Shown in pieces: positions 1 to 64,000 of a stretch of 64,000 nt of DNA. The stretch is taken from contig JAFS01000001.1 in assembly GCA_000526255.1 (NCBI GenBank), forward strand, positions 434,001 to 498,000. The letters run 5' to 3'. Each line of letters starts with the position of its first letter. Within the stretch, counting starts at the first letter, position 1. The notes below the pieces were generated by a model. That model was not told where the DNA came from, made no database searches, and saw only the letters and a program-made list of their open reading frames with translations. This DNA is from Verrucomicrobia bacterium LP2A. GTDB lineage: Bacteria; Verrucomicrobiota; Verrucomicrobiia; Methylacidiphilales; Methylacidiphilaceae. The position numbers and the translations under genes are program-made.

Positions 1-1
1 C

Positions 2-298
2 TATGAGCCTCTCTCCTTTGCCGGGGCGAAGGCCGAGCATGGCTTCGGCTTTCGCCGCTCCTGGGGGACGCAGCAGCTGATTGCGATCGTTCCCCGCTTC
101 GTCACGACGCTCTCCTCTCCCGAGGAAGTGCCGATCGGCTCAGCGACTTGGGACGACACCTCGGCCCTGCTTCCCGAATCGCTTGCCGCTTCCTGGCGCT
201 GCGCCTTCACCGGAAGCCCTCGCCGTTGGGAGGGACGGGTGCCGCTCTCCGAGGCGATGGCCGAGCTTCCCGTTGCACTCTGGATTTCGGAGGGCTGA
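2..298 (+). CDS. treY: Maltooligosyltrehalose synthase TreY, C-terminal end (partial)
   Basis: Only the last 98 residues are in the window; the gene enters from the left. TreY (GH13) isomerises the reducing end of a maltodextrin into a trehalosyl unit, which TreZ then releases as trehalose. The visible tail has the family pattern: YEPL at the start, a VPRF strand, a W-DDT-LLP block, WRCAFTG and the closing LPVALW. The gene is convergent with treZ, whose stop is 91 bases further on. The 299-389 gap holds a short imperfect inverted repeat (about 358-376) without a T tract. Identification is from the tail alone, but the TreZ neighbour supports it. Confidence 0.8.
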   Translation, partial: YEPLSFAGAKAEHGFGFRRSWGTQQLIAIVPRFVTTLSSPEEVPIGSATWDDTSALLPESLAASWRCAFTGSPRRWEGRVPLSEAMAELPVALWISEG

Positions 299-389
299 TC
301 GCTCGGGCCTCATTGCTGCCGGAGCGAGCGAAGCGGAACGGTAGCGAAAGCAGAGGCTAGGTTCCTGGAGGAAACCTGCTCCCAAAACG

Positions 390-2210
390 TCAGCCTGTTG
401 CGTAGAGGACGACGCTGCGAGGAGCGAGGACGAGGCGGCTTCCGGGCTCCAGGCGACTCGGAGTCATTGCGGACGTCCCGAGCCAGCGCGGCTCTTCGCT
501 GTCGAAAAGCTTTTCGGCGGGGGGCAAATCGTCTTCGATCCCGATCGACTGCGCCGCGGGAGAAAAGTTGAAGAAAACATCGGCGCGCGCCACCGGGCTC
601 CGGCGCCGGAAGCGGAGGAGGCCCGTCGCTTCGTCCGCCTCGGCGGCGATCTCGACCGATTCTCGGGGCTGGAGGATGGGAAAACGCCCGCGCAGGGTGA
701 GAAGCTCCCGGTGGAGCTCCCAGAGGACACCGTGGCTTCCGGAATGACGGCGCTCCCATTCGAGGATGGCCGAGGAAAAGGTCGCCTCCGCTGCGGGGTC
801 GGGGATCTCCACCCCCGTCACGTCATGGAAGGCGGCAAACTCGCGCCTGCGACCGCTCCGCACGGCTTCCCGAAGCTCCGGATCTTCGTGGTCGACGAAA
901 TAGGGAAAGGGACGGCGCTCTCCGTATTCCTCGCCCATGAAGAGAAGGGGGAGAAAGCCTGAAAGCAGGAGGGCGGCAGCGGCGAGCTTCTGAGCGGGGA
1001 AATCGACCAGATCGGAGAGTCGATCCCCATACGCCCGGTTGCCAACCTGGTCGTGATTCTGAGCGAAGACGACAAGCTGATAGGGTTCGATCCCCTCGGG
1101 AAGTGCCCCGTGGCGCCGCTGCCGGTAGGTGGAGAATCGTCCGTCGAGCACATATCCCTGGGAAAAGGATTTGGCGAGATCGTTCACACCCTGGAAGTCG
1201 ACGTAGTAGGCCTGCTTCTCTCCCGTCAGAAGACTATGGAGTGCATGATGGAAGTCGTCACACCACTGCGCGGGCAGGCCCAAGCCGGCCAAGCGGGGTC
1301 GAACCAGACGCGGGTCATTGCGGTCGGTCTCGGCGAAGAGTGCGAGCGGCCTGCCGAGCTCCCGCTCCCATTCGCGCGTCCGTAGTGCGAGCTCTTCGAG
1401 GAAGGGGAAGGCCGATTCGTCATGAATGGCGTGGACCGCGTCGAGCCGGAGGGCATCGATGTGGAACTCGGCAAACCATCGGCGCGCATTCTCGAGGAAG
1501 TAGCTCCGGACCTCGTCGCTCCCGGCTCCGTCGAAGTTGATCGCGGCTCCCCAGGGCGTGCGGTAGCTGTCGGTAAAATAGGGGCCAAACTGGGCGAGAT
1601 AGTTGCCCTCCGGTCCGAGATGGTTGTAGACCACATCGAGGACCACCGCGAGCCCGGCCTCGTGGCAACCGTTGACCAGCGTCTTGAGGCCGCGGATGCC
1701 GCCGTAGGAGTTCTGCACCGCGAAGGGGTAGACGCCGTCGTAGCCCCAGTTGCGCCTGCCGGGGAAGTGGGCGACGGGCATGAGCTCGATCGCGCGAATC
1801 CCCAGCTCGCGTAGTTCCGGAAGCCTGGGAAGAATCGCGGCAAAGCTTCCTTCCGGCGTAAAGGTGCCGACATGGAGCTCGTAGAGAACATAATCGGGCA
1901 GGGCGAGTCCTTGCCAAGAAAGATCCGTCCAGGGAAAGGCCTCGTCCACGACCTCCGAAGGGCCGTGTACCCCTTGGGGTTGGCTGCGGCTCGCGGGATC
2001 CGGAAATTCGCGCTCTCCATCGAGCCGGTATTGGTAGAGCCATCCGGGCTCCACTTCGGGCAGGGTGAGCGTCCAGTAGCCGGAAGCCTCCTTCCTCATC
2101 GGGTAGAGACGGCGGACGGGATCGAGGAGGGAGAGCTCGCACCGGGACGGGTTAGGCGCCCAGACGCAGAAACGACCTCCGTCCTGGGTGAGAAAGGCTC
2201 CTGGCTTCAT
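390..2210 (-). CDS. treZ: Malto-oligosyltrehalose trehalohydrolase TreZ
   Basis: Cytoplasmic GH13 hydrolase that cuts the alpha-1,4 bond next to the terminal trehalosyl group made by TreY, releasing trehalose. An N-terminal beta-sandwich (GGRFCVWAPNPSRCELSLLD) is followed by the TIM barrel with region I DVVYNH, the nucleophile in ALRLDAVHAIHD, the acid/base in FAETDRNDPR and the third acid in FAQNHDQVGNR. The start at 2210 (MKPGAFLTQDGG) gives about 606 residues, normal for the family. A longer reading to 2255 adds 15 unlikely residues, and the 2210 ATG has a weak AGAAG upstream. It is the third gene after treS-mak and glgX, 68 bases downstream of glgX. Confidence 0.93.
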   Translation of the reverse strand: MKPGAFLTQDGGRFCVWAPNPSRCELSLLDPVRRLYPMRKEASGYWTLTLPEVEPGWLYQYRLDGEREFPDPASRSQPQGVHGPSEVVDEAFPWTDLSWQGLALPDYVLYELHVGTFTPEGSFAAILPRLPELRELGIRAIELMPVAHFPGRRNWGYDGVYPFAVQNSYGGIRGLKTLVNGCHEAGLAVVLDVVYNHLGPEGNYLAQFGPYFTDSYRTPWGAAINFDGAGSDEVRSYFLENARRWFAEFHIDALRLDAVHAIHDESAFPFLEELALRTREWERELGRPLALFAETDRNDPRLVRPRLAGLGLPAQWCDDFHHALHSLLTGEKQAYYVDFQGVNDLAKSFSQGYVLDGRFSTYRQRRHGALPEGIEPYQLVVFAQNHDQVGNRAYGDRLSDLVDFPAQKLAAAALLLSGFLPLLFMGEEYGERRPFPYFVDHEDPELREAVRSGRRREFAAFHDVTGVEIPDPAAEATFSSAILEWERRHSGSHGVLWELHRELLTLRGRFPILQPRESVEIAAEADEATGLLRFRRRSPVARADVFFNFSPAAQSIGIEDDLPPAEKLFDSEEPRWLGTSAMTPSRLEPGSRLVLAPRSVVLYATG

Positions 2211-2278
2211 GGATCTTCTAGTGATCGAGGCGTGGCGTTCCCCTCCCGGCGGCATCTTCTGGCACGGGGTCCTATTCC

Positions 2279-4450
2279 CTATTCGCCGGCGATGGGTTCC
2301 AGAAACTCTCCGGGCGGCAGCGGCTCTGCCGGACGCTCCCCTCGGAAAAGAACGCTGCTATGTCCTTCGAGCGTGTACTCGAGCCCTGCATCCAGCGGCT
2401 CCGGAGCTAAGGTCGGTCGAGTGGTATCGAGGATTCGCTCCCAGCGCAGCCCCTCGCGCCTCTTGGGGAGCACGAAGGGAACCGGGGTCTCTGCGGCGTT
2501 GAACAGCACGAGCATCGAGCTCCCATCGACCGGGCTGCCAAATTCGTCGACCACCCCGGTCAAGTCTCCAGAAAGGCGCACTCCCAGGCACTTGACCGAA
2601 GGGCCGGTCCACTCCGAGTCATCCATCGGCTTTCCAGAGGGTCCCAGCCAGACCACGTCTCGGATCTCGGTGCCGTGGATCGATCGTCCTTGAAAGAAGT
2701 GGCGCCGGTGGAAGACCGGCTCCTTGCGGCGCAGCCAGATGAGCTTCTGCACGAGCTGGATGAAAAAGAGCTTTTCCTTCGTCAGCTCCCAATTGAGCCA
2801 GGAAAGTTCGTTGTCCTGACAATAGGCATTGTTGTTGCCCGACTGGCTCTGACAGAGCTCATCGCCCGCCCGGATCATCGGCACTCCTTGCGAGGTGAGG
2901 AGGGTGAGCCAGAAGTTGAGCTTCTGCTTGGTGCGCAAGGCCAGGACCCCAGGATCCTCCGTCGGCCCTTCCACCCCGCAGTTCCAGCTCCAGTTGGCGT
3001 CGGTGCCGTCACGGTTTCCCTCCCCATTGGCCTCGTTGTGCTTCTGCTCGTAGGCGACCAGGTCCTGGAGGGTAAAGCCATCGTGGCAGGTGAGGAAGTT
3101 GATGCTCGCATAGGGGCGCTTTCCGCTCGCCTCGTAGAGGTCGCTCGAGCCGGCCAGCCGAGTTGCGACCTCCGAGACGAGCCCTCCCTCTCCCTTCCAG
3201 AACCGGCGAATGCAGTCCCGATATTTCCCATTCCACTCTGCCCAGCCGACGGGAAAGTTCCCGACCTGGTAGCCGCCCGGCCCAAGATCCCAAGGCTCGG
3301 CGATCAACTTGACGCGGGAGAGGACCGGATCCTGGTGAATCAGGTCGAAGAAGGCGGAGAGCCGATCGACCTCGAAGAACTCCCGGGCCAGGCTGCTGGC
3401 CAGATCGAAGCGGAAGCCATCGACGTGCATCTCGGTCACCCAGTAGCGGAGGCTGTCCATGATGAGCTGGAGCACCCGCGGATGGCGCATGTTGAGGGTG
3501 TTGCCGGTGCCCGTGAAATCGACGTAGGAGCGGAGGTCTTTCGGAGAAAGCCGGTAGTAGGAGAGATTGTCGATGCCCCGGAACGAGAGGGTGGGTCCGA
3601 GGTGGTTCCCTTCCGCCGTATGGTTGTAGACGACGTCGAGGATGACCTCGATCCCGTGAAGATGGAGGGACCGGACCATCGACTGGAACTGCTCGGTGTG
3701 GGTGAGGCTGCAGTCGCGGGCCGCATAGCGGGAATCCGGAGCGAAAAAGGCGATCGTATTGTAGCCCCAGTAGTTGGAAAGCCCTCTTTCGACCAGCACC
3801 CGTTCGTCCACATGATGATGGACGGGCAGAAGCTCGATCGCGGTGATGCCGAGCTCCAGAAAGTAGCGGATCATCTCGTCGTGGGCCAGGCCGAGATAGG
3901 TGCCTCGGAGCTCCGGCGGGATCTTTGGATGGCGCTGGGTCAGCCCTTTGACATGAGCTTCGTAAATGATCGTCTTGTGCCACGGAACCTCGGGAAGGCG
4001 ATCGTCCCCCCAAGGAAAGACGGTGTGTGCGACGCGGGCCAAGGGGACGAAGGCGGCATCGTCCCGGGAATCGAGCGCGAGGTCCTGCTCGGGATGGCCG
4101 ATCGGATAGCCGAAGAGGGAGTCATCCCACCGCAGATCGGCGCCGACTTCCCGGGCATAGGGGTCGAGAAGGACCTTGCTCGGATTGAATCGATGGCCGC
4201 GCGAAGGCTCGTAGGGGCCAGAGATCCGGTAGCCGTAGAGCTGACCCGGCAGCATTCCGGGAACGTAGACATGCCAGACCTCCCCGGTCGATTCGGCCAC
4301 GGGGATCCGTTGGGATTCGTGCCGGTCTTCGGAATAGAGGCAGAGCTCGACCTTGCTTGCGGCCGCAGAAAAGAGAGCGAAGTTCACTCCCCGGCCGTCC
4401 CAAGAGGCTCCCAAGGGGCAGGGCCCTCCCGGTAAGAAGCGTTCAAACAT
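2279..4450 (-). CDS. glgX: Glycogen debranching enzyme GlgX (isoamylase type)
   Basis: GH13 debranching enzyme that hydrolyses alpha-1,6 branches of glycogen. It has an N-terminal isoamylase-like domain (FLPGGPCPLGASWDGRGVNF), then the barrel with DVVYNHTAEG, nucleophile in GFRFDLASSLARE, acid/base in LIAEPWDLGPGGYQVGNFP and the third acid in FLTCHDGFTLQDLV. The start at 4450 (MFERFLPGG) overlaps the treS-mak stop by 8 bases (ATGTTTGA), which implies translational coupling. A longer reading to 4525 would overlap treS-mak by 83 bases and adds nothing recognisable. About 723 residues, usual for GlgX. Confidence 0.93.
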   Translation of the reverse strand: MFERFLPGGPCPLGASWDGRGVNFALFSAAASKVELCLYSEDRHESQRIPVAESTGEVWHVYVPGMLPGQLYGYRISGPYEPSRGHRFNPSKVLLDPYAREVGADLRWDDSLFGYPIGHPEQDLALDSRDDAAFVPLARVAHTVFPWGDDRLPEVPWHKTIIYEAHVKGLTQRHPKIPPELRGTYLGLAHDEMIRYFLELGITAIELLPVHHHVDERVLVERGLSNYWGYNTIAFFAPDSRYAARDCSLTHTEQFQSMVRSLHLHGIEVILDVVYNHTAEGNHLGPTLSFRGIDNLSYYRLSPKDLRSYVDFTGTGNTLNMRHPRVLQLIMDSLRYWVTEMHVDGFRFDLASSLAREFFEVDRLSAFFDLIHQDPVLSRVKLIAEPWDLGPGGYQVGNFPVGWAEWNGKYRDCIRRFWKGEGGLVSEVATRLAGSSDLYEASGKRPYASINFLTCHDGFTLQDLVAYEQKHNEANGEGNRDGTDANWSWNCGVEGPTEDPGVLALRTKQKLNFWLTLLTSQGVPMIRAGDELCQSQSGNNNAYCQDNELSWLNWELTKEKLFFIQLVQKLIWLRRKEPVFHRRHFFQGRSIHGTEIRDVVWLGPSGKPMDDSEWTGPSVKCLGVRLSGDLTGVVDEFGSPVDGSSMLVLFNAAETPVPFVLPKRREGLRWERILDTTRPTLAPEPLDAGLEYTLEGHSSVLFRGERPAEPLPPGEFLEPIAGE

Positions 4451-7400
4451 AGATGCGGTGTTGCAACGCCATGTTGAGGAAGCGGAGTCGGGTAGCCGTC
4501 GCTTCGGGCTCCCAACGGAGCCCAAAGTCTAACTCGGAGAGACCGCGCTCCACAAGGCAGAACCCGAGGAGCCGAGCCGACTCCTCCGGAGAAGCGGGGC
4601 AGCAGGGCGCCTCTCCCATCGTTTCGCGATAGCTCCGCCAGAGCACGTGGCTTGCGTAGAACCACCAAGCCTCAGTCGCCGCCTGCAGCGTGAGGCGATC
4701 CGCCTCGGGCAGGCTGGCGTTCCGCTCGAGCGCGACGAAGCCTGCGGCGTAGAGGGAGGTGATGAGGCTGGCGACATCCCGGGGAGCGGGACGCTTGAGC
4801 CGCCGCTCCGAGAGGGGCCGGTAAAACTCCCCTTCGAAGTCGGCGATCACGAAGTCCTTCCCGGTGAAGCGGAGCCGCCCGAGATGATAATCTCCGTGAA
4901 CGCGGATCTTGGTGGCGCGGATCACGGGTCCGAGGAAGGAAGCCAGAGCCTTTTCCAGCGGGTCCGAGATCGCCTGCCATTCCCGCCGCTCGGAATCTTC
5001 CGGACGAAGGCCGAACCAGCGGCCGATGCGCCGGTGGGTTTCGAGCGCCACTTGGAAGAGGGAGCGCTGGGACCAAGGGGTGAACGCTTCCGGGGAAAAT
5101 GCGGGGTCGGTGGTTTCGCTGCCGAGAGCTCGATGCATTTCCGCGGTCCGTCTGCCCAGAAGACGGAGCTGCTCGCAGAAGACGCCTTCGATCAGTTGAA
5201 TCGTCTCTTGCGGCCAGCTTTCTGGTGCTGAGCTCAAGAGAGGGGAAAAATCGGCCAGGACCGATCTCTGACCCAATGCTCTCTCCAGGAACCGGCTCGC
5301 CGCATCGAGCGCCAGGCACCAGCCGTCGGCTTCAATCGACGGGAATTCCTGCAAGAGCGCCAGGGCAATGATGCCTCCCTGCCGCCGATGGAGGTCGAGC
5401 GTGCCCGCATAGCGCGGTACGAAAGGAAAAAGCCGATGCTCTCCCAAGTAGCGGGCCATCTCGACATCGGGATTCGGGCCCTCCTCGAGCTTGGCGTAGC
5501 ATCGCAGGGCGAGCCTCTTTTCGTAGAGCACCGTGCGGCTCTGCCTGCCTGGGGGGAGAAGCTCCGATTCGCTGGGGAGATCTCCGTTCCGGCGGAGATC
5601 CTCCAGGAAGGCTGCGGGCCGTGCCTGGATGACACCAGTCTTCAAGGAGAGGCGCCTGCGGGAAGCCAGCCAGTCGAGCACCCAGGCGCGGAAGGCCGGG
5701 TCCAAGAAGGCGTCGATCAGGACTCCGGTCTTTCCGTCGCGAGCATACTGAGCGAAGACTTTGTGCGGCTCCTTCGCGAGGAGACGTTCCGCCTCCTCCC
5801 CCTCGACAGGAAGCCAGCCGCAAAACGCGAGACCGGCCTCTCCCTCGGAGTAGGAGAGGCGAAAGAGGACCCCTTGCACCGGCTCCCCCAAGGAGCGGAG
5901 GGTTTCGACCTCGATGGCGTCCTCTGCGACCGCTTGGGTGAGTCTCCGAGGGGATCGCGCGGACCAGCGCTCGTGGGCGAGGTAGTCGGGCAGGGATTCC
6001 TCCGCAAAAATACGTCCCCGCTCCGAAAGCCAAAAGTCGATGCTCGGCGGTTCCGGCAGAGCCGCGATCCGTCCTCGGGAGCTCGAAGGAGTCGTCGTGG
6101 CAAGATGGAGCTCGAACCAGAAGTGGCCGTAGGGGCCGAGCGTGAAGGGATAGGGTTGGTCGGTGATCTCGGGAAAGCGCATATGCCCGAAAACCTCCTC
6201 GGGAACCGATCCCAGGAAGCTCGCCAGCGGAAGTTGCGCCACCTGGCTGAACCGGGAAAGGTTGATGACCACGAGGATGTTCTGCTCTCCGTCGGAACGG
6301 AGGAAGGAGAGCACCTTCGGGTTCTGAGAGTGGACGAACTGGAGGGTGCCTCGGCGGAACGCCGAGAAGCGCTGGCGCATCGTGATGACGCGCCGTGTCC
6401 ACCAGAGCAGCGAGGAGAGGTTGTTCTCCTCGAGCTCCGCGTTGATCGTCTCGTAGTGATATTCCGGATCGATGATGACCGGAAGGTAGAGCTTTTGCGG
6501 GTTGGCTCGGGAAAAGCCGGCGTTCTTGTCCGCGCTCCACTGCATCGGCGTGCGGACTCCATCGCGATCCCCGAGGTAGATGTTGTCTCCCATGCCGAGC
6601 TCGTCTCCGTAATAGAGGATCGGCGTGCCGGGCAGCGAGAAGAGGAGGATCATGAGGAGCTCGATCTTCCTCCGGTTGTTTTGCAGGAGCGGAGCGAGCC
6701 GCCGGCGGATGCCGAGATTGAGGCGGGCGCGCCGGTCCTTGGCATAGACCCGGAACATGTAGTCGCGCTCCTCGTCGGTCACCATCTCGAGGGTCAGCTC
6801 ATCGTGGTTCCGGAGAAAGGTCGCCCACCGGCAGCCCTCCGGGATTTGCGGCGTCTGCTCGAGGATATCGACGATCGGGTAGCGCTCTTCCATATGCATC
6901 GCCATGAAGAGGCGCGGCATGACGGGGAAGTGGAAGGCCATTTGGCATTCGTCGCCCTGGCCGAAGTAGGCCGCCGCATCCTCTGGCCACTGATTGGCCT
7001 CCGCCAGCAGCATCCGGTTGGCATAGCGGCTGTCGATGTAGCCGCGGAGCTCCTTGAGGAAGGCGTGGCTTTCGGGGAGGTTTTCGCAATTGGTTCCTTC
7101 GCGCTCGAAAAGATAGGGAACCGCGTCGAGCCGGAGGCCATCGACGCCTAAGCCGAGCCAGAAATCGATCACCGCCAGGACCTCTTTCTGGACTTCGGGA
7201 TTGTCGTAATTCAAGTCGGGCTGATGGGAGTAGAAGCGGTGCCAGAAGTAGGCGCGGGCCGTCGAATCCCAGGTCCAATTCGAGCTCTCGAAGTCCTGGA
7301 AGATGATCCTCGCCTGGGTGTAGCGATTTGAGGTGTCGCTCCAGACGTAATAGTTCCGCCAGCGGCTCTTGGCGGGAGCTCGTCGCGCCCGCTGGAACCA

Positions 7401-7808
7401 GGGGTGCTGGTCGGAGGTGTGATTGAGGACGAGCTCGGTGATCACGCGGATCTTCCGGCGATGGGCTTCTTCCAGGAAGCGGACGAATTCCTTCAGGGTT
7501 CCGTAGTTCGGATGGATGCCGTAATAGTCGGCGATGTCGTATCCGTCGTCGCGCAGGGGCGAGGGGTAGAAGGGAAGGAGCCAGATGGCGGTGACCCCCA
7601 GCTTGTTCAGGTAATCGAGCCGATCGACCAGGCCCACGAAGTCGCCGATACCGTCCCCGTTGCCGTCGGCGAAGGCTTTCACATGCACTTCGTAGATGAC
7701 GGCGTCGAGCCACCAGTGAGCGGGGGGCTCGGCGAGGGGTGCCGCCAAGACTCCATGGCGCTTGCGTCTTCGGGGCGGGGCCGGAAGGGCGGGTCTTGCT
7801 ATTTCCAT
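4443..7808 (-). CDS. treS: Trehalose synthase-maltokinase fusion (TreS-Pep2)
   Basis: A two-domain protein of 1121 residues. The N-terminal part (about 30-570) is a GH13 trehalose synthase that interconverts trehalose and maltose. Its motifs are ELVLNHTSDQHPWF, nucleophile in GLRLDAVPYLF, acid/base in LLAEANQWP and third acid in FLRNHDELTLE. The C-terminal part (about 600-1121) is a maltokinase making maltose-1-phosphate, the donor used by GlgE. Its phosphotransferase core is HGDYHLGR near residue 970 followed by DFEGEF. The stand-alone maltokinase at 46669-48243 has HGDYHLGQ and DFEGEP, so the fused kinase departs from the usual Gln and Pro. It leads the operon treS-mak, glgX, treZ. Fusions of this type are known in several phyla. 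Confidence 0.93.
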   Translation of the reverse strand: MEIARPALPAPPRRRKRHGVLAAPLAEPPAHWWLDAVIYEVHVKAFADGNGDGIGDFVGLVDRLDYLNKLGVTAIWLLPFYPSPLRDDGYDIADYYGIHPNYGTLKEFVRFLEEAHRRKIRVITELVLNHTSDQHPWFQRARRAPAKSRWRNYYVWSDTSNRYTQARIIFQDFESSNWTWDSTARAYFWHRFYSHQPDLNYDNPEVQKEVLAVIDFWLGLGVDGLRLDAVPYLFEREGTNCENLPESHAFLKELRGYIDSRYANRMLLAEANQWPEDAAAYFGQGDECQMAFHFPVMPRLFMAMHMEERYPIVDILEQTPQIPEGCRWATFLRNHDELTLEMVTDEERDYMFRVYAKDRRARLNLGIRRRLAPLLQNNRRKIELLMILLFSLPGTPILYYGDELGMGDNIYLGDRDGVRTPMQWSADKNAGFSRANPQKLYLPVIIDPEYHYETINAELEENNLSSLLWWTRRVITMRQRFSAFRRGTLQFVHSQNPKVLSFLRSDGEQNILVVINLSRFSQVAQLPLASFLGSVPEEVFGHMRFPEITDQPYPFTLGPYGHFWFELHLATTTPSSSRGRIAALPEPPSIDFWLSERGRIFAEESLPDYLAHERWSARSPRRLTQAVAEDAIEVETLRSLGEPVQGVLFRLSYSEGEAGLAFCGWLPVEGEEAERLLAKEPHKVFAQYARDGKTGVLIDAFLDPAFRAWVLDWLASRRRLSLKTGVIQARPAAFLEDLRRNGDLPSESELLPPGRQSRTVLYEKRLALRCYAKLEEGPNPDVEMARYLGEHRLFPFVPRYAGTLDLHRRQGGIIALALLQEFPSIEADGWCLALDAASRFLERALGQRSVLADFSPLLSSAPESWPQETIQLIEGVFCEQLRLLGRRTAEMHRALGSETTDPAFSPEAFTPWSQRSLFQVALETHRRIGRWFGLRPEDSERREWQAISDPLEKALASFLGPVIRATKIRVHGDYHLGRLRFTGKDFVIADFEGEFYRPLSERRLKRPAPRDVASLITSLYAAGFVALERNASLPEADRLTLQAATEAWWFYASHVLWRSYRETMGEAPCCPASPEESARLLGFCLVERGLSELDFGLRWEPEATATRLRFLNMALQHRIYV

Positions 7809-8009
7809 ACGATATTCATGGCTCAGCCGGCGCTCTCATCGCCTGACAGTCCTCAGATTGGTGCTTCATTTTGTGGCAAAGGGCAAGCGGTTCGCTCGGC
7901 CTCGGAGCGGACCCTGGCTGGGGAACCAGACCCGGGACGCGCTGCCGCGAAGGCCGCGCGATTGGATCGGCAAGCCGATTCGAGCTGTCGGCGCAATGCG
8001 ACCTTCCCC

Positions 8010-9908
8010 TCACAAATCATGGAGGATTCGCGGAGGTAGGGCGGCGCGAAGCGCGTTCCCGATCGCGAGGATGTCGATCAGCTCCTGGGCGATTGCGCCT
8101 TCGACGGGGGTCAATTGCCCGCCAGCGGCGACCAGCATGCCGCCCAGGCTCAGCAACATGCCGCCGATGGCGCTCTGCAGCGCAATCCTCCGCATGCGCC
8201 GGCTGATGTGGAGGAACTCGTCGACCTTTCGCAGCGAGTTCTCCAAGGAGACCACGTCGGCGGCTTCGGTCGTGACATCGGCATTCTGCCCGATTGCCAT
8301 GCCGACCGTGGCCGCCATCATGGCCGGGGCATCGTTGATCCCATCGCCGACGTAGAGCGTCTTGGCTCGCGCCGTCTCCTTCCGTACGAGCGTCAGCTTT
8401 TCTTCCGGCGTCTGACCGGCGTGGAGCTCCCGGATGCCCACTTCCTCGGCGAGATAGCGGACCTCGGATTCGCGGTCCCCGGAGACGAGAATCGTCCGGT
8501 GGAACTGGTGCTTGGGCCCCAGATGGGCCACGAAGGAGCGGCTCTCGCGGCGCGGCGTGTCCCGGAAACGGCATGCGGCGGCATAGCGGCCCCCGATCCA
8601 GACGATGCACTCGAGGCCGCCGGAAGAAGGCGGGAGCTTGGCCTCCTCGATCTCGTCCCCGGTGAGCCGGGAGCGGCCGGTAATCCGGACCCGGCGCCCA
8701 GCGACCACTCCGGTGAGTCCCTGACCGGGCGGCTCGCTCACCTCCGAAGCATCGGGCGGGGCGACTCCCTCTGCCCGGGCGGCGGCGAGGAGCGTGCGCG
8801 CGAGTGGATGCTTCGAATAGCGTTCGAGGCCCGCTGCGGCCTCCAGCACCTCCCTTCGGGAAAAACCGTTCCCGATAGCGAGGTCGGTCAATCGAGGCTC
8901 GCCATAGGTGAGCGTGCCTGTCTTGTCGAAAAGGGCGGTTCGGCATTCGGTCACCTGCTCGAGCGCCGCCGGAGTCCTCACGATGAGCGATCGGCGGGCG
9001 CAGAGGGAGATCGCTCCGATGATGGCCACGGGAATGGCGAGGATGAGCGGGCAGGGAGTCGCGATCACGAGCACGGCCAGAAAGCGGACCGGTTGGCCGG
9101 TGAAAAACCAAGTCGCCCCGGCGAGAGCGACCGCTACGGGAGTGTAGTAGACGGCGAGGGCGTCCGCGAGACGGCGAAGCCTTGGGCGCTCCTGTTCGGC
9201 CCGAGCCATCACGGCCATGATTTTCGCATAGCGGGAATCCTCGGCCAGGCGAGTCGCCCGCACGGTCAGGGCCGACTCCCCGTTGACCGCGCCGGACAGG
9301 ACTGCAGCACCCAAGGTCTTCCGGATCCGAAAAGGTTCGCCCGTCAGGTAGGCCTCGTCCATCTCTCCGCGGCCCTCGATAACGATGCCATCCACCGGGC
9401 AGGTCTCATGGGGAAAAACGACGAGCCGATCGCCGATGCGAACCACCGAGAGGGGAGCCTCCTCGAGCCCGGACGGCCCCTTCCGATGGACGGTCGAAGG
9501 CATCCGCCTGGCCAGGGCGCGCAATACCGAGGAGGCCTCTCCCGCGGCAAAGCTTTCCAAGAGCTCTCCCCCCGAGAGCATGAGCACGATGATCGCTCCG
9601 GCGAGGTATTCCCCAAGGAAGAGCGAGGCAAGGATGGAGAGGCCGGCGAGGAGATCCGATCCGAGCTCGCGTCGGAGTATTTTCCTCCCGAGTTCATAGA
9701 TGAGGGGAAGACCTCCCGCTCCGAGTGCGAGCAGAAGTGGAGCGTCGTAGAGGCTCGTTTGTGATCGGAACCCGAAGCGGAGCGCCAGATGGAGAGCGAT
9801 GGCGATCAGGGTCAAGGTGGCAACCAGCCCGTTTCGGTGGCGGAGCAGCCAGAATGCCGGCTGGCGTGCATCGGATCGGCCTGCAGAAGGAGGAAGGACT
9901 GGCTTCAC
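8010..9908 (-). CDS. P1B-type heavy-metal transporting ATPase
   Basis: Inner-membrane P-type ATPase of 632 residues, expected to pump a soft or transition metal ion out of the cytoplasm. It shows the membrane metal-site motif TPCPL, the phosphorylation site DKTGT, the HP signature in KHPLART, actuator motif TGEP and the hinge GDGINDAPAM. No N-terminal CxxC metal-binding domain is present, and the site is TPC rather than CPC, so the substrate cannot be named and copper is less likely. The GTG start overlaps the stop of the RND gene upstream by 4 bases (GTGA), making it the last gene of the efflux operon. It could move metal into the periplasm for the RND pumps to export. Confidence 0.9.
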   Translation of the reverse strand: MKPVLPPSAGRSDARQPAFWLLRHRNGLVATLTLIAIALHLALRFGFRSQTSLYDAPLLLALGAGGLPLIYELGRKILRRELGSDLLAGLSILASLFLGEYLAGAIIVLMLSGGELLESFAAGEASSVLRALARRMPSTVHRKGPSGLEEAPLSVVRIGDRLVVFPHETCPVDGIVIEGRGEMDEAYLTGEPFRIRKTLGAAVLSGAVNGESALTVRATRLAEDSRYAKIMAVMARAEQERPRLRRLADALAVYYTPVAVALAGATWFFTGQPVRFLAVLVIATPCPLILAIPVAIIGAISLCARRSLIVRTPAALEQVTECRTALFDKTGTLTYGEPRLTDLAIGNGFSRREVLEAAAGLERYSKHPLARTLLAAARAEGVAPPDASEVSEPPGQGLTGVVAGRRVRITGRSRLTGDEIEEAKLPPSSGGLECIVWIGGRYAAACRFRDTPRRESRSFVAHLGPKHQFHRTILVSGDRESEVRYLAEEVGIRELHAGQTPEEKLTLVRKETARAKTLYVGDGINDAPAMMAATVGMAIGQNADVTTEAADVVSLENSLRKVDEFLHISRRMRRIALQSAIGGMLLSLGGMLVAAGGQLTPVEGAIAQELIDILAIGNALRAALPPRILHDL

Positions 9909-12900
9909 GAAGGTTCCTCGGCCGGGGCGATGCGCGGCTCTTGAGAATCGGAGGCGGAGATCCCCTCTCCTGCCGCCGGGCGTCCCGGAGGTGCCTCCTT
10001 TGCGCGGTCCCGCTCCGTCCAGGAGTAGAGGGCTGGCAGGAGGAGCAGCGAGAGGAGGGTCGAAGAGAGGACGCCCCCGATGACTACGAGGGCGAGGGGG
10101 CGCTGGACTTCGGCCCCGGCACCCTGTGCCAGTGCCATCGGAAGGAAGCCGAGGCTTGCGACGGCAGCGGTCATGAGCACGGGGCGCAAGCGGATCTGGC
10201 AGCCTTCCCAGACCGACTCGCGCACCGTCTTGCCTTCGTTCCGCAGCTGATTGAAGAAGGAGATCAGGACAAGCGAAGCGAGGGTGGCAATGCCCGAAAG
10301 GGCGATGAAGCCGACTGCGGCCGAAAGGCTGAAGGGCAGGTTCATGAGCCGGAGGGAAAAGATTCCTCCAGTCGCCGCAACGGGGACGCTGATGAGCACG
10401 AGGATGGTCTGCCGGAAGCTGCCGAGGGCCGTGTAGAGAAGGAAAGCGATCAGCAGGAGGCCCGCAGGGACGATGATGGCCAAGCGGGCCTGTGCATGCA
10501 CCAGGTTCTGGTACTGGCCGCCGAACTCGAGGAAGTATCCCGCCGGAGGATGGAGGGCACGGAGAATGCGCGCCTTCGCTTCGCGCACGAAGCCTTCCAG
10601 GTCACGGCTGCCGAGGGTCACTTCCAGTACCTGATAGCGGATTCCGCTGCCCCGGTGGATCATCCGGACCCGGTCCCGCACCGCGTAGTCGGCGACTTCA
10701 CCGAGCGGAAGCAGGCCCCCGTTTTCGCTGCGGACCGGAAGCCGGAGAACCCGCTCGGGATCGCTCCTCTCCGCTTCCGGGAGGCGGATGACAATCGGGT
10801 AGCGCCGCTCCCCGTCGATGATGGTCCCGACCGTCTCTCCCCCGACGCCCGAGCCGATTGCCGCGTTGATTTCCGCGGACTCGACGATGTATCGCTCCAT
10901 CGCTGCACGGTCGGGAACGTATTCCAAGGAGGGACAGCGGCCCGCCGATTGAAACTCGACCTCGAGGGCGCCCGGAATCGTGCGGAGGATTTCCTGGGTG
11001 CGCGTCGCCAAGCCCTCCAGCACATCGTAATCGGTTCCGAACCACTTGACGGCCAGCTCCGCGCGCTGGCCTTCCAGCATGTCGTTGAAGCGCATCTCGA
11101 TCGGCTGGACGAAGAGCATGGTCTGTCCGGGAACGCGCGTCTCCACATCCTGGGAGATGATCTCGATAAGCCTTTCCCGGTCGATCGGGCGGCCGTTCTC
11201 CTTGCGCCATTGCGAGCGGGGCCGGAGCATCATGTAGAGGTCATTCTCATTGGGAGGCATGGGATCGGTCGCGATCTCGGAGGTGCCGGTCCGCGAGAAG
11301 AGAAGGTCAGCCTCCGGAATCCGGGAGAGCAGCATCTTCTCGGTCTTCTTTTCGATGGCGACCGAAGCTTCCAGGCTGACCGAGGGCGCCTTGTAAAATT
11401 CGATCGTGAAGGCTCCTTCGTCGAGGCGCGGGACGAAGACCGATCCCATGCGGCTGAGCGTCCAGAGAGCGAAGGCGAAGGCCGCGAAGGATCCACTTAC
11501 GACGAAAATCCCACCCCGGCGGAGGGTCCAGCGAAGGATGGGAAGATAGGCGCTCCGAGCGAGCCGGATGAGCCAGGTCTCTCGGTCGGAGGAGTTCTCT
11601 CGGAGAGAGACTGCGGCTGCTGCGGGAACGTAGGTGAGTGCCAGGAGGAGAGATCCCGAAAGGGCGAGGATGACCGATAAGGCCATTGGACGGAACATCT
11701 TCCCTTCGATCCCTCCTAAGGAAAGGATGGGGACGTAGACCACAGTGATGACGAGCACGCCGAAGAAGACCGAAGGCCCGACCTGCTCGGCGGCGAAAAG
11801 GACGGCGGAAAGCCTCTGCCTCGAGCTCAATGGGCGCATACGGCGGCGATACCGCCGGGCCAGCTCGCGCAGCGCGTTGTCGACGAGAACGACCGCCCCG
11901 TCGACGAGCAAGCCGAAGTCGAGAGCGCCCAGGCTCATCAAGTTGGCGGAGATCTGCAGGGGACCCATGGCCAGGAGCGCAAAAAGAAAGGAGAGGGGGA
12001 TCACGGAGGTGACCAGCAGGCTTGCCCGGACGTCGCCCACCAGGAGAAAGAGGACGCCGACGACGAGCAGGGCGCCCTCAGCGAGGTTTTTGACGACCGT
12101 TTGAATCGTCCGGCCGACCAGCTCCGACTGATCATAGAGAATATGGATCTCCACCGAGGGAGGAAGCCGCTTCTGGATTTCGCCCATCTTTTCCTTGACG
12201 CGAGTCGCGACGGCCTGGGCGTTCTCTCCGATCAGCATGAGCACGGTGCCGACCACCGCCTCCTTGCCGTTGACGGTCGCCGCTCCCGTTCGGATGTTCG
12301 GTCCGACCGCGACCCGTGCCAGATCACCGACCAGGAGCGGACGGGGGCTTCCCGCATATTTGATCGGGAGTTGCTCGATCTGCTCCAGGTTTTCGACTCG
12401 GCCGAGCGATCGGACGAAGAGCTGCTGGCCCATCTGGTCGACGACGGCCCCTCCCGTGTTCTGCACGTTCTTGCCGACGAGCGAAGCGAGCTCGGGAACG
12501 GTCAATCCGGCGTGGAAGAGGCTTTCGGCGGTGGGCGAGACGACAATCAGCTTTTCGTAGCCGCCGCTCGTGTTGATGTCGGCCACTCCGGGAATCATCC
12601 GGAGGAGAGGCTTGACCGTGTATTCCTGGAGCAGCCGCAGCTCCATGAGCTGGAGCATCTCGCTCGAAGGCTTCTCCTTGTCGTCCGGGCGGTATTCGAG
12701 GGAGTAGTAGAGGATCTCTCCCAGGCCGGTGGCCATTGGGGCGAGCGTTGGGCTCAGGTCGCGCGGAAGCTTGGCCTGCGCCGCAAGCAGCCGCTCGCTG
12801 ACGAGCTGCCGGCTCCGGTAGATGTCGGTGCCATCCCGGAAGATCAGCGTTACCTGGGAGAGGCCAAACTTGGAGAGCGAGCGCATCACCTCGAGGTGGG

Positions 12901-13129
12901 GGATGCCGGCGAGCTCGACCTCCAAGGGGAAGGTGACGAGCTTTTCGATCTCCTCCGGGGCCAGGGAGGGCACGACGGTATTCACCTGCACCATGGGGTT
13001 GGTGATGTCGGGAACCGCGTCGATGGGGAGGCGGAGAGCCGCCCAGAGGCCGAGTGCCAAGAGAGCGGCCGAGGCGAAGAAGATCCATTCGCGACGGCGG
13101 ATGGCAAGACGGAGCAGAACGTGGATCAC
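9905..13129 (-). CDS. czcA: CzcA-family heavy-metal RND efflux pump, second copy
   Basis: Inner-membrane RND transporter of about 1074 residues that exports metal from the periplasm using proton flow. It has PIDAVPDITNPMVQVN after the first membrane helix and the HME-RND signature in TM4 (GALDFGLLVDGAVVLVDN). The third acidic position of that motif, Glu in CzcA, is Asp here (near residue 416), unlike the first copy. The GTG start at 13129 is preceded by AGAGGG; a longer reading upstream is mostly Arg/Pro/Ser filler. It lies 76 bases after the first RND gene and is 4-base coupled to the P-type ATPase. The specific metal cannot be read from sequence. Confidence 0.92.
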   Translation of the reverse strand: MIHVLLRLAIRRREWIFFASAALLALGLWAALRLPIDAVPDITNPMVQVNTVVPSLAPEEIEKLVTFPLEVELAGIPHLEVMRSLSKFGLSQVTLIFRDGTDIYRSRQLVSERLLAAQAKLPRDLSPTLAPMATGLGEILYYSLEYRPDDKEKPSSEMLQLMELRLLQEYTVKPLLRMIPGVADINTSGGYEKLIVVSPTAESLFHAGLTVPELASLVGKNVQNTGGAVVDQMGQQLFVRSLGRVENLEQIEQLPIKYAGSPRPLLVGDLARVAVGPNIRTGAATVNGKEAVVGTVLMLIGENAQAVATRVKEKMGEIQKRLPPSVEIHILYDQSELVGRTIQTVVKNLAEGALLVVGVLFLLVGDVRASLLVTSVIPLSFLFALLAMGPLQISANLMSLGALDFGLLVDGAVVLVDNALRELARRYRRRMRPLSSRQRLSAVLFAAEQVGPSVFFGVLVITVVYVPILSLGGIEGKMFRPMALSVILALSGSLLLALTYVPAAAAVSLRENSSDRETWLIRLARSAYLPILRWTLRRGGIFVVSGSFAAFAFALWTLSRMGSVFVPRLDEGAFTIEFYKAPSVSLEASVAIEKKTEKMLLSRIPEADLLFSRTGTSEIATDPMPPNENDLYMMLRPRSQWRKENGRPIDRERLIEIISQDVETRVPGQTMLFVQPIEMRFNDMLEGQRAELAVKWFGTDYDVLEGLATRTQEILRTIPGALEVEFQSAGRCPSLEYVPDRAAMERYIVESAEINAAIGSGVGGETVGTIIDGERRYPIVIRLPEAERSDPERVLRLPVRSENGGLLPLGEVADYAVRDRVRMIHRGSGIRYQVLEVTLGSRDLEGFVREAKARILRALHPPAGYFLEFGGQYQNLVHAQARLAIIVPAGLLLIAFLLYTALGSFRQTILVLISVPVAATGGIFSLRLMNLPFSLSAAVGFIALSGIATLASLVLISFFNQLRNEGKTVRESVWEGCQIRLRPVLMTAAVASLGFLPMALAQGAGAEVQRPLALVVIGGVLSSTLLSLLLLPALYSWTERDRAKEAPPGRPAAGEGISASDSQEPRIAPAEEPS

Positions 13130-13205
13130 GATGCCCTCTGGACCGTTGACAAGCCGTCTCTTCCGGTGGCCTGGGAAGGTGAGGAGGAGAGATGATCCTC
13201 GGACT

Positions 13206-16200
13206 TCATCTCTCCGGGGAGTAGGGAATCCTTTCTCCGGCGAACGGGTGGGGCGCTCCGTCGGCGGGCCTCTGGCTCTTGCCTCCGCGAGCGCGCTCCC
13301 GCCATCGTTCCGTCCAGGAATAGAGGGTGGGCAAGAGAAGAAGGGAGAGAAGGGTGGAAGAGAGGATGCCGCCGATGACGACGATCGCCAGAGGCCGCTG
13401 GACCTCCGCACCCGCCCCTTGGGCCAGCGCCATCGGCAAGAAGCCGAGGCTCGCCACCGTGGCGGTCATGAGGATCGGGCGGAGGCGGATCTGACAGCCT
13501 TCCCAGACGGCGTCGGCGACTCCGTGCCCTTCCTCCCGGAGGTGGTTGAAGAAGGAGACCAGCACCAGGGCGGCCAGGACCGCAATTCCGGAGAGGGCGA
13601 TGAAGCCGACGGCGGCCGAGAGGCTGAAGGGAAGCCCCGCCCATTGAAGCGCGAAGACACCGCCGGTGATGGCGACCGGCACGCTCGCGAGCACGAGTGC
13701 CGTGTGACGCAAGTTCCCCAAGGCCGTGAAGATCAAGAAAAAGATGAGCACGAGTGCTGCGGGAACGATCACCGCCAGGCGAGCCTGGGCGCGAAGGAGA
13801 TTCTGGTACTGGCCGCCAAATTCGAGGAAGTAGCCCCGCGGAGCCTGGATCTCCCGGGAGATGCGGCTCTGGGCTTCGCGAACGAAGCCGGCCACATCCC
13901 GGCTGCCTAAGGTGACCTGCACCGGCTGGTAGCGGATTCCTCCCGAGCGATGGATGATCCGCACCCGGTCTTCGACGCTGTACTTGCCGACCTCGCCCAG
14001 CGGGAGGAGCCCCCCCGATTCGCTTCGCACGGGGAGCCGGAGGATCGCCTTGGGGTCGGAGCGCAAGGCTTCGGGGAGGCGTACGACGACGGGATAACGC
14101 CGCTCTCCGTCGATCATCGTCCCCACCACTTGGCCCCCCATCGAGGTGGCCACTGCGGCGTTGATCTCGCCGGCTTCCACCGTGAAGCGGCCCATGGCCG
14201 CCCGGTCGGGCGCGAACTCGAGCGAGGGAGCTCGGCCCGCCGACTGCATCTCCACGTCGATCGCCCCGGGAATCTTCTGTAAGATCTCTGTGGTTTTTGC
14301 CGCCAGCGGTTCAAGAACATCAAAATCGGACCCATACCATTTTGCGGCCAAGTCGGCCTTTTCTCCCTCCAGCATCTCGTTGAAGCGCATCTCGATCGGC
14401 TGGCCGAAGAGCATCCCCTGCCCGGGAGCCCGCGTGGCGATCTCCTCTTGAATGATCTTGATCAACCGATCCCGGCTGATCGGCTTCCCTCCCTCCTTGC
14501 GCCACTCCTCCGGCGGACGGAGGATCAAGTAGGTGTCATTCTCGTTCTGAGGCATCGGATCGGTGGCGATATCCGGGGTTCCCGCTCGGGAGAAGATGAG
14601 AGTGATCTCCGGCACGCGAGCGAGGAGCATCCTCTCGGTCTCCTTTTCCATCTCCATCGAGGCGGGGAGTCCCATCGACCAGGTCTTGTAGACCATCACG
14701 GTGAAGGATCCTTCGTTGAGCCGCGGCACGAAGACCGCCCCGAGCCGGCTCAAGGTGAACAGGGAGAGCGCGAAGAGGCCGAAGACCGAGAGTACGACGA
14801 TCGGCCCTCCCCAGCCGAGCGTCCACCGGAGCGCCGGGGTGTAGAGCGCCCGCGCCCATCGGATGAGCGGGCTTTCCCGGTCGTGGAGCTTCTTTCCAAG
14901 CCAGAGTGACGCCCCCGCGGGGACATAGGTGAGGGCGAGCAGGAGGGAGCCGGAGAGGGCCAGGATGACGGTCAGCGCCATCGGCCGGAACATCTTCCCT
15001 TCGATTCCGCCCAAGGCCAGGATCGGCAAGTAGACGACGGCGATCACCAGCACGCCAAAGAAGACGGAGGGGCCGACCTGCTCGGCGGCGCCGAGTATGG
15101 CCGACTGGCGCTCGGCGGGCGTGAGCAGCCGGCCGATCTGCGCCTGGCGACGGGCGACCTCGCGGATCGTGTTTTCCAGGATCACCACCGCTCCGTCGAC
15201 GAGCAGGCCGAAGTCGATCGCCCCCAGGCTCATCAGGTTCGCCGAAACATGCAGGGGCCGCATGAGGCAGATCGCGAAGAGAAACGAGAGGGGGATCACC
15301 GAGGCGACGAGCAGGCTGGCGCGGGCATTGGTGATGAGGAAAAAGAGGACGCCGATGACGAGCAGCGCCCCTTCCGATAGGTTCCGGATGACGGTGTGGA
15401 TCGTCCGCTTCACCAGGTCCGATTGATCGTAGACGATCCGAAGCTCGACCCCGGGAGGAAGGCGCTGTTGGATTTCCGCCATCTTCTCCTTGGCGCGCCC
15501 GGCAACGGTCAGCGCATTTTCTCCAATGAGCATCAGGACGGTCCCGAGGACGGTCTCCTTGCCGTTGAAGGTCGCCGCTCCTGTCCGGATGTTGGGTCCG
15601 ACGGTCACCCGTGCGAGATCGCTGACGAGGATCGGCTTGGCCGCTCCCCCGTACTTGACCGGCAGACGCTCGATCTGTGTCAGATCCTCGACTCGGCCAA
15701 GAGAGCGGACGAAGAGCTGCTGCCCTGCCTGGTCGATGACGGCGCCCCCTACGTTTTCCACATTCTTTCCAACCAGGGAGGCGAGCTCGGGTGCGGTGAT
15801 GCCGGCGTGGAAGAGGCTCTCGGGATTCGGTTCGACCAGGATCAGCTTCTGGTAGCCGCCGCTCGTATTGATGTCCGCCACTCCCTGGACCATGCGGAGA
15901 AGGGGCTTGACCGTGTATTCCTGCAGGAGGCGCAGCTCCATGAGGCGGAGCATCTCGGTTGGCGGCTTCTCCTTCGCATCCGGCCGATAGTCGAGCGTAT
16001 AGTAGAGGATCTCGCCCATTCCCGTGGTGATTGGCGCCAGCGTCGGGGTCAAATCGCGGGGAAGCTTGGCCGCCACCGTGAGAAGCCGCTCGCTGACCAG
16101 TTGCCGACTCCGGTAGAGGTCGGTTCCGTCCCGGAAGATCATCGTGACTTGGGAAAGCCCGAACTTGGAGAGCGAGCGCATCGTCTCCATGCCGGGAATG

Positions 16201-16424
16201 CCGGAAAGCTCGATCTCCAGGGGAAAGGTGACCAGCTTCTCGATTTCCTCGGGGGCCAAGGCCGGAACGGCCGTATTGACCTGCACCATGGGGCTGGTGA
16301 TGTCGGGGACCGCGTCGATGGGAATCTGGAGGGCGGACCAGAAGCCGGCACCAAGCAGTCCGATCGCGGCGGAGAGGACCAGTCCCCTCCGACGCAGCGC
16401 AAAGCCCAAGAGTCGCCGAATCAT
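13206..16424 (-). CDS. czcA: CzcA-family heavy-metal RND efflux pump, first copy
   Basis: Inner-membrane HME-RND proton antiporter of about 1072 residues, a close paralogue of the gene that follows it. It has the same start (PIDAVPDITSPMVQVN), the same periplasmic loops, and an intact TM4 motif GAIDFGLLVDGAVVILEN with both Asp and the Glu needed for proton relay. The start at 16424 (MIRRLLGF) has GGAG upstream; a longer reading adds 14 residues. It follows the membrane-fusion gene by 49 bases. Together with the fusion protein and one of the two TolC-like proteins it should form a trans-envelope pump for divalent or soft metal ions. Confidence 0.93.
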   Translation of the reverse strand: MIRRLLGFALRRRGLVLSAAIGLLGAGFWSALQIPIDAVPDITSPMVQVNTAVPALAPEEIEKLVTFPLEIELSGIPGMETMRSLSKFGLSQVTMIFRDGTDLYRSRQLVSERLLTVAAKLPRDLTPTLAPITTGMGEILYYTLDYRPDAKEKPPTEMLRLMELRLLQEYTVKPLLRMVQGVADINTSGGYQKLILVEPNPESLFHAGITAPELASLVGKNVENVGGAVIDQAGQQLFVRSLGRVEDLTQIERLPVKYGGAAKPILVSDLARVTVGPNIRTGAATFNGKETVLGTVLMLIGENALTVAGRAKEKMAEIQQRLPPGVELRIVYDQSDLVKRTIHTVIRNLSEGALLVIGVLFFLITNARASLLVASVIPLSFLFAICLMRPLHVSANLMSLGAIDFGLLVDGAVVILENTIREVARRQAQIGRLLTPAERQSAILGAAEQVGPSVFFGVLVIAVVYLPILALGGIEGKMFRPMALTVILALSGSLLLALTYVPAGASLWLGKKLHDRESPLIRWARALYTPALRWTLGWGGPIVVLSVFGLFALSLFTLSRLGAVFVPRLNEGSFTVMVYKTWSMGLPASMEMEKETERMLLARVPEITLIFSRAGTPDIATDPMPQNENDTYLILRPPEEWRKEGGKPISRDRLIKIIQEEIATRAPGQGMLFGQPIEMRFNEMLEGEKADLAAKWYGSDFDVLEPLAAKTTEILQKIPGAIDVEMQSAGRAPSLEFAPDRAAMGRFTVEAGEINAAVATSMGGQVVGTMIDGERRYPVVVRLPEALRSDPKAILRLPVRSESGGLLPLGEVGKYSVEDRVRIIHRSGGIRYQPVQVTLGSRDVAGFVREAQSRISREIQAPRGYFLEFGGQYQNLLRAQARLAVIVPAALVLIFFLIFTALGNLRHTALVLASVPVAITGGVFALQWAGLPFSLSAAVGFIALSGIAVLAALVLVSFFNHLREEGHGVADAVWEGCQIRLRPILMTATVASLGFLPMALAQGAGAEVQRPLAIVVIGGILSSTLLSLLLLPTLYSWTERWRERARGGKSQRPADGAPHPFAGERIPYSPER

Positions 16425-16473
16425 TGCCTGCTCCCCGAGCGAGGAAGGGGCCTGAGCATCGCGCAATCCGTCC

Positions 16474-17316
16474 TCATTCGGAACCCCGGGTCAAACCCTG
16501 GCGGAGCGAAAGCTCCAGGAGCCAGAGATCTTCCGCTCCGTGGGAGACCACGGGCGTGCCGGCGGGCGGGTCTCCCCCGATCGCGACAAGCCCATCGGTC
16601 GAGAAAGAGAGGGCAATCGGCGTGCGCCGATAAAACCGGCCGTCCCAGACGTAGACGAAATTCCCTTCGGCCGTAGCCAGAAGGGCGCTCTGGGGAACCG
16701 CAAGATGGGAGGCATCGCTCCCGAGCGGAGTGGTGAATTCAATCCAGGTGCCAACCGGGAAATCGCTCGAGGGGTCGGGAAACTCGATCAAGAGTTCCGC
16801 CTGCCCGGTCACCGGAACGAGCTCCCGGTCGATTTGAAAGATCTTTCCCGACCTCTCGGTCCCCTCCTGCGGAGACTGACCCTTGTGGCGCAGGCGGACC
16901 GGATTGCCGACCTTGAGCTTTTCCGCCGTTCGGGGATCGATGAATACCGTGGCGTAGGCGCCGCCGGGACGAGTCGGGCTGCTCGACTGGGGCCGCTCTG
17001 CGGCACCCTGGTAGACTTGCGCGCTGCCGCTGAGTTGCGGTGTCAGGTCGTGGACGATCACGGGAGCTGTCTCGATCCGCAGGGCTTTGCGCGTCACTTC
17101 GCTCAGAAGGAGCCCCCGGCCCGCGACGAGCTGGGGAGGTTGATCGGCTTCCTTCTTTGGGTGTGCCTCCTCGAACGTGATCTTCGGCTCTCCCGAAAAG
17201 GAGCGATCGGCGGAGCCCGCGCTTTCGGAGGCCCGGCCCGAAAGCGGCGGGAGAACCAGCCAGGCGCAGAGTGCCCAGCCGAAGCCTTTCCGTCTCGCGG
17301 TGAGGAAGGCGATCAT
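16474..17316 (-). CDS. Periplasmic membrane-fusion protein, short CzcB-like
   Basis: Exported adaptor of 280 residues expected to join the RND pump to the outer-membrane channel. An N-terminal signal peptide (ARRKGFGWALCAWLVLPPL) is followed by a beta-barrel domain (VIVHDLTPQLSGSAQVYQG) and a membrane-proximal domain with the HlyD-like pattern around VPQSALLATAEGNFVYVWDG. The family is normally 350-500 residues with a lipoyl domain and an alpha-helical hairpin; neither is obvious here, so this is a minimal version. It is the only adaptor in an operon that has two pumps and two outer-membrane proteins. Function is assigned from context plus the C-terminal half. Confidence 0.75.
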   Translation of the reverse strand: MIAFLTARRKGFGWALCAWLVLPPLSGRASESAGSADRSFSGEPKITFEEAHPKKEADQPPQLVAGRGLLLSEVTRKALRIETAPVIVHDLTPQLSGSAQVYQGAAERPQSSSPTRPGGAYATVFIDPRTAEKLKVGNPVRLRHKGQSPQEGTERSGKIFQIDRELVPVTGQAELLIEFPDPSSDFPVGTWIEFTTPLGSDASHLAVPQSALLATAEGNFVYVWDGRFYRRTPIALSFSTDGLVAIGGDPPAGTPVVSHGAEDLWLLELSLRQGLTRGSE

Positions 17317-17436
17317 GGTCCTTAGGCAGCCTATTTTGGGAGCCGCCGTTCAGGGCCGTTGGGGCCGTTGCCTCGGCCTCTCCGGGTGGCGGCAGGGTCT
17401 GGCGGAGGGGTCAAAAGAGTCATGACTCCAACGAGG

Positions 17437-18714
17437 TTACCGGGGAGCAAGCGTGGCTCCCGCCGTCAAGTTTTCAAGATTGAGCAGAGCGGTCTGGAGG
17501 TCAAGGGCCGCCGTGTAGAGCGCCTGGGCAGACGCGAGATACTGGCGCTGCATCTCGAGGAAGGTCTGTACCGGGATTGCCCCGAGCCGATACTGCCGGT
17601 CGGCGAGCTCGGCGGCGCTCCGGAGCCGGGCGATGACGTTGTGCGACTGTTGAGAGAGCTGTTTCCGGGAGGTCAGGTAGGTGGCGAAGGAGGCGGCCAC
17701 GGCACTCTGGACACTCCAGATCGCCGACCCGTGCAGCGCTTCGGCTTGGCGTCGCTGCGCTGCGGCGGTCAGGATGTTGCCCTTGTTGTCGTTCCAGAAG
17801 GGCAGGCCGCTTGTGAAGACGATGCCGGGTCCCTGGTCGAAGTTGGTCCCCTTTTCCCCGATCCAGAACGGGCCGACGGAAAAGTCGGGGAGGGCCGCAA
17901 GCTTGGCCGCATCGACCGACTTGGCGGCCCGGTCGATTTCGATCTGGCGCATGAGGAGAGCGTAGTTGCGGTCTTTGGCCTGTTCCTGAAGAGTAGTCAG
18001 AGTCAGGGAGGGGGCTTCCGCCGGGGGGAAGATCGTGTCGGGGACCGGCGTGGTCGTGGGTCGGGCGCGGAGCGCATTGATCTGGGATTGGAGCGCCCTT
18101 CGATTCTGCTCAAGCTCTCGCGCCAGCCGCTGGAGGTCGACCAGGCTTCCTTCGAGGATGCGGAGATCGAGATAGCCTTGGACGCCGGCGCTCGGGCGGC
18201 GGCGGAGGAAGTCGACCAACCCGGACGCTCGCTCTGAGATTTCGCGCGCGATCCGCGCATTGGCCGTGCCGACGCCGAGGCGGTAGGCCAGGGTCCGAAC
18301 CTGCATGGCCAGGCTCAGGCGAAACTGCTGAAGCCCGATCTCGGCAACTTGGACGTCCTTCTCCGCGATCGCCTTCGCAAGCGACATCTTTCCGGGGAAA
18401 AAGACTGGCTGGTAGATCGCGTATTCCTGCATCCAGCCATGGGCCGTTCCTCGGCCGGTCGGCGTGCTGTACCAGGGACCTGCGAATCCTTCGATCTGAG
18501 GATAGGGGAGGATCCGCGCCTGAACCGCCTGCCCCTTGGCGGCTCCGATCGCGCCTTCATAATAGGCGATCTCGGGGTTGCGCATCAGCGCTTCGGCCAC
18601 GAGCGTCTCGAGGGCGTTTAAAGGTTGGGGCTGGGGCTGGGGCTCCGCAGCCTGGACGACGAGGTCCGCAGCGGCCAAGAGCAGAAAAGAGAGGAGCGCG
18701 CGCGTTCCCTTCAT
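17437..18714 (-). CDS. TolC-family outer-membrane efflux protein, second copy
   Basis: Outer-membrane factor of 425 residues that would form the exit duct of the metal efflux complex. A signal peptide (LLSFLLLAAADLVVQA) is followed by two OEP-type helical halves; the tell-tale pieces are ALMRNPEIAYYEGAIGAAKG near the start and ADRQYRLGAIPVQTFLEMQRQYL near the end. Its start overlaps the stop of the first copy by 4 bases. The two copies share the order of motifs (NPxxxxYEGAI/YEAAI, QPVFFPGKMSL/QPFYFPGKVSL, GYLDLRILEGSL/GYLDSRILEGSL), indicating tandem duplication. Confidence 0.88.
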   Translation of the reverse strand: MKGTRALLSFLLLAAADLVVQAAEPQPQPQPLNALETLVAEALMRNPEIAYYEGAIGAAKGQAVQARILPYPQIEGFAGPWYSTPTGRGTAHGWMQEYAIYQPVFFPGKMSLAKAIAEKDVQVAEIGLQQFRLSLAMQVRTLAYRLGVGTANARIAREISERASGLVDFLRRRPSAGVQGYLDLRILEGSLVDLQRLARELEQNRRALQSQINALRARPTTTPVPDTIFPPAEAPSLTLTTLQEQAKDRNYALLMRQIEIDRAAKSVDAAKLAALPDFSVGPFWIGEKGTNFDQGPGIVFTSGLPFWNDNKGNILTAAAQRRQAEALHGSAIWSVQSAVAASFATYLTSRKQLSQQSHNVIARLRSAAELADRQYRLGAIPVQTFLEMQRQYLASAQALYTAALDLQTALLNLENLTAGATLAPR

Positions 18715-20045
18715 TCAGGGAAACCCTTGGCCGTCAACTCTCCTCCCGTCAAGAAGAAGAGGTCGAGCCAAGCGAGGGCGGCATCGAGCCGAGCGGCGAG
18801 CACCGCACGGAAGGCGGAAAGGTACTGCTGCTGGGCGGCAAGGAAGCGGTGGACGTCGATGGCCCCGACCCGGTACTGCCGCTCGGCCAGGGCTGCTGCT
18901 TCCCCGAGGGAGGCGATCAGGCTGGGCGGCTGGAGCGCCAGTTGATTCCGCGTCGCCTCATAGGCGGAGAAGCGGGCGAAGATGAGGCTTTGCGCATTTC
19001 GCTCGGCGGCCGGGAAGAGAGCCATCGCCTGCTCTTCCATCGCCTTGGCGGTCGCCAGGTTGCCGCGCTGGTTTGCCCAGGCGATGCCTTCGATGCCAGG
19101 GATTTCCGCCTTTCCAACCGGCAAGCCGACGGTGAGCGTAATGCCCGGGCCGGCATCGAAGTTGACCCCTTGGTAGGCCATCCAGAAAGGTCCCATGGCA
19201 AAGTCGGGATAGCCGGCGATCTGCGTCGCCTTCCGTTGCTGGCGGGCCCGATCGATCATGACCCGATGGATCTCCAGGAGGACGTTATGCCGCTGCGCCT
19301 GGGAGAAAAGACGCTCGAGGGAGAGCGGGGGAAAGGACTCCCGGGGAAGCAGGAACTCCGGAATGGGCGTTTCCGCCGTCCGTCCCAAGTAGGCGTTGAG
19401 CTGCGCGATGAGCGACCAGCGGCTCTCCTCGAGCCACCGAACCTCCTGCTGGAGGCCGATCAGGCTCCCCTCGAGGATGCGGGAGTCGAGGTATCCCAGA
19501 ATGCCGACCTTGGGGCGCTTTTCCAAGAAGGCGACCACGGAGGCGGTCCTCTCTTCGATCTCTCGGGCGGCTCCCGCGCTGGCGACGGTGACCGCGATCT
19601 GTTGGGCGAGAGAGCGGACGGCGACCTCGAGGGAAAGGCCGAACTCCTTGAGCAGAAGCTGCGCAAGCAGAATGTCTCGACGGGCGACCGCTTTACGGAG
19701 AGAGACCTTTCCCGGAAAATAGAAGGGTTGCAGGATCTCGAACTCCTGCTGGTAGCCCAACACCGTCTGTCCCCCGCTTCCGCCGCTCAGATAAGGCCCC
19801 ACGAAGGCGATCAACTGAGGCTTGGGAACCATTCCGACCTGGACGAACTGTCCTTCGGCGGCCTGGATCGCCGCCTCGTAGGAACGGTAATCGGGATTCC
19901 TGGCTTGGGCTTCGGCGACGAGGGCGCTTAAGACCGTCTCTCGCGGCAGGTCGGCTTCCGACCTGGGAGTGGCGGCGAGAAGCAACAGAGCGCCGAGTGC
20001 CAGAGACCTAGCGGCTCGCGGAACGAGGGAGTGCTTGCGTTTCAC
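18711..20045 (-). CDS. TolC-family outer-membrane efflux protein, first copy
   Basis: First gene of the efflux operon, 444 residues with a GTG start. Signal peptide RSLALGALLLLAATPRSEA, then OEP-type repeats (AQARNPDYRSYEAAIQAAEG and AERQYRVGAIDVHRFLAAQQQYL). It would form the outer-membrane channel for the RND pumps downstream. Having two non-identical channels in one operon suggests either two assemblies or a mixed trimer. The 20046-20190 interval between it and the divergent gpmA must hold the promoters of both, but no convincing -35/-10 pair is visible. Confidence 0.88.
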   Translation of the reverse strand: MKRKHSLVPRAARSLALGALLLLAATPRSEADLPRETVLSALVAEAQARNPDYRSYEAAIQAAEGQFVQVGMVPKPQLIAFVGPYLSGGSGGQTVLGYQQEFEILQPFYFPGKVSLRKAVARRDILLAQLLLKEFGLSLEVAVRSLAQQIAVTVASAGAAREIEERTASVVAFLEKRPKVGILGYLDSRILEGSLIGLQQEVRWLEESRWSLIAQLNAYLGRTAETPIPEFLLPRESFPPLSLERLFSQAQRHNVLLEIHRVMIDRARQQRKATQIAGYPDFAMGPFWMAYQGVNFDAGPGITLTVGLPVGKAEIPGIEGIAWANQRGNLATAKAMEEQAMALFPAAERNAQSLIFARFSAYEATRNQLALQPPSLIASLGEAAALAERQYRVGAIDVHRFLAAQQQYLSAFRAVLAARLDAALAWLDLFFLTGGELTAKGFPE

Positions 20046-20190
20046 GGGAAGCCGTCTGCCTTGAGAATCTCCATCTATAGAGAGGGGCAGAGACGCGGGA
20101 AAGGCTCTTTTCCGTGAGTGGGCTTGAGGGCTGCCGTGCCGCTCCGTCGGCAGCTTGACGCCGGCTCTCTGCGGCGGCTACAAGAAACGG

Positions 20191-20940
20191 GTGAGTTTCC
20201 GCCTGGTCTTGCTGCGCCATGGAGAGAGTGTCTGGAACCAAGAGAATCTCTTTACCGGCTGGATGGACGTCGACCTTTCCGAAAGGGGGAAGGGGGAGGC
20301 GCTCCGGGCGGGCGAGCGGCTCAAGCGCGATGGCTTTCGCTTCGATGAAGCCTACACCTCTGTCTTGAAGCGTTCGATCCGCACTCTTTGGAGCGTGCTC
20401 GACCGGCTCGACCAGATGTGGCTGCCGACAGTCTGCGCCTGGCAGCTCAACGAACGCCATTATGGCACCCTCCAAGGTCTCAACAAGAGGCAGACCGCGC
20501 AGAAGTATGGAGAGGAGCAGGTGCTGCTCTGGCGGCGCTCCTACGATATTCGTCCCCCTCTGCTCTCTTCGGACGATCCGCGCCATCCTCGACACGATCC
20601 CCGCTATGCCTCGGTGTCTCCCGAAGAGCTGCCGTCGGGGGAGAGTCTCAAGGATACGCTGGCGCGCGTAGTCCCCTACTGGGAAAAGGAGCTTGCGCCC
20701 CGTATCCAGGCGGGAAAGCGGCTCATCGTGGTCGCTCACGGGAACAGCCTGCGCGCCCTCGTGAAGTACTTGGACAGGCTCTCGGAGGAGGAGATCCTCC
20801 GGCTCAATGTTCCGACCGGCATGCCGCTGATCTATGAGTTCGACTCGGAATTGCGACCGGTCAGCCGTCGCTATCTAGCTTCGGAGGACGAGGTCGCGAG
20901 CGCCTCGGCGAGTGTCGCCTCCCAAGGGCGGGCGGGGTGA
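20191..20940 (+). CDS. gpmA: 2,3-bisphosphoglycerate-dependent phosphoglycerate mutase
   Basis: Glycolytic/gluconeogenic enzyme interconverting 3- and 2-phosphoglycerate through a phosphohistidine. The active-site motif [10 protein letters not shown] is at the N terminus, with the substrate loop [15 protein letters not shown] and the second histidine in [14 protein letters not shown]. Chosen start is the GTG at 20191 ([11 protein letters not shown]), which puts the active-site His where the family has it; a TTG at 20155 would add 12 residues. About 249 residues, standard for GpmA, with a short Ala/Ser-rich tail. Confidence 0.9.
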
Positions 20941-21007
20941 GCTCCCGAACCGAGGAGGCTGGCGGGAGTACCGGGAGAAGAGGGCGAGCTCGGCGCAACC
21001 CGCGCAG

Positions 21008-22591
21008 ATGAACCCGATCCAACTCGAGATCTTTCGGGCGCTCTTCGTTTCGGTCGCGGAGGAGATGGGGAGCTCCCTGCGCCGGACCGCCTGCTCGCCG
21101 AACATCCGAGAGCGCCGCGACTACTCCTGCGCCCTCTACGAGGCGAGCGGCCGGCTCGCCGCTCAAGGGGATCATATGCCCATTCATCTCGGCTCCATGC
21201 CGGTCGCCGTCCGGAGGGCGATTCAAGCGGTGCCCATGGGCCCGGGCGACGCGGTGATTCTCAACGATCCCTACGAGGGCGGGACCCATCTTCCCGATCT
21301 CACCTTGGTCACTCCCGTCTACGGCAAGGCGGTGGCGAGCGGGGCTCCTCTCTTCTATGTCGCCAGCCGCGCGCACCACGCGGATATCGGCGGGATGACG
21401 CCGGGCTCGATGCCTCCCTCCTCCGAGATCTTTCAGGAAGGGCTGCGCATCCCGGCCGTCAAGCTCGTGGAGGGCGGGAAGTGGAACCAGGCGCTGCTCC
21501 AAGTGATCCTCGCCAATGTGCGCACCCCGGGGGAACGGGAGGGGGACCTGGCAGCCCAGTTCGCGGCGAACCGAACGGGCGAGGATCGGCTCCAGCAGAT
21601 GCTGGGCCGGTATGGAGCGGAGCAGATGCAGCGGGCGGCCGACGCGCTGATCGACTACACCGAGCGGATGGTCAGGAAGGGCTTGGCCGAAATTCCCGAC
21701 GGCACCTACGAAGCGATGGATTACCTCGATGACGACGGTTTTTCCGAGGAGCCGATTCCGATCCGGGCGACGATTCGCAAACGAGGCGAGGAGGCGCTGG
21801 TCGACTTCACTGGCTCTGGCCCCCAGGTCCAGGGCAGCGTCAACGCGGTATTCGCGATCGCCCTCTCCGCCGTCTCCTACGTCGTGCGTTGCTTGCTGGA
21901 GGAGGACGTTCCGGCGAACGCGGGTCTGCTTGCCCCGATTCAGGTCGTGGCTCCTTCGGGCTCTGTGGTCAACGCTCTCTTTCCGGCTGCGGTCGCCGCG
22001 GGAAACGTGGAGACCTCCCAACGGCTGGTCGACGTGCTGCTGCGGGCTCTGAGCCAAGCGCTGCCGGAAAAGATTCCCGCCGCAGGAGGCGGAACGATGA
22101 ACAATCTGACCCTCGGTGGAATCCACCCCGATTCGGGTTGCCCCTTTGCCTATTACGAGACGATCGCCGGGGGCATGGGCGGCGGACCCGCCGGGGACGG
22201 GGACAGTGGGGTTCACACCCACATGACCAACTCGCGAAATACCCCGGTGGAGGAGCTGGAGCACGCGCTGCCCATTCGCGTTGTCCGCTATCGGCTGCGG
22301 AGGGGTTCGGGGGGAGCCGGGAAGCATCGGGGCGGGGATGGGATTATCCGGGAGATCGAGTTTTTGACTGACATGGATGTCACTCTCTTGTCCGACCGGA
22401 GGCGCTTCCCTCCCTACGGGCTGCAAGGGGGAGCGAGTGGAGCGCGCGGCGAGAACCTGCTCATCGACGAAGGGGGCGAAACTCCTTTGCCCGGCAAGAT
22501 CAGCTTCCGGGCCAGGCGAGGCCAAATTCTTTCCATCCGGACGCCGGGAGGAGGCGGATGGGGCCGGCCCTCGCTCAAAGGGAGGGCTTAG
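21008..22591 (+). CDS. hyuB: Hydantoinase B / oxoprolinase family protein (HyuB-like)
   Basis: About 527 residues. The family forms the beta subunit of ATP-dependent hydantoinases, oxoprolinases and acetone/acetophenone carboxylase-like enzymes. It begins MNPIQLEIFRALFVSVAEEM and carries the conserved RRDYSCALYEASGRLAAQGD, DPYEGGTHLPDLTLV, SRAHHADIGGMTPGSMP and YYETIAGGMGGGPAGDGD blocks, so the whole domain is present. The partner HyuA (ATP-binding alpha subunit) is not adjacent, so the true substrate is unknown. The start at 21008 avoids overlap with gpmA; an ATG at 20912 in frame is possible but unlikely. Its stop overlaps by 4 bases the stop of the convergent amidotransferase gene. Confidence 0.88.
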   Translation: MNPIQLEIFRALFVSVAEEMGSSLRRTACSPNIRERRDYSCALYEASGRLAAQGDHMPIHLGSMPVAVRRAIQAVPMGPGDAVILNDPYEGGTHLPDLTLVTPVYGKAVASGAPLFYVASRAHHADIGGMTPGSMPPSSEIFQEGLRIPAVKLVEGGKWNQALLQVILANVRTPGEREGDLAAQFAANRTGEDRLQQMLGRYGAEQMQRAADALIDYTERMVRKGLAEIPDGTYEAMDYLDDDGFSEEPIPIRATIRKRGEEALVDFTGSGPQVQGSVNAVFAIALSAVSYVVRCLLEEDVPANAGLLAPIQVVAPSGSVVNALFPAAVAAGNVETSQRLVDVLLRALSQALPEKIPAAGGGTMNNLTLGGIHPDSGCPFAYYETIAGGMGGGPAGDGDSGVHTHMTNSRNTPVEELEHALPIRVVRYRLRRGSGGAGKHRGGDGIIREIEFLTDMDVTLLSDRRRFPPYGLQGGASGARGENLLIDEGGETPLPGKISFRARRGQILSIRTPGGGGWGRPSLKGRA

Positions 22592-23223
22592 CCGGCCGCT
22601 TGCGTGTTCCGCCGGACCGCCTCGAAAAAGGCGGCGAAGAGCGGGCGGTAACGAATGGGATCTCGTTCCGGGTGGTACTGCACTCCCCAGACCAAGGGGC
22701 AGCCTTCCACGCGCACCTGCTCGACGATTCCGTCGAGCGAGCACCAGGCTTCCGGAACCACGCCCGTTCCCAGCCGGTCGAGCGCCTGATGGTGCGAGCT
22801 ATTGACCAACGGGAATCGGAATTCGACTCCTTCCGCATGAGCCAAGGGCTGAACGTGAGCATCCTCCAGGTTCTCGTGGCCCGGCACATCGAGATGGAGG
22901 CTTCCCCCCAGGGCGACATTGAGAAGCTGTGTCCCGCGGCAGATCGTGAGAATGGGAAGCTTGCGCTCCAATGCGGATTGGAGAGCGGCGAACTCCCATG
23001 CGTCCCGCTTGGGGTTCGGAGAGCGGATCTTCTCCGGAGCGCCCACTTCCTGGCGGAGGAAGGGAGCCGAGATGTCGGCGCCACCCGTGAGGAGAAGCCC
23101 CTGCCAGCCTTCGCCCGGCACCCCCTCCGTTCGGGCGTTGCGGAGCAAGAAACCCTCTGGTTCGAAGATGTGCGCAAAAATCGGTTCGTCCTTCGCTCGG
23201 ATCCAGGAGGCGATCGTCCACAT
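22588..23223 (-). CDS. Class I glutamine amidotransferase-like gamma-glutamyl hydrolase
   Basis: About 211 residues of the gamma-glutamyl-gamma-aminobutyrate hydrolase (PuuD-like) family. The catalytic Cys is in TICRGTQLLNVALGG, the His-Glu pair in GVQYHPERDP, and LLTGGADISAP and VNSSHHQALDRLG match the family. Start chosen at 23223 (MWTIASWIR); the reading extends to 23298 without improving the match. Such enzymes cleave gamma-glutamyl amides; no putrescine pathway genes are nearby, so the substrate is open. It is convergent with hyuB with a 4-base overlap. Confidence 0.85.
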   Translation of the reverse strand: MWTIASWIRAKDEPIFAHIFEPEGFLLRNARTEGVPGEGWQGLLLTGGADISAPFLRQEVGAPEKIRSPNPKRDAWEFAALQSALERKLPILTICRGTQLLNVALGGSLHLDVPGHENLEDAHVQPLAHAEGVEFRFPLVNSSHHQALDRLGTGVVPEAWCSLDGIVEQVRVEGCPLVWGVQYHPERDPIRYRPLFAAFFEAVRRNTQAAG

Positions 23224-23334
23224 AGGCTGCGCGCGTCGGGGCAAGTCGGCTGAAGTCGGTTTCTCTCGAAATTGGGGCGCTTTTCCGATCGCAAGCAAGG
23301 GAAAAACAGCAAAGGATCGGTTATCGCCGTGAAA

Positions 23335-23721
23335 ATGGCCTCACTCGACGACGGAATCTTCGTAATCCAGGAGCATTTCGCGCGGACCCATCACTTCGAC
23401 TTCCGGCTGGAGCGGGAGGGGCTGCTCAAAAGCTGGGCGCTTCCCAAGGGAGTGCCGGAAGAGGCGGGGGTGCGGCGCTTGGCCGTTGAGGTCGAGGATC
23501 ATCCCCTCTCCTATGCAGGCTTTTCGGGAATCATCCCTCCCGGGCAGTACGGGGCGGGCGAGGTCCGGATTTGGGATCGGGGCGTCTACCGCGCTGAGGA
23601 GTGGGGTGCGGACAAAATCGTCTTCGAGTTGCGCGGAGAGAGGATTTTCGGGAGCTTCGCCCTCATCCGCTTGAAACGGGGGAGGGGGCAAAACTGGATT
23701 CTTCTGCGCCGTCGGAAGTGA
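23335..23721 (+). CDS. Stand-alone LigD-type 3'-phosphoesterase
   Basis: A 128-residue protein matching only the phosphoesterase domain of ligase D: FVIQEHFARTHHFDFRLE, LLKSWALPKGVP, VEVEDHPLSYAGFSGIIPPGQYGAGEV and a closing NWILLRR. In LigD this domain trims 3' phosphates and ribonucleotides during end joining; the metal-binding His and Asp of the first block are present. No ligase, polymerase or Ku gene is in the window. Start could be the ATG at 23335 or the GTG at 23329, which is nearer to an AAGGA sequence. Confidence 0.88.
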   Translation: MASLDDGIFVIQEHFARTHHFDFRLEREGLLKSWALPKGVPEEAGVRRLAVEVEDHPLSYAGFSGIIPPGQYGAGEVRIWDRGVYRAEEWGADKIVFELRGERIFGSFALIRLKRGRGQNWILLRRRK

Positions 23722-23784
23722 AGCCGTCGCGAATCGGAGTCTGGCTTGCCTGGGTGCCTGGGCTCCCCTAGGATTTGTCCTGTC

Positions 23785-24786
23785 GTGGAGAGTGAGTTAA
23801 CGAGTGGAGGACGGGGAGAGGGGCTTGGGCCTCTCGTGGGGTTTTTGGGCATTGCCACCGGAATCTTCGATTTGCTGCAGGGGTCTGGAGCGCTCGGGTC
23901 CGAGGAGATCGCGTGCCGGACGGGATTGGATTCCGGATATGTGAGAGCTTTTTGTGAGGCCGGGTTTGCCTTCGGCTACCTGGAAGAGGACGAGGGCCGA
24001 TTTTTCCTCGCGCCTCGGGCGCGAAACCCGGGAAGAGGCGGGGAAGGTTCCTCTCTCGCCGCCGCGATCGAGGCGGTTTTCGCTCCTTCTGTCGCCTTGC
24101 GGTTGCTGCCGCTCTTTCGGACGGGCCAGCGCCCCGGTCCGGCGGCCTTGATCGATCCCGGAGTTCTCCCCTGGTTCGGACGGTTCCTCGAGGAAAAGCA
24201 TGCTCCGCTTTTCGAGGACGAGATCGTTCCCGCCCTGCCGCTCCTTGCGGAGCTGGCGCAGGGGGACGGCTTGGTTCTCGACCTGGGCTGCGGAAACGGC
24301 TGGCTTTTGCGGCGCCTGCTGGCCCGCCTGCCGCGGTGGCGGGGGATCGGGATTGATCGCGAGGCGGCTCGGCTCGCTCAGGGGAGGGAGGCGACGCAAA
24401 AGGCGGGCCTTTCCGAACGGATGGAGCTGGTCGAGGCTGATCTCCTCAACTGGAGCGGTCCAGAGGCGGCTCGCCTCGTAGTCGTGAGCCGCGTGCTGCA
24501 CCATCTCTGGCCGGAGCGCAAGCGGCTCTTTACGCATCTCGATCGGATCGTGCCAACCGACGGGATTCTCTTTCTCTGGGAGCCCTGCTGGCCGGAAGAT
24601 CTCGCCGGCTTGCGCGATCCCGCCCGAAGGAACCTTGCTTTTCAGAACCTGCATGAGTATGCCCAAGGGGCACGACTCCTTTCCTCTGTCGAGTTGATCC
24701 AGGGTGTCGAGGAGGCGGGATGGAAGGCGCGGGCCAGCTCGTTTGCGGACGGCGCGGAACTGGTCGTGGTGGGCAGGAGAAAATGA
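23785..24786 (+). CDS. SAM-dependent methyltransferase with N-terminal winged-helix-like domain
   Basis: About 333 residues. The N-terminal third (ATGIFDLLQGSGALGSEEIACRTGLDSGYVRAF, in short blocks) resembles the dimerisation/helix-turn-helix part of O-methyltransferase-like enzymes. The rest is a Rossmann methyltransferase with motif I VLDLGCGNGWLLRRLL and an acidic motif II in GIGIDREAARLA. Substrate unknown. The GTG at 23785 is the preferred start; a TTG at 23746 is possible. The stop overlaps the ATG of the aminotransferase (ATGA), so the two are translationally coupled and probably act in one pathway. Confidence 0.82.
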   Translation: MESELTSGGRGEGLGPLVGFLGIATGIFDLLQGSGALGSEEIACRTGLDSGYVRAFCEAGFAFGYLEEDEGRFFLAPRARNPGRGGEGSSLAAAIEAVFAPSVALRLLPLFRTGQRPGPAALIDPGVLPWFGRFLEEKHAPLFEDEIVPALPLLAELAQGDGLVLDLGCGNGWLLRRLLARLPRWRGIGIDREAARLAQGREATQKAGLSERMELVEADLLNWSGPEAARLVVVSRVLHHLWPERKRLFTHLDRIVPTDGILFLWEPCWPEDLAGLRDPARRNLAFQNLHEYAQGARLLSSVELIQGVEEAGWKARASSFADGAELVVVGRRK

Positions 24787-26144
24787 GCCGAATGGGAAGC
24801 TGGGCAAAAGAGCTGTCGGAGATTCACTCCAAGCACGTCTTGACTCCTTGGTCGATCCAGAAGCGGGTTTCGGCTCCGATGATCGTTCGAGGCGAGGGGA
24901 GCTTTTTGTACGATTCCGACGGGAACCGCTACCTCGACTTGAGCGCGGGCCTGGTCGCCGTCAATCTCGGTCACGGAAAGAAGCAGGTGGTCGAGGCGAT
25001 CCAGCAGCAGGCGGCGCGCCTCTGCTATGCTTCTCCAGCCTTTTTTAACGACCAGCGGGCGCTCCTCGCGCAGGGCTTGAGCCAGTCTGCTCCATGGCCG
25101 GAAGGCGCTCGGGTCTTCTTCACGACCGGCGGTGCGGAGGCCAACGAGGATGCGATCAAGATGGCGCGGATGATCACCGGCCGGCAAAAGATCCTTTCCT
25201 CTTATCGCTCCTTCCATGGTTCCACCCTGGGAGCGGGCACGCTCACTGGAGAGTATCGGCGGTTTGCGGGCGAGCCGGGGATTCCGGGAGTGATTCATTT
25301 CTGGGGGCCCTATCCCTACCGGAGCCCGTTCTTCTCGGCGAGCGAAGCCGAGGAGACCGAGCGGGCCCTCCGCCATCTGGAGCTGGTCCTGCTCCACGAG
25401 GATCCGAGCCGGGTGGCAGCGATCGTGGTGGAGCCAGTCGTCGGCTCCAACGGGGTCCTGGTTCCTCCCAAGGGATATCTTGACGGGTTGCGCGAGCAGT
25501 GCCTCCGTCACGGCATCCTGCTGATCTTCGACGAGGTGATGACGGGCTTCGGCCGGTTGGGGGCCGCCTTCGGAGCAAGTCGCTTCGGAGTCATCCCCGA
25601 CATGATCACCTTCGCCAAAGGGGTAACCTCGGCCTACGTGCCGCTCGGGGGAGTCTTGGTACGGGAAGGGCTTGCGGCGACCTTCGATGAACAACAGCTC
25701 TGGTGCGGCCATACCTATTCGGGCCACCCGCTCGCGATGGCGGCTGGGCTGGGAGCTCTCTCCGCCTACCGCGATGAGGGGCTCTTCGAGCGGGCGGGTT
25801 CGATCGAGGAGTGGTTGCGCCGGGGGCTTCGGGAGCTGGAGAAGCAGAGTCCGCTCATCGGCGAGGTCCGTGGCGTGGGGGCCTTCTTCGGGGTCGAGCT
25901 GGTCCGCGACCGAACGACGCGCGAACCGCTTTCCCTCTGGCACAAGCCGCCTTCGCCGGAGGTCCGCTGGCTCCAGCAGCAGCTGCTCTCCCGGGGTGTC
26001 TATCTCTTTTGCAAGCACAATGTGCTGCTCGTCGCGCCACCCCTCACGATCGCAGAGGAGGAGCTCCAGGCGGGAATCGAACAGCTTGGAGAGACCCTCC
26101 GAAGGCTACGCGAAGAACCATCGTTCGACCTCGGAAGAGATTGA
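24783..26144 (+). CDS. Class III pyridoxal-phosphate aminotransferase
   Basis: About 453 residues, omega-amino-acid:pyruvate aminotransferase-like. It has the cofactor-binding TTGGAEANEDAIKMAR, FDEVMTGFGRLGAAFG and the catalytic lysine in ITFAKGVTSAYVPLGG. The start at 24783 has an AGGAGA site and overlaps the methyltransferase stop by 4 bases; 21 residues upstream read in frame but lie inside the previous gene. Candidate substrates are taurine, beta-alanine or other omega-amines; none can be chosen from the sequence. Confidence 0.9.
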   Translation: MSRMGSWAKELSEIHSKHVLTPWSIQKRVSAPMIVRGEGSFLYDSDGNRYLDLSAGLVAVNLGHGKKQVVEAIQQQAARLCYASPAFFNDQRALLAQGLSQSAPWPEGARVFFTTGGAEANEDAIKMARMITGRQKILSSYRSFHGSTLGAGTLTGEYRRFAGEPGIPGVIHFWGPYPYRSPFFSASEAEETERALRHLELVLLHEDPSRVAAIVVEPVVGSNGVLVPPKGYLDGLREQCLRHGILLIFDEVMTGFGRLGAAFGASRFGVIPDMITFAKGVTSAYVPLGGVLVREGLAATFDEQQLWCGHTYSGHPLAMAAGLGALSAYRDEGLFERAGSIEEWLRRGLRELEKQSPLIGEVRGVGAFFGVELVRDRTTREPLSLWHKPPSPEVRWLQQQLLSRGVYLFCKHNVLLVAPPLTIAEEELQAGIEQLGETLRRLREEPSFDLGRD

Positions 26145-26435
26145 GCCGGCGAGATCGGGGAGGATCCGAACCGCCCTCCCGAAGGGCTTCGGTGGAACGC
26201 GGGACTGGGACCATAGGCAGCGAGCAATGTCGCCTTCGGCAATGATCGTAGGGCAGAGCCCTTCCCTCCGTAAGCTGGTCCGGACGAGGAACCGCCGGTC
26301 CTTTGTCCGGATAGGACTGGAGCATGATTGAATCGCTCTTTATCCCGAAGGTCGCGAGGATGAAGCCGGAAAAGAGAGGAAACCAAGGGGGCTTCCTTTC
26401 CCATTCTGCTCGATCGCCGCGGGGGATCGGATCCC

Positions 26436-26921
26436 TCAGGCGATCCGCTCGAGCTGCTCGTTGCGGAGACGGAAGCGGAGCACGGCTTTCCCCAGCCGGC
26501 TCTCATCGAGGCGAAGGACGGCAAGACCTCCCTTATCCATCGGAAAGTTCTCGGGACTGGCTGCCCCGAGCAGGGCGGCGAGATGCTCGGAAAGGCTCGG
26601 CATATGGCCGACGAGGACTATCTCGGAATCCGGCGGCAAGGGTTTGAGCAGAGCGAGGAGCTCCGCGGTTGGCGTGTCGTTCTCCAGCTCCTTCTGGATT
26701 TCAATGGAGGGGGAGCGGGCAAGGGATTCTGCGGCGATTTCCGCAGTCTGGCGCGCGCGGAGCAACGGACTCGACCAGAGGAAAGTCGGGCGCGCACCGA
26801 GCCAATGGAGCGCCTTTCCCGCAACGCGGGCCTCGTGGCGTCCTTCCTTGGTCAGTGCGCGCTCGGCATCGGTTGGCGCTTCCCGGGAAGCCGTGGCGTG
26901 ACGGAGAAGATAGAGGGTCAT
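26436..26921 (-). CDS. sixA: Phosphohistidine phosphatase SixA
   Basis: 161-residue histidine phosphatase superfamily member. The catalytic histidine is in LYLLRHATASREA at the N terminus and the second in VLVGHMPSLSEHLAALL; SSPLLRARQTAEIAA is also typical. SixA removes phosphate from phosphohistidine, classically on HPt domains or PTS proteins. The ATG at 26921 is preferred to a TTG two codons earlier. Flanking intergenic stretches are 291 and 343 bases long, so it is probably transcribed alone. Confidence 0.88.
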   Translation of the reverse strand: MTLYLLRHATASREAPTDAERALTKEGRHEARVAGKALHWLGARPTFLWSSPLLRARQTAEIAAESLARSPSIEIQKELENDTPTAELLALLKPLPPDSEIVLVGHMPSLSEHLAALLGAASPENFPMDKGGLAVLRLDESRLGKAVLRFRLRNEQLERIA

Positions 26922-26927
26922 GAGCAA

Positions 26928-27270
26928 AGAGTATCGGAGAGATCGCCCGGGCGAAAGCGTCGGCCTTTTGCTTTTTGCGGGTGAGCAGCCCCTCGGGGTT
27001 AAAGCGAGAGCTTGGTTCGATTTGCCGTGAGACCGCTGCGGGAGGGGAGAGAAGCGTTTTTCTGAAGCCCAAAAAGATCGGAAAACGGGACGACTCGTCC
27101 GACCAGGAGCGTCACGAACGAAGCGAGCGAAGGAGATGCGGGCTTGCGCTCCCCCATGAGCTTCCAGAGGCCCTTGAAGACCGATGGGCTCTTAACGCTT
27201 GCGTTCGAAGAGGATTGGGATGCACGATCGGATGAGACCGGTCGCAATCAGCGAAGAGGGAGAGTCAACT
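26928..27270 (+). other. Intergenic stretch without a supported gene
   Basis: 343 bases between sixA and the dodecin gene, which are divergent, so both promoters should be here. A minus-strand reading of 82 residues (26999-27247) exists but has no family features, no good ribosome site and Ser/Lys-rich content, and is not called. A GAAGAGGGAGAG sequence at about 27254-27265 is the ribosome site of dodecin. No clear -35/-10 pair could be chosen. Confidence 0.4.
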
Positions 27271-27477
27271 ATGCCAGATCATGTCTACAAGATCATTGAA
27301 ATCGTTGGAACCTCGGATGTGAACGTCCATGAGGCGGTGCGCAATGCGATTCATCGGGCGTCCAAGACGGTCCATAACCTGCAGTGGTTCGAGGTGGAGG
27401 ACATCCGCGGATCGATCCACAACGGAGAGCCGCATTTCCAGGTCGCGGTGCGGATCGGCTTTCGGCTCGACGAGTAG
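27271..27477 (+). CDS. Dodecin, flavin storage protein
   Basis: 68-residue protein with the full dodecin pattern: VYKIIEIVGTS, AVRNAIHRASKTVHNLQWFEVEDIRG and HFQVAVRIGFRLDE. Dodecins form hollow dodecamers that stack flavins between tryptophans; the ring Trp is in LQWFEV. The start at 27271 has a strong purine-rich site just upstream. Expected to be cytoplasmic, buffering FMN or riboflavin. Confidence 0.93.
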   Translation: MPDHVYKIIEIVGTSDVNVHEAVRNAIHRASKTVHNLQWFEVEDIRGSIHNGEPHFQVAVRIGFRLDE

Positions 27478-27568
27478 GGTCGAAGGAGATGGTCTGCGAG
27501 GCCGATGGGCAAGGCGAACGCTCCCTTTGGCTCAAGCCCGGGTGCAGGCCAACAGGTCTCAATAGGGC

Positions 27569-28012
27569 TCAATAGGACTTATAGGGGAGAAACTTCCCGC
27601 TCATCTCGATCCGGACCCGGTCACCTTGCGGGTCAGGCTCGCGGGCCACGTGCATCCGGAAGTCGACCGCGCTCATGATGCCGTCGCCAAACTCCTCGTG
27701 GATGAGCTCCTTGAGGACCATTCCGTAGACCAAGAGGATCTCATGGAAGCGATAGAGGAGCGGATCAGTCGGAATCGCGGTCGGCAGAGAACCCTTGTAC
27801 GGGACGGTCTGCAAGAGGGCCTCTGCCTCGTCCGGCAGGTCCAAGAGGATAGTTAGGGCCCGAGCCTGCTCGCTCGTCATCGCCATCTGGCCTAGGCAAG
27901 CGGCAGCCACCCACTCCTTGCTTTTCCCGAGCGTGCGGGCGATCGCCTCCCATCGGAGGCCTTTTTGTGCCTTTGCCGTGAGGATGATTCGGGTGAGTTC
28001 CGATCGGGTCAC
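27569..28012 (-). CDS. cynS: Cyanate hydratase (cyanase)
   Basis: 147-residue enzyme converting cyanate plus bicarbonate to ammonia and CO2. An N-terminal helix-turn-helix-like domain (TLGKSKEWVAAACLGQ) is followed by the catalytic domain with Arg88 and Glu91 in LLYRFHEILLVYG and Ser114 in DGIMSAVDF, equivalent to the catalytic Arg, Glu and Ser of characterised cyanases. It begins 47 bases downstream of a tRNA-Leu on the same strand. No transporter or regulator for cyanate is next to it. Confidence 0.95.
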   Translation of the reverse strand: MTRSELTRIILTAKAQKGLRWEAIARTLGKSKEWVAAACLGQMAMTSEQARALTILLDLPDEAEALLQTVPYKGSLPTAIPTDPLLYRFHEILLVYGMVLKELIHEEFGDGIMSAVDFRMHVAREPDPQGDRVRIEMSGKFLPYKSY

Positions 28013-28059
28013 GATCGTTCCTTCTTTGGATTGTAAAATGGCTTCTGCCTTGTGGCGGC

Positions 28060-28141
28060 TGCGCTCGAGAGGACTCGAACCTCCACGGGTTGCCCCACAA
28101 GCACCTCAAGCTTGCGCGTCTGCCGGTTCCGCCACGAGCGC
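28060..28141 (-). tRNA. tRNA-Leu(GAG)
   Basis: 82 bases that fold as a class II tRNA on the minus strand. Acceptor stem GCGCTCG pairs with CGAGCGC; the anticodon stem CAAGC/GCTTG encloses the loop TTGAGGT with anticodon GAG; there is a long variable arm and a T arm GGAGG-TTCGAGT-CCTCT. The 3' CCA is not encoded. Folding was done by eye. Confidence 0.95.
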
Positions 28142-28264
28142 ATGCGTCCGACGTAAGGGACACTCTACGTTCGGCTCGAACTTTGGCGCAACCAAAAAGC
28201 CTGCGGGATCGGGAAATCTGCGGAGGGAGGCATCGGCGTCTTGTCACTCTCCGTACCCCTTGAT

Positions 28265-29374
28265 ATGAGGGAGGTTGTGAAGATCAAGGGTCTTATCGTT
28301 TTCGGCTTCCCGCACGGGAGAGGATGGACGATCGCCACGGTGATCGCGGCTGCATGGCTTTTCGCGGGGAATCGGGGAGATGCCGCTACCGCCTACGTGA
28401 GCTCGGAGCCGGTCGGAGTGGTCGCAATCGATTTGGGGAAGATGACGGTGATTCGGCGCTTTGCCCTGCCGAAGTCGAGCCCGCGTGGAATCGGAGTCAC
28501 TCGGGATGGCCGCTTTGTCGTGACCGCCAACAAGGCTACCCAGGACGTTGCGGTGATCGACCTCAGGAGCGGGCATCTGCTGCGGCGGATTCCGATTGGT
28601 CCCAAGCCCGAGTTCCTCAAGTTTAGCCCGGACGGGCGGCGGTTCTTCGTCGCCCATGAGCCGGCGTCGGAGGGTGCGCCGCCCAAGCGACCACCGAGCG
28701 AGGAGGAAAGAAAGATGCAAGAAGCGGCGGCGGCAAGGACCCCCGCGCGGATCGTCGAGATCGACGTCGAAAGCTGGAAGGTCGTGCGGAGCTTTCCCGC
28801 GAGCGTCGATACCGAGGGGATCGAGCTTTCCGCCGACGGGAAAAGGCTCCTGTGCGCGAACGAATCGGAAGATTCGCTGCGGGTCTACGACTTGGAGAGC
28901 GGCGGCGAGGTCCAGCGCGTCGATCTCCGTCCGCACGGCAGCCGTCCGCGAGGGGTCAAGCGCTCTCCCGATGGGAACGAGTACCTGGTCTCGCTCGAGA
29001 GTTCGAGCAACGTGGTCGTGCTCGACAAGGATCTCCACTTCGTCGCTTCGGTACCGACCGGGGCTGGCCCGTATGGAATTTCTTTTGATCCGGAAGGTAA
29101 ATATTTCCTCGTGGCCGCGTCTCGCGCCAAGAAGCTGCAGGTCTTCGACGCCAAGAGCCGGAAGCTCCTCCGGGAGATGCCGCTCGGAGAGCGTTGCTGG
29201 CATTTTAGCTTTACACCCGACGGAGAGAAGATCTTGGCCGCCTGCGGGCGTTCCAACGAGGTGCTGGTTTTCGACGCCAAGAGCTATCGGCTGCTCAAGG
29301 TCTTGGGAGGAATTCGCTTGCCTTGGGGGGTCTTCACCTATCCGCGCGCCTACGGGACCCTCGATCTTCCCTAA
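28265..29374 (+). CDS. Exported YVTN-type beta-propeller protein
   Basis: 369 residues. A signal sequence (GWTIATVIAAAWLFAGNRGDAA) leads into six or seven propeller blades with repeated patterns such as GVVAIDLGKMTVIRRF, DVAVIDLRSGHLLRRIPIG and LRVYDLESGGEVQRVDL. The protein resembles the beta-propeller proteins associated with PQQ-dependent alcohol metabolism, and it sits next to the xox cluster, convergent with its last gene. A charged insert (PPKRPPSEEERKMQEAAAA) interrupts one blade. A role in methanol oxidation is inference; a general YncE-like protein is the alternative. The ATG at 28265 lacks a good ribosome site; a GTG at about 28277 lies right behind GGGAGG. Confidence 0.75.
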   Translation: MREVVKIKGLIVFGFPHGRGWTIATVIAAAWLFAGNRGDAATAYVSSEPVGVVAIDLGKMTVIRRFALPKSSPRGIGVTRDGRFVVTANKATQDVAVIDLRSGHLLRRIPIGPKPEFLKFSPDGRRFFVAHEPASEGAPPKRPPSEEERKMQEAAAARTPARIVEIDVESWKVVRSFPASVDTEGIELSADGKRLLCANESEDSLRVYDLESGGEVQRVDLRPHGSRPRGVKRSPDGNEYLVSLESSSNVVVLDKDLHFVASVPTGAGPYGISFDPEGKYFLVAASRAKKLQVFDAKSRKLLREMPLGERCWHFSFTPDGEKILAACGRSNEVLVFDAKSYRLLKVLGGIRLPWGVFTYPRAYGTLDLP

Positions 29375-29380
29375 GTCCTC

Positions 29381-30175
29381 CTACCGATACCAAGCTTTCC
29401 ATTCGACGTGGAGTGTTGTGTTTCCCTGGAGGGCGTAGACCCGCTGGAAGTGCCACCAGACCGTACTCCCCTGGATTCGATACCCGGCAGGAAGAACCCG
29501 GGTTACCTGATTGGTGAGAAATTCCTGGAAGGTGGGCGGAGGGGCGCCCCCCATGCCAAAGGCGGGGGCCTGGCGGAAGGAGGCATACATTTTGCCGAGG
29601 TCGACGACGATCCAATAGTCGTTGATTGGAGGCCGCCAGCCGCCCCATTGGATCGAATCCTCGAAGAAATCGATCTTCTGCCGGGGATCTCGGGGAAGGA
29701 CCCGTTGGAGGGTGTCGGTGCGAAGCTCGGTTGACCGGCCGCCCCGAAAGGTCAGGTAGTCCCAATACCGGTTGCCGATCCTCGATACCGGAAGCGACTT
29801 CCCGTCGATCGAATCCCGGTATTCGAGATAGGGTTGCTGGGGGAGCTCGTCGTGATAGGTGGGAAGTACGGCGGTGGAGCCGAAGTTACGGAACCGGTAG
29901 AGGAAAATCTCCCGCAGCAGCGGTTCGCGTCCCCCGTTCTCTCCCGAAGAGAGAGAGAGGGTGTAGTACTTCCGAACGGAGACGAGTTGAATCCTCTGTG
30001 CGCAAAGGGACGGAGCCGCGCAGAGGATGGCAAGAGCAAAGAAAAGGAAGGCCAACCCCTGCTGCGGCAAGCCATCGACGCGCTTTCCTTCCGGTCGCCC
30101 GGGGAGAGGAGGCGAGGCGGCCGAGAAGAAAGCCAGAGCGACCGTTTCGAGAACGAGCCTTCCGCTCAGCTTCAT
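29381..30175 (-). CDS. Secreted protein of unknown function at the end of the xox cluster
   Basis: 264 residues, family not recognised. The N-terminal part has a hydrophobic segment (GLAFLFFALAILCAAPSLCA, about residues 40-59) that would act as a signal peptide with cleavage after the Ala-containing site; the true start may therefore be internal. The mature part is rich in Tyr, Trp and Arg and looks beta-structured (YRFRNFGSTAVLPTYHDELP, WWHFQRVYALQGNTTLHVEW). It follows xoxG by 25 bases, so it is probably cotranscribed with xoxF-xoxJ-xoxG and active in the periplasm. Confidence 0.65.
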   Translation of the reverse strand: MKLSGRLVLETVALAFFSAASPPLPGRPEGKRVDGLPQQGLAFLFFALAILCAAPSLCAQRIQLVSVRKYYTLSLSSGENGGREPLLREIFLYRFRNFGSTAVLPTYHDELPQQPYLEYRDSIDGKSLPVSRIGNRYWDYLTFRGGRSTELRTDTLQRVLPRDPRQKIDFFEDSIQWGGWRPPINDYWIVVDLGKMYASFRQAPAFGMGGAPPPTFQEFLTNQVTRVLPAGYRIQGSTVWWHFQRVYALQGNTTLHVEWKAWYR

Positions 30176-30200
30176 GCCGACCGCCTCGGCTGATGTGCTG

Positions 30201-30704
30201 CTACCAGTTCCGAAGCTTGGGATCCCCGTGATAGATCGAGCGAACGTAGGCGATCACCTTCCAGATCTCGTCGTCGCTCATGACGCTACCGAACGGTGGC
30301 ATCGGAGCAACGACGTTCTCGCGTCCGATGCGCGTGTAGCCCTTCTTCTGGAGCTCGACGGTCCCGTTCTTGATCAACTCGAAGAGGGTCTTGTCTTCGC
30401 TGCCGTAGACCCACGTATCATTGATCACGGGAGGACACATGCCTCCGCCTCCCATGCCCCCGTGGCAGCCGTTGCAGCTTCGGCTGAACCAGAGCTTTCT
30501 CCCTTCGGCAATCGCCTGCGGGTTGTCGGTGTACGGGTTCTTCATCGCTCCTCCAGCGGCCGAAGCGGGCTGTTGCCCGGCCGGTGCGGGGGCCGATGGG
30601 GGTGCCGCGGGCGGCTGCTGCGCCCCAGCGGCGGTCAGCCAGAGGCAGGCCAAGCCCGGCAGCAGATAACGTGTCCCAGAAGCAGTGCGTTTTCCTCTCT
30701 TCAT
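30201..30704 (-). CDS. xoxG: Cytochrome c, XoxG-like electron acceptor of methanol dehydrogenase
   Basis: 167-residue periplasmic monohaem cytochrome c. A signal peptide ends near AAGAQQ, followed by a Pro/Ala/Gln-rich linker (about residues 30-52). The haem site is Cys77-Asn-Gly-Cys80-His81 and the likely distal methionine lies in APMPPFGSVMSDDEIW. Position directly after xoxF and xoxJ supports the role of taking electrons from XoxF. In Methylacidiphilum fumariolicum SolV the cytochrome and XoxJ are one fused protein; here they are separate genes 37 bases apart. Confidence 0.85.
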   Translation of the reverse strand: MKRGKRTASGTRYLLPGLACLWLTAAGAQQPPAAPPSAPAPAGQQPASAAGGAMKNPYTDNPQAIAEGRKLWFSRSCNGCHGGMGGGGMCPPVINDTWVYGSEDKTLFELIKNGTVELQKKGYTRIGRENVVAPMPPFGSVMSDDEIWKVIAYVRSIYHGDPKLRNW

Positions 30705-30741
30705 GATCTCCGGTGGTTATCGCCTCCGATTTCACCCAAGG

Positions 30742-32361
30742 TTACTGGGTGGGAGGCGTAGTCTTCTTTGTCGGGCTGCTCGCTCTTTCCAAGAGGGAAG
30801 CGAGATTTTGGTAGCCCCTTTCCTGCGCGAGGGCAAGCGCCGTCTTCCCTTCACGGTTTCGCTGGTCCGGACGGGCGCCCGCGCGCAGAAGAAGTTCAAC
30901 GATCGGCGGCCGGTTGCGAGAGACCGCCAGCATGAGCGGGGTAATGCCCGCCGGATTCGCAGCGTTGGGGTCCGCACCCTTGTCTAGCAGTGTCCGAACC
31001 GCGGCTTCGGGACCGGAAGTCGCCGCAAACATCAAGGGGGTGTAGCCTCCCGGTCCGCTCTTCCCGTTCACCGGAACCCCATGAGCCAGCAGAATCTGGA
31101 TGAGCTCGGGATCCGAGCCGCTCGCCGCAAGGGAGAGGGGAGCCCATCCGTCCCTGGCGGTCGCGGTAGCGTTCGCGCCGTGGTCGAGCAGGAGACGGGT
31201 CGTATCCCGACTCCCTTTGGAAATTGCGAAGAGAAGGGGGGTCCAACCCTCGGGGTCGGGCAGGTTGGGGTTGGCTCCCTTGTCCAGGAGAAGCCGGACC
31301 ATCGGCCATTCTTCGGTGCGAATGGCGTTCAGGAGGGGGGTGTAGCCGAGCGGGTCCTTTTCGTCGATCGCCTTCGGGTCCTTGGCGATGAACCGCTCGG
31401 CGGCGGGAAGGTCATCGGCCGTGACACAGTCGAGCAGGGAAGCGTGTTCGGTCGGCGCAGCCGGGTGCGCCGCCGCAGGAGGGGGGAGGGGCTTGTAGCC
31501 GCCGGAATGCGCGGGAAGATCGCCATCCACGATGCATTCCGGACAGTGGACGAGCGGCACGCCATACTCGGTCAAGATCCGGCGGATCTCGCCCTTGTGC
31601 TCTTCCATCGTGCGGTTGAGACCGTCACGGAGGCTCTTGTCCCCCTTGGGAACGGCGAGCGCCATGGCGTATTCGAGCGGAATGGTCTCCTCCATCGTGT
31701 TGAGTGGGGTAAGGTCGAGGGGAGCGTTCGCCTTGGCGACGTAGTAGCCGGCCAAGGGTCCCCAGATCGCGCAGGCATCGAGCGTTCCCGCGATCACCTG
31801 CTCGACCTGCTCGGCGGGATGCTGCTCCGGGTGGACCCGTGAGTCGTAAAAGATGTAGTGGACAACCGTGTTGTGCTGAATGCCGTGGTTGCGGAGCGCA
31901 TCGCGTGCTGCCGAGGCCTGGAAGACGCCGATCCGGAGGCTCTTGAGGATCGGGTCGTCGAGAGAGTGAATGTGGAGGTTCCGATCCTTTCGGGTAACGA
32001 GAACGAAGGTCGATTTGTAGTAAGGTTTGGTTGGCAGAGCCAATTCGAAGTCGGGCGGCATGTCGAAGAGGACATCGCAGCGGTTCGCGTTGAGGGTCGT
32101 CCGGACAAGCCCCCGTTCGTAGTAGGTGTACCAGAAGTATTCGAGCGGCTTACCCATGGAGCGGGCGAGCAGCTCCGCGATCTTGTTCTGGAATCCCTCT
32201 CCGCGGCTGTTGGAAAGGGGCATGTTGCCCGGGTCGCCGCAGACCCGTAGGGGAAGCTCAGCCGGCTGGGCCGGGACGGCGGAAGGCGAAGCCAGAAAGA
32301 GAAAGAGAAAGAGGGCGGACCAACCCCCGTGGACCAGTCCGCCCTTTCCCGTTAGATGCAT
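30742..32361 (-). CDS. xoxJ: XoxJ-like periplasmic binding protein fused to ankyrin repeats
   Basis: 539 residues. After a signal peptide (WSALFLFLFLASPSAVPA), residues about 35-285 match the quinoprotein-dehydrogenase-associated solute-binding family: LPLRVCGDPGNMPLSN, GKPLEYFWYTYYERGL, CDVLFDMPPDFE and a paired-cysteine segment HCPECIVDG. After a Pro/Ala linker come about six ankyrin repeats marked by GYTPLLNAI, GWTPLLFAI, GWAPLSLAA, GYTPLMFAA, GITPLMLAV and GKTALALAQ. XoxJ is thought to assist XoxF maturation or activation. The ankyrin half is in frame with no stop or shift and is an unusual addition. It starts 21 bases after xoxF. Confidence 0.88.
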   Translation of the reverse strand: MHLTGKGGLVHGGWSALFLFLFLASPSAVPAQPAELPLRVCGDPGNMPLSNSRGEGFQNKIAELLARSMGKPLEYFWYTYYERGLVRTTLNANRCDVLFDMPPDFELALPTKPYYKSTFVLVTRKDRNLHIHSLDDPILKSLRIGVFQASAARDALRNHGIQHNTVVHYIFYDSRVHPEQHPAEQVEQVIAGTLDACAIWGPLAGYYVAKANAPLDLTPLNTMEETIPLEYAMALAVPKGDKSLRDGLNRTMEEHKGEIRRILTEYGVPLVHCPECIVDGDLPAHSGGYKPLPPPAAAHPAAPTEHASLLDCVTADDLPAAERFIAKDPKAIDEKDPLGYTPLLNAIRTEEWPMVRLLLDKGANPNLPDPEGWTPLLFAISKGSRDTTRLLLDHGANATATARDGWAPLSLAASGSDPELIQILLAHGVPVNGKSGPGGYTPLMFAATSGPEAAVRTLLDKGADPNAANPAGITPLMLAVSRNRPPIVELLLRAGARPDQRNREGKTALALAQERGYQNLASLLERASSPTKKTTPPTQ

Positions 32362-32382
32362 GGATCTAACCGATCCGCCGAA

Positions 32383-34245
32383 TTACTGCACGCAGAAGGT
32401 GTAGAGCGTGCCGCCCATCGGGATGTTGTAGAACCCATTTTCCCCGGCCATGCCGGCGACGCCGAGCGCGCCGTAGGGATCCGCTGGGTCGAGGCCCGCG
32501 GTCACCGGGAGTCCGATCCAGCCGCCGATGCCGGTCAGGATCGAAATATACTGCTTGCCGCCCACCTCGAAGGAGATCGGGTTGCCGATGATGCCGGAAC
32601 CGAGCTTCTGCTGCCAGAGGACCTTGCCGGTCTTCCGGTCAACCGCGCGGAACCAGCCGTCAAGGGTGCCGTAAAAGGCGAGCCCGCCATCGGTGACCAA
32701 GGCGCCGCTCCAGGTCGGGAAGCGCTCCGGAATGTCCCAGCGAGCCTTGCCTGTGATCACGTCGAACGCCTTGAAGCGGCCCATGACTCCGGGCTTTTCC
32801 GGCTTCATCAGAACGTTGGCGAAGACGTAGACGCTACCCTGGTTGGTGTGAGCGCGCTCCATCGGCTCCAGCGTCATCCCCCAGTTATTGGTGGGGGCAT
32901 AGAAGACGTTGGCTTCCTTGGGATCGACGGCGACCGGCTGCTGGTCCTTTCCGCCCTGAGCTGAGGGGTAGGCCTGCACGGCCTTGCCGACCTCGAACGG
33001 AGAATGCTCCTTGACCTTGACCGGGCGGCCCGTCTTCATGTCGATCTTCTCGGCCCAGTTGACCGTCACGAACTTGTTGGCGCGGATGAGCGTGCCGTCC
33101 GTGCGGCTGAGGACGTAGGCGAAGCCGTTGCGGTCGAAGTGGACCAGGCAGGGCTTCTTGGCGCCGTCGACGGTGATGTCGACGAGCACATCCTCGTTGA
33201 TGGCGTCATAATCCCACTGGTCGAACGGGGTGAGCTGGTAGCCCCAGACGGCTTCGCCCGTGTCAGGCTTGCGGGCAAAGACGGTCATCGACCACTTGTT
33301 GTCCCACTTCCAGGGCTCATTGGCCTCCTCGTGGGTCTTGGCCTCGGTCCGGTAGCTGGGGCTCCAGAGACCGGGATTGCCCGTGTTGTAATAGACCAGA
33401 TCGAGCTTCGGATCATAGCTATACCAACCCCAGGCGCAGCCTCCACCCCGCTTCCACTCTTCGTCAGGGTAGGTCTTGACGCCGAGATCCTGGCCGGCCT
33501 GCCCGTACTCGGGATGCTTGCTGTTGAAGTCGGGGCCGAGGAGCACGTCCGAGTCGGGACCGTTGCTGTAGGCCTGCCAGACCATCTTGCCCGAGTTGAG
33601 ATCGAAGGCGGCGAAGCGGCCTCGCGCGCCGAACTCGTCGCCACCGTAACCGGTGAAGACCTTGTCCTTGACGATGATCGGGGCGGGAGTGCTTGTCTCA
33701 CCCTTGTTGAGATCAGCAAACTTGGTCTTCCAGAGCTCCTTCCCGGTGTTGGCATCCAAGCAGACGACGTAGCCGTCGAGGGTGTTGAAGACGACCTTTC
33801 CGTCGGCGTAGGAAGCGCCACGGTTCACCGTGTCGCAGCAGGCGGTCGAGACCGCCTTGTCATCCTGCCTCGGAACGTACTTCCAAAGGACTTCGTAGGA
33901 CCCCCCCTTGGAGAGGTCGAGCGCCCACACGATGTTGGGATACGAGCTCACCACGTACATGCGGTCGCCGACGACGAGCGGCTGCCCTTCATGGCCGCGG
34001 AGCGTGCCCGTCGAGAACGACCAAGCCATATGCAGGCTCTTGACGTTCTGCGTGTTGATCTGCTTCAGGGACGAGTGCCGGGTGTTGGCGTAATCTTTGC
34101 CCGGAGCCGCCCAGTTCTTGGGATTCTCCGTGAGCTTCAAAACATCGTCGTTGGAATAGGCTGACGGAATCACCGTCGCGGTACCGACCGCCAGTGCCAG
34201 GAGCATCCCGGCAGAGAGCTTCTTCCTACTTTTCGGGAACCTCAT
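32383..34245 (-). CDS. xoxF: Lanthanide-dependent methanol dehydrogenase XoxF
   Basis: 620-residue PQQ-dependent methanol dehydrogenase, periplasmic, oxidising methanol to formaldehyde or formate. A signal peptide (GMLLALAVGTATVIPSAYS) precedes an eight-bladed propeller. The vicinal disulfide is Cys136-Cys137 (STACCDTVNRG). The metal and PQQ ligands are visible: Glu183 (KGETSTP), an Asn in YYNTGNPG, Asp345 (catalytic) and Asp347 in FDQWDYDAINE. The extra Asp347 is the mark of lanthanide-type XoxF rather than calcium-type MxaF. The start at 34245 is fixed by a strong GGAGGAGGTTACCAA site; 16 residues upstream read in frame but cross that site. Heads xoxF-xoxJ-xoxG. Confidence 0.97.
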   Translation of the reverse strand: MRFPKSRKKLSAGMLLALAVGTATVIPSAYSNDDVLKLTENPKNWAAPGKDYANTRHSSLKQINTQNVKSLHMAWSFSTGTLRGHEGQPLVVGDRMYVVSSYPNIVWALDLSKGGSYEVLWKYVPRQDDKAVSTACCDTVNRGASYADGKVVFNTLDGYVVCLDANTGKELWKTKFADLNKGETSTPAPIIVKDKVFTGYGGDEFGARGRFAAFDLNSGKMVWQAYSNGPDSDVLLGPDFNSKHPEYGQAGQDLGVKTYPDEEWKRGGGCAWGWYSYDPKLDLVYYNTGNPGLWSPSYRTEAKTHEEANEPWKWDNKWSMTVFARKPDTGEAVWGYQLTPFDQWDYDAINEDVLVDITVDGAKKPCLVHFDRNGFAYVLSRTDGTLIRANKFVTVNWAEKIDMKTGRPVKVKEHSPFEVGKAVQAYPSAQGGKDQQPVAVDPKEANVFYAPTNNWGMTLEPMERAHTNQGSVYVFANVLMKPEKPGVMGRFKAFDVITGKARWDIPERFPTWSGALVTDGGLAFYGTLDGWFRAVDRKTGKVLWQQKLGSGIIGNPISFEVGGKQYISILTGIGGWIGLPVTAGLDPADPYGALGVAGMAGENGFYNIPMGGTLYTFCVQ

Positions 34246-34402
34246 TTGGTAACCTCCTCCGTTTGGGTTGCGGGAGTTCTGCCCTGTGGGCACTTCTCCT
34301 CAAGCTGCAAGGGAGGCGATAACTTCTTTGCGGGTGACGGTCAAGCGCAAAAATGGCACTACTGAGTAAATCAGATGAAGGGGCAAAAGCCGGATGGCCA
34401 AG

Positions 34403-34486
34403 GCGCTAACGATAGCGCGCCTGCCACCGGATGCGCAGCATGACCTGCTCGTCCGGCTTCCCAACATTCCGGGAATGCCACCAGAT
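34403..34486 (-). promoter_or_regulatory. Candidate control region of xoxF
   Basis: The 337-base gap 34246-34582 in front of xoxF holds structured sequence. There is a perfect palindrome GCGCTA-ACGA-TAGCGC (34403-34418), a palindrome CATTCC-G-GGAATG (34465-34477), and a direct repeat TGCCACCRGAT (plus strand) at 34422-34432 and 34476-34486, 54 bases apart. Closer to the gene, a minus-strand TTGACC followed after 16-17 bases by TTATCG is a weak sigma70-like candidate. No GG-N10-GC sigma54 promoter was found although the gene upstream encodes a sigma54 activator. Regulatory function is inferred. Confidence 0.4.
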
Positions 34487-34582
34487 TGTGTTGTCTCCGA
34501 GTGGGGAGAAAAAGCACGAGGCGGTTCCGGCACACAATCGGAAAGCGACTCGGGAAGGAGGTGCCCGCCCGCTCCCGGGCGG

Positions 34583-35965
34583 TTATCCGGCCCCGATGCC
34601 GTGCTTTTCCATCCGGTAGCGAAGGATGTCCCGGGTCATCCCCAGTTGGCGGGCGGCTTGGGAGATGTTCTGTCCCGAGGCGACCAGCGCCTGCTGGAGC
34701 AGCCGTTTTTCGACCTCGGCGAAGGAGAGTCCTTCCTGCAAAAGCAGCCGGATTGCATCGTGGGAAGTGGCTGGCGCCCGCACCGCCCCACCGGCCAGAT
34801 GCCCTGGCCAAGCAAAGTCCGCCGGGTTCAGGGTTTCTTCTTTCGACCAGAGGACCGCTTGCTCGATCGCGTGCGAAAGCTCGCGAACATTCCCCGGCCA
34901 GGGATACCGCTGCAAGGTCGCGAGGGCGTCCGGAGCCAATATGCGGCCCATCTTTCCGTACCGGGTGCCGTGGATGCGGAGGAAGTGATTCGCCAGCAGA
35001 AGGATGTCGCCGGAACGCTCCCGCAAGGGAGGCAACTCGAGATGAACGACGCGGAGCCGATAGTAGAGATCGGCTCGAAAGGTTCCTTCCCGAATCGAGG
35101 TTTCCAGGGGCCGGTTGGTTGCGGCGAGAATCCAAGGATCGACCTTCCGATCGCGAACGCTTCCCAGGCGCCGGACCGTTTTGTGTTCGATCGCCGTCAG
35201 GAGCTTCCCTTGCAGGGGGAGGGGGAGATCCCCAATCTCGTCGAGAAAGAGGGTGCCTTTGTCTGCGGCTTCCATCAGTCCGAGCTTAGCCCCTGAGGCG
35301 CCGGTGAAAGCCCCCCGCTCGTAGCCGAAGAGCTCGGTTTCCACCAGGTTTTCCGGAAGCGCAACGCAATTGATGGACAGGAAGGCCTCGTCTCGACGAA
35401 GGCTCCGATGGTGGAGGAGTCGGGCCACCACATCCTTCCCGGTGCCGGTCTCTCCGGAGATCAAAACGGTGGGGAGCCCTTGGCTTCCGTCGAGTCGGCT
35501 CAGCTGCTCGATCTTTTCGCGCAGAGAGCGGATCGCTGAGGACTCGCCGATCAGGATCGGCTCGTCGAGACTCCGGTAGTAGGCGAGCTCCTGCTTGAGA
35601 CGGACGGTCTCCTCGACCCGGTCAACCAGCACGCGCAGCCGGTCGAGGTCGAGGGGCTTTTGAAGATATTCGAAGGCGCCGAGCTTCATGACGGCGACCG
35701 CGTCCTCGACGGAGGCATAGGCGGTGAAGACTACGGCCAATAAGGCGGGATGGATGGCCCGCACCCGGCGGAGGAGCTCGGGTCCTGAGAGGCTCGGCAG
35801 CCGCGCGTCGAGGAGAAGCAGGTCGGGAGCGGAAAGCTCGGCTTGCCGAAGACCTTCGCCGCCGTCGAAGGCCAGAGCGACTTCGTGGCCTTGGGCCGTG
35901 AGAAGCTCGCGGATCGATCGGGCGAGGTTTCGTTCGTCCTCAACCAGGAGAATGTTGAGCCCCAT
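34583..35965 (-). CDS. Sigma54-dependent response regulator (NtrC/AtoC type)
   Basis: 460 residues. Receiver domain with phospho-acceptor Asp53 (LLLLDARLP) and Lys103; AAA+ domain with Walker A GETGTGKD (171-178), the sigma54-contact loop GAFTGA (218-223) and Walker B TLFLDEIGD; C-terminal Fis-type helix-turn-helix (NISQAARQLGMTRDILRYRM). Its start overlaps the upstream histidine-kinase gene by 26 bases. It lies directly upstream of xoxF on the same strand, so xox regulation is a candidate role. A GC-rich hairpin (34565-34582) follows the stop but has no T tract. Confidence 0.93.
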   Translation of the reverse strand: MGLNILLVEDERNLARSIRELLTAQGHEVALAFDGGEGLRQAELSAPDLLLLDARLPSLSGPELLRRVRAIHPALLAVVFTAYASVEDAVAVMKLGAFEYLQKPLDLDRLRVLVDRVEETVRLKQELAYYRSLDEPILIGESSAIRSLREKIEQLSRLDGSQGLPTVLISGETGTGKDVVARLLHHRSLRRDEAFLSINCVALPENLVETELFGYERGAFTGASGAKLGLMEAADKGTLFLDEIGDLPLPLQGKLLTAIEHKTVRRLGSVRDRKVDPWILAATNRPLETSIREGTFRADLYYRLRVVHLELPPLRERSGDILLLANHFLRIHGTRYGKMGRILAPDALATLQRYPWPGNVRELSHAIEQAVLWSKEETLNPADFAWPGHLAGGAVRAPATSHDAIRLLLQEGLSFAEVEKRLLQQALVASGQNISQAARQLGMTRDILRYRMEKHGIGAG

Positions 35966-37412
35966 CGCTGCCTTCGGTGGCGGAGGGGAAGAGCAGGGTG
36001 ATACGTGTTCCCTGGCCGCGCCGGCTCTTCACCGTCATCTCTCCTCCGTTTCGGCTAACGTACCGTTCCACGATGGCCAGACCCAAGCCCGAACCTTCGG
36101 GCCGTGTCGTGAAAAAGGGCTCGGTCACGCGAGGGAGATGCTCCTCGGCAATTCCTTCGCCATCGTCTTCGATTTCCAGGTGGACCCGACCGTCTGGTCG
36201 AACACCCGAGCTCAGGCGGATGCGGCCGCGCTCGCCGACGGCCGCAAGCGCATTCGCTAGAATTTCGAGAAGGACCTGCTCCATCTGAGCCGGATCAAAA
36301 CGCACCAGTGGAAGATCTGGGTTCAGGGAGAGATCGATCCCGACGTCCTTCCCTTCGCCTTTGGCCAGAGACGGCACGATAGTTTCGGCGAGCTCATTGA
36401 GGCTGCCGACGATGGGTCTCGGAGAAAGGGGTTTGGCGAAGGTCAATAGCTGGCGGACCCGGTGGTCGAGCCGATCGGCTTCGTGGACAATTTCTCGGAG
36501 GGTATCCCCAGCCGAAACCGAAGGGTCGGCCTTGAGGAGAGCGACTTGCGCCAGCGCCCGAATGCTCGCCAAAGGGTTGCGAATCCCATGGGCGACTGCG
36601 GCGGCGGTGGCGCCGATGGAGGCCATCCGCTCGGTCTGGACGATCTTCTCCTGCGAATCCTTGATCTCGCTTGCCATCTGGCGGAAGGCCAAGGCGAGGT
36701 CACGGAGATCCCCCGAGGGAGGAATTTCCGGAACAACCTCGCGCTCCCCGCGGCCAATGCGCCGTGCGGATTCGACCAGGTTGCGCAAGGGACGTCCGAT
36801 CCCCTGGGTGAGCCAGAGCGAGACGAGTGCCGCCAGCCCCAGTCCAGCAAGAAAGCAGAGCGGAACCAGGAGTGCTGCGGTCTCCTTGAGGAAGCGGGCC
36901 TTCTCCCGGGCCCGCTCGATGGCCCCTTGGTGGAAAAGTCGTTCGAGCGTTCGGACCGACTGGCGGAACGGGCCGTCCAAGAAGGCTTCCCGAGCGTCGA
37001 CTCCGGCAAACAAAGGATCGCTCCCCGGAAGGTCGGGCTGGTCGAGCAGCATCCGGCCATGCCTTTCGAGCAGCAGGGCATTTCCCTCGACGACATCCAG
37101 CGCCTCCTTTTCCTCCTTCCCGTGAGCAAGGGAACGGCAGCGGGCCAGGAGCACGCGCATCTGATCGGCGAAAGAAAAGAACTGGGCGCGGGCCTTGGGA
37201 TCCTTGCCCCCGAGGGCATCGGCCACTTCGGCGACCTCGCGTTGCGCGAAGAGCTCGAGATCACCCAGCTGCGAAAGCTGGGTCAGCTCCTCTCCCACCT
37301 GCTCGACCTGCTTTTGGCCTTGCCGCGCGATCCAGGCGGCCTCGACGGAGAGCGCTGCCGCCAGGACGAAGAAGACGCCCGAAGCGAGGCGGATCCGCGT
37401 TGCGATCTTCAC
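35940..37412 (-). CDS. Membrane sensor histidine kinase
   Basis: 490 residues. Two membrane helices (about 8-28 and 180-202) bracket a mostly helical sensor region of about 150 residues rich in Glu, Arg and Leu, like four-helix-bundle sensors. Then a HAMP segment (IGRPLRNLVESARRIGRGE), HisKA with His275 (VAHGIRNPLASIRALAQ), and HATPase motifs N (EILANALAAVGE), G1 (DDGEGI) and G2 (GSGLGLAIV). It partners the overlapping NtrC-type regulator. The signal is unknown; a position between a TonB receptor and xoxF makes metal or methanol status possible. Confidence 0.92.
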   Translation of the reverse strand: MKIATRIRLASGVFFVLAAALSVEAAWIARQGQKQVEQVGEELTQLSQLGDLELFAQREVAEVADALGGKDPKARAQFFSFADQMRVLLARCRSLAHGKEEKEALDVVEGNALLLERHGRMLLDQPDLPGSDPLFAGVDAREAFLDGPFRQSVRTLERLFHQGAIERAREKARFLKETAALLVPLCFLAGLGLAALVSLWLTQGIGRPLRNLVESARRIGRGEREVVPEIPPSGDLRDLALAFRQMASEIKDSQEKIVQTERMASIGATAAAVAHGIRNPLASIRALAQVALLKADPSVSAGDTLREIVHEADRLDHRVRQLLTFAKPLSPRPIVGSLNELAETIVPSLAKGEGKDVGIDLSLNPDLPLVRFDPAQMEQVLLEILANALAAVGERGRIRLSSGVRPDGRVHLEIEDDGEGIAEEHLPRVTEPFFTTRPEGSGLGLAIVERYVSRNGGEMTVKSRRGQGTRITLLFPSATEGSDGAQHSPG

Positions 37413-37469
37413 AATGGCCGGTCTTGCCGCAGAGCGCCGATTCCTTCCTCGAGCCAGCGTCGGGGGCGA

Positions 37470-39920
37470 TCAAAACTGGAGGCGGACGCCGCCCCAGACG
37501 CCGAAGGGGGATCCCGGCGTGACGAACGGAACGATGGTTCCGCCGTTTGGGGCTCCCGTAAAGACGTTCTGGCTGATGAGGCCAGCACTCGCGTATTGCT
37601 CATCGTAGACATTGGTCGCAAAGGCAAAGATCTGACAATGCTTGTTGAGCGTGTAATAGGTTTGAATGTTGAGGAGGGCGTAGCCGGTCAGCATCGGGTA
37701 GACGTTGGCCCAATCTCCATAGAGGACGCGGCTCGAGTAATATTGGCAATCCATCGAGATCTGCCACTGGGGCAGGATCTGGTAGGTGATTCCCGCTTTG
37801 ACCATCTGCTGGGGCAAGTTCGACAGCCGATTTCCCGGCTGGACGGGGACTGCTGGGCTCACGGCGTTCTGTAGGACGAGCGGGCTTTGAAAGGTCGCCT
37901 CAAGGAAGGACCAGTTCGCGAACCAGGTGAGCTTCTTGTAGCTGCCCTGGAGAGTGACTTCGACGCCCTGATTTTGCTCTGAGCCGATGTTCTGGAAAAA
38001 CCCGGCGCTCGAGTGGCCGGTCTGCTCAAACTGGATATTGTTGGAGAGGTTGCTCTGGTAGAACGAGAACGCCCAGGCAACGTTTCCCGGAGTGAGATTG
38101 CCTCGGAAGCCGCTTTCATAGGTCTGGACGAGCACGGGGGAGAGGGCGGGATCGCCCAGCTGGGCGACCGGCAGGATCACCGGAATCGCGGGATTGGCTC
38201 CGGTGATCTCGCCCACCATGGGCGGCCGGAAGCTTTCGCTATAGTTGAAGAAGAAGGTGAGATCCTTGAGGGTCGGGTCGGAAACACCGAAGGCGGCGAG
38301 CGGCTGCAGGGTGAAGCCCGCAGCGGGGGTGACCTGCTGAAAGCGCTCGGCCGCCGCGAGGGAAACCGTCTCGCCGGTGGTGTTTACGCCTGTTCCGCCG
38401 ATCATCATCTGCGCATAGTTGTCCCGCAAGGCCCCCGTCAGATGGAACCAGGGTGTGGGCGAAAAGGTGTCGGTCAGGTAGAGGCCAACGTAGTCGCTGA
38501 AGGTCGGCACGGAGAACTGATCCTGGAAGGGATATCCCGGAATCGTGACGTTGTTGTAATTGGGGCCCATCGCGGCTTGGTAGTATCCCGAGCTAAAGAA
38601 GCACTGGGCCCAATCGAAGCTTGCGCCCGCTACCGCGTAATTCTCCATCCCGGCGAAGCTCTTTTCCCACTGGAGCTGGAGCCGGGCGCCCGCGCCCGTC
38701 TGGGCGATCGAGCCGAAATCCCATTCGCCCGCTGGGATCGGGATCCCGCTGGGATTGAGTGCCTGTGCGGCGAGCGGGTAGTTGAAGCCTAAGAACTGAT
38801 CGACGTTGTTGGCGACATTGCCGTTGCTGAAGTTGTAGTTCGACTGGCGGAAGTAGGCGTTGCCCCCCAAGGTCAGCTCATCGGTGAGCTTTTGCGAGGC
38901 GAGCAGGTTGACCATGTTGAGATTGTCGTATTGTGGATTGGGCCCCGTGTAGATCATGGAGTTGCCTCCGGTGGCCACCATGTCGATCGGGGTGGGGCCG
39001 AGAATGTTGATGAGGTTGTCCGCGCCGCTGTATTCCAAGTGAACGTCGGTCTCCTCTGTATGGTAGCCGACCTTGGCGAAGAGCTGTTTGACGTAGCTCG
39101 AGCTCTGCTGCCGCCAGCCGTCCTGGCTCATCCAGTTGCCGCTGAGGAACCAGTCCCACTTTCCCTTGTAGCCTCCATGCTGGAATTCCAGGTCGTTGGT
39201 GCCCCAGACCCCCGCGTAGTCCTGAAGCATCGAGCCCGGGCTGGTCCTTCCGTTCTTGGTCTGCATCACGAGGGCTCCCCCCAGGGTGTTCTGGCCGTAG
39301 ATCGGGTTGGAGCCCGGGACCATCTCCATGTTCTGGATGGCGAGCTGGGGAACGTAGTCCCAAAGGAGGTTATTCGTAAACGGCTCATTGATCCGGACGC
39401 CGTCCAAGAAGACGGAAATGCCGACCGGCGTTCCCGGAACGGGCGAGGCGGCGAAGCCGCGGTAGTTGATGTTGGGAAGGAAGGGATTCCCGTTCATGTT
39501 GACCTCGTTGACGCTCGCCATGTTCCGCTCCATGAACTGGGGCAGGCTGAACTCCTCTTGTTGGAGCCAGGTCTTCCCCTGCTGGATCTGATAATTGCCG
39601 GGGAGATTCTGGAGCGGCTGGCCCATTCCGGGCAGAGGGGTGACGGCGACGACCTCGACCTCGGGGAGCTGGGACATCGTCTTTTCCAGATCGGATTGGC
39701 CTTTGCCCGCGTCCTTCGGCTGCTGGAGGGCGCTACGGAGCTTGCGGTCGCTTGGGGAGCTCACGGGTGGCGGATCGGCGGTGCCGGTGCCTCCGACGGA
39801 TGCACTCGCCGGGTCGTCGACCTCTTGGGCGAAGGAACTGGGTAGAGCGAAGGCGGCAAGAAGCAGATGGAGAAGCGGAAGGAGGAGGACCGGCAAAAGA
39901 GGTCGTCGGAATCGCGGCAT
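37470..39920 (-). CDS. TonB-dependent outer-membrane receptor
   Basis: 816 residues. Signal peptide (PVLLLPLLHLLLAAFALPSSFA), a TonB-box-like VEVVAVTP near residue 90, a plug domain (about 100-230, with FLDGVRINEPF and PIYGQNTLGGALVMQTKNG) and a beta-barrel ending in the aromatic tail WGGVRLQF. TonB receptors import iron chelates, cobalamin, nickel or, in some methylotrophs, lanthanides. It lies 57 bases upstream of the kinase-regulator pair and on the same strand as xoxF. That suggests but does not show lanthanide uptake. Confidence 0.9.
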   Translation of the reverse strand: MPRFRRPLLPVLLLPLLHLLLAAFALPSSFAQEVDDPASASVGGTGTADPPPVSSPSDRKLRSALQQPKDAGKGQSDLEKTMSQLPEVEVVAVTPLPGMGQPLQNLPGNYQIQQGKTWLQQEEFSLPQFMERNMASVNEVNMNGNPFLPNINYRGFAASPVPGTPVGISVFLDGVRINEPFTNNLLWDYVPQLAIQNMEMVPGSNPIYGQNTLGGALVMQTKNGRTSPGSMLQDYAGVWGTNDLEFQHGGYKGKWDWFLSGNWMSQDGWRQQSSSYVKQLFAKVGYHTEETDVHLEYSGADNLINILGPTPIDMVATGGNSMIYTGPNPQYDNLNMVNLLASQKLTDELTLGGNAYFRQSNYNFSNGNVANNVDQFLGFNYPLAAQALNPSGIPIPAGEWDFGSIAQTGAGARLQLQWEKSFAGMENYAVAGASFDWAQCFFSSGYYQAAMGPNYNNVTIPGYPFQDQFSVPTFSDYVGLYLTDTFSPTPWFHLTGALRDNYAQMMIGGTGVNTTGETVSLAAAERFQQVTPAAGFTLQPLAAFGVSDPTLKDLTFFFNYSESFRPPMVGEITGANPAIPVILPVAQLGDPALSPVLVQTYESGFRGNLTPGNVAWAFSFYQSNLSNNIQFEQTGHSSAGFFQNIGSEQNQGVEVTLQGSYKKLTWFANWSFLEATFQSPLVLQNAVSPAVPVQPGNRLSNLPQQMVKAGITYQILPQWQISMDCQYYSSRVLYGDWANVYPMLTGYALLNIQTYYTLNKHCQIFAFATNVYDEQYASAGLISQNVFTGAPNGGTIVPFVTPGSPFGVWGGVRLQF

Positions 39921-40052
39921 TGCGGGTCGTTCCCTAGCAGGAAATAGGCCGAAAGAGGGTGCTGTCTTGTGGGAAGAGTGATTTCCAGGTCAAGGAAGCA
40001 AGAGGTTGCGCGAACCGGCTCACAAGATCTGACTCAGGATCGGGGCACCATA

Positions 40053-40079
40053 CGCAGAACTGCGTGAAATTTCGCGCAG
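40053..40079. promoter_or_regulatory. Overlapping palindromes between the TonB receptor and a divergent gene
   Basis: CTGCGTGAAATTTCGCGCAG (40060-40079) is a 20-base inverted repeat in which 9 of 10 pairs are Watson-Crick and one is G-T. It shares its left arm with a second palindrome CGCAG-AA-CTGCG (40053-40064), so the half-site CGCAG/CTGCG occurs three times. It lies in the 259-base divergent gap, about 140 bases upstream of the TonB receptor start. It has the form of a dimeric repressor or activator site. Not a match I can tie to a named regulator. Confidence 0.4.
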
Positions 40080-40179
40080 AAAAAGAAATTCCCTCCCTTT
40101 CCGCCGAAGCGGGCCTTCGGCCACGAGAGCCGAAAAAAGGAGGTTGCACGGCAGAGGGGTATCGTCCCACCGCAAAACC

Positions 40180-40782
40180 ATGGATAAGCAATCGAGAGAG
40201 ACAGGTCAGAGGAGAATGAGCTTGGGAGATCTGGCCCAGCGAGCTCGGAACGTGGTTGCGGAGGCGGTCAAGGGGTTTTCTCGGGCTGGCCAGGAGAGGG
40301 AGAAGCCTTCACGGGTGAGGGGCCGGAGCGTCGAGCAGGCCAAGGCGGAGGCGCTCCGCCGCGCCCAGCAGGGCGGAGGAAGGACGGGAGACAAGGAAGA
40401 AAAGGTCACGTCTGCTTCCTCCGCCGAGCGACTGCGCCAGTGGCATCGGGAGTTCTTGCGTCATTCGTGCCGCTTTGGATGGGCCTCGGAGCTTCTCCAG
40501 TCAGAGGAATGGCGGAAAGCGGGCCGAGCCCTGGGCGAAGAGCGACTGCGGGATTCGGCGATCCACCTGGCCCAAGCCGGTTTGCGGGTCGGGTCCCAAG
40601 GGCTGGGGACGGTGATCGGAGGAATGCTCGGGGCGGAGACGGGGCCCGCTGCCGCCGTGGCGGCCTGGGCCGGGGGGACGTTTCTCGGTACGCTGGGAGC
40701 GCGAGCCGCCAGCGCCTTGGACATTCATCTTTCCCCGGAAGGCCAGAAGCCCTTGAGGCGGGGCAGGGAGAGAGGACGCTGA
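40180..40782 (+). CDS. Small protein with a C-terminal glycine-zipper-like membrane segment
   Basis: About 200 residues, family not recognised. The first half is highly charged (Arg/Lys/Glu/Gln, likely helical). The last third contains LGTVIGGMLGAETGPAAAVAAWAGGTFLGTLGA (given in pieces: GTVIGGMLGAETGP, AAWAGGTFLGTLGA), a Gly/Ala-rich hydrophobic stretch like glycine-zipper proteins. Start at 40180 (MDKQSRETGQ) or 40216 (MSLGDLAQR, behind AGAGGAGA). The stop TGA is immediately followed by the end of an IS1380-derived element, which may have fixed the C terminus. Confidence 0.6.
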   Translation: MDKQSRETGQRRMSLGDLAQRARNVVAEAVKGFSRAGQEREKPSRVRGRSVEQAKAEALRRAQQGGGRTGDKEEKVTSASSAERLRQWHREFLRHSCRFGWASELLQSEEWRKAGRALGEERLRDSAIHLAQAGLRVGSQGLGTVIGGMLGAETGPAAAVAAWAGGTFLGTLGARAASALDIHLSPEGQKPLRRGRERGR

Positions 40783-41264
40783 CCGCCATTTCTCACCAAC
40801 GTCAGTTTTCGCGCAAGAGAAAGGTAGGCCCGAGTCGATTGAGAGGATGTTCGGCAGGGCAAGTATCTTTGTGAGCGGGGATGGAGCAAGATTTCTGCTC
40901 GATGTGGCTGAATGCAAGCTCCCGAAAAGGCAAAAAGTCTGCTTCTAGAGCAAGGCTTCGCCCGATGGGAGGCTCTACCAAAGGAGGAAGCGCTCTGGTT
41001 TTCAGGGATGCTCAGCAACGCAGCATTGGGAAGAGGTGGGTGAAGAGGTGGTTCCCAGGATCGGCGCTGCTCATCGACAAGAGGACGCGACGGACGCGGA
41101 CACGGACCGGCGTGCCGATCTAGAAGAGCTTGAGCCGGACGGCGTCGATCTGGGCCTGGGCCCACTCCGTTCCTGCCAGGGAAAGGCGGCCTCTCCTATG
41201 CTCTTTTGCAGGCTTTCGTCCTTCCCGCGGTGGTTAGCCTTCGTAAGAAATGGCGGCTAGCGGG
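40783..41264. mobile_element. IS1380-type remnant, internally deleted (copy A)
   Basis: About 480 bases bounded by inverted ends: CCGCCATTTCTCAC at the left (40783) and, inverted, GTAAGAAATGGCGG at the right. About 215 bases of the left end (to about 41000) are closely similar to 59208-59423, and the right 80 bases are similar to 59955-60042. There is no usable transposase frame. The right flank is CTAG and the left flank CTGA, compatible with a 4-base target of the CTAG/TTAA kind. Family assignment comes from the transposase remains in the other copy. Confidence 0.7.
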
Positions 41265-41288
41265 CAAGCGAGCAGGCGAGGATTCGCT

Positions 41289-42029
41289 CTACGGGCCGTC
41301 GATGTCGATGCCACGTCCGTTGTGGAACCTGGCGAAGAGCACGTCGTTGGCTTGCGCCTCGCGCTTGGCCTGCTCGGTGATGTCGCGACCAACGACCATG
41401 GCATAAGCCTTTAGCGGAGCAGTGGGGAAAAGCTTCCTCCATTGCTCGGGCTTTTTGTCCACGGCCGCCTTGACTGCCTTGAGGAACAGGTCTGAGCGCC
41501 TGCGGGCCCGTTTTACATCATCGATGTCAACCTTCGCCGATATCTTCGCCGCCACGCACACCGGATTCCCAGTCTGGTTGTCCTCACCAACCGCCAAGGC
41601 GTCGGCACGACCAACGTCCTCGCGTTGCTCATCGGACAGTTGCCGTGCGTTTCTCGCCGAGTCCAGAATCTTGCTCACCAGGCGACGCTCCAGAACCTCT
41701 AGCCCGCCGACCGAGCGGTAGATGTAATTGTCGAGCTTTTCCTTCACGTCCCGTTCTATGATCTTGCCCTCGTGCTCCGCTACTTTCTTAGGCAGTTCCT
41801 TTACGGCTCCTGTAAGCTGGGCGATCTGGCTATTGGTTCTTTCCTGTGCAGCGGCCAGCTGATCAACTCGGCCAACCAATTCGGTGAGCCCGGCAGCCAT
41901 GGCTCTAACCAGCGCAGGCAATCCCAGGAGTTCCTCCGTCAGGATCTCCCGGCGGACCGCTTCCCTCCACTCCGGCTGCTCCCGCAGTGCGGCAAGCAGA
42001 TCGTCTGTCGATCGAATGAGAACGCCCAC
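41289..42029 (-). CDS. Coiled-coil protein of unknown function
   Basis: About 246 residues from a GTG at 42029 (VGVLIRSTDDLLAALREQ), with GGAAGG upstream; an in-frame start at 42107 would add 26 residues. The first 80 residues resemble a frequent pattern of thermophile and cyanobacterial proteins (LLAALREQPEWREAVRREILTEEL in pieces), followed by heptad-like VDQLAAAQERTNSQIAQL. The C-terminal half has EDVGRADALAVGEDN and NPVCVAAKISAKVDIDDV, which could be a degenerate nuclease-like fold with Asp and a hydrophobic-x-Lys end. That link is speculative. Confidence 0.55.
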   Translation of the reverse strand: MGVLIRSTDDLLAALREQPEWREAVRREILTEELLGLPALVRAMAAGLTELVGRVDQLAAAQERTNSQIAQLTGAVKELPKKVAEHEGKIIERDVKEKLDNYIYRSVGGLEVLERRLVSKILDSARNARQLSDEQREDVGRADALAVGEDNQTGNPVCVAAKISAKVDIDDVKRARRRSDLFLKAVKAAVDKKPEQWRKLFPTAPLKAYAMVVGRDITEQAKREAQANDVLFARFHNGRGIDIDGP

Positions 42030-42237
42030 AGAGCCACTATACCTTCCAGGCCACTCCCAGGCAACTAGCCTGCCGCTCAACGGCTTGTCACCGGGATCGA
42101 CTGCCATTGCCCGCCGCCACGGCTAGGAACTGGATGGACAACGCTGACGCGTTGACCACATGCCCACAGCAACAGCAGATGACGAAGCCTTGGTCTGCGT
42201 GATAAAAGGATCCCTGAGCGGTCGAGCCTCCAATTAA

Positions 42238-42534
42238 GAATCCGGTTCAAGCGGTCCCGCTGCGCGGGTCCATTTCAGCGTTTTCGCGGTTCCTGAGGAC
42301 GGCGTTATTTTCGATCCGGCATCCGCCGTCGGGGAGGTCGCTCGACCCGAGCAGGAATATAGCGGGGCGCGTATTCAGTTGAGCGCCCGGCTCGGTGCGG
42401 CCGTGATCCCCGTGCAAATCGACATCGGGTTCGGCGATGTTGTGCACCCCCAGCCGCAACGGATCACGTTTCCCCGGCTACTCGAGGATATGCCGGCCGC
42501 CATGCTTCCGGGCCTACCGTTCCTAAAACAATAG
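42238..42534 (+). pseudogene. abiEii: AbiEii/AbiGii-type nucleotidyltransferase toxin, internal fragment
   Basis: Open frame without a start that reads VPEDGVIFDPASAVGEV, EYSGARIQLSARLGAAVIP and VQIDIGFGDVVHPQPQ, the middle of an AbiEii-family toxin. It breaks off after LLEDMPAAMLPG into the IS607-type element. The missing continuation is found at 44342-44653 on the other side of the element. The N-terminal nucleotidyltransferase core (GG-T/S...D-x-D) is gone; nothing like it is upstream to 42108. No abiEi partner is adjacent. Confidence 0.7.
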
Positions 42535-42546
42535 ACAACCATCCCA

Positions 42547-43790
42547 CTACCAGGGAAGGTCGTCGATGACGTCGGCCGAACAGTTCTGCCGACGGTTCGC
42601 GTGCCGGGATTCCGCCGGCAATGCCCAGGTTGCGCCCAATGCCCGCGTTTCCGGGAGCAAAGGCGCGGGCGGCTCTCGCAAGCCTCCCGACCGGGCATGC
42701 GCTGCATGCGCCGCTTTGAGCCTCCTCCGAACCTCCGACCAGAACGACCAGACAGGCTTCGCCCGATTCCTCGCGGGTAGGGCAAAGGTGAGGTGGCCGC
42801 CATTGCGGGCCGGCGCGGGCGGCCTCCCGCACGGTCGGACGCTTGGGAGAAACCCAAGCCTCTCCTGGCCACGGCATAGGCCGCGCTCTGGTGAGAGCTC
42901 ATACCGTGACGACGCGTGTGGTTCATGGCGCCAATCACGGAAGTATAGGCCGGATCGACTTCGATCCCCTCGACTCCGGCTCGAAAACACCCCGCCTTGA
43001 GCAGGGAAATGGTCTTGGAGTAGCAAAACGACGAGATCTTCCTGGCGGCGGATGGACTCGCCACCTCAAGCTCAGCCCTCCTTTTCTTGAGATCCAGCCG
43101 CTCAAGGACCAGGGGAAGACCACGCTCCCGGGCCATCTCCACAATCATCCTCGCTGCGTCGCCGATGATCGCCTTGGCTTGATCTTCGGTCTTGCCGTAG
43201 AGGTTGAGATCCACCCGAACGGCCCGCCGCAGGTTGCCGAACCGGTCCGTCTCCGCCACGGCCAGATGGTCGTGGTTGATGTCGATCCCAACCGCTCCCG
43301 CCAGACGGCTCGTCGCAATGGGAACCGGCTTGGCCTCGGCGCTCGCGAAGACCCGCCAGCCCTTCCGGTCCCTTAAAAAGCGGTAGCTCACAGCGACGCC
43401 GTCTCGTCTCCTGGCTGGCTTGCCGCCCTTGGTTTGCGAGAAGACAACCCGGCTCGCGGCAAGCGCATGAGCGATCTCCTCCTGGCCATAGGCGAATCGC
43501 ACGCCGGGAATGACCAGAAGCTTGCCATCCGAGGCCAGTGCATCGGGAAGACGCAGACGCAGCGTGACACTGCCGTCGTGCTCGACCGCGGCCCGGCAGG
43601 ACTGGTTGCCCGTGGTCTCGTCCTTCGATCCGATCACGAAGAACTGGCCGCTCCGCGCCGCCCGCCACTCCTCTTTCCACTCCGCATGGCTGGCGTAGCC
43701 GCTCTCCTCGAGGTGAAACTGCTTGCGGAAAAGGCGGCGGGAGCCGAAGCAGAGGCGGACGCGCCCGGTTCCTGGCGGAGCGCTTGCCAT
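42547..43790 (-). pseudogene. tnpB: IS607-type TnpB, 5'-deleted and frameshifted
   Basis: RuvC-like TnpB of the large IS607-associated type. Visible acidic motifs are Asp in VGIDINHDHLAVAE, Glu in LVLERLDLKKRRAE, and the region VDPAYTSVIGAMNHTRRHG. The N-terminal portion before RVRLCFGSRRLFRKQF is missing; the ATG at 43790 is inside the old tnpA reading, so a deletion has joined the two genes. After RGLGFSQ the frame changes near 42840; the true tail continues in another frame (APARNGGHL, ARNRAKPVWSFWSEV, closing at 42547). Not expected to be active. Confidence 0.75.
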
Positions 43791-44292
43791 AGAGCCTCGC
43801 GCACATCGACTCGATGACCTCGTGCAGATCGCGGACGATGTCGTCGGTCATCTCCTCGGGATCGACAACCAGCAGGGATCTGCCATGCGCAGCCAAGGCC
43901 GCCTCCACATGCTCGAATCCCAAGCGCATCCGCCGGTCCCGATGCTCGACCAGAATGACGCCGACCTTCGGATCGCGCAAGAGCCGCAAGAGCCCCTTGC
44001 GAGGTCCGTTCATCCCAGAGCCGACCTCCCTGACCGCATCGACGATCGGCAACCGCTTGGCGAGCGCCCACTCCGTCAGCCGCGCCAGCTGCCTGTCCAG
44101 ATCGGCCTTCTGGTCGGCGCTGGAGACGCACGCGTAGAGGGCAACTCCGCCGGGCTGCCTCTCCTCCGCATTCACGATCACCGTCCCAGTCGGCAGTTGC
44201 TCGGCTGGCGCGGGCAGCTTCCCGTCCTTCCCCATCCGCCAAGCCGTCTTGTAGCAAAGACCCTGCCGCCTCGCCCAGATGCTCAGCTTCAT
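43765..44292 (-). pseudogene. tnpA: IS607-type serine resolvase TnpA, 3'-truncated
   Basis: About 176 recognisable residues. A MerR-like helix-turn-helix (MKLSIWARRQGLCYKTAW) precedes a serine-recombinase domain with the catalytic serine in ALYACVSSADQ and the DREVG-like block VREVGSGMNGPRKGL. The Arg normally found in Y-A-R-V-S-S is Cys, which should impair catalysis. After LYGKRSARNRA the sequence runs straight into the middle of tnpB out of frame, so the open reading to 43102 is not a real 396-residue protein. Confidence 0.75.
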
Positions 44293-44341
44293 AGGAATAT
44301 CATGCCATAGTATCTGATTAATGTCTATTAATCAGTCAACT

Positions 44342-44653
44342 GTTGGCAACCCTCCCGAAACCGTCGTTGCCGAGAAATTTGAGGCCATGATCCGTTTCGG
44401 CAAGACCTTCGCCCAGCGCGGCACGGTCTTGCCGCCGCTGACCGTCGCTCTGCTCTCCGATGAATTCGCGGCGATTCCAGCCAAGCAACGCCAATGGGCG
44501 GCATTCATCCGGCGCAGCCCACCCTCGACCCCGCCGCCGACGTTCGCCGAGATTTTGCGGGACCTGCGAAGATTCTTGCTGCCCGTACTCGCCCACTTCG
44601 CCAGAGGTCGATCAAGCCGCCGATGGAAGCCCGAGACAGGGTGGAATGATTGA
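44342..44653 (+). pseudogene. abiEii: AbiEii-type toxin, C-terminal fragment with internal deletion
   Basis: Reads PPETVVAEKFEAMIRFGKT, then RGTVLPPLTVALLSDEFAA and KQRQWAAFIRRSPP, the end of an AbiEii-family toxin. It continues the fragment at 42238-42534 across the IS607-type element. The expected NSRMKDFYD-like segment after RFGKT is absent, so about 30 residues have also been deleted. The reading can start at an ATG at 44321 that lies in element sequence. Non-functional. Confidence 0.7.
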
Positions 44654-44695
44654 AGTCAGCAGGGCGCGGTTACGGAGCCTCACCCGGTCGCGGCT

Positions 44696-46672
44696 TTAGA
44701 GCGTTCGCTTCAAGGCCAGCGCCGAAAGCGGGGGCAACGTCAGGTCGAGCGAGTGGGTCTGCCCCTGCCACGGGAGCCAGTCGGCCTCGCGGCCTCCCAA
44801 GTTCCCCATGCCGCTGCCCCCGAACTCGTGCGCGTCGCTGTTGGCGATCTCCCGCCAATATCCGGCAAGGGGAACGCCCACCCGGTAGCCGGTCCGGGGA
44901 ATGGGGGTCAGGTTGAAGACGCAGAGGATCTGCTCCCGCCCGTCCTTCGATCTCCGGACAAAGCTGATCACGCTGCTCTCCGCGTCGCTGAAGTCCACCC
45001 AGGAAAAGCCGTGGCCGGTGAAGTTGTCCTCATGGAGCGCGCGCTCCTGCACATAGACCTCGTTGAGGGAGCGGACCCACTGGAGCAGTTGATGATGCCT
45101 CCCCTCGGAGGCGAGATGCCAGTCGAGGCTCACCTCGTGGTACCACTCGCTCCACTGCCCGAACTCCCCTCCCATGAAGAGCAGCTTGTGGCCCACAAAG
45201 AAGAACATGTAACCAAAAAGCGCCCGCAGGTTGGCGAACTTCTGCCAGTCATCTCCTGGCATCTTGGCGATCAGCGAGCCCTTCCCGTGGACGACCTCGT
45301 CATGGGAGAGAGGGAGGATGAAGTTTTCGTGCCAGGCATACCAAGCGCTAAAGGTGAGGCAGTGCTGGTGGTACTTCCGGTAGATCGGATCGCGGGAGAA
45401 GTAGTAGAGGGTGTCGTGCATCCACCCCATGTTCCACTTGAATCCAAAGCCCAGCCCCCCCGAGTAGGCCGGGCGGCTCACCATCGGGTAGGAGGTCGAC
45501 TCTTCGGCAATGAGCTGGATGCCGGAAAATTCCCCGTAGAGCTGTTCGCTCAAGCTGCGGAGAAAGGCGATCGCCTCAAGGTTTTCGTTTCCCCCGTACT
45601 GGTTGGGGATCCAGTCCCCGTTTCGGCGGGAGTAGTCGAGGTAGAGCATCGAGGCGACCGCGTCGATCCGGAAGGCGTCCACATGGTACTTCTCGAACCA
45701 GAATCGGGCGCTGCTCAGCAGGAAGGCGCGGACCTCGTTGCGGCCGTAGTTGAAGATGTAGCTCCCCCAGTCGGGATGAAAGCCTTGGCGCGGGTCGGCA
45801 TGCTCGTAGAGATGGGTGCCGTCGAAGAGCCCCAGACCATGCCCGTCGGTGGCGAAGTGGGAAGGGACCCAGTCGAGGATCACCCCGATCCCCTGCTGGT
45901 GGAGATGCTCGACGAAATACATGAAATCCTGCGGGGTGCCAAACCGGCTGGTCGGCGCAAAGTAGCCGATCGTCTGATAGCCCCAGGAGCCCGAGAAGGG
46001 ATGCTCCATGATCGGCAGAAGCTCCACGTGGGTAAAGCCCAGGGCCTTGACGTAGGCGGCCAGCTGCGGGGCAATCTCCCGGTAGGTGAGGCACCGATGG
46101 CCCTCCTCGGGGACCCGCCGCCAGGATCCGAGGTGCATCTCGTAGATCGACCAGGGAGCATTGATCGCGTTCCGCTCCACTCGGTTCTCCATCCATTCGC
46201 GGTCGTTCCACTCGTAGGAGATGTCCCAGAGCACCGAGGAGCTCCGGGGCGGGACCTCCCAGAGGAAGGCGTAGGGATCGCTCTTGATCGTGGTCACGCC
46301 GTGGTGCTTCGAGCGGATGAAATATTTGTAGAGGGTCCCACTCGTGAGCCCGGGGACGAATCCCTCCCAGACGCCGGTTCCGTCCTCCCGGAGGGTCATG
46401 GGGGTGGCATTCGACTCCCAGCCGTTGAAATCGCCGAGCAGGGAGACCTCCTCGGCGTTAGGAGCCCAGACGGCAAAGTAGGCGCCCTTTTCCCCTTTCC
46501 AGGTGAGCAGGTGGCCGCCGAGCTTTTCGTGGAGCCGGGCGTGGTTGCCTTGGCGGAAGAGAAAGGTGTCGGTCTCTCCCCAAACCTCGGGAAACTCGCT
46601 GCCAGGCGCCGAAGCCTGCGCGGCGTCTCCCGCCCTCCTGCCAGCCCTCCGATCGGTTTGTCCTTCCCTCAT
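44696..46672 (-). CDS. glgB: 1,4-alpha-glucan branching enzyme GlgB
   Basis: 658-residue GH13 enzyme making alpha-1,6 branches in glycogen-like glucan. A CBM48-type N-terminal domain (YFAVWAPNAEEVSLLGDFNGW) precedes the barrel with DWVPSHF, nucleophile in AFRIDAVASMLYLDYSR, acid/base in LIAEESTSYPMVSRP and third acid in LPLSHDEVVHGKGS. Its ATG overlaps the maltokinase stop by 4 bases. Third gene of glgE-mak-glgB, the core set of the GlgE pathway. The first 25 residues are Arg/Ala-rich and may not belong. Confidence 0.95.
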   Translation of the reverse strand: MREGQTDRRAGRRAGDAAQASAPGSEFPEVWGETDTFLFRQGNHARLHEKLGGHLLTWKGEKGAYFAVWAPNAEEVSLLGDFNGWESNATPMTLREDGTGVWEGFVPGLTSGTLYKYFIRSKHHGVTTIKSDPYAFLWEVPPRSSSVLWDISYEWNDREWMENRVERNAINAPWSIYEMHLGSWRRVPEEGHRCLTYREIAPQLAAYVKALGFTHVELLPIMEHPFSGSWGYQTIGYFAPTSRFGTPQDFMYFVEHLHQQGIGVILDWVPSHFATDGHGLGLFDGTHLYEHADPRQGFHPDWGSYIFNYGRNEVRAFLLSSARFWFEKYHVDAFRIDAVASMLYLDYSRRNGDWIPNQYGGNENLEAIAFLRSLSEQLYGEFSGIQLIAEESTSYPMVSRPAYSGGLGFGFKWNMGWMHDTLYYFSRDPIYRKYHQHCLTFSAWYAWHENFILPLSHDEVVHGKGSLIAKMPGDDWQKFANLRALFGYMFFFVGHKLLFMGGEFGQWSEWYHEVSLDWHLASEGRHHQLLQWVRSLNEVYVQERALHEDNFTGHGFSWVDFSDAESSVISFVRRSKDGREQILCVFNLTPIPRTGYRVGVPLAGYWREIANSDAHEFGGSGMGNLGGREADWLPWQGQTHSLDLTLPPLSALALKRTL

Positions 46673-48243
46673 AGGTCTCTATTCTCCTCTGATTCCCGGC
46701 TGCTTTCCAATAGTTCTTCGATGCCGCGCAGCGGAATTTCCACCCAGGCGGGGCGGTTGTTTCGCTCGTAGCCCACTTCGTAGACCGCCTTCTCCAGGAC
46801 GAAGAAATCGAGGAGAGAGCTTCTCTCCGCTCGGGCTGCCGGCAGGAAGGGCGCTTGACCCGCGGTCGTGAAGTAGCCTTCGAGGAAGAACCGGGTTGCC
46901 CGCCGCCGCCAGCTCTCCGCGGCGGCCAGCCGGCCGAGCCTCCCCTCCCGGGCGTTCCCTTGCAGGAAGATGGGGGCGAGGGCGGCGTAGTGGAAGGAGC
47001 GAACCATTCCCGCCACGTCGCGGAGTGCGAGAGTCTTGCGCCGCCTTTCGGCCAGGGAGCGCTCGGGCTCTCCTTCAAAGTCGATCAGCACAAAATCGTC
47101 CTCGGTGGCGAGGACTTGCCCGAGGTGATAGTCGCCGTGGATCCGGATCTTCATGAGGCCGGTCGGCAAGCGGAGGATCCCGCGAAGGCGTTCTTCGATT
47201 CGCGCAAAGAGCTTCGCCAGCCGCTCCTCTTCGAGGCCGAGAGGGGCTTCCGGGGGTCCGTGCGGCATCCCGAAGGAGCGGCGGAGCAGACCGAGGGCCT
47301 CGTCGCAAAAGAGGGGAACTTCTTCTTGGGCCAGCGGCTCCGGCCGGAACGCTGGATCCTCGGTCGGCTGCGCCATTGCCAGATGAAACTCCGCGGTCCG
47401 TCTCCCCAAGAGCCCCCAGTCCGGCTGGAAAAGCTCCTCTTGGGGCGCATCCGATTGGTGCAAAGCCTCCCCGGCCTGTCGCATCCATCCGCTCACCGCG
47501 GCTAGAGCGAGCGTCCATGTGTCGGACCGGTGGGGGACCGCCTCGGTCAATAGCCCGAGGAGGATCGAGGGGCCGCTCTGCGGCTCGTAGTCGAGCCGTC
47601 CGCCGTAACGCGGAACATGGGGAAAGCCGATAATGCCCGAAAGCCGCTCGTGAACCTCGACATCGGGATTGGGTCCTCCTTCGATCTTCCGGTAGAGCTT
47701 GAAAAAGAGTCGGTTTCCGAAGAGGAGCGAGCTGTTGCTCTGCTCCCGGCCGAGGAGGCGGGAATCTTTTGGGAGCTCCTTGGCAGCAGCGAGCTCGGCC
47801 AGAAGCGGACCCCTCGTCCCCCGCAGGATCCCTTGGGGCCCCAAGAGTTCCTTCCCTTCGGCCAGCAGATCGAGCAGGGCGCGGGCAAAAAGCGGATCGG
47901 CGGTCGCTTCCCAAAGGCTTTGCGGCGAGGAAGGGGAGAGGGGGCCGATCCGGTCCCCCTCCGCCAAGCCCGGGCAGGAGGCTTCGCTAGCCATCCGGAT
48001 GGGTAACGAGAAGAGGGCGGTCTCTCCCGCAGCGAAGCGGACTTGGAGGAGGAGAAGTCGCAATCCCGCCTCCCGGGGACCGAGGCGAAAGGCGTCGGCC
48101 ACCCAGACCTCCTCGAGTCCCCGCGCCTTTCCCGCAAACCAGCGGCACCGGAGCAGGAAAGGAGGAAAGAGAGTCCCCGCCAGGCGCCTGCCTTCGGCGG
48201 AGAACCAGAACCGTTCAGCCAGCGGATCGGATTCGGGGGGCAT
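46669..48243 (-). CDS. mak: Maltokinase (Pep2/Mak)
   Basis: 524-residue aminoglycoside-phosphotransferase-fold kinase that makes maltose-1-phosphate from maltose and ATP. The catalytic block is KIRIHGDYHLGQVLATEDD near residue 370, with the metal ligand in VLIDFEGEP. The N-terminal cap domain has CRWFAGKARGLEEVWVAD. The start at 48243 has AAGGATACCGGG before it; a TTG at 48279 is the alternative. It sits between glgE and glgB and keeps all usual motifs, unlike the kinase half of the TreS fusion. Confidence 0.93.
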   Translation of the reverse strand: MPPESDPLAERFWFSAEGRRLAGTLFPPFLLRCRWFAGKARGLEEVWVADAFRLGPREAGLRLLLLQVRFAAGETALFSLPIRMASEASCPGLAEGDRIGPLSPSSPQSLWEATADPLFARALLDLLAEGKELLGPQGILRGTRGPLLAELAAAKELPKDSRLLGREQSNSSLLFGNRLFFKLYRKIEGGPNPDVEVHERLSGIIGFPHVPRYGGRLDYEPQSGPSILLGLLTEAVPHRSDTWTLALAAVSGWMRQAGEALHQSDAPQEELFQPDWGLLGRRTAEFHLAMAQPTEDPAFRPEPLAQEEVPLFCDEALGLLRRSFGMPHGPPEAPLGLEEERLAKLFARIEERLRGILRLPTGLMKIRIHGDYHLGQVLATEDDFVLIDFEGEPERSLAERRRKTLALRDVAGMVRSFHYAALAPIFLQGNAREGRLGRLAAAESWRRRATRFFLEGYFTTAGQAPFLPAARAERSSLLDFFVLEKAVYEVGYERNNRPAWVEIPLRGIEELLESSRESEENRDL

Positions 48244-48295
48244 CCCGGTATCCTTGCCAAAGGAGAGTCCTTCCGGCAATCCACGCTTTCTCCCG

Positions 48296-50284
48296 CTAAT
48301 CGGGCGCGTATTGCGTCACCCAGAAGAGATGAGCCGGCCAGACTGCGGGATCGAGGCGGACGTAGTTGCTTCCGTCGTGCCAGGTGTAGCTCGTATCGGT
48401 CAGCAGATCGTTGACCTGAAAGGGCTTTCGGGAATCGATGCCAAACTCCTCCGCCGGGAAGCGGACCCAGCCCGATTGAGGATGGGCATCCATGTTGACG
48501 ACCGCGAGGATCACATCTCCGTGGTCGGAGCTCGCCTTCGCATAGGCGAGAAGCTGGGGGTTGTCGATGTCGCAGAACCGGAGATTGTTGGTTTCCTGGA
48601 GAGCCCGGTGGGTCTTGCGGATATGATTGATTCGGGCGATCTCGGCCTTGATGTGGCCGGGAGCGTGCCAGTCCCAGTGGCGGAGCTGGTACTTTTCGGA
48701 GTCGAGATATTCTTCCTTTCCGGGCACCAGGGCCTCCCGGATACAGAGCTCGAAGGCGGGACCGTAGATGCCGTAGTTCGAGGAGAGGGTAGCGGCGAGG
48801 ATCAGCCGCTGGAGGAAAGTCGAGCGGTCTCCCTCCTGGAGGTGGGCAGGGAGGATGTCGGGGGTGTTGGGCCAGAAGCTGGGCCGGAAGAACTCCCGGA
48901 CGGGCGGGCTCGTCAGCTCGGTGAGATATTCGCGCAGCTCCGCAGGCGTCATCCGCCAGGTGAAGTAGGTGTAACCTTGGGAGAAGCCGCATTTGGCCAA
49001 ATGGTAGAGGAGCTTGGGGCGAGTGAAGGCTTCCGAGAGAAGGACGATCTCGGGATGAGCCGCCTTGAGATCGGCGATCAGCCACTCCCAGAACGCCATC
49101 GGCTTGGTGTGGGGGTTGTCGACGCGGAAGATCCTTATCCCTCGATCGATCCAAAAGAGGAAGATGCTCCGGAGTTCCTCCCACAGCGATCGCCATTCGA
49201 TGCACTCGAAGTCGAAGGGGATAATGTCCTGGTACTTCTTGGGCGGATTTTCCGCATACTGGACGCTCCCGTCCGGCCGCCACCGGAACCAGCCGGGATG
49301 CTCCCGGACATAAGGGTGGTCGGGGCTGCACTGGAGGGCGATGTCGAGCGCGATCTCCAAGCCAAACTCCTTGGCCTGGGCTTGCAAGCGGTGGAAGTCT
49401 TCCCAGCCGCCGAGTGCCGGATGGATCGCCTTGTGCCCTCCCTCCTTCGCTCCGATCGCCCAGGGGCTGCCCACGTCGTCTGGGCCGGAGACGACGCTGT
49501 TGTTCTTCCCTTTTCGGAAATGCGAGCCGATCGGATGGATCGGCGGCAGGTAGAGGACATCGAAGCCGAGTGCTGCGATTTCCGGGAGGAGCCGCAAGCA
49601 ATCCGCGAAGGTCCCGTGGCGGCCCGGCTCGGCTGCCCACGAGCGGGGAAAGAGCTCGTACCAGGAGCTGAAGAGGGCTCGGGGAGGATCGACGAGGATC
49701 CTCCGCGCAAACGGCGACATGCTTTCCAGGCGCCGGTCGGGGAAGCTCCGCGCCAGCTCGGTCAGCGCGGGATTCCGAGCCACGAGCCCCCTCTCCCCGA
49801 TCGGGAGAGAGGGGTTCCGCAAGAGTGCCGCCCATTCCCCGAGCCGCTTTGCGTCCGGCTCGGGAGCCCGCAGTGCTGCGGCGTCGAGGAGGTCGGCACC
49901 GATCCGAAGCTCGACCCCAATCTCCTCGCCCGCCCCCGCCTTCTTGTGGAAGCCTTCGAGCCAGGTGACGAAGTGATCGATCCAGGCGATCACCTGGCAA
50001 TCGTAGAAGCCGAGCTTCTCGAGCCGGAACTCAGCTTGCCATTCATCGTTGCCGAGCTCCCGCATCGGCAGCTCGCGCCACTCGGGGTCGGCCTGCTGGC
50101 GATAGCGGAGGCGGACCTCGATCCGGTCGTGGCCATCGGAAAAGACGTGCGCCCGCACCCGGAGCGTCTCGCCCAGCGCCCGCTTCACCGGGAACCGGGA
50201 GTCGTCGATCTCCGGCAGGATGCGGCTGATGACGACGCGCCGCCTCCCGTCGGACGGCCAAGAGCGAGCATGGGAAGCTTCCAT
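48296..50284 (-). CDS. glgE: Alpha-1,4-glucan:maltose-1-phosphate maltosyltransferase GlgE
   Basis: 662-residue GH13_3 enzyme that transfers maltose from maltose-1-phosphate to growing alpha-glucan. Family landmarks: RVVISRILPEIDDSRFPVKR at the N terminus, YELFPRSW, the long insert GFDVLYLPPIHPIG, nucleophile in GIRIFRVDNPHTKP, acid/base in VLLSEAFTRPKLLYHL and WPNTPDILPAHLQ. It begins the glgE-mak-glgB run, 39 bases after mntH; no ribosome site is obvious. With TreS-Mak it completes trehalose-to-glucan conversion. Confidence 0.95.
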   Translation of the reverse strand: MEASHARSWPSDGRRRVVISRILPEIDDSRFPVKRALGETLRVRAHVFSDGHDRIEVRLRYRQQADPEWRELPMRELGNDEWQAEFRLEKLGFYDCQVIAWIDHFVTWLEGFHKKAGAGEEIGVELRIGADLLDAAALRAPEPDAKRLGEWAALLRNPSLPIGERGLVARNPALTELARSFPDRRLESMSPFARRILVDPPRALFSSWYELFPRSWAAEPGRHGTFADCLRLLPEIAALGFDVLYLPPIHPIGSHFRKGKNNSVVSGPDDVGSPWAIGAKEGGHKAIHPALGGWEDFHRLQAQAKEFGLEIALDIALQCSPDHPYVREHPGWFRWRPDGSVQYAENPPKKYQDIIPFDFECIEWRSLWEELRSIFLFWIDRGIRIFRVDNPHTKPMAFWEWLIADLKAAHPEIVLLSEAFTRPKLLYHLAKCGFSQGYTYFTWRMTPAELREYLTELTSPPVREFFRPSFWPNTPDILPAHLQEGDRSTFLQRLILAATLSSNYGIYGPAFELCIREALVPGKEEYLDSEKYQLRHWDWHAPGHIKAEIARINHIRKTHRALQETNNLRFCDIDNPQLLAYAKASSDHGDVILAVVNMDAHPQSGWVRFPAEEFGIDSRKPFQVNDLLTDTSYTWHDGSNYVRLDPAVWPAHLFWVTQYAPD

Positions 50285-50323
50285 GGTTCGAGTGAAACGG
50301 TTCGGATCCCTTCCGCCTTGCTT

Positions 50324-51679
50324 CTATTGGGAGGAGGGAAGCAGGAGCCGGACAAGCAGAAAAGCGTTGAGCCCGATGACGGCGGCGCAGATGAGCCATC
50401 CAGCGATCCTTATTCCAAGCGAGTTCCGCAGTGGCCCCATCCAGCGGCGGCTCTGGGTGAAGAGGAGGAGGGGGATGAGCGCGAAGCCGATGCCGAAGCT
50501 TAAGATCACCTGGGAGGCGACGAGGATCTTGGTCGTGTTGATGCCCGACGCGATGACCAGAACAGCCGGCACCATCGTGACCAGCCGCCGGACCCAGATG
50601 GGGATGCGGAAGCCGACAAACCCCTGCATGATGACCTGACCGGCGAGTGTCCCCACCGCCGAGGAGGAGAGACCGGAGGCGAGCAGCGAAAGGGCGAAGG
50701 CCCCCGCGGAGAGCGCGCCCAGCATGGGCGATAGGGCACGGTAGGCCTGGAGGATTGCGTTCCCTTCGCCGGAGGGCGAGCCCGCAAAGGCCGCCGCCGA
50801 CATCGCGAGCATCGCAAGGTTGATCACCCCGGCGAGGGTCATCGCCAGGGAGGCATCGAGGAAGGAGAGGCGGATCAGCTTCCGCTTCTCCTCGATTCTC
50901 CGGGCGGGAATCCGCCCTTGGGTGAGAGCCGAATGGAGGTAGATTGCATGCGGCATCACGGTCGCTCCCAGGATGCCTGCGGCCAAATAGGCTCCTTCGG
51001 TGCCGGGCAGGGAGGGAACGAGCAGGCCGCGAAGGCTCGCGGAGGGCGAGGGATGGATCCAGAAAAGCTCGAAGGCGTAGCAGGCGGCGATGAACCCCAC
51101 GAAGGCCGTCAGAAGCACTTCGAGATAGCGGAAGCCCCCGGGCCGCAGACCCAACATTAGGAAGGAGAGAACGCCGGTGAGAAGGGCGCCGATCCCCAGC
51201 GGAATCCCGAAGAGGATCTGAAATCCAATTGCTGCGCCGAGGAACTCGGCCAGGTCGGTGGCGATCGCCATCAGCTCGGCTTGCAGCCAGTAGGCGATCC
51301 GCAGGAACGGGTGGGGAAGCGCATCCCGGATGCATTCGGGAAGGTTCTTCCCGGTGGCGATGCCGAGCTTGGCCGAGAGACCTTGCGCGAAGAGCGCGAT
51401 CAGGTTTGCCCAGAATACCACCCAGAGAAGCTGGTAGCCGTAGCGGGTTCCGCTCTCGATGTTGGTCGCGTAGTTGCCTGGGTCGATGTAGGCGATCGCC
51501 GCGATGAACGCGGGCCCCAGGAAGGGAATGAACCGGTCGATCCTTCCTGTCGCCTCCCCGGAGAGAACGGTCCCAGCGCTCTCGCGTACCCAGGCATCCC
51601 ATCCCTTCCTGGAGGAAGACGCCCCCGACTCGGAGTCCCCTTGTGTCCGCGATCGAAGACCAGAGGGATCGTTGCTCAT
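50324..51679 (-). CDS. mntH: NRAMP-family Mn2+/divalent metal transporter MntH
   Basis: 451 residues and about 11 membrane helices. The metal-site motif AYIDPGNYATNIESG in helix 1 and TVMPHAIYLHS in helix 6 are the Asp-Pro-Gly-Asn and Met-Pro-His signatures of proton-coupled NRAMP importers. Its ATG overlaps the stop of the upstream DtxR/MntR-type repressor by 4 bases, so repressor and transporter share one message. Mn2+ is the likely substrate, with Fe2+ possible. Confidence 0.93.
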   Translation of the reverse strand: MSNDPSGLRSRTQGDSESGASSSRKGWDAWVRESAGTVLSGEATGRIDRFIPFLGPAFIAAIAYIDPGNYATNIESGTRYGYQLLWVVFWANLIALFAQGLSAKLGIATGKNLPECIRDALPHPFLRIAYWLQAELMAIATDLAEFLGAAIGFQILFGIPLGIGALLTGVLSFLMLGLRPGGFRYLEVLLTAFVGFIAACYAFELFWIHPSPSASLRGLLVPSLPGTEGAYLAAGILGATVMPHAIYLHSALTQGRIPARRIEEKRKLIRLSFLDASLAMTLAGVINLAMLAMSAAAFAGSPSGEGNAILQAYRALSPMLGALSAGAFALSLLASGLSSSAVGTLAGQVIMQGFVGFRIPIWVRRLVTMVPAVLVIASGINTTKILVASQVILSFGIGFALIPLLLFTQSRRWMGPLRNSLGIRIAGWLICAAVIGLNAFLLVRLLLPSSQ

Positions 51680-52431
51680 CGACCGCCTGCCGTCCGGTCT
51701 CGTCCTCTCGGTTTCGGGTGGGGAGAAGCAGGGCCCGGAACGATCACGACCAGGAGATGCAAGGCGAGGAGCGTTGGAACCAGGAAGCGGCTCCCGGCGA
51801 CCAGGAGCGAGACGCCATCGGGATGGGTGTCGGCGACCTCGATCTCCGTCCCGGGAAGGAGGCCGAGCTTTTCCACAAGGTTGAGCGCATCCTGGTCCTG
51901 GAGAGTCACCCGGCAAATGGTCCCCCGGCTTCCCCGGGCGAGCCGGGCCAGCGGGGCAAGGTGCCGGTCTTCCTCCAGAGCCAGCTCCGAGGTCGGGATC
52001 GGGTCGCCGTGCGGATCCCGCTCGGGGTGGGAGAGGAGCTCGGCCACCCTCTGCTCGAAGCGCTCGCTGATCACATGCTCGAGCGCCTCAGCTTCCTCGT
52101 GGACCTCGTCCCAGCGGTAGCCGAGCATGCGGAAGAGGAAAACCTCGAGCAGCCGGTGGTGACGGACGAGCTCAACCGCAATCCTCCGGCCCGACTCCGT
52201 CAGACGGACCGCTCGATAGGGGGCCCGTTCCACCAAGCCTTCTTCGGCCAGCTTCTTGAGCATCCCGGTGACCGAGGCCGGCCGGACCCCGATGCGGTCC
52301 GCCAGAATCTGAGTAGTGGCGCCCCTGGGCGCGTGGTCTAAAAGAAAAATCTGCTTCAAGTAATCCTGCTGGGAGTGGCTCAGGCTGGACGAACCTTTGT
52401 CGCCCGCGTTTTCCACAAGGCCTTGCTTCAT
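51676..52431 (-). CDS. mntR: DtxR/MntR-family metal-dependent repressor
   Basis: 251 residues. Winged helix at the N terminus (DYLKQIFLLD, ILADRIGVRPASVTGMLKKL), the metal-binding dimerisation domain with HHRLLEVFLFRMLGY and EALEHVISERFEQRV, and a C-terminal FeoA/SH3-like domain (LLPGTEIEVADTHPDG). These repressors bind DNA when loaded with Mn2+ or Fe2+. The ATG at 52431 is preferred to a TTG at 52440. A DtxR-like site lies just upstream, suggesting control of its own operon with mntH. Confidence 0.9.
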   Translation of the reverse strand: MKQGLVENAGDKGSSSLSHSQQDYLKQIFLLDHAPRGATTQILADRIGVRPASVTGMLKKLAEEGLVERAPYRAVRLTESGRRIAVELVRHHRLLEVFLFRMLGYRWDEVHEEAEALEHVISERFEQRVAELLSHPERDPHGDPIPTSELALEEDRHLAPLARLARGSRGTICRVTLQDQDALNLVEKLGLLPGTEIEVADTHPDGVSLLVAGSRFLVPTLLALHLLVVIVPGPASPHPKPRGRDRTAGGR

Positions 52432-52444
52432 GCCCGACAAAAAG

Positions 52445-52458
52445 TTAGCTGCTCCTAA
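52445..52458 (-). promoter_or_regulatory. Candidate DtxR/MntR operator
   Basis: On the minus strand TTAGGAGCAGCTAA, 14 bases upstream of the mntR start. The outer bases match the DtxR-box half TTAGGTTAGCCTAA at TTAGG and CTAA, with the centre diverged. Position in the 76-base gap before mntR fits autorepression. Read by eye only. Confidence 0.4.
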
Positions 52459-52507
52459 TCCCTCTCGTCAATGGAAAGCATTTTCCTGGGGGCCCGCTTT
52501 CGCCGTC

Positions 52508-53173
52508 TCAATCGCGGGGAGGGATCTCCTCGCTTTTCAGGGTGAGCTCTTCCGGCGCGGCATGAGCGACCGCAAGGGCCCCGAGGAAGCCCGTGTCGCA
52601 GTCGTGGCTTCGGACCGTCCAGACCGCGCTCTCCGGCTCGGCCGGATCGACGGTTTCCCAGGGTGACCCTGCTCGGTGGGCGAAGCGGAAAGAGCGGGGG
52701 GAGCGGAAGAGACCGATCCCGCACCCTTTGAGGAAGGATTCCTTCTTGGTCCAAATCCGGAGAAAGGCCGCAGTTTGCGCTTCCCGAGGAACCGCCGCGA
52801 CGACTGCTGCCTCCTCCGGGAGAAGAAACCGCCGGGCGAGCCCCAGGGGATCCTTCCGCGGCAGATCGGCTTCGAGGTCGATGCCCACCGGAAAGCGCGC
52901 AACGGCTGCGACGCATCGGTCGCCCGAGTGGGAGAGGCTGAACCAGAGGCCGAAGGATTCGGGGAGAAGAGGCTTTCCCCAACGACCCCGCTCGAGAGGA
53001 ACCCGCTCGGGAGCGAGTCCGGTGAACCGGGAGAGGAGCCAGCGCAAGAAGGCCTCGCTGCGCCGGGCTCTGGGGCGCCCCGGAAGGTCTTCGCCTTCCT
53101 TGCCCTGCGGAGGGAAAGCGGAAAGCCGGGCGGTGAAGAGCCGGACGACGGAGGAGCCGGGGAGATCAGCCAT
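52508..53173 (-). CDS. 4'-phosphopantetheinyl transferase (Sfp type)
   Basis: 221 residues. Transfers phosphopantetheine from CoA to carrier proteins. It shows FSLSHSGDRCVAAVA, the metal-binding PVGIDLEADLP and WTKKESFLKGCGIGL, the three conserved blocks of the superfamily; size and layout fit the Sfp rather than the short AcpS type. Start at 53173 (MADLPGSS). No polyketide or peptide synthetase is in the window, so its carrier-protein target lies elsewhere. Confidence 0.9.
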   Translation of the reverse strand: MADLPGSSVVRLFTARLSAFPPQGKEGEDLPGRPRARRSEAFLRWLLSRFTGLAPERVPLERGRWGKPLLPESFGLWFSLSHSGDRCVAAVARFPVGIDLEADLPRKDPLGLARRFLLPEEAAVVAAVPREAQTAAFLRIWTKKESFLKGCGIGLFRSPRSFRFAHRAGSPWETVDPAEPESAVWTVRSHDCDTGFLGALAVAHAAPEELTLKSEEIPPRD

Positions 53174-53462
53174 CGCGACGCTTTCACCATTCGTTCCGGA
53201 GGTGCGCGCAAGCAAGCGCTTTTGCCGGATTGGCTGGAACGGTCCATCTCCGCGTGGGAGGTTGCCGCTACCTCCCGCTGGGGATGCAGGGAGACCGAGT
53301 GTCTGAACAAATCTTTGCCTTTTCCCTTCGCCATCGAAGGGGAGTCCTGCTGACCGTCGCCGGACCCTCTCTGGCGATCACCGGCGGAATCTTCTGTGGA
53401 CGAGGAGATTCGCCGTGGCTGCCTCGTCCGGCTTCGCCCTGGTTGGACGACCGCCCTGGTCG

Positions 53463-54326
53463 CTAGCCTCGGCTCCCGGCCAAGGCCGGCTCCCGCCCGA
53501 GGAGAGCCAGGGCAAGCCGCCGCAGCGCCGCCAGCCCGGAGAGCGGATCGGGCGTCTCGGGCGGAAGAACCACCTCGAGCAAGAAGACCCCGGGAAAGGA
53601 GCTCCGGCGCAGGGCGGCGAGCCAAGCCGGCCAGTCGATCGTCCCCTCTCCGGGAGGAAGGTGGTCGTCGGAGGTCCCCCGATTGTCATTGACATGGAGG
53701 GCGATCACTCGGTCCGCGAGGAGCTCGTAAAGTCGTTCCAAGGGCCAGGAGCGCCACAAGAAGCAGTGGCCTGTGTCGAAGCAGAGCCCCACCTCTTCCC
53801 TGGGATAGGGCTCGACGAGCTCGAGCAGGAGATGCGGATCGGCGGTCAGGAGATGGGGCAGCAGAGTCTCGATGGCGAGGGCAACGCCATGGAAGCGCGC
53901 TTCCCGGTGGAGAAGGGAAAGAGTCTTCCGTAACGAGTCGATTCGTGCCGGGCGCTCCGCTTCCGGCATCCGGGAAAGCTCGGCGGCGGAGCCATGGAGC
54001 ACCAGAGTTCGCGCCCCCACGGCTGCGGCGGTGCGCACCGCTTCGGTCAGCAGGGCGACGGTGTTCTTTCGGCGAATCGGATCGGGCTCGCTGGGATCGG
54101 CCTCCGCCGAGTAGGGAGCGTGGAAGCTCCCCGCCCGCAGGCCGAGATCGCCCAGCTGCTTCCGGACGGCCGCCACCTCTTCGGGATCGCGCCAGTCGAA
54201 GGGTGTGCGGTAGAGGGGGTCCCCCGTCCAGAGTTCGACCGCATCGAAGCCCGTCCGGGCGATCAGCGAAAGCACCTCGCGGATCGGCTTACGATAGAAA
54301 ACCCCGGTCGAGAGCCCGATCTCCAT
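53463..54326 (-). CDS. Sugar phosphate isomerase/epimerase-like TIM-barrel protein
   Basis: 287 residues of the AP-endonuclease-2-like fold (xylose isomerase-like TIM barrel). Metal-binding positions are visible in AIETLLPH, GLCFDTGHCFLW, HVNDNRGTSDDHLPPGEGTIDW and FLLEVVLPPE. The start at 54326 follows AAAGGGATGG and lies 38 bases inside the primase-like gene upstream. Substrate is unknown; such proteins act on sugars, inosose or hydroxypyruvate. Cotranscription with the upstream gene is likely but a shared function is not evident. Confidence 0.85.
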   Translation of the reverse strand: MEIGLSTGVFYRKPIREVLSLIARTGFDAVELWTGDPLYRTPFDWRDPEEVAAVRKQLGDLGLRAGSFHAPYSAEADPSEPDPIRRKNTVALLTEAVRTAAAVGARTLVLHGSAAELSRMPEAERPARIDSLRKTLSLLHREARFHGVALAIETLLPHLLTADPHLLLELVEPYPREEVGLCFDTGHCFLWRSWPLERLYELLADRVIALHVNDNRGTSDDHLPPGEGTIDWPAWLAALRRSSFPGVFLLEVVLPPETPDPLSGLAALRRLALALLGREPALAGSRG

Positions 54327-55734
54327 CCATCCCTTTCCCGTGATAGTCCGCGAGATTGAAGCCACAGAAGGGCCGCCAGCAGTATCCTTTTTCCTGGTGG
54401 CTGATGCAATTGAGATCGATCTCGCGATCGATCCCCGTTCTCACCAGCCCCGAAAAGAGCCGGACGTAAAAACGGGCGCGCGTCGCCGCTTCGTACTTCT
54501 CCCAAAGGCCCCCCCAGCCATGGTCCTCTTCGTACCGTGAGCAGACCAGGCCGGCGATTTGGGAGGGCTCCCAACCGGAGGCGAGCAGCACGCGGGTCAG
54601 CGCTTGCAGGTTGGTCGGCTTCAACAGGTGGGGGTTGGGGTCGCGGAGGCAGTGAGCGATGCAGGGCGGAAGCCCGCTCGGGCTGTCGGTCCGGTCGTTC
54701 CGGATCTCCTTCACCTCGCGGTGAGCCCGGGCCAAGGCGGACTCCTCATAGTCCGCAAGCCATCTGAGGATCGATGGAGCGGCATCGGGGATTTCGACCG
54801 AGATCTCCTCGGCCAGCCGGGCGGCCCGCTCCCAATCGACCCGGATCTCCAAAAGCTCTTCGAGCCGGGAGTCCGGGAATCGGGGCAGGAGGAGCGGAAT
54901 CGGGAGCTCCCTGCCGGCCCGTTCCCCATATTTTTCCCAGAGGACGCGGTGCTTCTGGTAGGCCGAAAAGGGACAGCGGGTCGCCCGACGGGGCAGCGGA
55001 TCGCCGAAGAGGGAGAGATCGAGCGAGACCGCTTCGCGACGACCGCTCGGCCCGATTCGTCCGACGGCAACGTCGGTCGGAACGGCCGGGATCCGCTCGA
55101 ACCCGTCGAGGGAGGAAGACTCGTATTCGTAAAAGATCCGGTGGACCAGATGCTCGAAGAGGCGGCCTAAGGTCTCGTAAGCCGCTGCCTCCGGTGGGGG
55201 AAACGCACGACCGAAGCGGGCTCCGAAGCGCTCGCCCCATTCGATCAGGTGCGGGGAAGCCGAGCCATGGGCGGCCAGCAACGCGAAGGCAGCCGAACGC
55301 TTCGGAATCCGGAAGACGAAATGGTATCCCTGGCCGGTCAGGATGGTCAGCGGCTCAATCCCGTAATCTCCCAAGCAGCGGCGGATCGTCCGGTAGAGCG
55401 GTTCGATCCTGGAGAAGACCTCCGCCGGCCGGAAGAAGACTTCGGCGGGGTAGTCCCAGTTGACGTATTCGATGTCGAGGATTCCCAGGAGCGCGGTTCG
55501 ATCCCAGATCGAGCGGAGAATATCCGCTCCGGCCTCGAGCAGATCCGTAAAGTGCTTTTTCTCCACCGAAGCATGGGGCTCGGCCGAAACGCCTTGCCCC
55601 ATCGCGACACCATACCCGACCAAGTAGATGCAGGAAAAGGCTCCGGGTTCTTCGGGCATTCCGCCGCAATACTCGGCGATCCGCCGGCGCACCGCGGTGT
55701 GGGCGTAGTACTCCCGAATGGTGCTGATTCCCAT
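54289..55734 (-). CDS. Putative archaeo-eukaryotic primase-like PriS-PriL fusion
   Basis: 481 residues, not a family I can name from memory. The N-terminal half has AEP-primase-like motifs: Asp87-Ile-Glu89 in ILDIEYVNWD, Gly-Tyr-His138 in TGQGYHFVF, and Asp239 in SLDLSLFGDP followed by basic RRATRCPFSAYQKHR. The C-terminal part resembles the iron-sulfur domain of PriL: LPPCIAHCL (Cys358), GLVCSRYEEDHGW, then three cysteines in LNCISHQEKGYCWRPFC (443, 452, 457). Together this reads as a catalytic PriS-like domain joined to a PriL-like FeS domain. The start at 55734 follows AAGGT. The stop overlaps the isomerase start. No helicase or phage genes are nearby. Confidence 0.55.
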   Translation of the reverse strand: MGISTIREYYAHTAVRRRIAEYCGGMPEEPGAFSCIYLVGYGVAMGQGVSAEPHASVEKKHFTDLLEAGADILRSIWDRTALLGILDIEYVNWDYPAEVFFRPAEVFSRIEPLYRTIRRCLGDYGIEPLTILTGQGYHFVFRIPKRSAAFALLAAHGSASPHLIEWGERFGARFGRAFPPPEAAAYETLGRLFEHLVHRIFYEYESSSLDGFERIPAVPTDVAVGRIGPSGRREAVSLDLSLFGDPLPRRATRCPFSAYQKHRVLWEKYGERAGRELPIPLLLPRFPDSRLEELLEIRVDWERAARLAEEISVEIPDAAPSILRWLADYEESALARAHREVKEIRNDRTDSPSGLPPCIAHCLRDPNPHLLKPTNLQALTRVLLASGWEPSQIAGLVCSRYEEDHGWGGLWEKYEAATRARFYVRLFSGLVRTGIDREIDLNCISHQEKGYCWRPFCGFNLADYHGKGMDGDRALDRGFLS

Positions 55735-56005
55735 CTTGATCTACCTTGCTTCATGTTGCGAAGCCTCGAAAGGCGGGAATGAGTTTTCTCGCTCGGGGGT
55801 CGACATCCGAAAGAGCGGGACGTCACGTCTCCCGCTCGCGGCTCTTGGGCTTTCCTGTCTTACCGATCCTCCAGGGAAGGGCCCTTTCGCCTCGGGCCGA
55901 AGTGGAAGAGGCTTTCATAAACCCCTTTGCTCAAGAAACATAAAAATGTCGCAACGCGCGGAATGTTGTGGCGCAACTGGGCCCGATTGGGCATGCTCTA
56001 CGGCC

Positions 56006-56158
56006 ATGAAGACCCGGTTCTCTCTCCTCTCTGTCGTGGGTAAGGTTCTGGTCGCCGCTTCGCTTCTGGCCATTGTCGCCTGCTCCGAAAAGCCCAAGCC
56101 GCAGCCGACGCAGCAGACGCCCGCTCCGACCTACCAGCCGCTCGACCACAAGAGCTAA
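56006..56158 (+). CDS. Small proline-rich lipoprotein
   Basis: 50 residues: a signal with lipobox LLAIVAC (Cys26), then SEKPKPQPTQQTPAPTYQPL and a short tail. Probable entericidin-like or spacer-type lipoprotein anchored in a membrane; function unknown. The start has no strong ribosome site, but the lipobox and the strong hairpin right after the stop support a real gene. Confidence 0.6.
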   Translation: MKTRFSLLSVVGKVLVAASLLAIVACSEKPKPQPTQQTPAPTYQPLDHKS

Positions 56159-56168
56159 CGAAACCCCG

Positions 56169-56202
56169 AAGGCGGGCGGGCCGGCGTTGGCCTACCCGCC
56201 TT
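56169..56202 (+). terminator. Hairpin terminator after the small lipoprotein gene
   Basis: AAGGCGGG (56169-56176) pairs with CCCGCCTT (56195-56202); the loop contains a second small stem GGCC/GGCC. A CTTTTTCT tract follows 12 bases later. It lies 10 bases after the lipoprotein stop. Confidence 0.6.
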
Positions 56203-56412
56203 CCTGGCAAAGCTCTTTTTCTCCGGCCGGTCGCAGGGCGCGCGTCGGATCTTCCTTGCGATGTCGGCTTACTCCGCCGGGAGGGTCATCCTGTACGGCG
56301 AGAGCCGAAGCAGCGCTTCATTCCCCGAGATTGCGTCAGAGCATCCGGGCTCGCCTCCCTTGAGCGCAAATGGGTAGAGTAAGGGGAATTCGATCCATCC
56401 TTCGGCGAGCCT

Positions 56413-57866
56413 ATGTTCTGCTCCATGCGGGGACGGCTGATCGTCCTTTTGCTCTTGCTCGTGGTGGCTACGGCGTCGGCGGCCGTCCTGATGGTCGGCC
56501 TCTTCGGCCAATCGGCTTCTGCCCGGACCGCCCAAGCCCAGGCCGAAAGCGGTCGGGCCTGTGACGCGATCGCCGAAGGCTTTGGGAGCTTGGCAGCGCA
56601 GCTCCCGAAGCCCTCGCCTCAAGGGGGGGAACCGGTTTTTCGCGCGCGCCTGGGCGAGCTTCTCCGCCACGCCCTGTCCGACCGACCGGGGATCGAAGGG
56701 GGCATCTGGGAGGAAGGAAGAGGTTCCTTGGCCTACGCCTACCCGACCTATCCGGGCGAGCGGCCGAAGACCGACGTTCCGGAGGCCGAGCTGCCCCGGA
56801 TTGAGACGGTCAATCGATCGTCCCTCAGAGGAAATCATTCGGTCGTCGTGCGCTATGCGACTCCTTCGCAAATCTTGCTGGTTACGGCCACCCCTCTCCA
56901 CGGCCCCGTGGCGGGCTTGACCGCCTGGACGATGACGCGGGTCTTCCCCTTTGCCGGTCGAAGCTACCGGCTCCTGATGGCCGGCCTGGCGATCCTCTTC
57001 GCGAACGTCTTCGTCGCGGCCCTCCTCCTCTCTCGCTTCACTCTGAGCTGGTCACACCATGTTCGGCGGATCGAAAGCGCCCTCCAGGCCCACGAGGTCA
57101 CCGATCTACCGATCTTGCCTCCGACGGGGGAGCGGGAGCTCGACCGAATCGTTTCGGCTCTCAACGATGCGGGCGCGCGCCTCTCCGAGGCTCGAAGGAA
57201 GGCGGACCGCCTCGCCCGACAGATGGCGGCCGGCGAGCGGCTGGCGGCGATCGGGCGCGTCTCGGCGGGCATCGCGCACGAAATTCGCAACCCGATCGCC
57301 GCGATGCGGCTCAAGGCCGAAAACGCCTTGAGCGGCGACACTTCGGCCAAGGAGGGAGCTCTGCGTATGGTCCTCAGCCAGATCGAGCGCCTCGACGCGC
57401 TCCTCCGCCGTCTCCTTTCGGTCACCGAGAGAGAAGGGCTTCGGCGGGAACCGGTCGAGCTCGAGCCCTTCCTCGCTTCCTGCGCCTCGACGCTTGCGGA
57501 ACTTGCGAAGGCCAAGCGCGTGGTCCTCGTTTCCTCCGCCGATGTAAAGGAAGGCTCGTTCGATCCGGCACAGGTGCATCGCGCGCTCGACAACCTCCTG
57601 CGCAATGCGATCGAAGCCGCCCCGGAGGGGAGCGAGGTCCAGTTATGCGTCCGGAAGCGCCCGGACGGCCTGGTCTTTTCGGTTCACGACGAGGGCGAAG
57701 GCCCGCCGCCTTCCCTTCGCGAGCAGCTCTTCGAACCGTTCGTCACTGGCCGAGCGGGCGGAACGGGGCTTGGGCTCTCGATCGTCCGGGAGGTCGCATC
57801 CGCGCACGGGGGGACGGCGCGACTCGTCGAAGAGGGAGCGGGCACGACCTTTGAGCTGATTCTTCC

Positions 57867-57882
<16 letters not shown>
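56413..57882 (+). CDS. Sensor histidine kinase (second two-component system)
   Basis: 489 residues. Membrane helices at about 8-28 and 186-207 bracket a periplasmic sensor of about 150 residues; then a HAMP-like linker, HisKA with His289 (GIAHEIRNPIAAMRL), and HATPase motifs NLLRNAIEAAPEG, HDEGEGP and GGTGLGLSIV. Its last 16 bases overlap the start of the NtrC-type regulator, its cognate partner. Start could also be the ATG at 56425. Signal unknown. Confidence 0.9.
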
Positions 57883-59207
<1,325 letters not shown>

Positions 59208-60042
59208 CCGCCATTTTTCACCAACGCGAGGTTTCGCGCAAGAGAGGAAGGCCCGAGTCGATGGCGAGGATGTTCGGCCGGGAAAGGGTCTTCGTGAGCG
59301 GGGATGGAGCAAGAGTTTTGCTCGATTTGGCTGAATGCGAGCTCTGCAAAGGGCAAAAATCCGCTTTGGGAACAAGCCTCCGCCCGATGGGAGGCTCTGC
59401 TGCAGCGGGAAGCGCTCTGGTATCAAACCCGAGCACCACCTCCTTGAGCGGCTGGGGATGCGATTCGAGGGAGAGATCGACCAGCAGCCGGTCGATCGCT
59501 TCGGCCGAGGAATCGATCTTGTGGTAGCCTTCGCTTCGACCGACCCGTTCCAGGCGGCTCAAGCGTACTCTTGCCCGCCAGATCCTCTTCCCGATCCCTT
59601 TTGCCGCTTAGGAGAGCCACCAACGGATCGGTACGCAGCCGCTCGGGGTCATTGAGATCCTCGGTAGCCCAGCGCCATCCCGAAGATGCGCGGCACCCGC
59701 ATCTCCCGCAGCTGATGCACAATGCGCCCCGGATGGAGTCGATCCCGGAAGCAACGCTCCAGCCGTCTTCACCAACCGATCTTCCGATCCGCTTCTCGTA
59801 AGAGGATCGCACCCCATCGCTCGAAACCCGAGCGAGGGAAATCCCGCCTTTCCCCCGACGCGCAAAATGGGCGGTAAACCCAAAAGCCCCTTGGATCTAC
59901 TCTGTCAGGAAAGGCCGCTTTTACTCCTGGTTGTAATTACGTCTCGTTCACGCACTTTATACCCGGGAAAGGCGGCCTTTCCTATGCTCTTTTGCCGGCT
60001 TTCTTGCTGCCGCCTACGGTTGTCCTTCGTGAGAAATGGCGG
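59208..60042. mobile_element. IS1380-type remnant (copy B)
   Basis: About 835 bases between CCGCCATTTTTCAC (59208) and its inverse GTGAGAAATGGCGG (60029-60042). Full IS1380 elements are about 1.7 kb, so half is missing. Left flank is CTAG, right flank TTAA. The first 215 bases and last 90 bases are shared with copy A at 40783-41264; the middle holds transposase debris on the minus strand. Confidence 0.75.
59430..59880 (-). pseudogene. IS1380-family transposase, N-terminal remnant
   Basis: Broken into at least three frames. Recognisable pieces are TEDLNDPERLRTDPLVALLSG, then DLAGKSTLE, then (other frame) RLERVGRSEGYHKIDSS and VDLSLESHPQPLKEVVLGFD. These match the start of IS1380 transposases up to just before the first catalytic acidic motif. 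Everything after VVLGFDT is lost to a deletion that joins the gene to the element's left-end sequence. Confidence 0.65.
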
Positions 60043-60194
60043 TTAAAGCGGCGCAGGCAGAGCATGCCCGGTCGGGAGGCTTGCGAGAGCCGTCCGCGCC
60101 TTTGCTCCCGGAAACGCGGGCATTGGGCGCAACCTGGGCATTGCTGGCGCAATTTCGGTACGCGAACCGTCGGCAGCACTATTCGGCGGATGTC
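60043..60194 (+). pseudogene. IS607-type tnpB 3' tail fragment
   Basis: The 150 bases are similar to the inverse of about 42570-42715, the 3' end of the IS607-type tnpB. In frame it reads EHARSGGLREPSAPLLPETR, then ALGATWALLAQFRYANRRQ and HYSADV. Beyond the IS605-type element that interrupts it, the frame resumes with VNPGSTMI at 62008. It shows a second IS607 copy once lay here and was cut by both neighbouring elements. Confidence 0.65.
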
Positions 60195-60211
60195 TTGACA
60201 TCCTCCCCGGC

Positions 60212-61471
60212 CTAAATTCCGGAGATTCCTACGGCGCTCAATCCGGGCTTGAACCGGAATGAGCCGCTTCGGCGGGTTCCTGCTGCTGGCGACTTGATGC
60301 CGCTCACTTCACAGGCGATCCGGGCGTGTCCCGCCCTTAGAACATTGATCGCGCCGACCAAATCGGCGTTTTCCTCAAAACCGCACTCCACACACATGAA
60401 CTGGGCTTGCGTCCGACGGTTGTCCGCCGACCCATGGCCGCAACACGGACAAGTCCGGCTCGTGTTCTGCGGCGGCACGACTAGGAGCCAGCCGCCTCTC
60501 CACTCCATCTTGTACTCCAGCTGCCGCCGGAACTCGAACCAGCCTTGGTCGAGGATGGACTTGTTCAGTCCAGGCTTGGCCCGAACGTTCCTTCCCGGTG
60601 CATCCGCCGCGCCCGAAGCCGACTGGGACATGTTCCGCACCTGCAACTCCTCGATGCACACCATCGCGTGGTTTTTGCTGATCGTGGTCGTGACTGTGTG
60701 CAGGGAGTCGCGGCGGGCATTGCCGATGCGGGAATGAATCTTCTGGATTCGGGCCTTGGCCTTCTTCCAGTTGTTGCTGAACTTGATCTTGCGGCTCATG
60801 GCCTGCTGCGCCTTGCACAGGGCGGTTTCATGCCGCTTGAAGCTGTTGAGCGGCGCATAAAACGTGCCGTCCGAGAGGGTGGCAAACCGTGCCACACCCA
60901 TGTCGATGCCGACCGCGCCGCCCTTCGGGATGGGTTGCTCGACTTCGCGCTCGGTCTGAATGCTCACGTACCACTTGCCGCAGGACTGGCTGACGGTGAC
61001 GTTCTTCACCGTCCCAAGCGCCTCCCGGCTGAGGCGGACCCGCAGCCAGCCCAGCTTGGGCAGGAACAGGCGGCTATTCGCCTGGTCGAGCTTGATCTAT
61101 TTCGGGTCGGGGTAACGGAAGCGATCCGACTGGCCCTTCCTCTTGAAGCGCGGGAAGTCGGCCCGCTGGGCAAAGAAGTTACTGTAGGCCCGCTCCAAAT
61201 CCTTGAGCGCCTGTTGCAAGGGATGAACAGGCGCATCGGCCAGCCAAGGCGCGACACGCCCGGAAGGCATGGGCTCGCCGTTACGCCATTTCGTAAGTTC
61301 CTTGCACAGCCCGGCGTAACTGAGCTTCTTCTCTCCGGCATCGTAACGCGCCATCTGCAAGTTCAACGCCTCGTTGAACACAACCCGGCACGAGCCAGCG
61401 AAGCGGCGCATTTGCCGCTCTTGCTGGCCGTCTGGCCGCAGTTGGTACTGGAAGGCTTGAAGTCGTTGCAT
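60212..61471 (-). pseudogene. tnpB: IS605-type TnpB RNA-guided nuclease with one amber codon
   Basis: 419 codons in one frame interrupted only by TAG at 61097-61099 (after RFRYPDPK, before IKLDQANSR). RuvC residues are intact: Asp in VGIDMGVARFATL, Glu in MVCIEELQVRN, Asp in ENADLVGAINVLRAG; the zinc finger is CPCCG...CVECG. TAG probably replaced CAG. TnpB proteins cut DNA using a guide RNA made from the element's right end. The protein is likely inactive unless TAG is read through or translation restarts. Confidence 0.85.
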
Positions 61472-61907
61472 GCCTCAATCACACTCTTGGTCTATTAGCA
61501 ATGACAACGATATTCGACACGGGCGGCATTGCGTTTTCAAGATGCACGTTCATTTGGTCTTCGTGGCGAAATACCGCCGCAGAGTGTTCGATGGCGATGC
61601 CATCGAGCGGCTTCGCCCCATCTTCGCCAAGACCTGCGCCGATTTCGAGGCACAACTGATTGAGATGGACGGCGAGGACGATCATGTTCACCTGCTTGTG
61701 GAGTATCCGCCAAAGGTGGCTGTCTCCAATCTCGTGAACAGTCTCAAGGGCGTTTCCAGCCGCCTGTTGCGCAAGGAACGGCCAGACATCCAGAAATGCT
61801 ACTGGAAGGGCGTGCTGTGGTCGCCGTCCTACTTTGCCTCTAGCTGCGGCGGTGCGCCGATTTCCATTATCCGCCAGTACATCGAACAGCAACAGACGCC
61901 TCACTGA
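61470..61907 (+). CDS. tnpA: IS200/IS605 TnpA, Y1 HUH transposase
   Basis: 145 residues. HUH motif in DDHVHLLVEYPP and catalytic tyrosine in IIRQYIEQQ are present; KMHVHLVFVAKYRRRVF is the conserved first strand. It catalyses single-strand excision and insertion at TTGAC-like sites. The gene looks intact and could also mobilise the second copy at 63379. It diverges from tnpB with a 2-base start overlap. Confidence 0.93.
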   Translation: MPQSHSWSISNDNDIRHGRHCVFKMHVHLVFVAKYRRRVFDGDAIERLRPIFAKTCADFEAQLIEMDGEDDHVHLLVEYPPKVAVSNLVNSLKGVSSRLLRKERPDIQKCYWKGVLWSPSYFASSCGGAPISIIRQYIEQQQTPH

Positions 61908-62039
61908 AAACGAGCCGGGCGAGTTTCGGCGAAGCCAAACCCAAGGACGGCTGCACCGTCCGCGCTGTCCTTCCCCGCCCTGAACGGCGAGGCTTGTCGC
62001 GCACCCGGTCAATCCTGGTTCGACGATGATACTGGTGAT

Positions 62040-62136
62040 GCAGAACGTGCCTTCTGCGGGCACGGATAGGCATCAAAAAGCAACTTTTGGCTTGATATGT
62101 TCTATTGTATGAGCAGAACGTGCCTTGGCAAGGCAC
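62040..62136 (+). promoter_or_regulatory. Candidate AbiEi operators
   Basis: The direct repeat GCAGAACGTGCCTT occurs at 62040-62053 and 62113-62126. Each copy belongs to an inverted repeat: CGTGCC-n7-GGCACG (62046-62064) and GTGCCTT-GGC-AAGGCAC (62120-62136). The AT-richer interval between them should hold the abiE promoter. AbiEi antitoxins are known to repress their operon through two inverted repeats, so the layout fits. Confidence 0.6.
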
Positions 62137-62139
62137 CAA

Positions 62140-62973
62140 ATGCTGACGAACAGTACATCCCTCAAGACCCTGGGCCCCCAGGCGGCCAAGCTGGTGACGA
62201 CGCTCCACGAGCAGAGCCGTTCCGTCTTCCGCCTCGAGGACGTCCGCGGCATCACGGGCCTCTCGGAGACCTCCGCGAGGAGCTTCGTCCGCAAGCTCGT
62301 GGACCGGGGCGTGGCGGCCCGCCTGAAGCCCGGTCTCTACGTCCTGGTCCCCTTCGAGTTGGGCAGGGAGTGCCAGTACGCGGGCAACCCGCTCGTCGTC
62401 GCCCGCGAGATCATGCATGGCGAGGAGTACTACCTCTCCCACTCCACCGCCATGGAGATCCACGGCATGACGACCCAACCCCAGCTGGTCGTCATCGTCA
62501 GCACGCCCGAGCCTCGGCGGCCCGTGACGACGCTGGGCGTGGAGTTCCGGTTCGTCCGCTGCCGGCGCAAGCACCTTTTCGGACTCACCGAACACTGGGT
62601 GACCAAGCAGGAGAAGGTGTGCGTGAGCGACCTGGAACGGACAATCATCGACGGGCTCAAACAGCCCCAGCACTGCGGCGGTCTGACCGAGGTCGCCAAG
62701 GGCCTCTGGATGCGGCGCCAGGACGTGAACGCCGACCGGCTCGTCGAGTACGCCAAGCGGATCGGGGTCGGAGCGGTCGTGCGCCGGCTGGGGTTCCTGT
62801 TGGAGACCTACGAGCTGGCGGCGCCGCCCGATCTCGACCGCCTTCGCGAGGGTCTCACGGCGACCTACGTCCGCCTGGACCCGGTGTTGCCGGCTGAGGG
62901 GAAGCGCCTGCGCCGCTGGCGGCTTCAGCTCAACGTCGAACCCGAAGAACTCCGGGCCGTCGCGAGGACTTGA
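62140..62973 (+). CDS. abiEi: AbiEi antitoxin / transcriptional repressor
   Basis: 277 residues. Winged-helix N terminus (VFRLEDVRGITGLSETSARSF, LVDRGVAARLKPGLYVLVP) followed by the AbiEi_1-type domain (YYLSHSTAMEIHGMTTQPQ, VCVSDLERTIIDGLKQPQHCG). Type IV antitoxin that neutralises AbiEii and represses the operon. The start at 62140 has AAGG six bases upstream within the second operator; a TTG at 62125 lies in the operator itself. abiEii begins 3 bases after its stop. Confidence 0.9.
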   Translation: MLTNSTSLKTLGPQAAKLVTTLHEQSRSVFRLEDVRGITGLSETSARSFVRKLVDRGVAARLKPGLYVLVPFELGRECQYAGNPLVVAREIMHGEEYYLSHSTAMEIHGMTTQPQLVVIVSTPEPRRPVTTLGVEFRFVRCRRKHLFGLTEHWVTKQEKVCVSDLERTIIDGLKQPQHCGGLTEVAKGLWMRRQDVNADRLVEYAKRIGVGAVVRRLGFLLETYELAAPPDLDRLREGLTATYVRLDPVLPAEGKRLRRWRLQLNVEPEELRAVART

Positions 62974-62976
62974 CCC

Positions 62977-63378
62977 ATGATTCCCCAGCGGGACCTCTCG
63001 CTTCTTTCCAACCGCCTCGTCGAGCGGGGAGGCCGGCGCATCCCGGAGACCGTTCTGGAGCGCGACTACTGCCTCTCGTGGCTCCTGGTGGGATTGTCCC
63101 GCAGCCCGCTCCGGGACCGCCTCGCGTTCAAGGGAGGGACCGCGCTCAAGAAGTGCTACTTTGCGGACTACCGGTTCTCCGAGGACCTGGACTTCACGTT
63201 GGTGGAAGAGACGCCGTGGGATGAGATCGAACGGTGTCTCGACGCAGCCTTCGAGGAGACGCGGAGGGCTTCCGGCGTGGAGATCCGTCTCGACCGTCTG
63301 GACCATCATTCCCACGAGAACAGCCACACGTTCTACCTGGCCTATGAGGGCCCTCTCCCGTCGGCGCGCGGGAAGACC
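62977..63378 (+). pseudogene. abiEii: AbiEii nucleotidyltransferase toxin, interrupted by an IS605-type copy
   Basis: First 134 residues only: MIPQRDLSLLSNRLVERGG, LERDYCLSWLL, the nucleotidyltransferase motif FKGGTALKKCYF with FSEDLDFTLVEE, and FYLAYEGPLPSARGK. The frame then enters the insertion and ends within 21 bases. If the element is removed at its TTGA end and the GTCAA target is restored, the junction would read ARGKTVK, as expected for this family. The rest of the gene should lie beyond the window. Inactive as it stands. Confidence 0.85.
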
Positions 63379-64000
63379 TTGACATCCTCTCCGGCCTAAA
63401 GTTCGGAGATTCCTACGGCGCTCAATCCGGGCTTAAACCGGAATGAGCCGCTTCGGTGGGTTCCTGCTGCTGGCGGCTCGATGCCGCTCACTTCACAGGC
63501 GATCCGGGCGTGTCCCGCCCTTAAAACATTGATCGCGCCGACCAAATCGGCGTTTTCCTCAAAACCGCACTCCACGCACTCGAACCGGGCTTGCGTCCGA
63601 CGGTTGTCCGCCGACACGTGGCCGCAACACGGACAAGTCCGGCTCGTGTTCCGCGGCGGCACGACCAGAAGGCGGCCGCCTCTCCACTCCATCTTGTACT
63701 CCAGCTGCCGCCGGAACTCGAACCAGCCTTGGTCGAGGATGGACTTGTTCAGTCCAGACTTGGCCCGAACGTTTCTTCCCGGCGCATCCGCCGCGCCCGA
63801 AGCCGACTTGGACATGTTCCGCACCTGCAAGTCCTCGATGCACACCATCGCGTGGTTTTTGCTGATCGTGGTCGTGACTTTGTGCAGGGAGTCGCGGCGG
63901 GCATTGCCGATGCGGGAATGAATCTTCTGGATTCGGGCCTTGGCCTTCTTCCAGTTGTTGCTGAACTTGACCTTGCGGCTCATGGCCTGCTGCGCCTTGC
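63379..64000. mobile_element. IS605-type element, second copy (runs off the window)
   Basis: Begins at TTGA (63379) with CATCCTCTCCGGCCTAAAG, nearly the same as the right end of the complete copy at 60195. All 622 visible bases match that copy closely on the same strand. The left end and any tnpA are beyond the window. Confidence 0.85.
63396..64000 (-). CDS. tnpB: IS605-type TnpB, C-terminal part (partial)
   Basis: About 200 visible codons, open to the window edge. It has KNHAMVCIEDLQVRNM (RuvC Glu), the zinc finger CPCCGHVSADNRR...CVECG and ENADLVGAINVLRAG (RuvC Asp). It differs from the first copy at a handful of residues (for example RKVKF for RKIKF, CIEDL for CIEEL). The region corresponding to the amber codon of copy one is outside the window, so this copy may be intact. 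Confidence 0.85.
   Translation of the reverse strand, partial: KAQQAMSRKVKFSNNWKKAKARIQKIHSRIGNARRDSLHKVTTTISKNHAMVCIEDLQVRNMSKSASGAADAPGRNVRAKSGLNKSILDQGWFEFRRQLEYKMEWRGGRLLVVPPRNTSRTCPCCGHVSADNRRTQARFECVECGFEENADLVGAINVLRAGHARIACEVSGIEPPAAGTHRSGSFRFKPGLSAVGISEL

Follow-up and report, generated by a model that had tools for sequence, protein, structure and literature searches.

A XoxJ protein with a C-terminal ankyrin-repeat domain, encoded beside XoxF1-type methanol dehydrogenases

The closest described relatives of the protein considered here are XoxJ of Methylorubrum extorquens AM1 (6onp) and MxaJ, the latter solved on its own account (5sv6) and, going by entry titles and molecule names, in complex with its dehydrogenase (MxaF/MxaJ, 9ism and 9iso), although we found no publication on the 9ism complex in the open-access literature. 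Both share a homologous J domain with our protein, but their chains leave no room for an ankyrin arm: 6onp is 284 residues long and matches over residues 38-271 only, and the MxaJ chains are 291-300 residues long. MxaF/MxaJ is a calcium system, and the partner dehydrogenase of 6onp presumably belongs to another XoxF clade. On methanol with La, losing xoxJ is reported to have the same effect in M. extorquens as losing both xoxF genes, and the protein is described as interacting with XoxF and perhaps activating it (PMC7391723, in part). A J-domain fusion likewise exists in another lineage: in the XoxF2 system of Methylacidiphilum, XoxGJ (cytochrome cGJ) joins a cytochrome to a partial J domain, and a plain XoxJ is encoded separately (PMC8498564, in part). 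The first-pass annotation had described XoxJ of M. fumariolicum SolV as fused to the cytochrome, which is right as to the cytochrome and its partial J domain but overlooks the separate xoxJ. Methylacidimicrobium thermophilum AP8 has the gene order of the locus described below (cirA, two genes, xoxF1, xoxJ, xoxG), and its xoxF1, xoxJ, and xoxG are transcribed; the xoxJ product (MTHMO_v1_1701) is termed a periplasmic substrate-binding protein, and the word "ankyrin" occurs nowhere in the main text of that report (PMC7907005). Within the open-access literature, we found no report tying XoxJ or MxaJ to ankyrin repeats.

The locus lies in a 64,000-nucleotide stretch of the Verrucomicrobia bacterium LP2A genome (contig JAFS01000001.1, positions 434,001 to 498,000), which we call the window and whose own numbering is used throughout. 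The gene xoxJ-ank (30742..32361, minus strand) is one uninterrupted frame of 539 residues with no internal stops, 21 nt downstream of xoxF on the same strand and 37 nt upstream of a separate 167-aa gene for a xoxG-like cytochrome c (30201..30704, minus strand). Profile searches gave no J-domain match in this cytochrome, unlike a fusion of the XoxGJ type. The XoxJ-Ank product begins with a signal peptide region, read by eye (residues 1-32; 32266..32361, minus strand), followed by a XoxJ/MoxJ solute-binding-like domain (residues 38-271; 31549..32250, minus strand) that matches TIGR03871, the family of quinoprotein-dehydrogenase-associated binding proteins, at 272.8 bits (E 2.4e-81; curated cut-off 212.15). 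A junction motif, CPECIVDGDLPAHSGGY (residues 273-289; 31495..31545, minus strand), and a variable Pro/Ala linker at about residues 291-304 (31450..31491, minus strand) lead into the ankyrin domain (residues 305-528; 30778..31449, minus strand), where Pfam Ank_2 scores 129.1 bits (E 9.5e-38; cut-off 27.3). The top PDB sequence matches of the whole product are ankyrins, and XoxJ 6onp aligns over residues 33-271. The open reading frame, TIGR03871, and Ank_2 agree in supporting the annotated architecture, a XoxJ protein joined in frame through a Pro/Ala linker to a C-terminal ankyrin domain.

An AlphaFold2 model built on 45 aligned XoxJ-Ank sequences (mean pLDDT 87.8) predicts the J domain confidently, leaves the linker disordered with pLDDT below 50 at residues 297-303, and shows seven ankyrin helix pairs within residues 309-528, so that the earlier count of about six repeats becomes seven. 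The pTM of 0.55 leaves the relative placement of the J and ankyrin domains open. The J half of the model matches XoxJ 6onp (Z 25.9 over 209 residues, 36% identity; phmmer E 6.9e-39) and MxaJ 5sv6 (Z 26.4), as well as MxaJ in the MxaF/MxaJ complex (9ism_B), and the ankyrin half matches DARPins and ankyrins, among them 6moj (Z 28.9 over 219 residues). The product is XoxJ/MoxJ by its profile score, its adjacency to xoxF, and its match to solved folds, and its C-terminal half is an ankyrin repeat domain by its Pfam score and its stacked helix-turn-helix repeats.

The fusion is not an artifact of one assembly. XoxJ-Ank is encoded in all seven genomes of the genus, which the gene order shared with AP8 and the XoxF match to 7o6z (below) indicate to be Methylacidimicrobium, at 80-94% identity to the window protein, and a single frame runs through the junction in each, with one contig (G003) starting at residue 199, ahead of the junction. 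A stop between the two domains or a frame error joining two genes was looked for and not seen in these seven genomes. Together with the fusion's presence at 54 of 80 related loci (below), this rules out a frame error or misassembly. By the Nei-Gojobori method, over 15 pairs from six genus genomes (G003 left out), dN/dS is 0.48 in the signal peptide, as against 0.062 in the J domain and 0.13 in the whole ankyrin domain, these ratios being rough because dS is high, at about 0.9 in both the J and the ankyrin domain. Repeats 1-4 of the ankyrin domain vary more (dN/dS 0.145, identity 0.75, versus 0.062 and 0.91 for the J domain), and the last three repeats stand at 0.09. By these ratios, both the J domain and the ankyrin domain are under purifying selection.

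The architecture is not confined to the genus. In a scan of genome contigs, we kept the best 80 loci of at least 527 relatives, a sample in which clades far from the query are under-represented and ORF lengths are taken from the earliest possible start codon, some being overlong upstream. A C-terminal ankyrin domain is present at 54 of these loci and absent from 25, and one (L110) is cut by a contig end. The 54 include Gammaproteobacteria (Xanthomonas, Rhodanobacteraceae, Hydrocarboniphaga, Solimonas), Alphaproteobacteria (Hyphomicrobium, Methyloceanibacter, Methylocella), Betaproteobacteria (Methylophilaceae), Candidatus Methylomirabilis, and Methylacidimicrobium, which rules out an invention of Methylacidimicrobium alone. 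The search among relatives that the first-pass annotation had proposed thus returned the same architecture; its reading of the product as a XoxJ joined to protein-binding repeats holds, and a signal peptide precedes both, but its scope was too narrow, the fusion being no local oddity and occurring in three proteobacterial classes and Methylomirabilis as well. J proteins from the sister genera are plain, with ORFs of 297-306 and 360 aa, and share only 40-42% identity with the window protein; the gammaproteobacterial ones found in the scan share about 47-61% and extend past the J domain. A phylum sample of 387 genomes had eight matches above the cut-off and a long ORF in only two, both of the genus, and by itself would have made the fusion look genus-specific. 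Class samples, which make up only partly for the under-sampling of distant clades, gave the ankyrin form in none of 28 alphaproteobacterial and in three of 35 gammaproteobacterial genomes with a XoxJ above the cut-off (centre genomes left out of both; seven of the 39 non-centre gammaproteobacterial matches were classed by ORF length alone, at 374 aa or less). Among the matches listed from plasmids (20 of 442 records), alignments end at residues 269-277. One ORF of 1028 aa in Methyloceanibacter marginalis (L102) runs from XoxJ-Ank into a second exported-looking protein, but in this one genome the reading frame appears to shift past the end of the ankyrin domain, and the ORF is not counted as Rosetta-stone evidence.

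What the ankyrin domain follows is the neighboring dehydrogenase. The xoxF gene of the window (32383..34293, minus strand) encodes a methanol dehydrogenase with a GGDEFG sequence that places Asp at position 172 and a WDYD motif; its product matches 7o6z over residues 17-636 (1410 bits, 620 residues), the next best being 4mae at 708 bits. We take 7o6z to be the AP8 XoxF1 structure and 4mae to be a XoxF2. Position 172 is described as diagnostic for XoxF1 (PMC8546591, in part), and by Asp172 and the closest match the window enzyme is assigned to the XoxF1 clade on sequence grounds. A XoxF was seen at 53 of the 54 ankyrin loci of the scan, the remaining one (L131) starting too late to show one. 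Identity to the window XoxF1 is 55-68% for the XoxF of ankyrin loci beyond the genus (53% for a 78-residue fragment at L112), 42-52% for XoxF proteins that neighbor a plain XoxJ in the scan, and 51-53% for those that do so in the sister genera. For residue 172 we compared 54 ankyrin rows, made up of the window, five genus loci, and 48 scan loci; genus repeats (L074-L076), loci with too little XoxF (L112, L119, L131), and L073, which has no XoxJ of its own, were left out. The residue is Asp in 38 and Asn in 16 of these rows, Gly in all 30 plain-XoxJ rows and all seven XoxF2 rows of the genus, and Ala in L110. Asp172 alone is therefore no strict mark of XoxF1, given Asn in 16 of 54 ankyrin rows and Ala in L110 inside the XoxF1 clade. 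On a XoxF tree of 74 rows, taken from the sampled loci with no targeted addition of XoxF4, XoxF5, or MxaF (19 of 93 aligned rows dropped as presumed near-copies; L073 and L110 unlabelled), the ankyrin label changes once, on a branch with support 100/100, the tree being unrooted, with no outgroup, so that gain and loss of the domain look alike on it. In loci gathered later, which partly repeat the same genes (24 ankyrin and 84 no-ankyrin XoxJ), Asp or Asn occupies the position in 13 of 13 readable ankyrin loci and in none of 16 readable others. XoxJ-Ank occurs with XoxF1 at every locus whose neighbor could be scored. The same separation appears inside single genomes: each of the three gammaproteobacterial genomes with the ankyrin form has a XoxF1-like neighbor for it (57-60% identity, Asp172) and a plain XoxJ as well, and in Hyphomicrobium G441 two ankyrin XoxJ accompany XoxF1, with other dehydrogenases accompanied by two plain J proteins, of which one scores under the TIGR03871 cut-off. 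Because the two forms coexist in these genomes, the ankyrin domain follows the dehydrogenase clade rather than the organism. XoxJ-Ank combines two known parts, a J protein and a repeat domain, and we found no description of this clade-tracking pairing in the open-access literature.

Two further features separate these systems. The junction between the J domain and the linker has the consensus C-x-x-C-x-V-S-G-D-L-P-S-H-x-G, with C273, C276, and G280 invariant in all 45 aligned XoxJ-Ank sequences. A pattern search recovered the junction in 24 of 24 ankyrin and 0 of 84 no-ankyrin J proteins, and by eye the CxxC is absent from the displayed tails of the 25 no-ankyrin scan loci. In XoxF1, the alignment reveals a clade-specific loop insert at about residues 318-329 of the window protein (33307..33342, minus strand), a few residues past the GNP motif, whose Asn we take to be a lanthanide ligand, which would put the loop near the lanthanide site. 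The loop is 22-33 residues long in all 54 XoxF1 sequences and 10-11 in all 37 others; it holds two Cys in each of eight displayed sequences from outside the genus and none in two displayed from Methylacidimicrobium. Junction motif and loop insert are sequence markers by which XoxF1 systems can be recognized independently of Asp172.

The reading we prefer, though we hold it tentatively and would not be surprised to see it fail, is that XoxJ-Ank is the J partner of XoxF1, with a J half that docks on and activates the enzyme and an ankyrin arm that makes a second contact, most likely with XoxF1 too. The J half would dock on XoxF1 as MxaJ docks on MxaF and, once docked, would help to convert apo-enzyme into active holo-enzyme through the loading of PQQ, lanthanide, or both. 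The ankyrin half would serve as a flexibly tethered second arm that grips a folded periplasmic partner, most probably XoxF1 itself and possibly at the clade-specific loop beside the lanthanide site, and this grip would either keep XoxJ on the XoxF1 clade or make it selective for that clade. XoxF1 is the likeliest ankyrin partner because every scored ankyrin locus has one. Among the partners suggested in the first-pass annotation (XoxF, XoxG, and the product of 29381-30175), XoxF1 fits the distribution best, XoxG is possible, and the third is unlikely. Covariation singled out no partner: in mirror-tree comparisons on 29 of 41 loci, partial correlations were 0.10 for the ankyrin domain with XoxF, 0.015 with XoxG, and 0.55 with the J domain, and conservation within the ankyrin domain peaks mostly at positions of the structural consensus. 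Co-inheritance as one cluster would in any case yield the identical phylogenetic pattern whichever protein the ankyrin domain binds. A more specific version, which we regard as quite unlikely, is that XoxF1 is matured by a dedicated two-armed chaperone. In it, opening or loading of the cofactor site would fall to the J domain, the ankyrin arm would hold the loop found only in XoxF1 (disulfide-capable in the displayed lineages outside the genus), and the invariant CxxC junction would act as a redox or structural switch between the two arms. For the activation of quinoprotein methanol dehydrogenases by J proteins, and for the differences among XoxF clades, a binding domain that tracks one clade offers a concrete handle.

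The ankyrin arm might instead hold the cytochrome XoxG beside XoxF1, as an electron-transfer scaffold with the role that the fused XoxG-J has in the sister genera. We consider this unlikely. In its favor, the sister genera (g2, g3) have a cytochrome with a partial J domain and a plain XoxJ, and Methylacidimicrobium has a plain cytochrome and a XoxJ with ankyrin repeats. A xoxG match is also present at 44 of the 51 evaluable ankyrin loci (three of the 54 being too short to tell). The other seven, alphaproteobacterial where titled, have neither a XoxG match nor a CxxCH candidate within 3.9-4.5 kb downstream, a location elsewhere being possible, and XoxG does without an ankyrin arm at 21 of the 25 no-ankyrin scan loci, which were counted irrespective of any J domain on the cytochrome.

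Rather improbable, too, is that the arm anchors or oligomerizes XoxJ, binds some other periplasmic factor (for PQQ delivery, as a lanthanide carrier, or in the envelope), or protects the enzyme against oxidative or acid stress. Ankyrin repeats are general protein-binding modules, Pseudomonas aeruginosa AnkB with the catalase KatB is a case of a periplasmic ankyrin aiding an oxidoreductase, and the AlphaFold2 model and the genus comparison agree on an ankyrin domain that folds separately on a variable linker. Yet among eight window genes besides xoxJ that were sought at the ankyrin loci, xoxF alone recurs at 53 of 54.

Very unlikely, in our judgment, is an ankyrin domain that is a passive stabilizer or a relic with no binding partner. 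The greater variation of repeats 1-4 relative to the J domain would suit a relic, but the domain persists in 54 loci across classes and phyla, its dN/dS is low overall and lower still in the last three repeats, and the 74-row tree has a single change with no loss of the domain seen inside the clade. Scarcely credible is the 264-aa product of 29381-30175 as ankyrin ligand: its gene shares the strand of xoxJ-ank, lies 25 nt downstream of xoxG, and is also found downstream at genus loci, but tblastn matches to it occur at none of the 77 scan loci outside the genus (L077-L153), and in a phylum sample of 288 genomes its protein family was seen in only 5, each belonging to the taxonomic family of the window, this genome alone having 11 matches.

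That gene (29381-30175, minus strand) encodes a protein with a hydrophobic N-terminal stretch and no Pfam or NCBIfam match, and its AlphaFold2 model, from four sequences only, has a mean pLDDT of 36.4. The family is multi-copy: some of the 11 matches in this genome form a tandem cluster, with paralogues at G000:C1:763707-767072, C1:425645, and C2:255527; G008 has nine, and G004 has a second copy, 45% identical, upstream of xoxF1 (L047:5878-6504). Convergent with the xox genes is a YVTN-type beta-propeller gene (28241-29374, plus strand) resembling the PQQ-associated TIGR03866 below its cut-off, and distant propeller matches (22-29%) occur in many other loci, with and without the ankyrin domain. 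Between xoxF1 and a TonB-dependent receptor lie genes for a sigma-54 response regulator and a histidine kinase (34583-37412 and 37470-39920, both minus strand), an arrangement kept in G002, G004, and G005; regulator, kinase, and receptor form a candidate lanthanide-sensing and uptake unit.

This genome has a second XoxF1 gene, 96% identical to that of the window (G000:C1:711477-713117; L073, L270), and two XoxF1 at 96% identity are on record for Methylacidimicrobium sp. LP2A (PMC8498564, in part). The second gene here adjoins a 25-residue match to the response-regulator gene of the window, no xoxJ or xoxG match was found beside it within the 14 kb taken, and it is probably a recent duplication without a XoxJ of its own. 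XoxF2 of the genus (G000:C1:398108-399703, L066/L267; L060, L061, L062, L064, L065, L067) reads W-G-Y-D in 7/7, and XoxF1 and the XoxF2 of g2 and g3 read W-D-Y-D. The Asp pair of the latter motif corresponds to Asp299 and Asp301 of SolV XoxF2 (PMC8546591, in part); in our reading of the alignment, the Gly would fall at the Asp299 equivalent. None of five XoxF2 neighborhoods (L267, L268, L269, and two that contig ends cut short, L271 and L272) contains a XoxJ, XoxG, or XoxGJ match, and the one TIGR03871 match in each of the seven genus genomes is XoxJ-Ank. A genus XoxF2 without a J protein nearby fits a role of J proteins in activating working enzymes. In AP8, xoxF2 expression is given as 85-fold below that of xoxF1 (PMC7907005, in part). 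Because of the W-G-Y-D motif, the empty neighborhoods, and this lower expression, XoxF2 of the genus may be a non-catalytic or regulatory copy.

Follow-up and report, generated by a model that had tools for sequence, protein, structure and literature searches.

A chromosomal AEP primase-polymerase with a four-cysteine domain and an endonuclease IV-like partner gene: a possible excision-repair pair

The window examined for the current report, a stretch of 64,000 nucleotides from the methane-eating Verrucomicrobia bacterium LP2A, carries adjacent genes for a primase-polymerase of the archaeo-eukaryotic primase (AEP) superfamily and for a TIM-barrel protein that resembles endonuclease IV (Endo IV). 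The fold of the AEP and the pairing of the two genes are documented below, and from this fold and gene context we infer that the pair might constitute an excision-repair module, an interpretation to which we assign a probability of roughly one half. The primase-polymerase belongs to a family that is apparently undescribed; a literature search of incomplete coverage found no paper on it.

The AEP gene and its catalytic domain

The gene for the AEP primase-polymerase family protein occupies positions 54289..55734 (-) and specifies 481 amino acids from its ATG, an assignment that draws on the translation, an alignment, a structural model and fold matches. On its 1.29-Mb contig the gene sits at 488-490 kb, and its context is chromosomal. 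An N-terminal AEP domain (residues ~1-335) is followed by a C-terminal four-cysteine domain (residues ~340-468). The single protein yielded no match to Pfam, NCBIfam, PHROGs or PDB sequence models, and the family alignment consists of 62 assembled relatives from Verrucomicrobiota, Acidobacteriota, Elusimicrobiota, Auribacterota, Hydrogenedentota and the Caldiserica and Chloroflexi MAGs; the counts of cysteines and motifs given here are over 62-63 sequences.

Three AEP motifs, nearly universal across these members as D-x-E, G-x-H and an Asp followed by R...R-x-P-F-S...K, can be read in the N-terminal domain. Motif I, D87-I-E89, is encoded by the codons at 55468..55476 (-), and D-x-E occurs in all but two of the 63 members; motif II, G134-Q-G-Y-H138, lies at 55321..55335 (-), with H138 present in all but one of the 63; and motif III, D239 with the basic stretch R250...R253-x-P-F-S-x-Y-Q-K261, spans 54952..55020 (-), where alignment A4 shows no variation at D239, R250 or R253. 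The stretch at motif III appears to resemble the D...IRxPxSxHxK segment of PriS. The initial annotation of this DNA had named D87-x-E89, G136-Y137-H138, D239 and the cysteines 358, 443, 452 and 457, and had recognized the order of AEP motifs in the N-terminal half. All of these residues are found at those positions in the translation and are invariant among five congeners, and the AEP order extends to the wider family, in which D87, E89, G136 and H138 are at least 90% conserved over 62-63 members, a degree of conservation that, together with the invariance of D239 in A4, is far beyond chance. Motif I is altered (D-x-D, E-x-D) in two Acidobacteriota members, L054 and L055, and the motif II His of L054 is replaced by Gln, as it is in PolpTN2.

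Structure prediction, which had been proposed as a check on the annotation, returned an AEP palm: AlphaFold2 reached a pLDDT of 92.1 and a pTM of 0.92 with the 62-sequence alignment, as compared to a pLDDT of 34 with the five close congeners only. The top nine rows of a Foldseek search against the PDB are all AEPs, as are the top 43 rows of the VIA-align comparison, which run from Z 16.6 downward and include Prim-PolC (6sa0; Z 16.6, rmsd 3.5, 253 aligned residues), LigD-Pol (2fao; Z 15.7), CAPP (7nqe; Z 13.3) and the human and archaeal PriS (Z 12.3 and 11.8, respectively). By modeled fold and by motifs, the N-terminal two thirds of the protein is an AEP palm, for which template-dependent polymerase or primase activity is predicted. 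In the model this domain most closely resembles Prim-PolC and LigD-Pol, both of them repair AEPs, and PriS is more distant. The earlier description of a PriS-like half holds for the AEP fold and not for PriS in particular, the Pfam model of which (PF01896) matched nothing in the protein, among its relatives or elsewhere in the genome.

The four-cysteine domain and the question of a PriL-like primase

The first of the four conserved cysteines, C358, closes an LPPC motif (L355-P-P-C358) and is encoded at 54661..54663 (-), as seen in the translation and in the comparison of 63 members; the other three, C443, C452 and C457, form a cluster at 54364..54408 (-) with the pattern D-x-N-C-x-S-H-Q-E-K-G-Y-C-x4-C and are lost together with C358 in the members that have no cysteines. 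Among the 63 sequences, 44 have four cysteines, three have three, 15 have none, and one, which is cut by a contig end, has a single cysteine. A member of the A clade described below (L035) lacks all four through a loss confined to its own lineage. As judged from these comparisons, the four-cysteine domain is real and is conserved as a unit, and because its cysteines are retained or lost together they are most likely ligands of a single metal or Fe-S cluster. The divergent relatives without cysteines include L036, L039 and L093, most of which have GGH at motif II; they occur as two converging genes in a Verrucomicrobiota family (f31) and as a tandem pair in a Hydrogenedentota genome.

The resemblance of this domain to the C-terminal domain of PriL (PriL-CTD) bears on an alternative in which the protein is a PriS-PriL-like primase with a PriL-type Fe-S domain, whose de novo primers rescue stalled replication forks while the TIM-barrel protein only removes nearby lesions. 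The PPC start with the first Cys inside it, as in the PF04104 domain, the order of the four cysteines and the order of the helices are all like those of PriL-CTD; PF04104 is the Pfam family matched by the most C-terminal domains, with 4 of 42 members and a best E of 0.015; a viral protein named PriL ranks fifth in a BFVD search; and PriS folds are matched at Z ~12. Against this stand the lack of a statistically sound match to PriL, the gap-filling nature of the AEPs with the closest folds, and the lack of an adjacent helicase, and we consider such a fork-rescuing primase rather unlikely. The PF04104 matches, in a few members, lie between E 0.015 and 0.059, and two sets of ten C-terminal fragments gave no match to that family. 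Comparisons of the four-cysteine domain with human PriL and with the corresponding region of PolpTN2 scored like shuffled sequences, and neither hhalign to human PriL nor a search of the C-terminal profile against the PDB gave a significant result. The list of PDB folds is filled by the N-terminal domain, and the missing PriL rows there are thus uninformative on the C-terminal domain. What survives of the PriL-like FeS half proposed in the initial annotation is the set of four conserved cysteines, the LPPC motif and the order of these elements; homology to PriL is not demonstrated.

The adjacent TIM-barrel gene

Directly downstream of the primase-polymerase gene and on the same strand is the gene for the TIM-barrel partner (53463..54326 (-)), the likely ATG of which, at 54326, gives a 38-bp overlap between the two genes. 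Its identification comes from Pfam (PF01261, E 2e-39), from nine ligands of the Endo IV type, from a PDB match and from adjacency. The nine ligands, H82, H124, E166, D197, H200, H224, D233, H235 and E264 (numbered from a GTG at 54365), are counterparts of the nine of Endo IV in a comparison with the genome's own Nfo, the assignment being made from what we take to be the ligand list of the Endo IV trinuclear site. Across 29 partners eight of the ligands are invariant and H200 is at least 90% conserved. The best PDB match of the partner, MJ1311 (E 2.8e-41), keeps all nine. These features make the partner a putative metal hydrolase of the Endo IV type and a candidate phosphodiesterase. Its scores are at most 38 bits for nfo (TIGR00587; cut-off 129.65) and at most 54 bits for CbiR (NF041277; cut-off 105), and since it falls under both cut-offs its substrate may not be DNA. 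The genome holds a separate, true Nfo that is distinct from the partner.

These scores lead to a second alternative, that of an AEP-fold nucleotidyltransferase working with a CbiR- or IolI-like TIM barrel in cofactor or RNA metabolism. The TIM-barrel superfamily does include CbiR and sugar epimerases, and CbiR is the best NCBIfam match, under its cut-off, for several of the partners; but the partner keeps all nine Endo IV ligands, several of which are missing from the epimerase-like IolI in the PDB alignment, and every close match to the AEP fold is a nucleic-acid polymerase, which together make a role in small-molecule or RNA metabolism improbable.

The order of primase-polymerase and TIM barrel recurs in the loci of Methylacidimicrobium, in other Verrucomicrobiota, in both Acidobacteriota branches, in several Elusimicrobiota and in the Caldiserica and Chloroflexi MAGs. 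Some members of the family have no adjacent TIM barrel and instead have a second AEP paralogue, and a few have neither in the stretch that was read. The "ordinary operon" described initially is incomplete as to the next gene, which is a conserved Endo IV-like partner. Further along in the window (50324-52440) is an Nramp-like metal transporter, recognized from its translation, followed by a metal-dependent repressor in which Pfam recognizes a FeoA domain. Three genomes of a sister genus, g2 (loci L089-L091 in G011, G009 and G007), carry an orthologue of the TIM barrel without the primase-polymerase. In one congener (G005, L006/L007) a single locus carries damage to both genes: the reading frame changes near residue 397, and a deletion runs what is left of the primase into the mid-portion of the TIM barrel. 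In this genome the pair looks dispensable and appears to have been lost together.

Distribution of the family and its tandem paralogues

Within its own taxonomic family the gene is confined to Methylacidimicrobium (74-92% identity), and the sister genera searched are without it; the survey of Methylacidiphilaceae suggested in the initial annotation thus found one genus that carries the gene, with the conserved partner as its next gene. A scan of the contigs of GTDB genomes located 21 loci, in Methylacidimicrobium, Elusimicrobia, Erginobacter (Auribacterota), Hydrogenedentota, Acidobacteriota and the Caldiserica and Chloroflexi MAGs. Profile searches detected the family in 9 of 241 genomes of Verrucomicrobiota (its own included), 3 of 199 of Acidobacteriota, 15 of 199 of Elusimicrobiota and both of the two Hydrogenedentota genomes. 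The distribution is wide and patchy.

The claim that the gene is chromosomal, rather than part of a plasmid, a phage or a CRISPR locus, is borne out by the length of its contig and by searches of phages, plasmids and IMG/VR, in which no relative of the primase-polymerase was found, and of PADLOC, which gave no match for the window's protein. An IS200/IS605-like element, in which TnpB-like ORFs adjoin a Y1-transposase-like ORF as read from their translations, is present at 60212-61907 of the window. That the family represents a mobile-element or defence-associated AEP stranded on chromosomes is very improbable, for although its patchy distribution across phyla, the element ~5 kb away in the window and the near-confinement of bacterial PrimPol-PV1 AEPs to mobile elements (PMC5862659) would favor such an origin, these database searches were negative, and the neighbors of the relatives are ordinary chromosomal genes at the loci read, with no helicase or integrase partner seen.

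In Auribacterota, one unclassified bacterium and many Elusimicrobiota, a tandem AEP paralogue lies directly downstream, in place of the TIM barrel (L064-L070, L016-L018, L011); one Hydrogenedentota genome has divergent AEP paralogues elsewhere in the genome. We refer to the two members of such pairs as the A and B copies. Both keep the active-site motifs, and for some of the family the four-cysteine domain is restricted to A; most B copies are without cysteines, as for example in Elusimicrobiota, where the B copy has none of the four but has D-x-E, S-G-x-H and the Asp. The B copies group apart from the A copies in the tree with support of 94/82 and 98/73, a split that suggests an old duplication, though it is a point where long branches meet in a tree rooted only at its midpoint. 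It is conceivable, and we put it forward tentatively, that the family is a new chromosomal clade of Fe-S AEPs existing in two forms, one paired with an Endo IV-like enzyme for excision repair or repriming and the other an A/B pair of AEPs, perhaps a heterodimer in the manner of PriS and PriL.

Proposed function of the gene pair

In the excision-repair module that we propose, the TIM-barrel enzyme would incise DNA, or clean its 3' ends, where a base is missing or other damage has occurred. The short gap or stretch of single-stranded DNA left behind would be bound by the AEP, which would fill or re-prime it by means of the site formed by D87, E89, H138 and D239, and the four-cysteine domain might help in binding DNA, as PriL-CTD and PriCT domains do. 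The proposal presumes that DNA is the substrate of both proteins, that the AEP acts in gap filling or repriming, that the four cysteines hold an Fe-S cluster and that the two proteins cooperate physically.

The genome encodes its own DnaG, and a role as the replicative primase was rejected on this ground: with DnaG present, replication priming by the AEP is not needed, and a function in repair is the better fit. In mycobacteria, Prim-PolC takes part in base excision repair, in which it associates with enzymes of that pathway (PMC5663958) and fills short gaps (PMC5663958, PMC7442782), and the reconstituted mycobacterial repair is most efficient with EndoIV (PMC5663958). The closeness of the Prim-PolC fold, together with this gap filling linked to Endo IV, makes a repair or repriming pair of an AEP and an Endo IV-like enzyme the best supported reading. 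The conserved active site of the AEP, the recurring gene order, the nine ligands of the partner and the joint damage in G005 also speak in its favor. No ATP-dependent DNA ligase (PF01068) was found in the genome, which leaves the mycobacterial pathway without its LigC half, and there is no ligase or Ku among the neighboring genes scanned. Counting against a repair pair are the Nfo already present in the genome, the occurrence of the TIM barrel without the primase-polymerase in the sister genus g2 and the existence of family members without an adjacent TIM barrel.

If the proposal is true, a chromosomal four-cysteine AEP and its Endo IV-like partner would represent a further instance of AEP-based excision repair, one without a dedicated ATP-dependent ligase. 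The protein would also offer a compact one-chain model for studying the debated role of the Fe-S domain of primases, and the joint loss of the four cysteines in some members would provide natural comparisons for that role.

Comparison with known systems

The archaeal and eukaryotic PriS and PriL share with the protein described here the AEP palm (Z ~12), the D-x-E, H and D motifs and the order of four cysteines starting from PPC. They differ in being separate subunits that serve replication, in the lack of a PF01896 match and the marginal PF04104 matches of a few relatives, and in the spacing of the last two cysteines, which are five residues apart here. In human PriL the last two Cys ligands are ~40 residues apart. 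PriL-type domains are placed with archaeal and eukaryotic replication in a published survey (PMC5862659). The CAPP and PrimPol-PV1 proteins are also bacterial AEPs, usually with a helical C-terminal domain; unlike them, the present family has neither a CRISPR locus nor a mobile-element context at the loci read, nor a match to PriCT in Pfam.

A chain in which an AEP is fused to a PriL-like region is already known from PolpTN2 (PMC3973330), encoded by the Thermococcus plasmid pTN2, whose C-terminal region likewise bears cysteines (PMC3973330, PMC5862659). PolpTN2 differs in its archaeal plasmid origin, its much greater length, its additional PriCT-1 and winged-helix domains, the Gln that replaces the motif II His and the lack of a detectable sequence match to the four-cysteine domain.

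The partner shares with Nfo, CbiR and MJ1311 a TIM barrel and the nine ligands of the trinuclear site; it scores below the curated cut-offs for both Nfo and CbiR and is distinct from the Nfo of its own genome. The closest comparison for the AEP itself is with Prim-PolC and LigD-Pol, which have the same fold and the highest Z scores (16.6 and 15.7). The identity to these proteins is ~11%, and the present protein differs from them in its extra four-cysteine C-terminal domain and in having no ligase or Ku among the scanned neighbors of its gene. For Prim-PolC, a working partnership with endonuclease IV during base excision repair has been published (PMC5663958); in the present family the operon partner is itself Endo IV-like.
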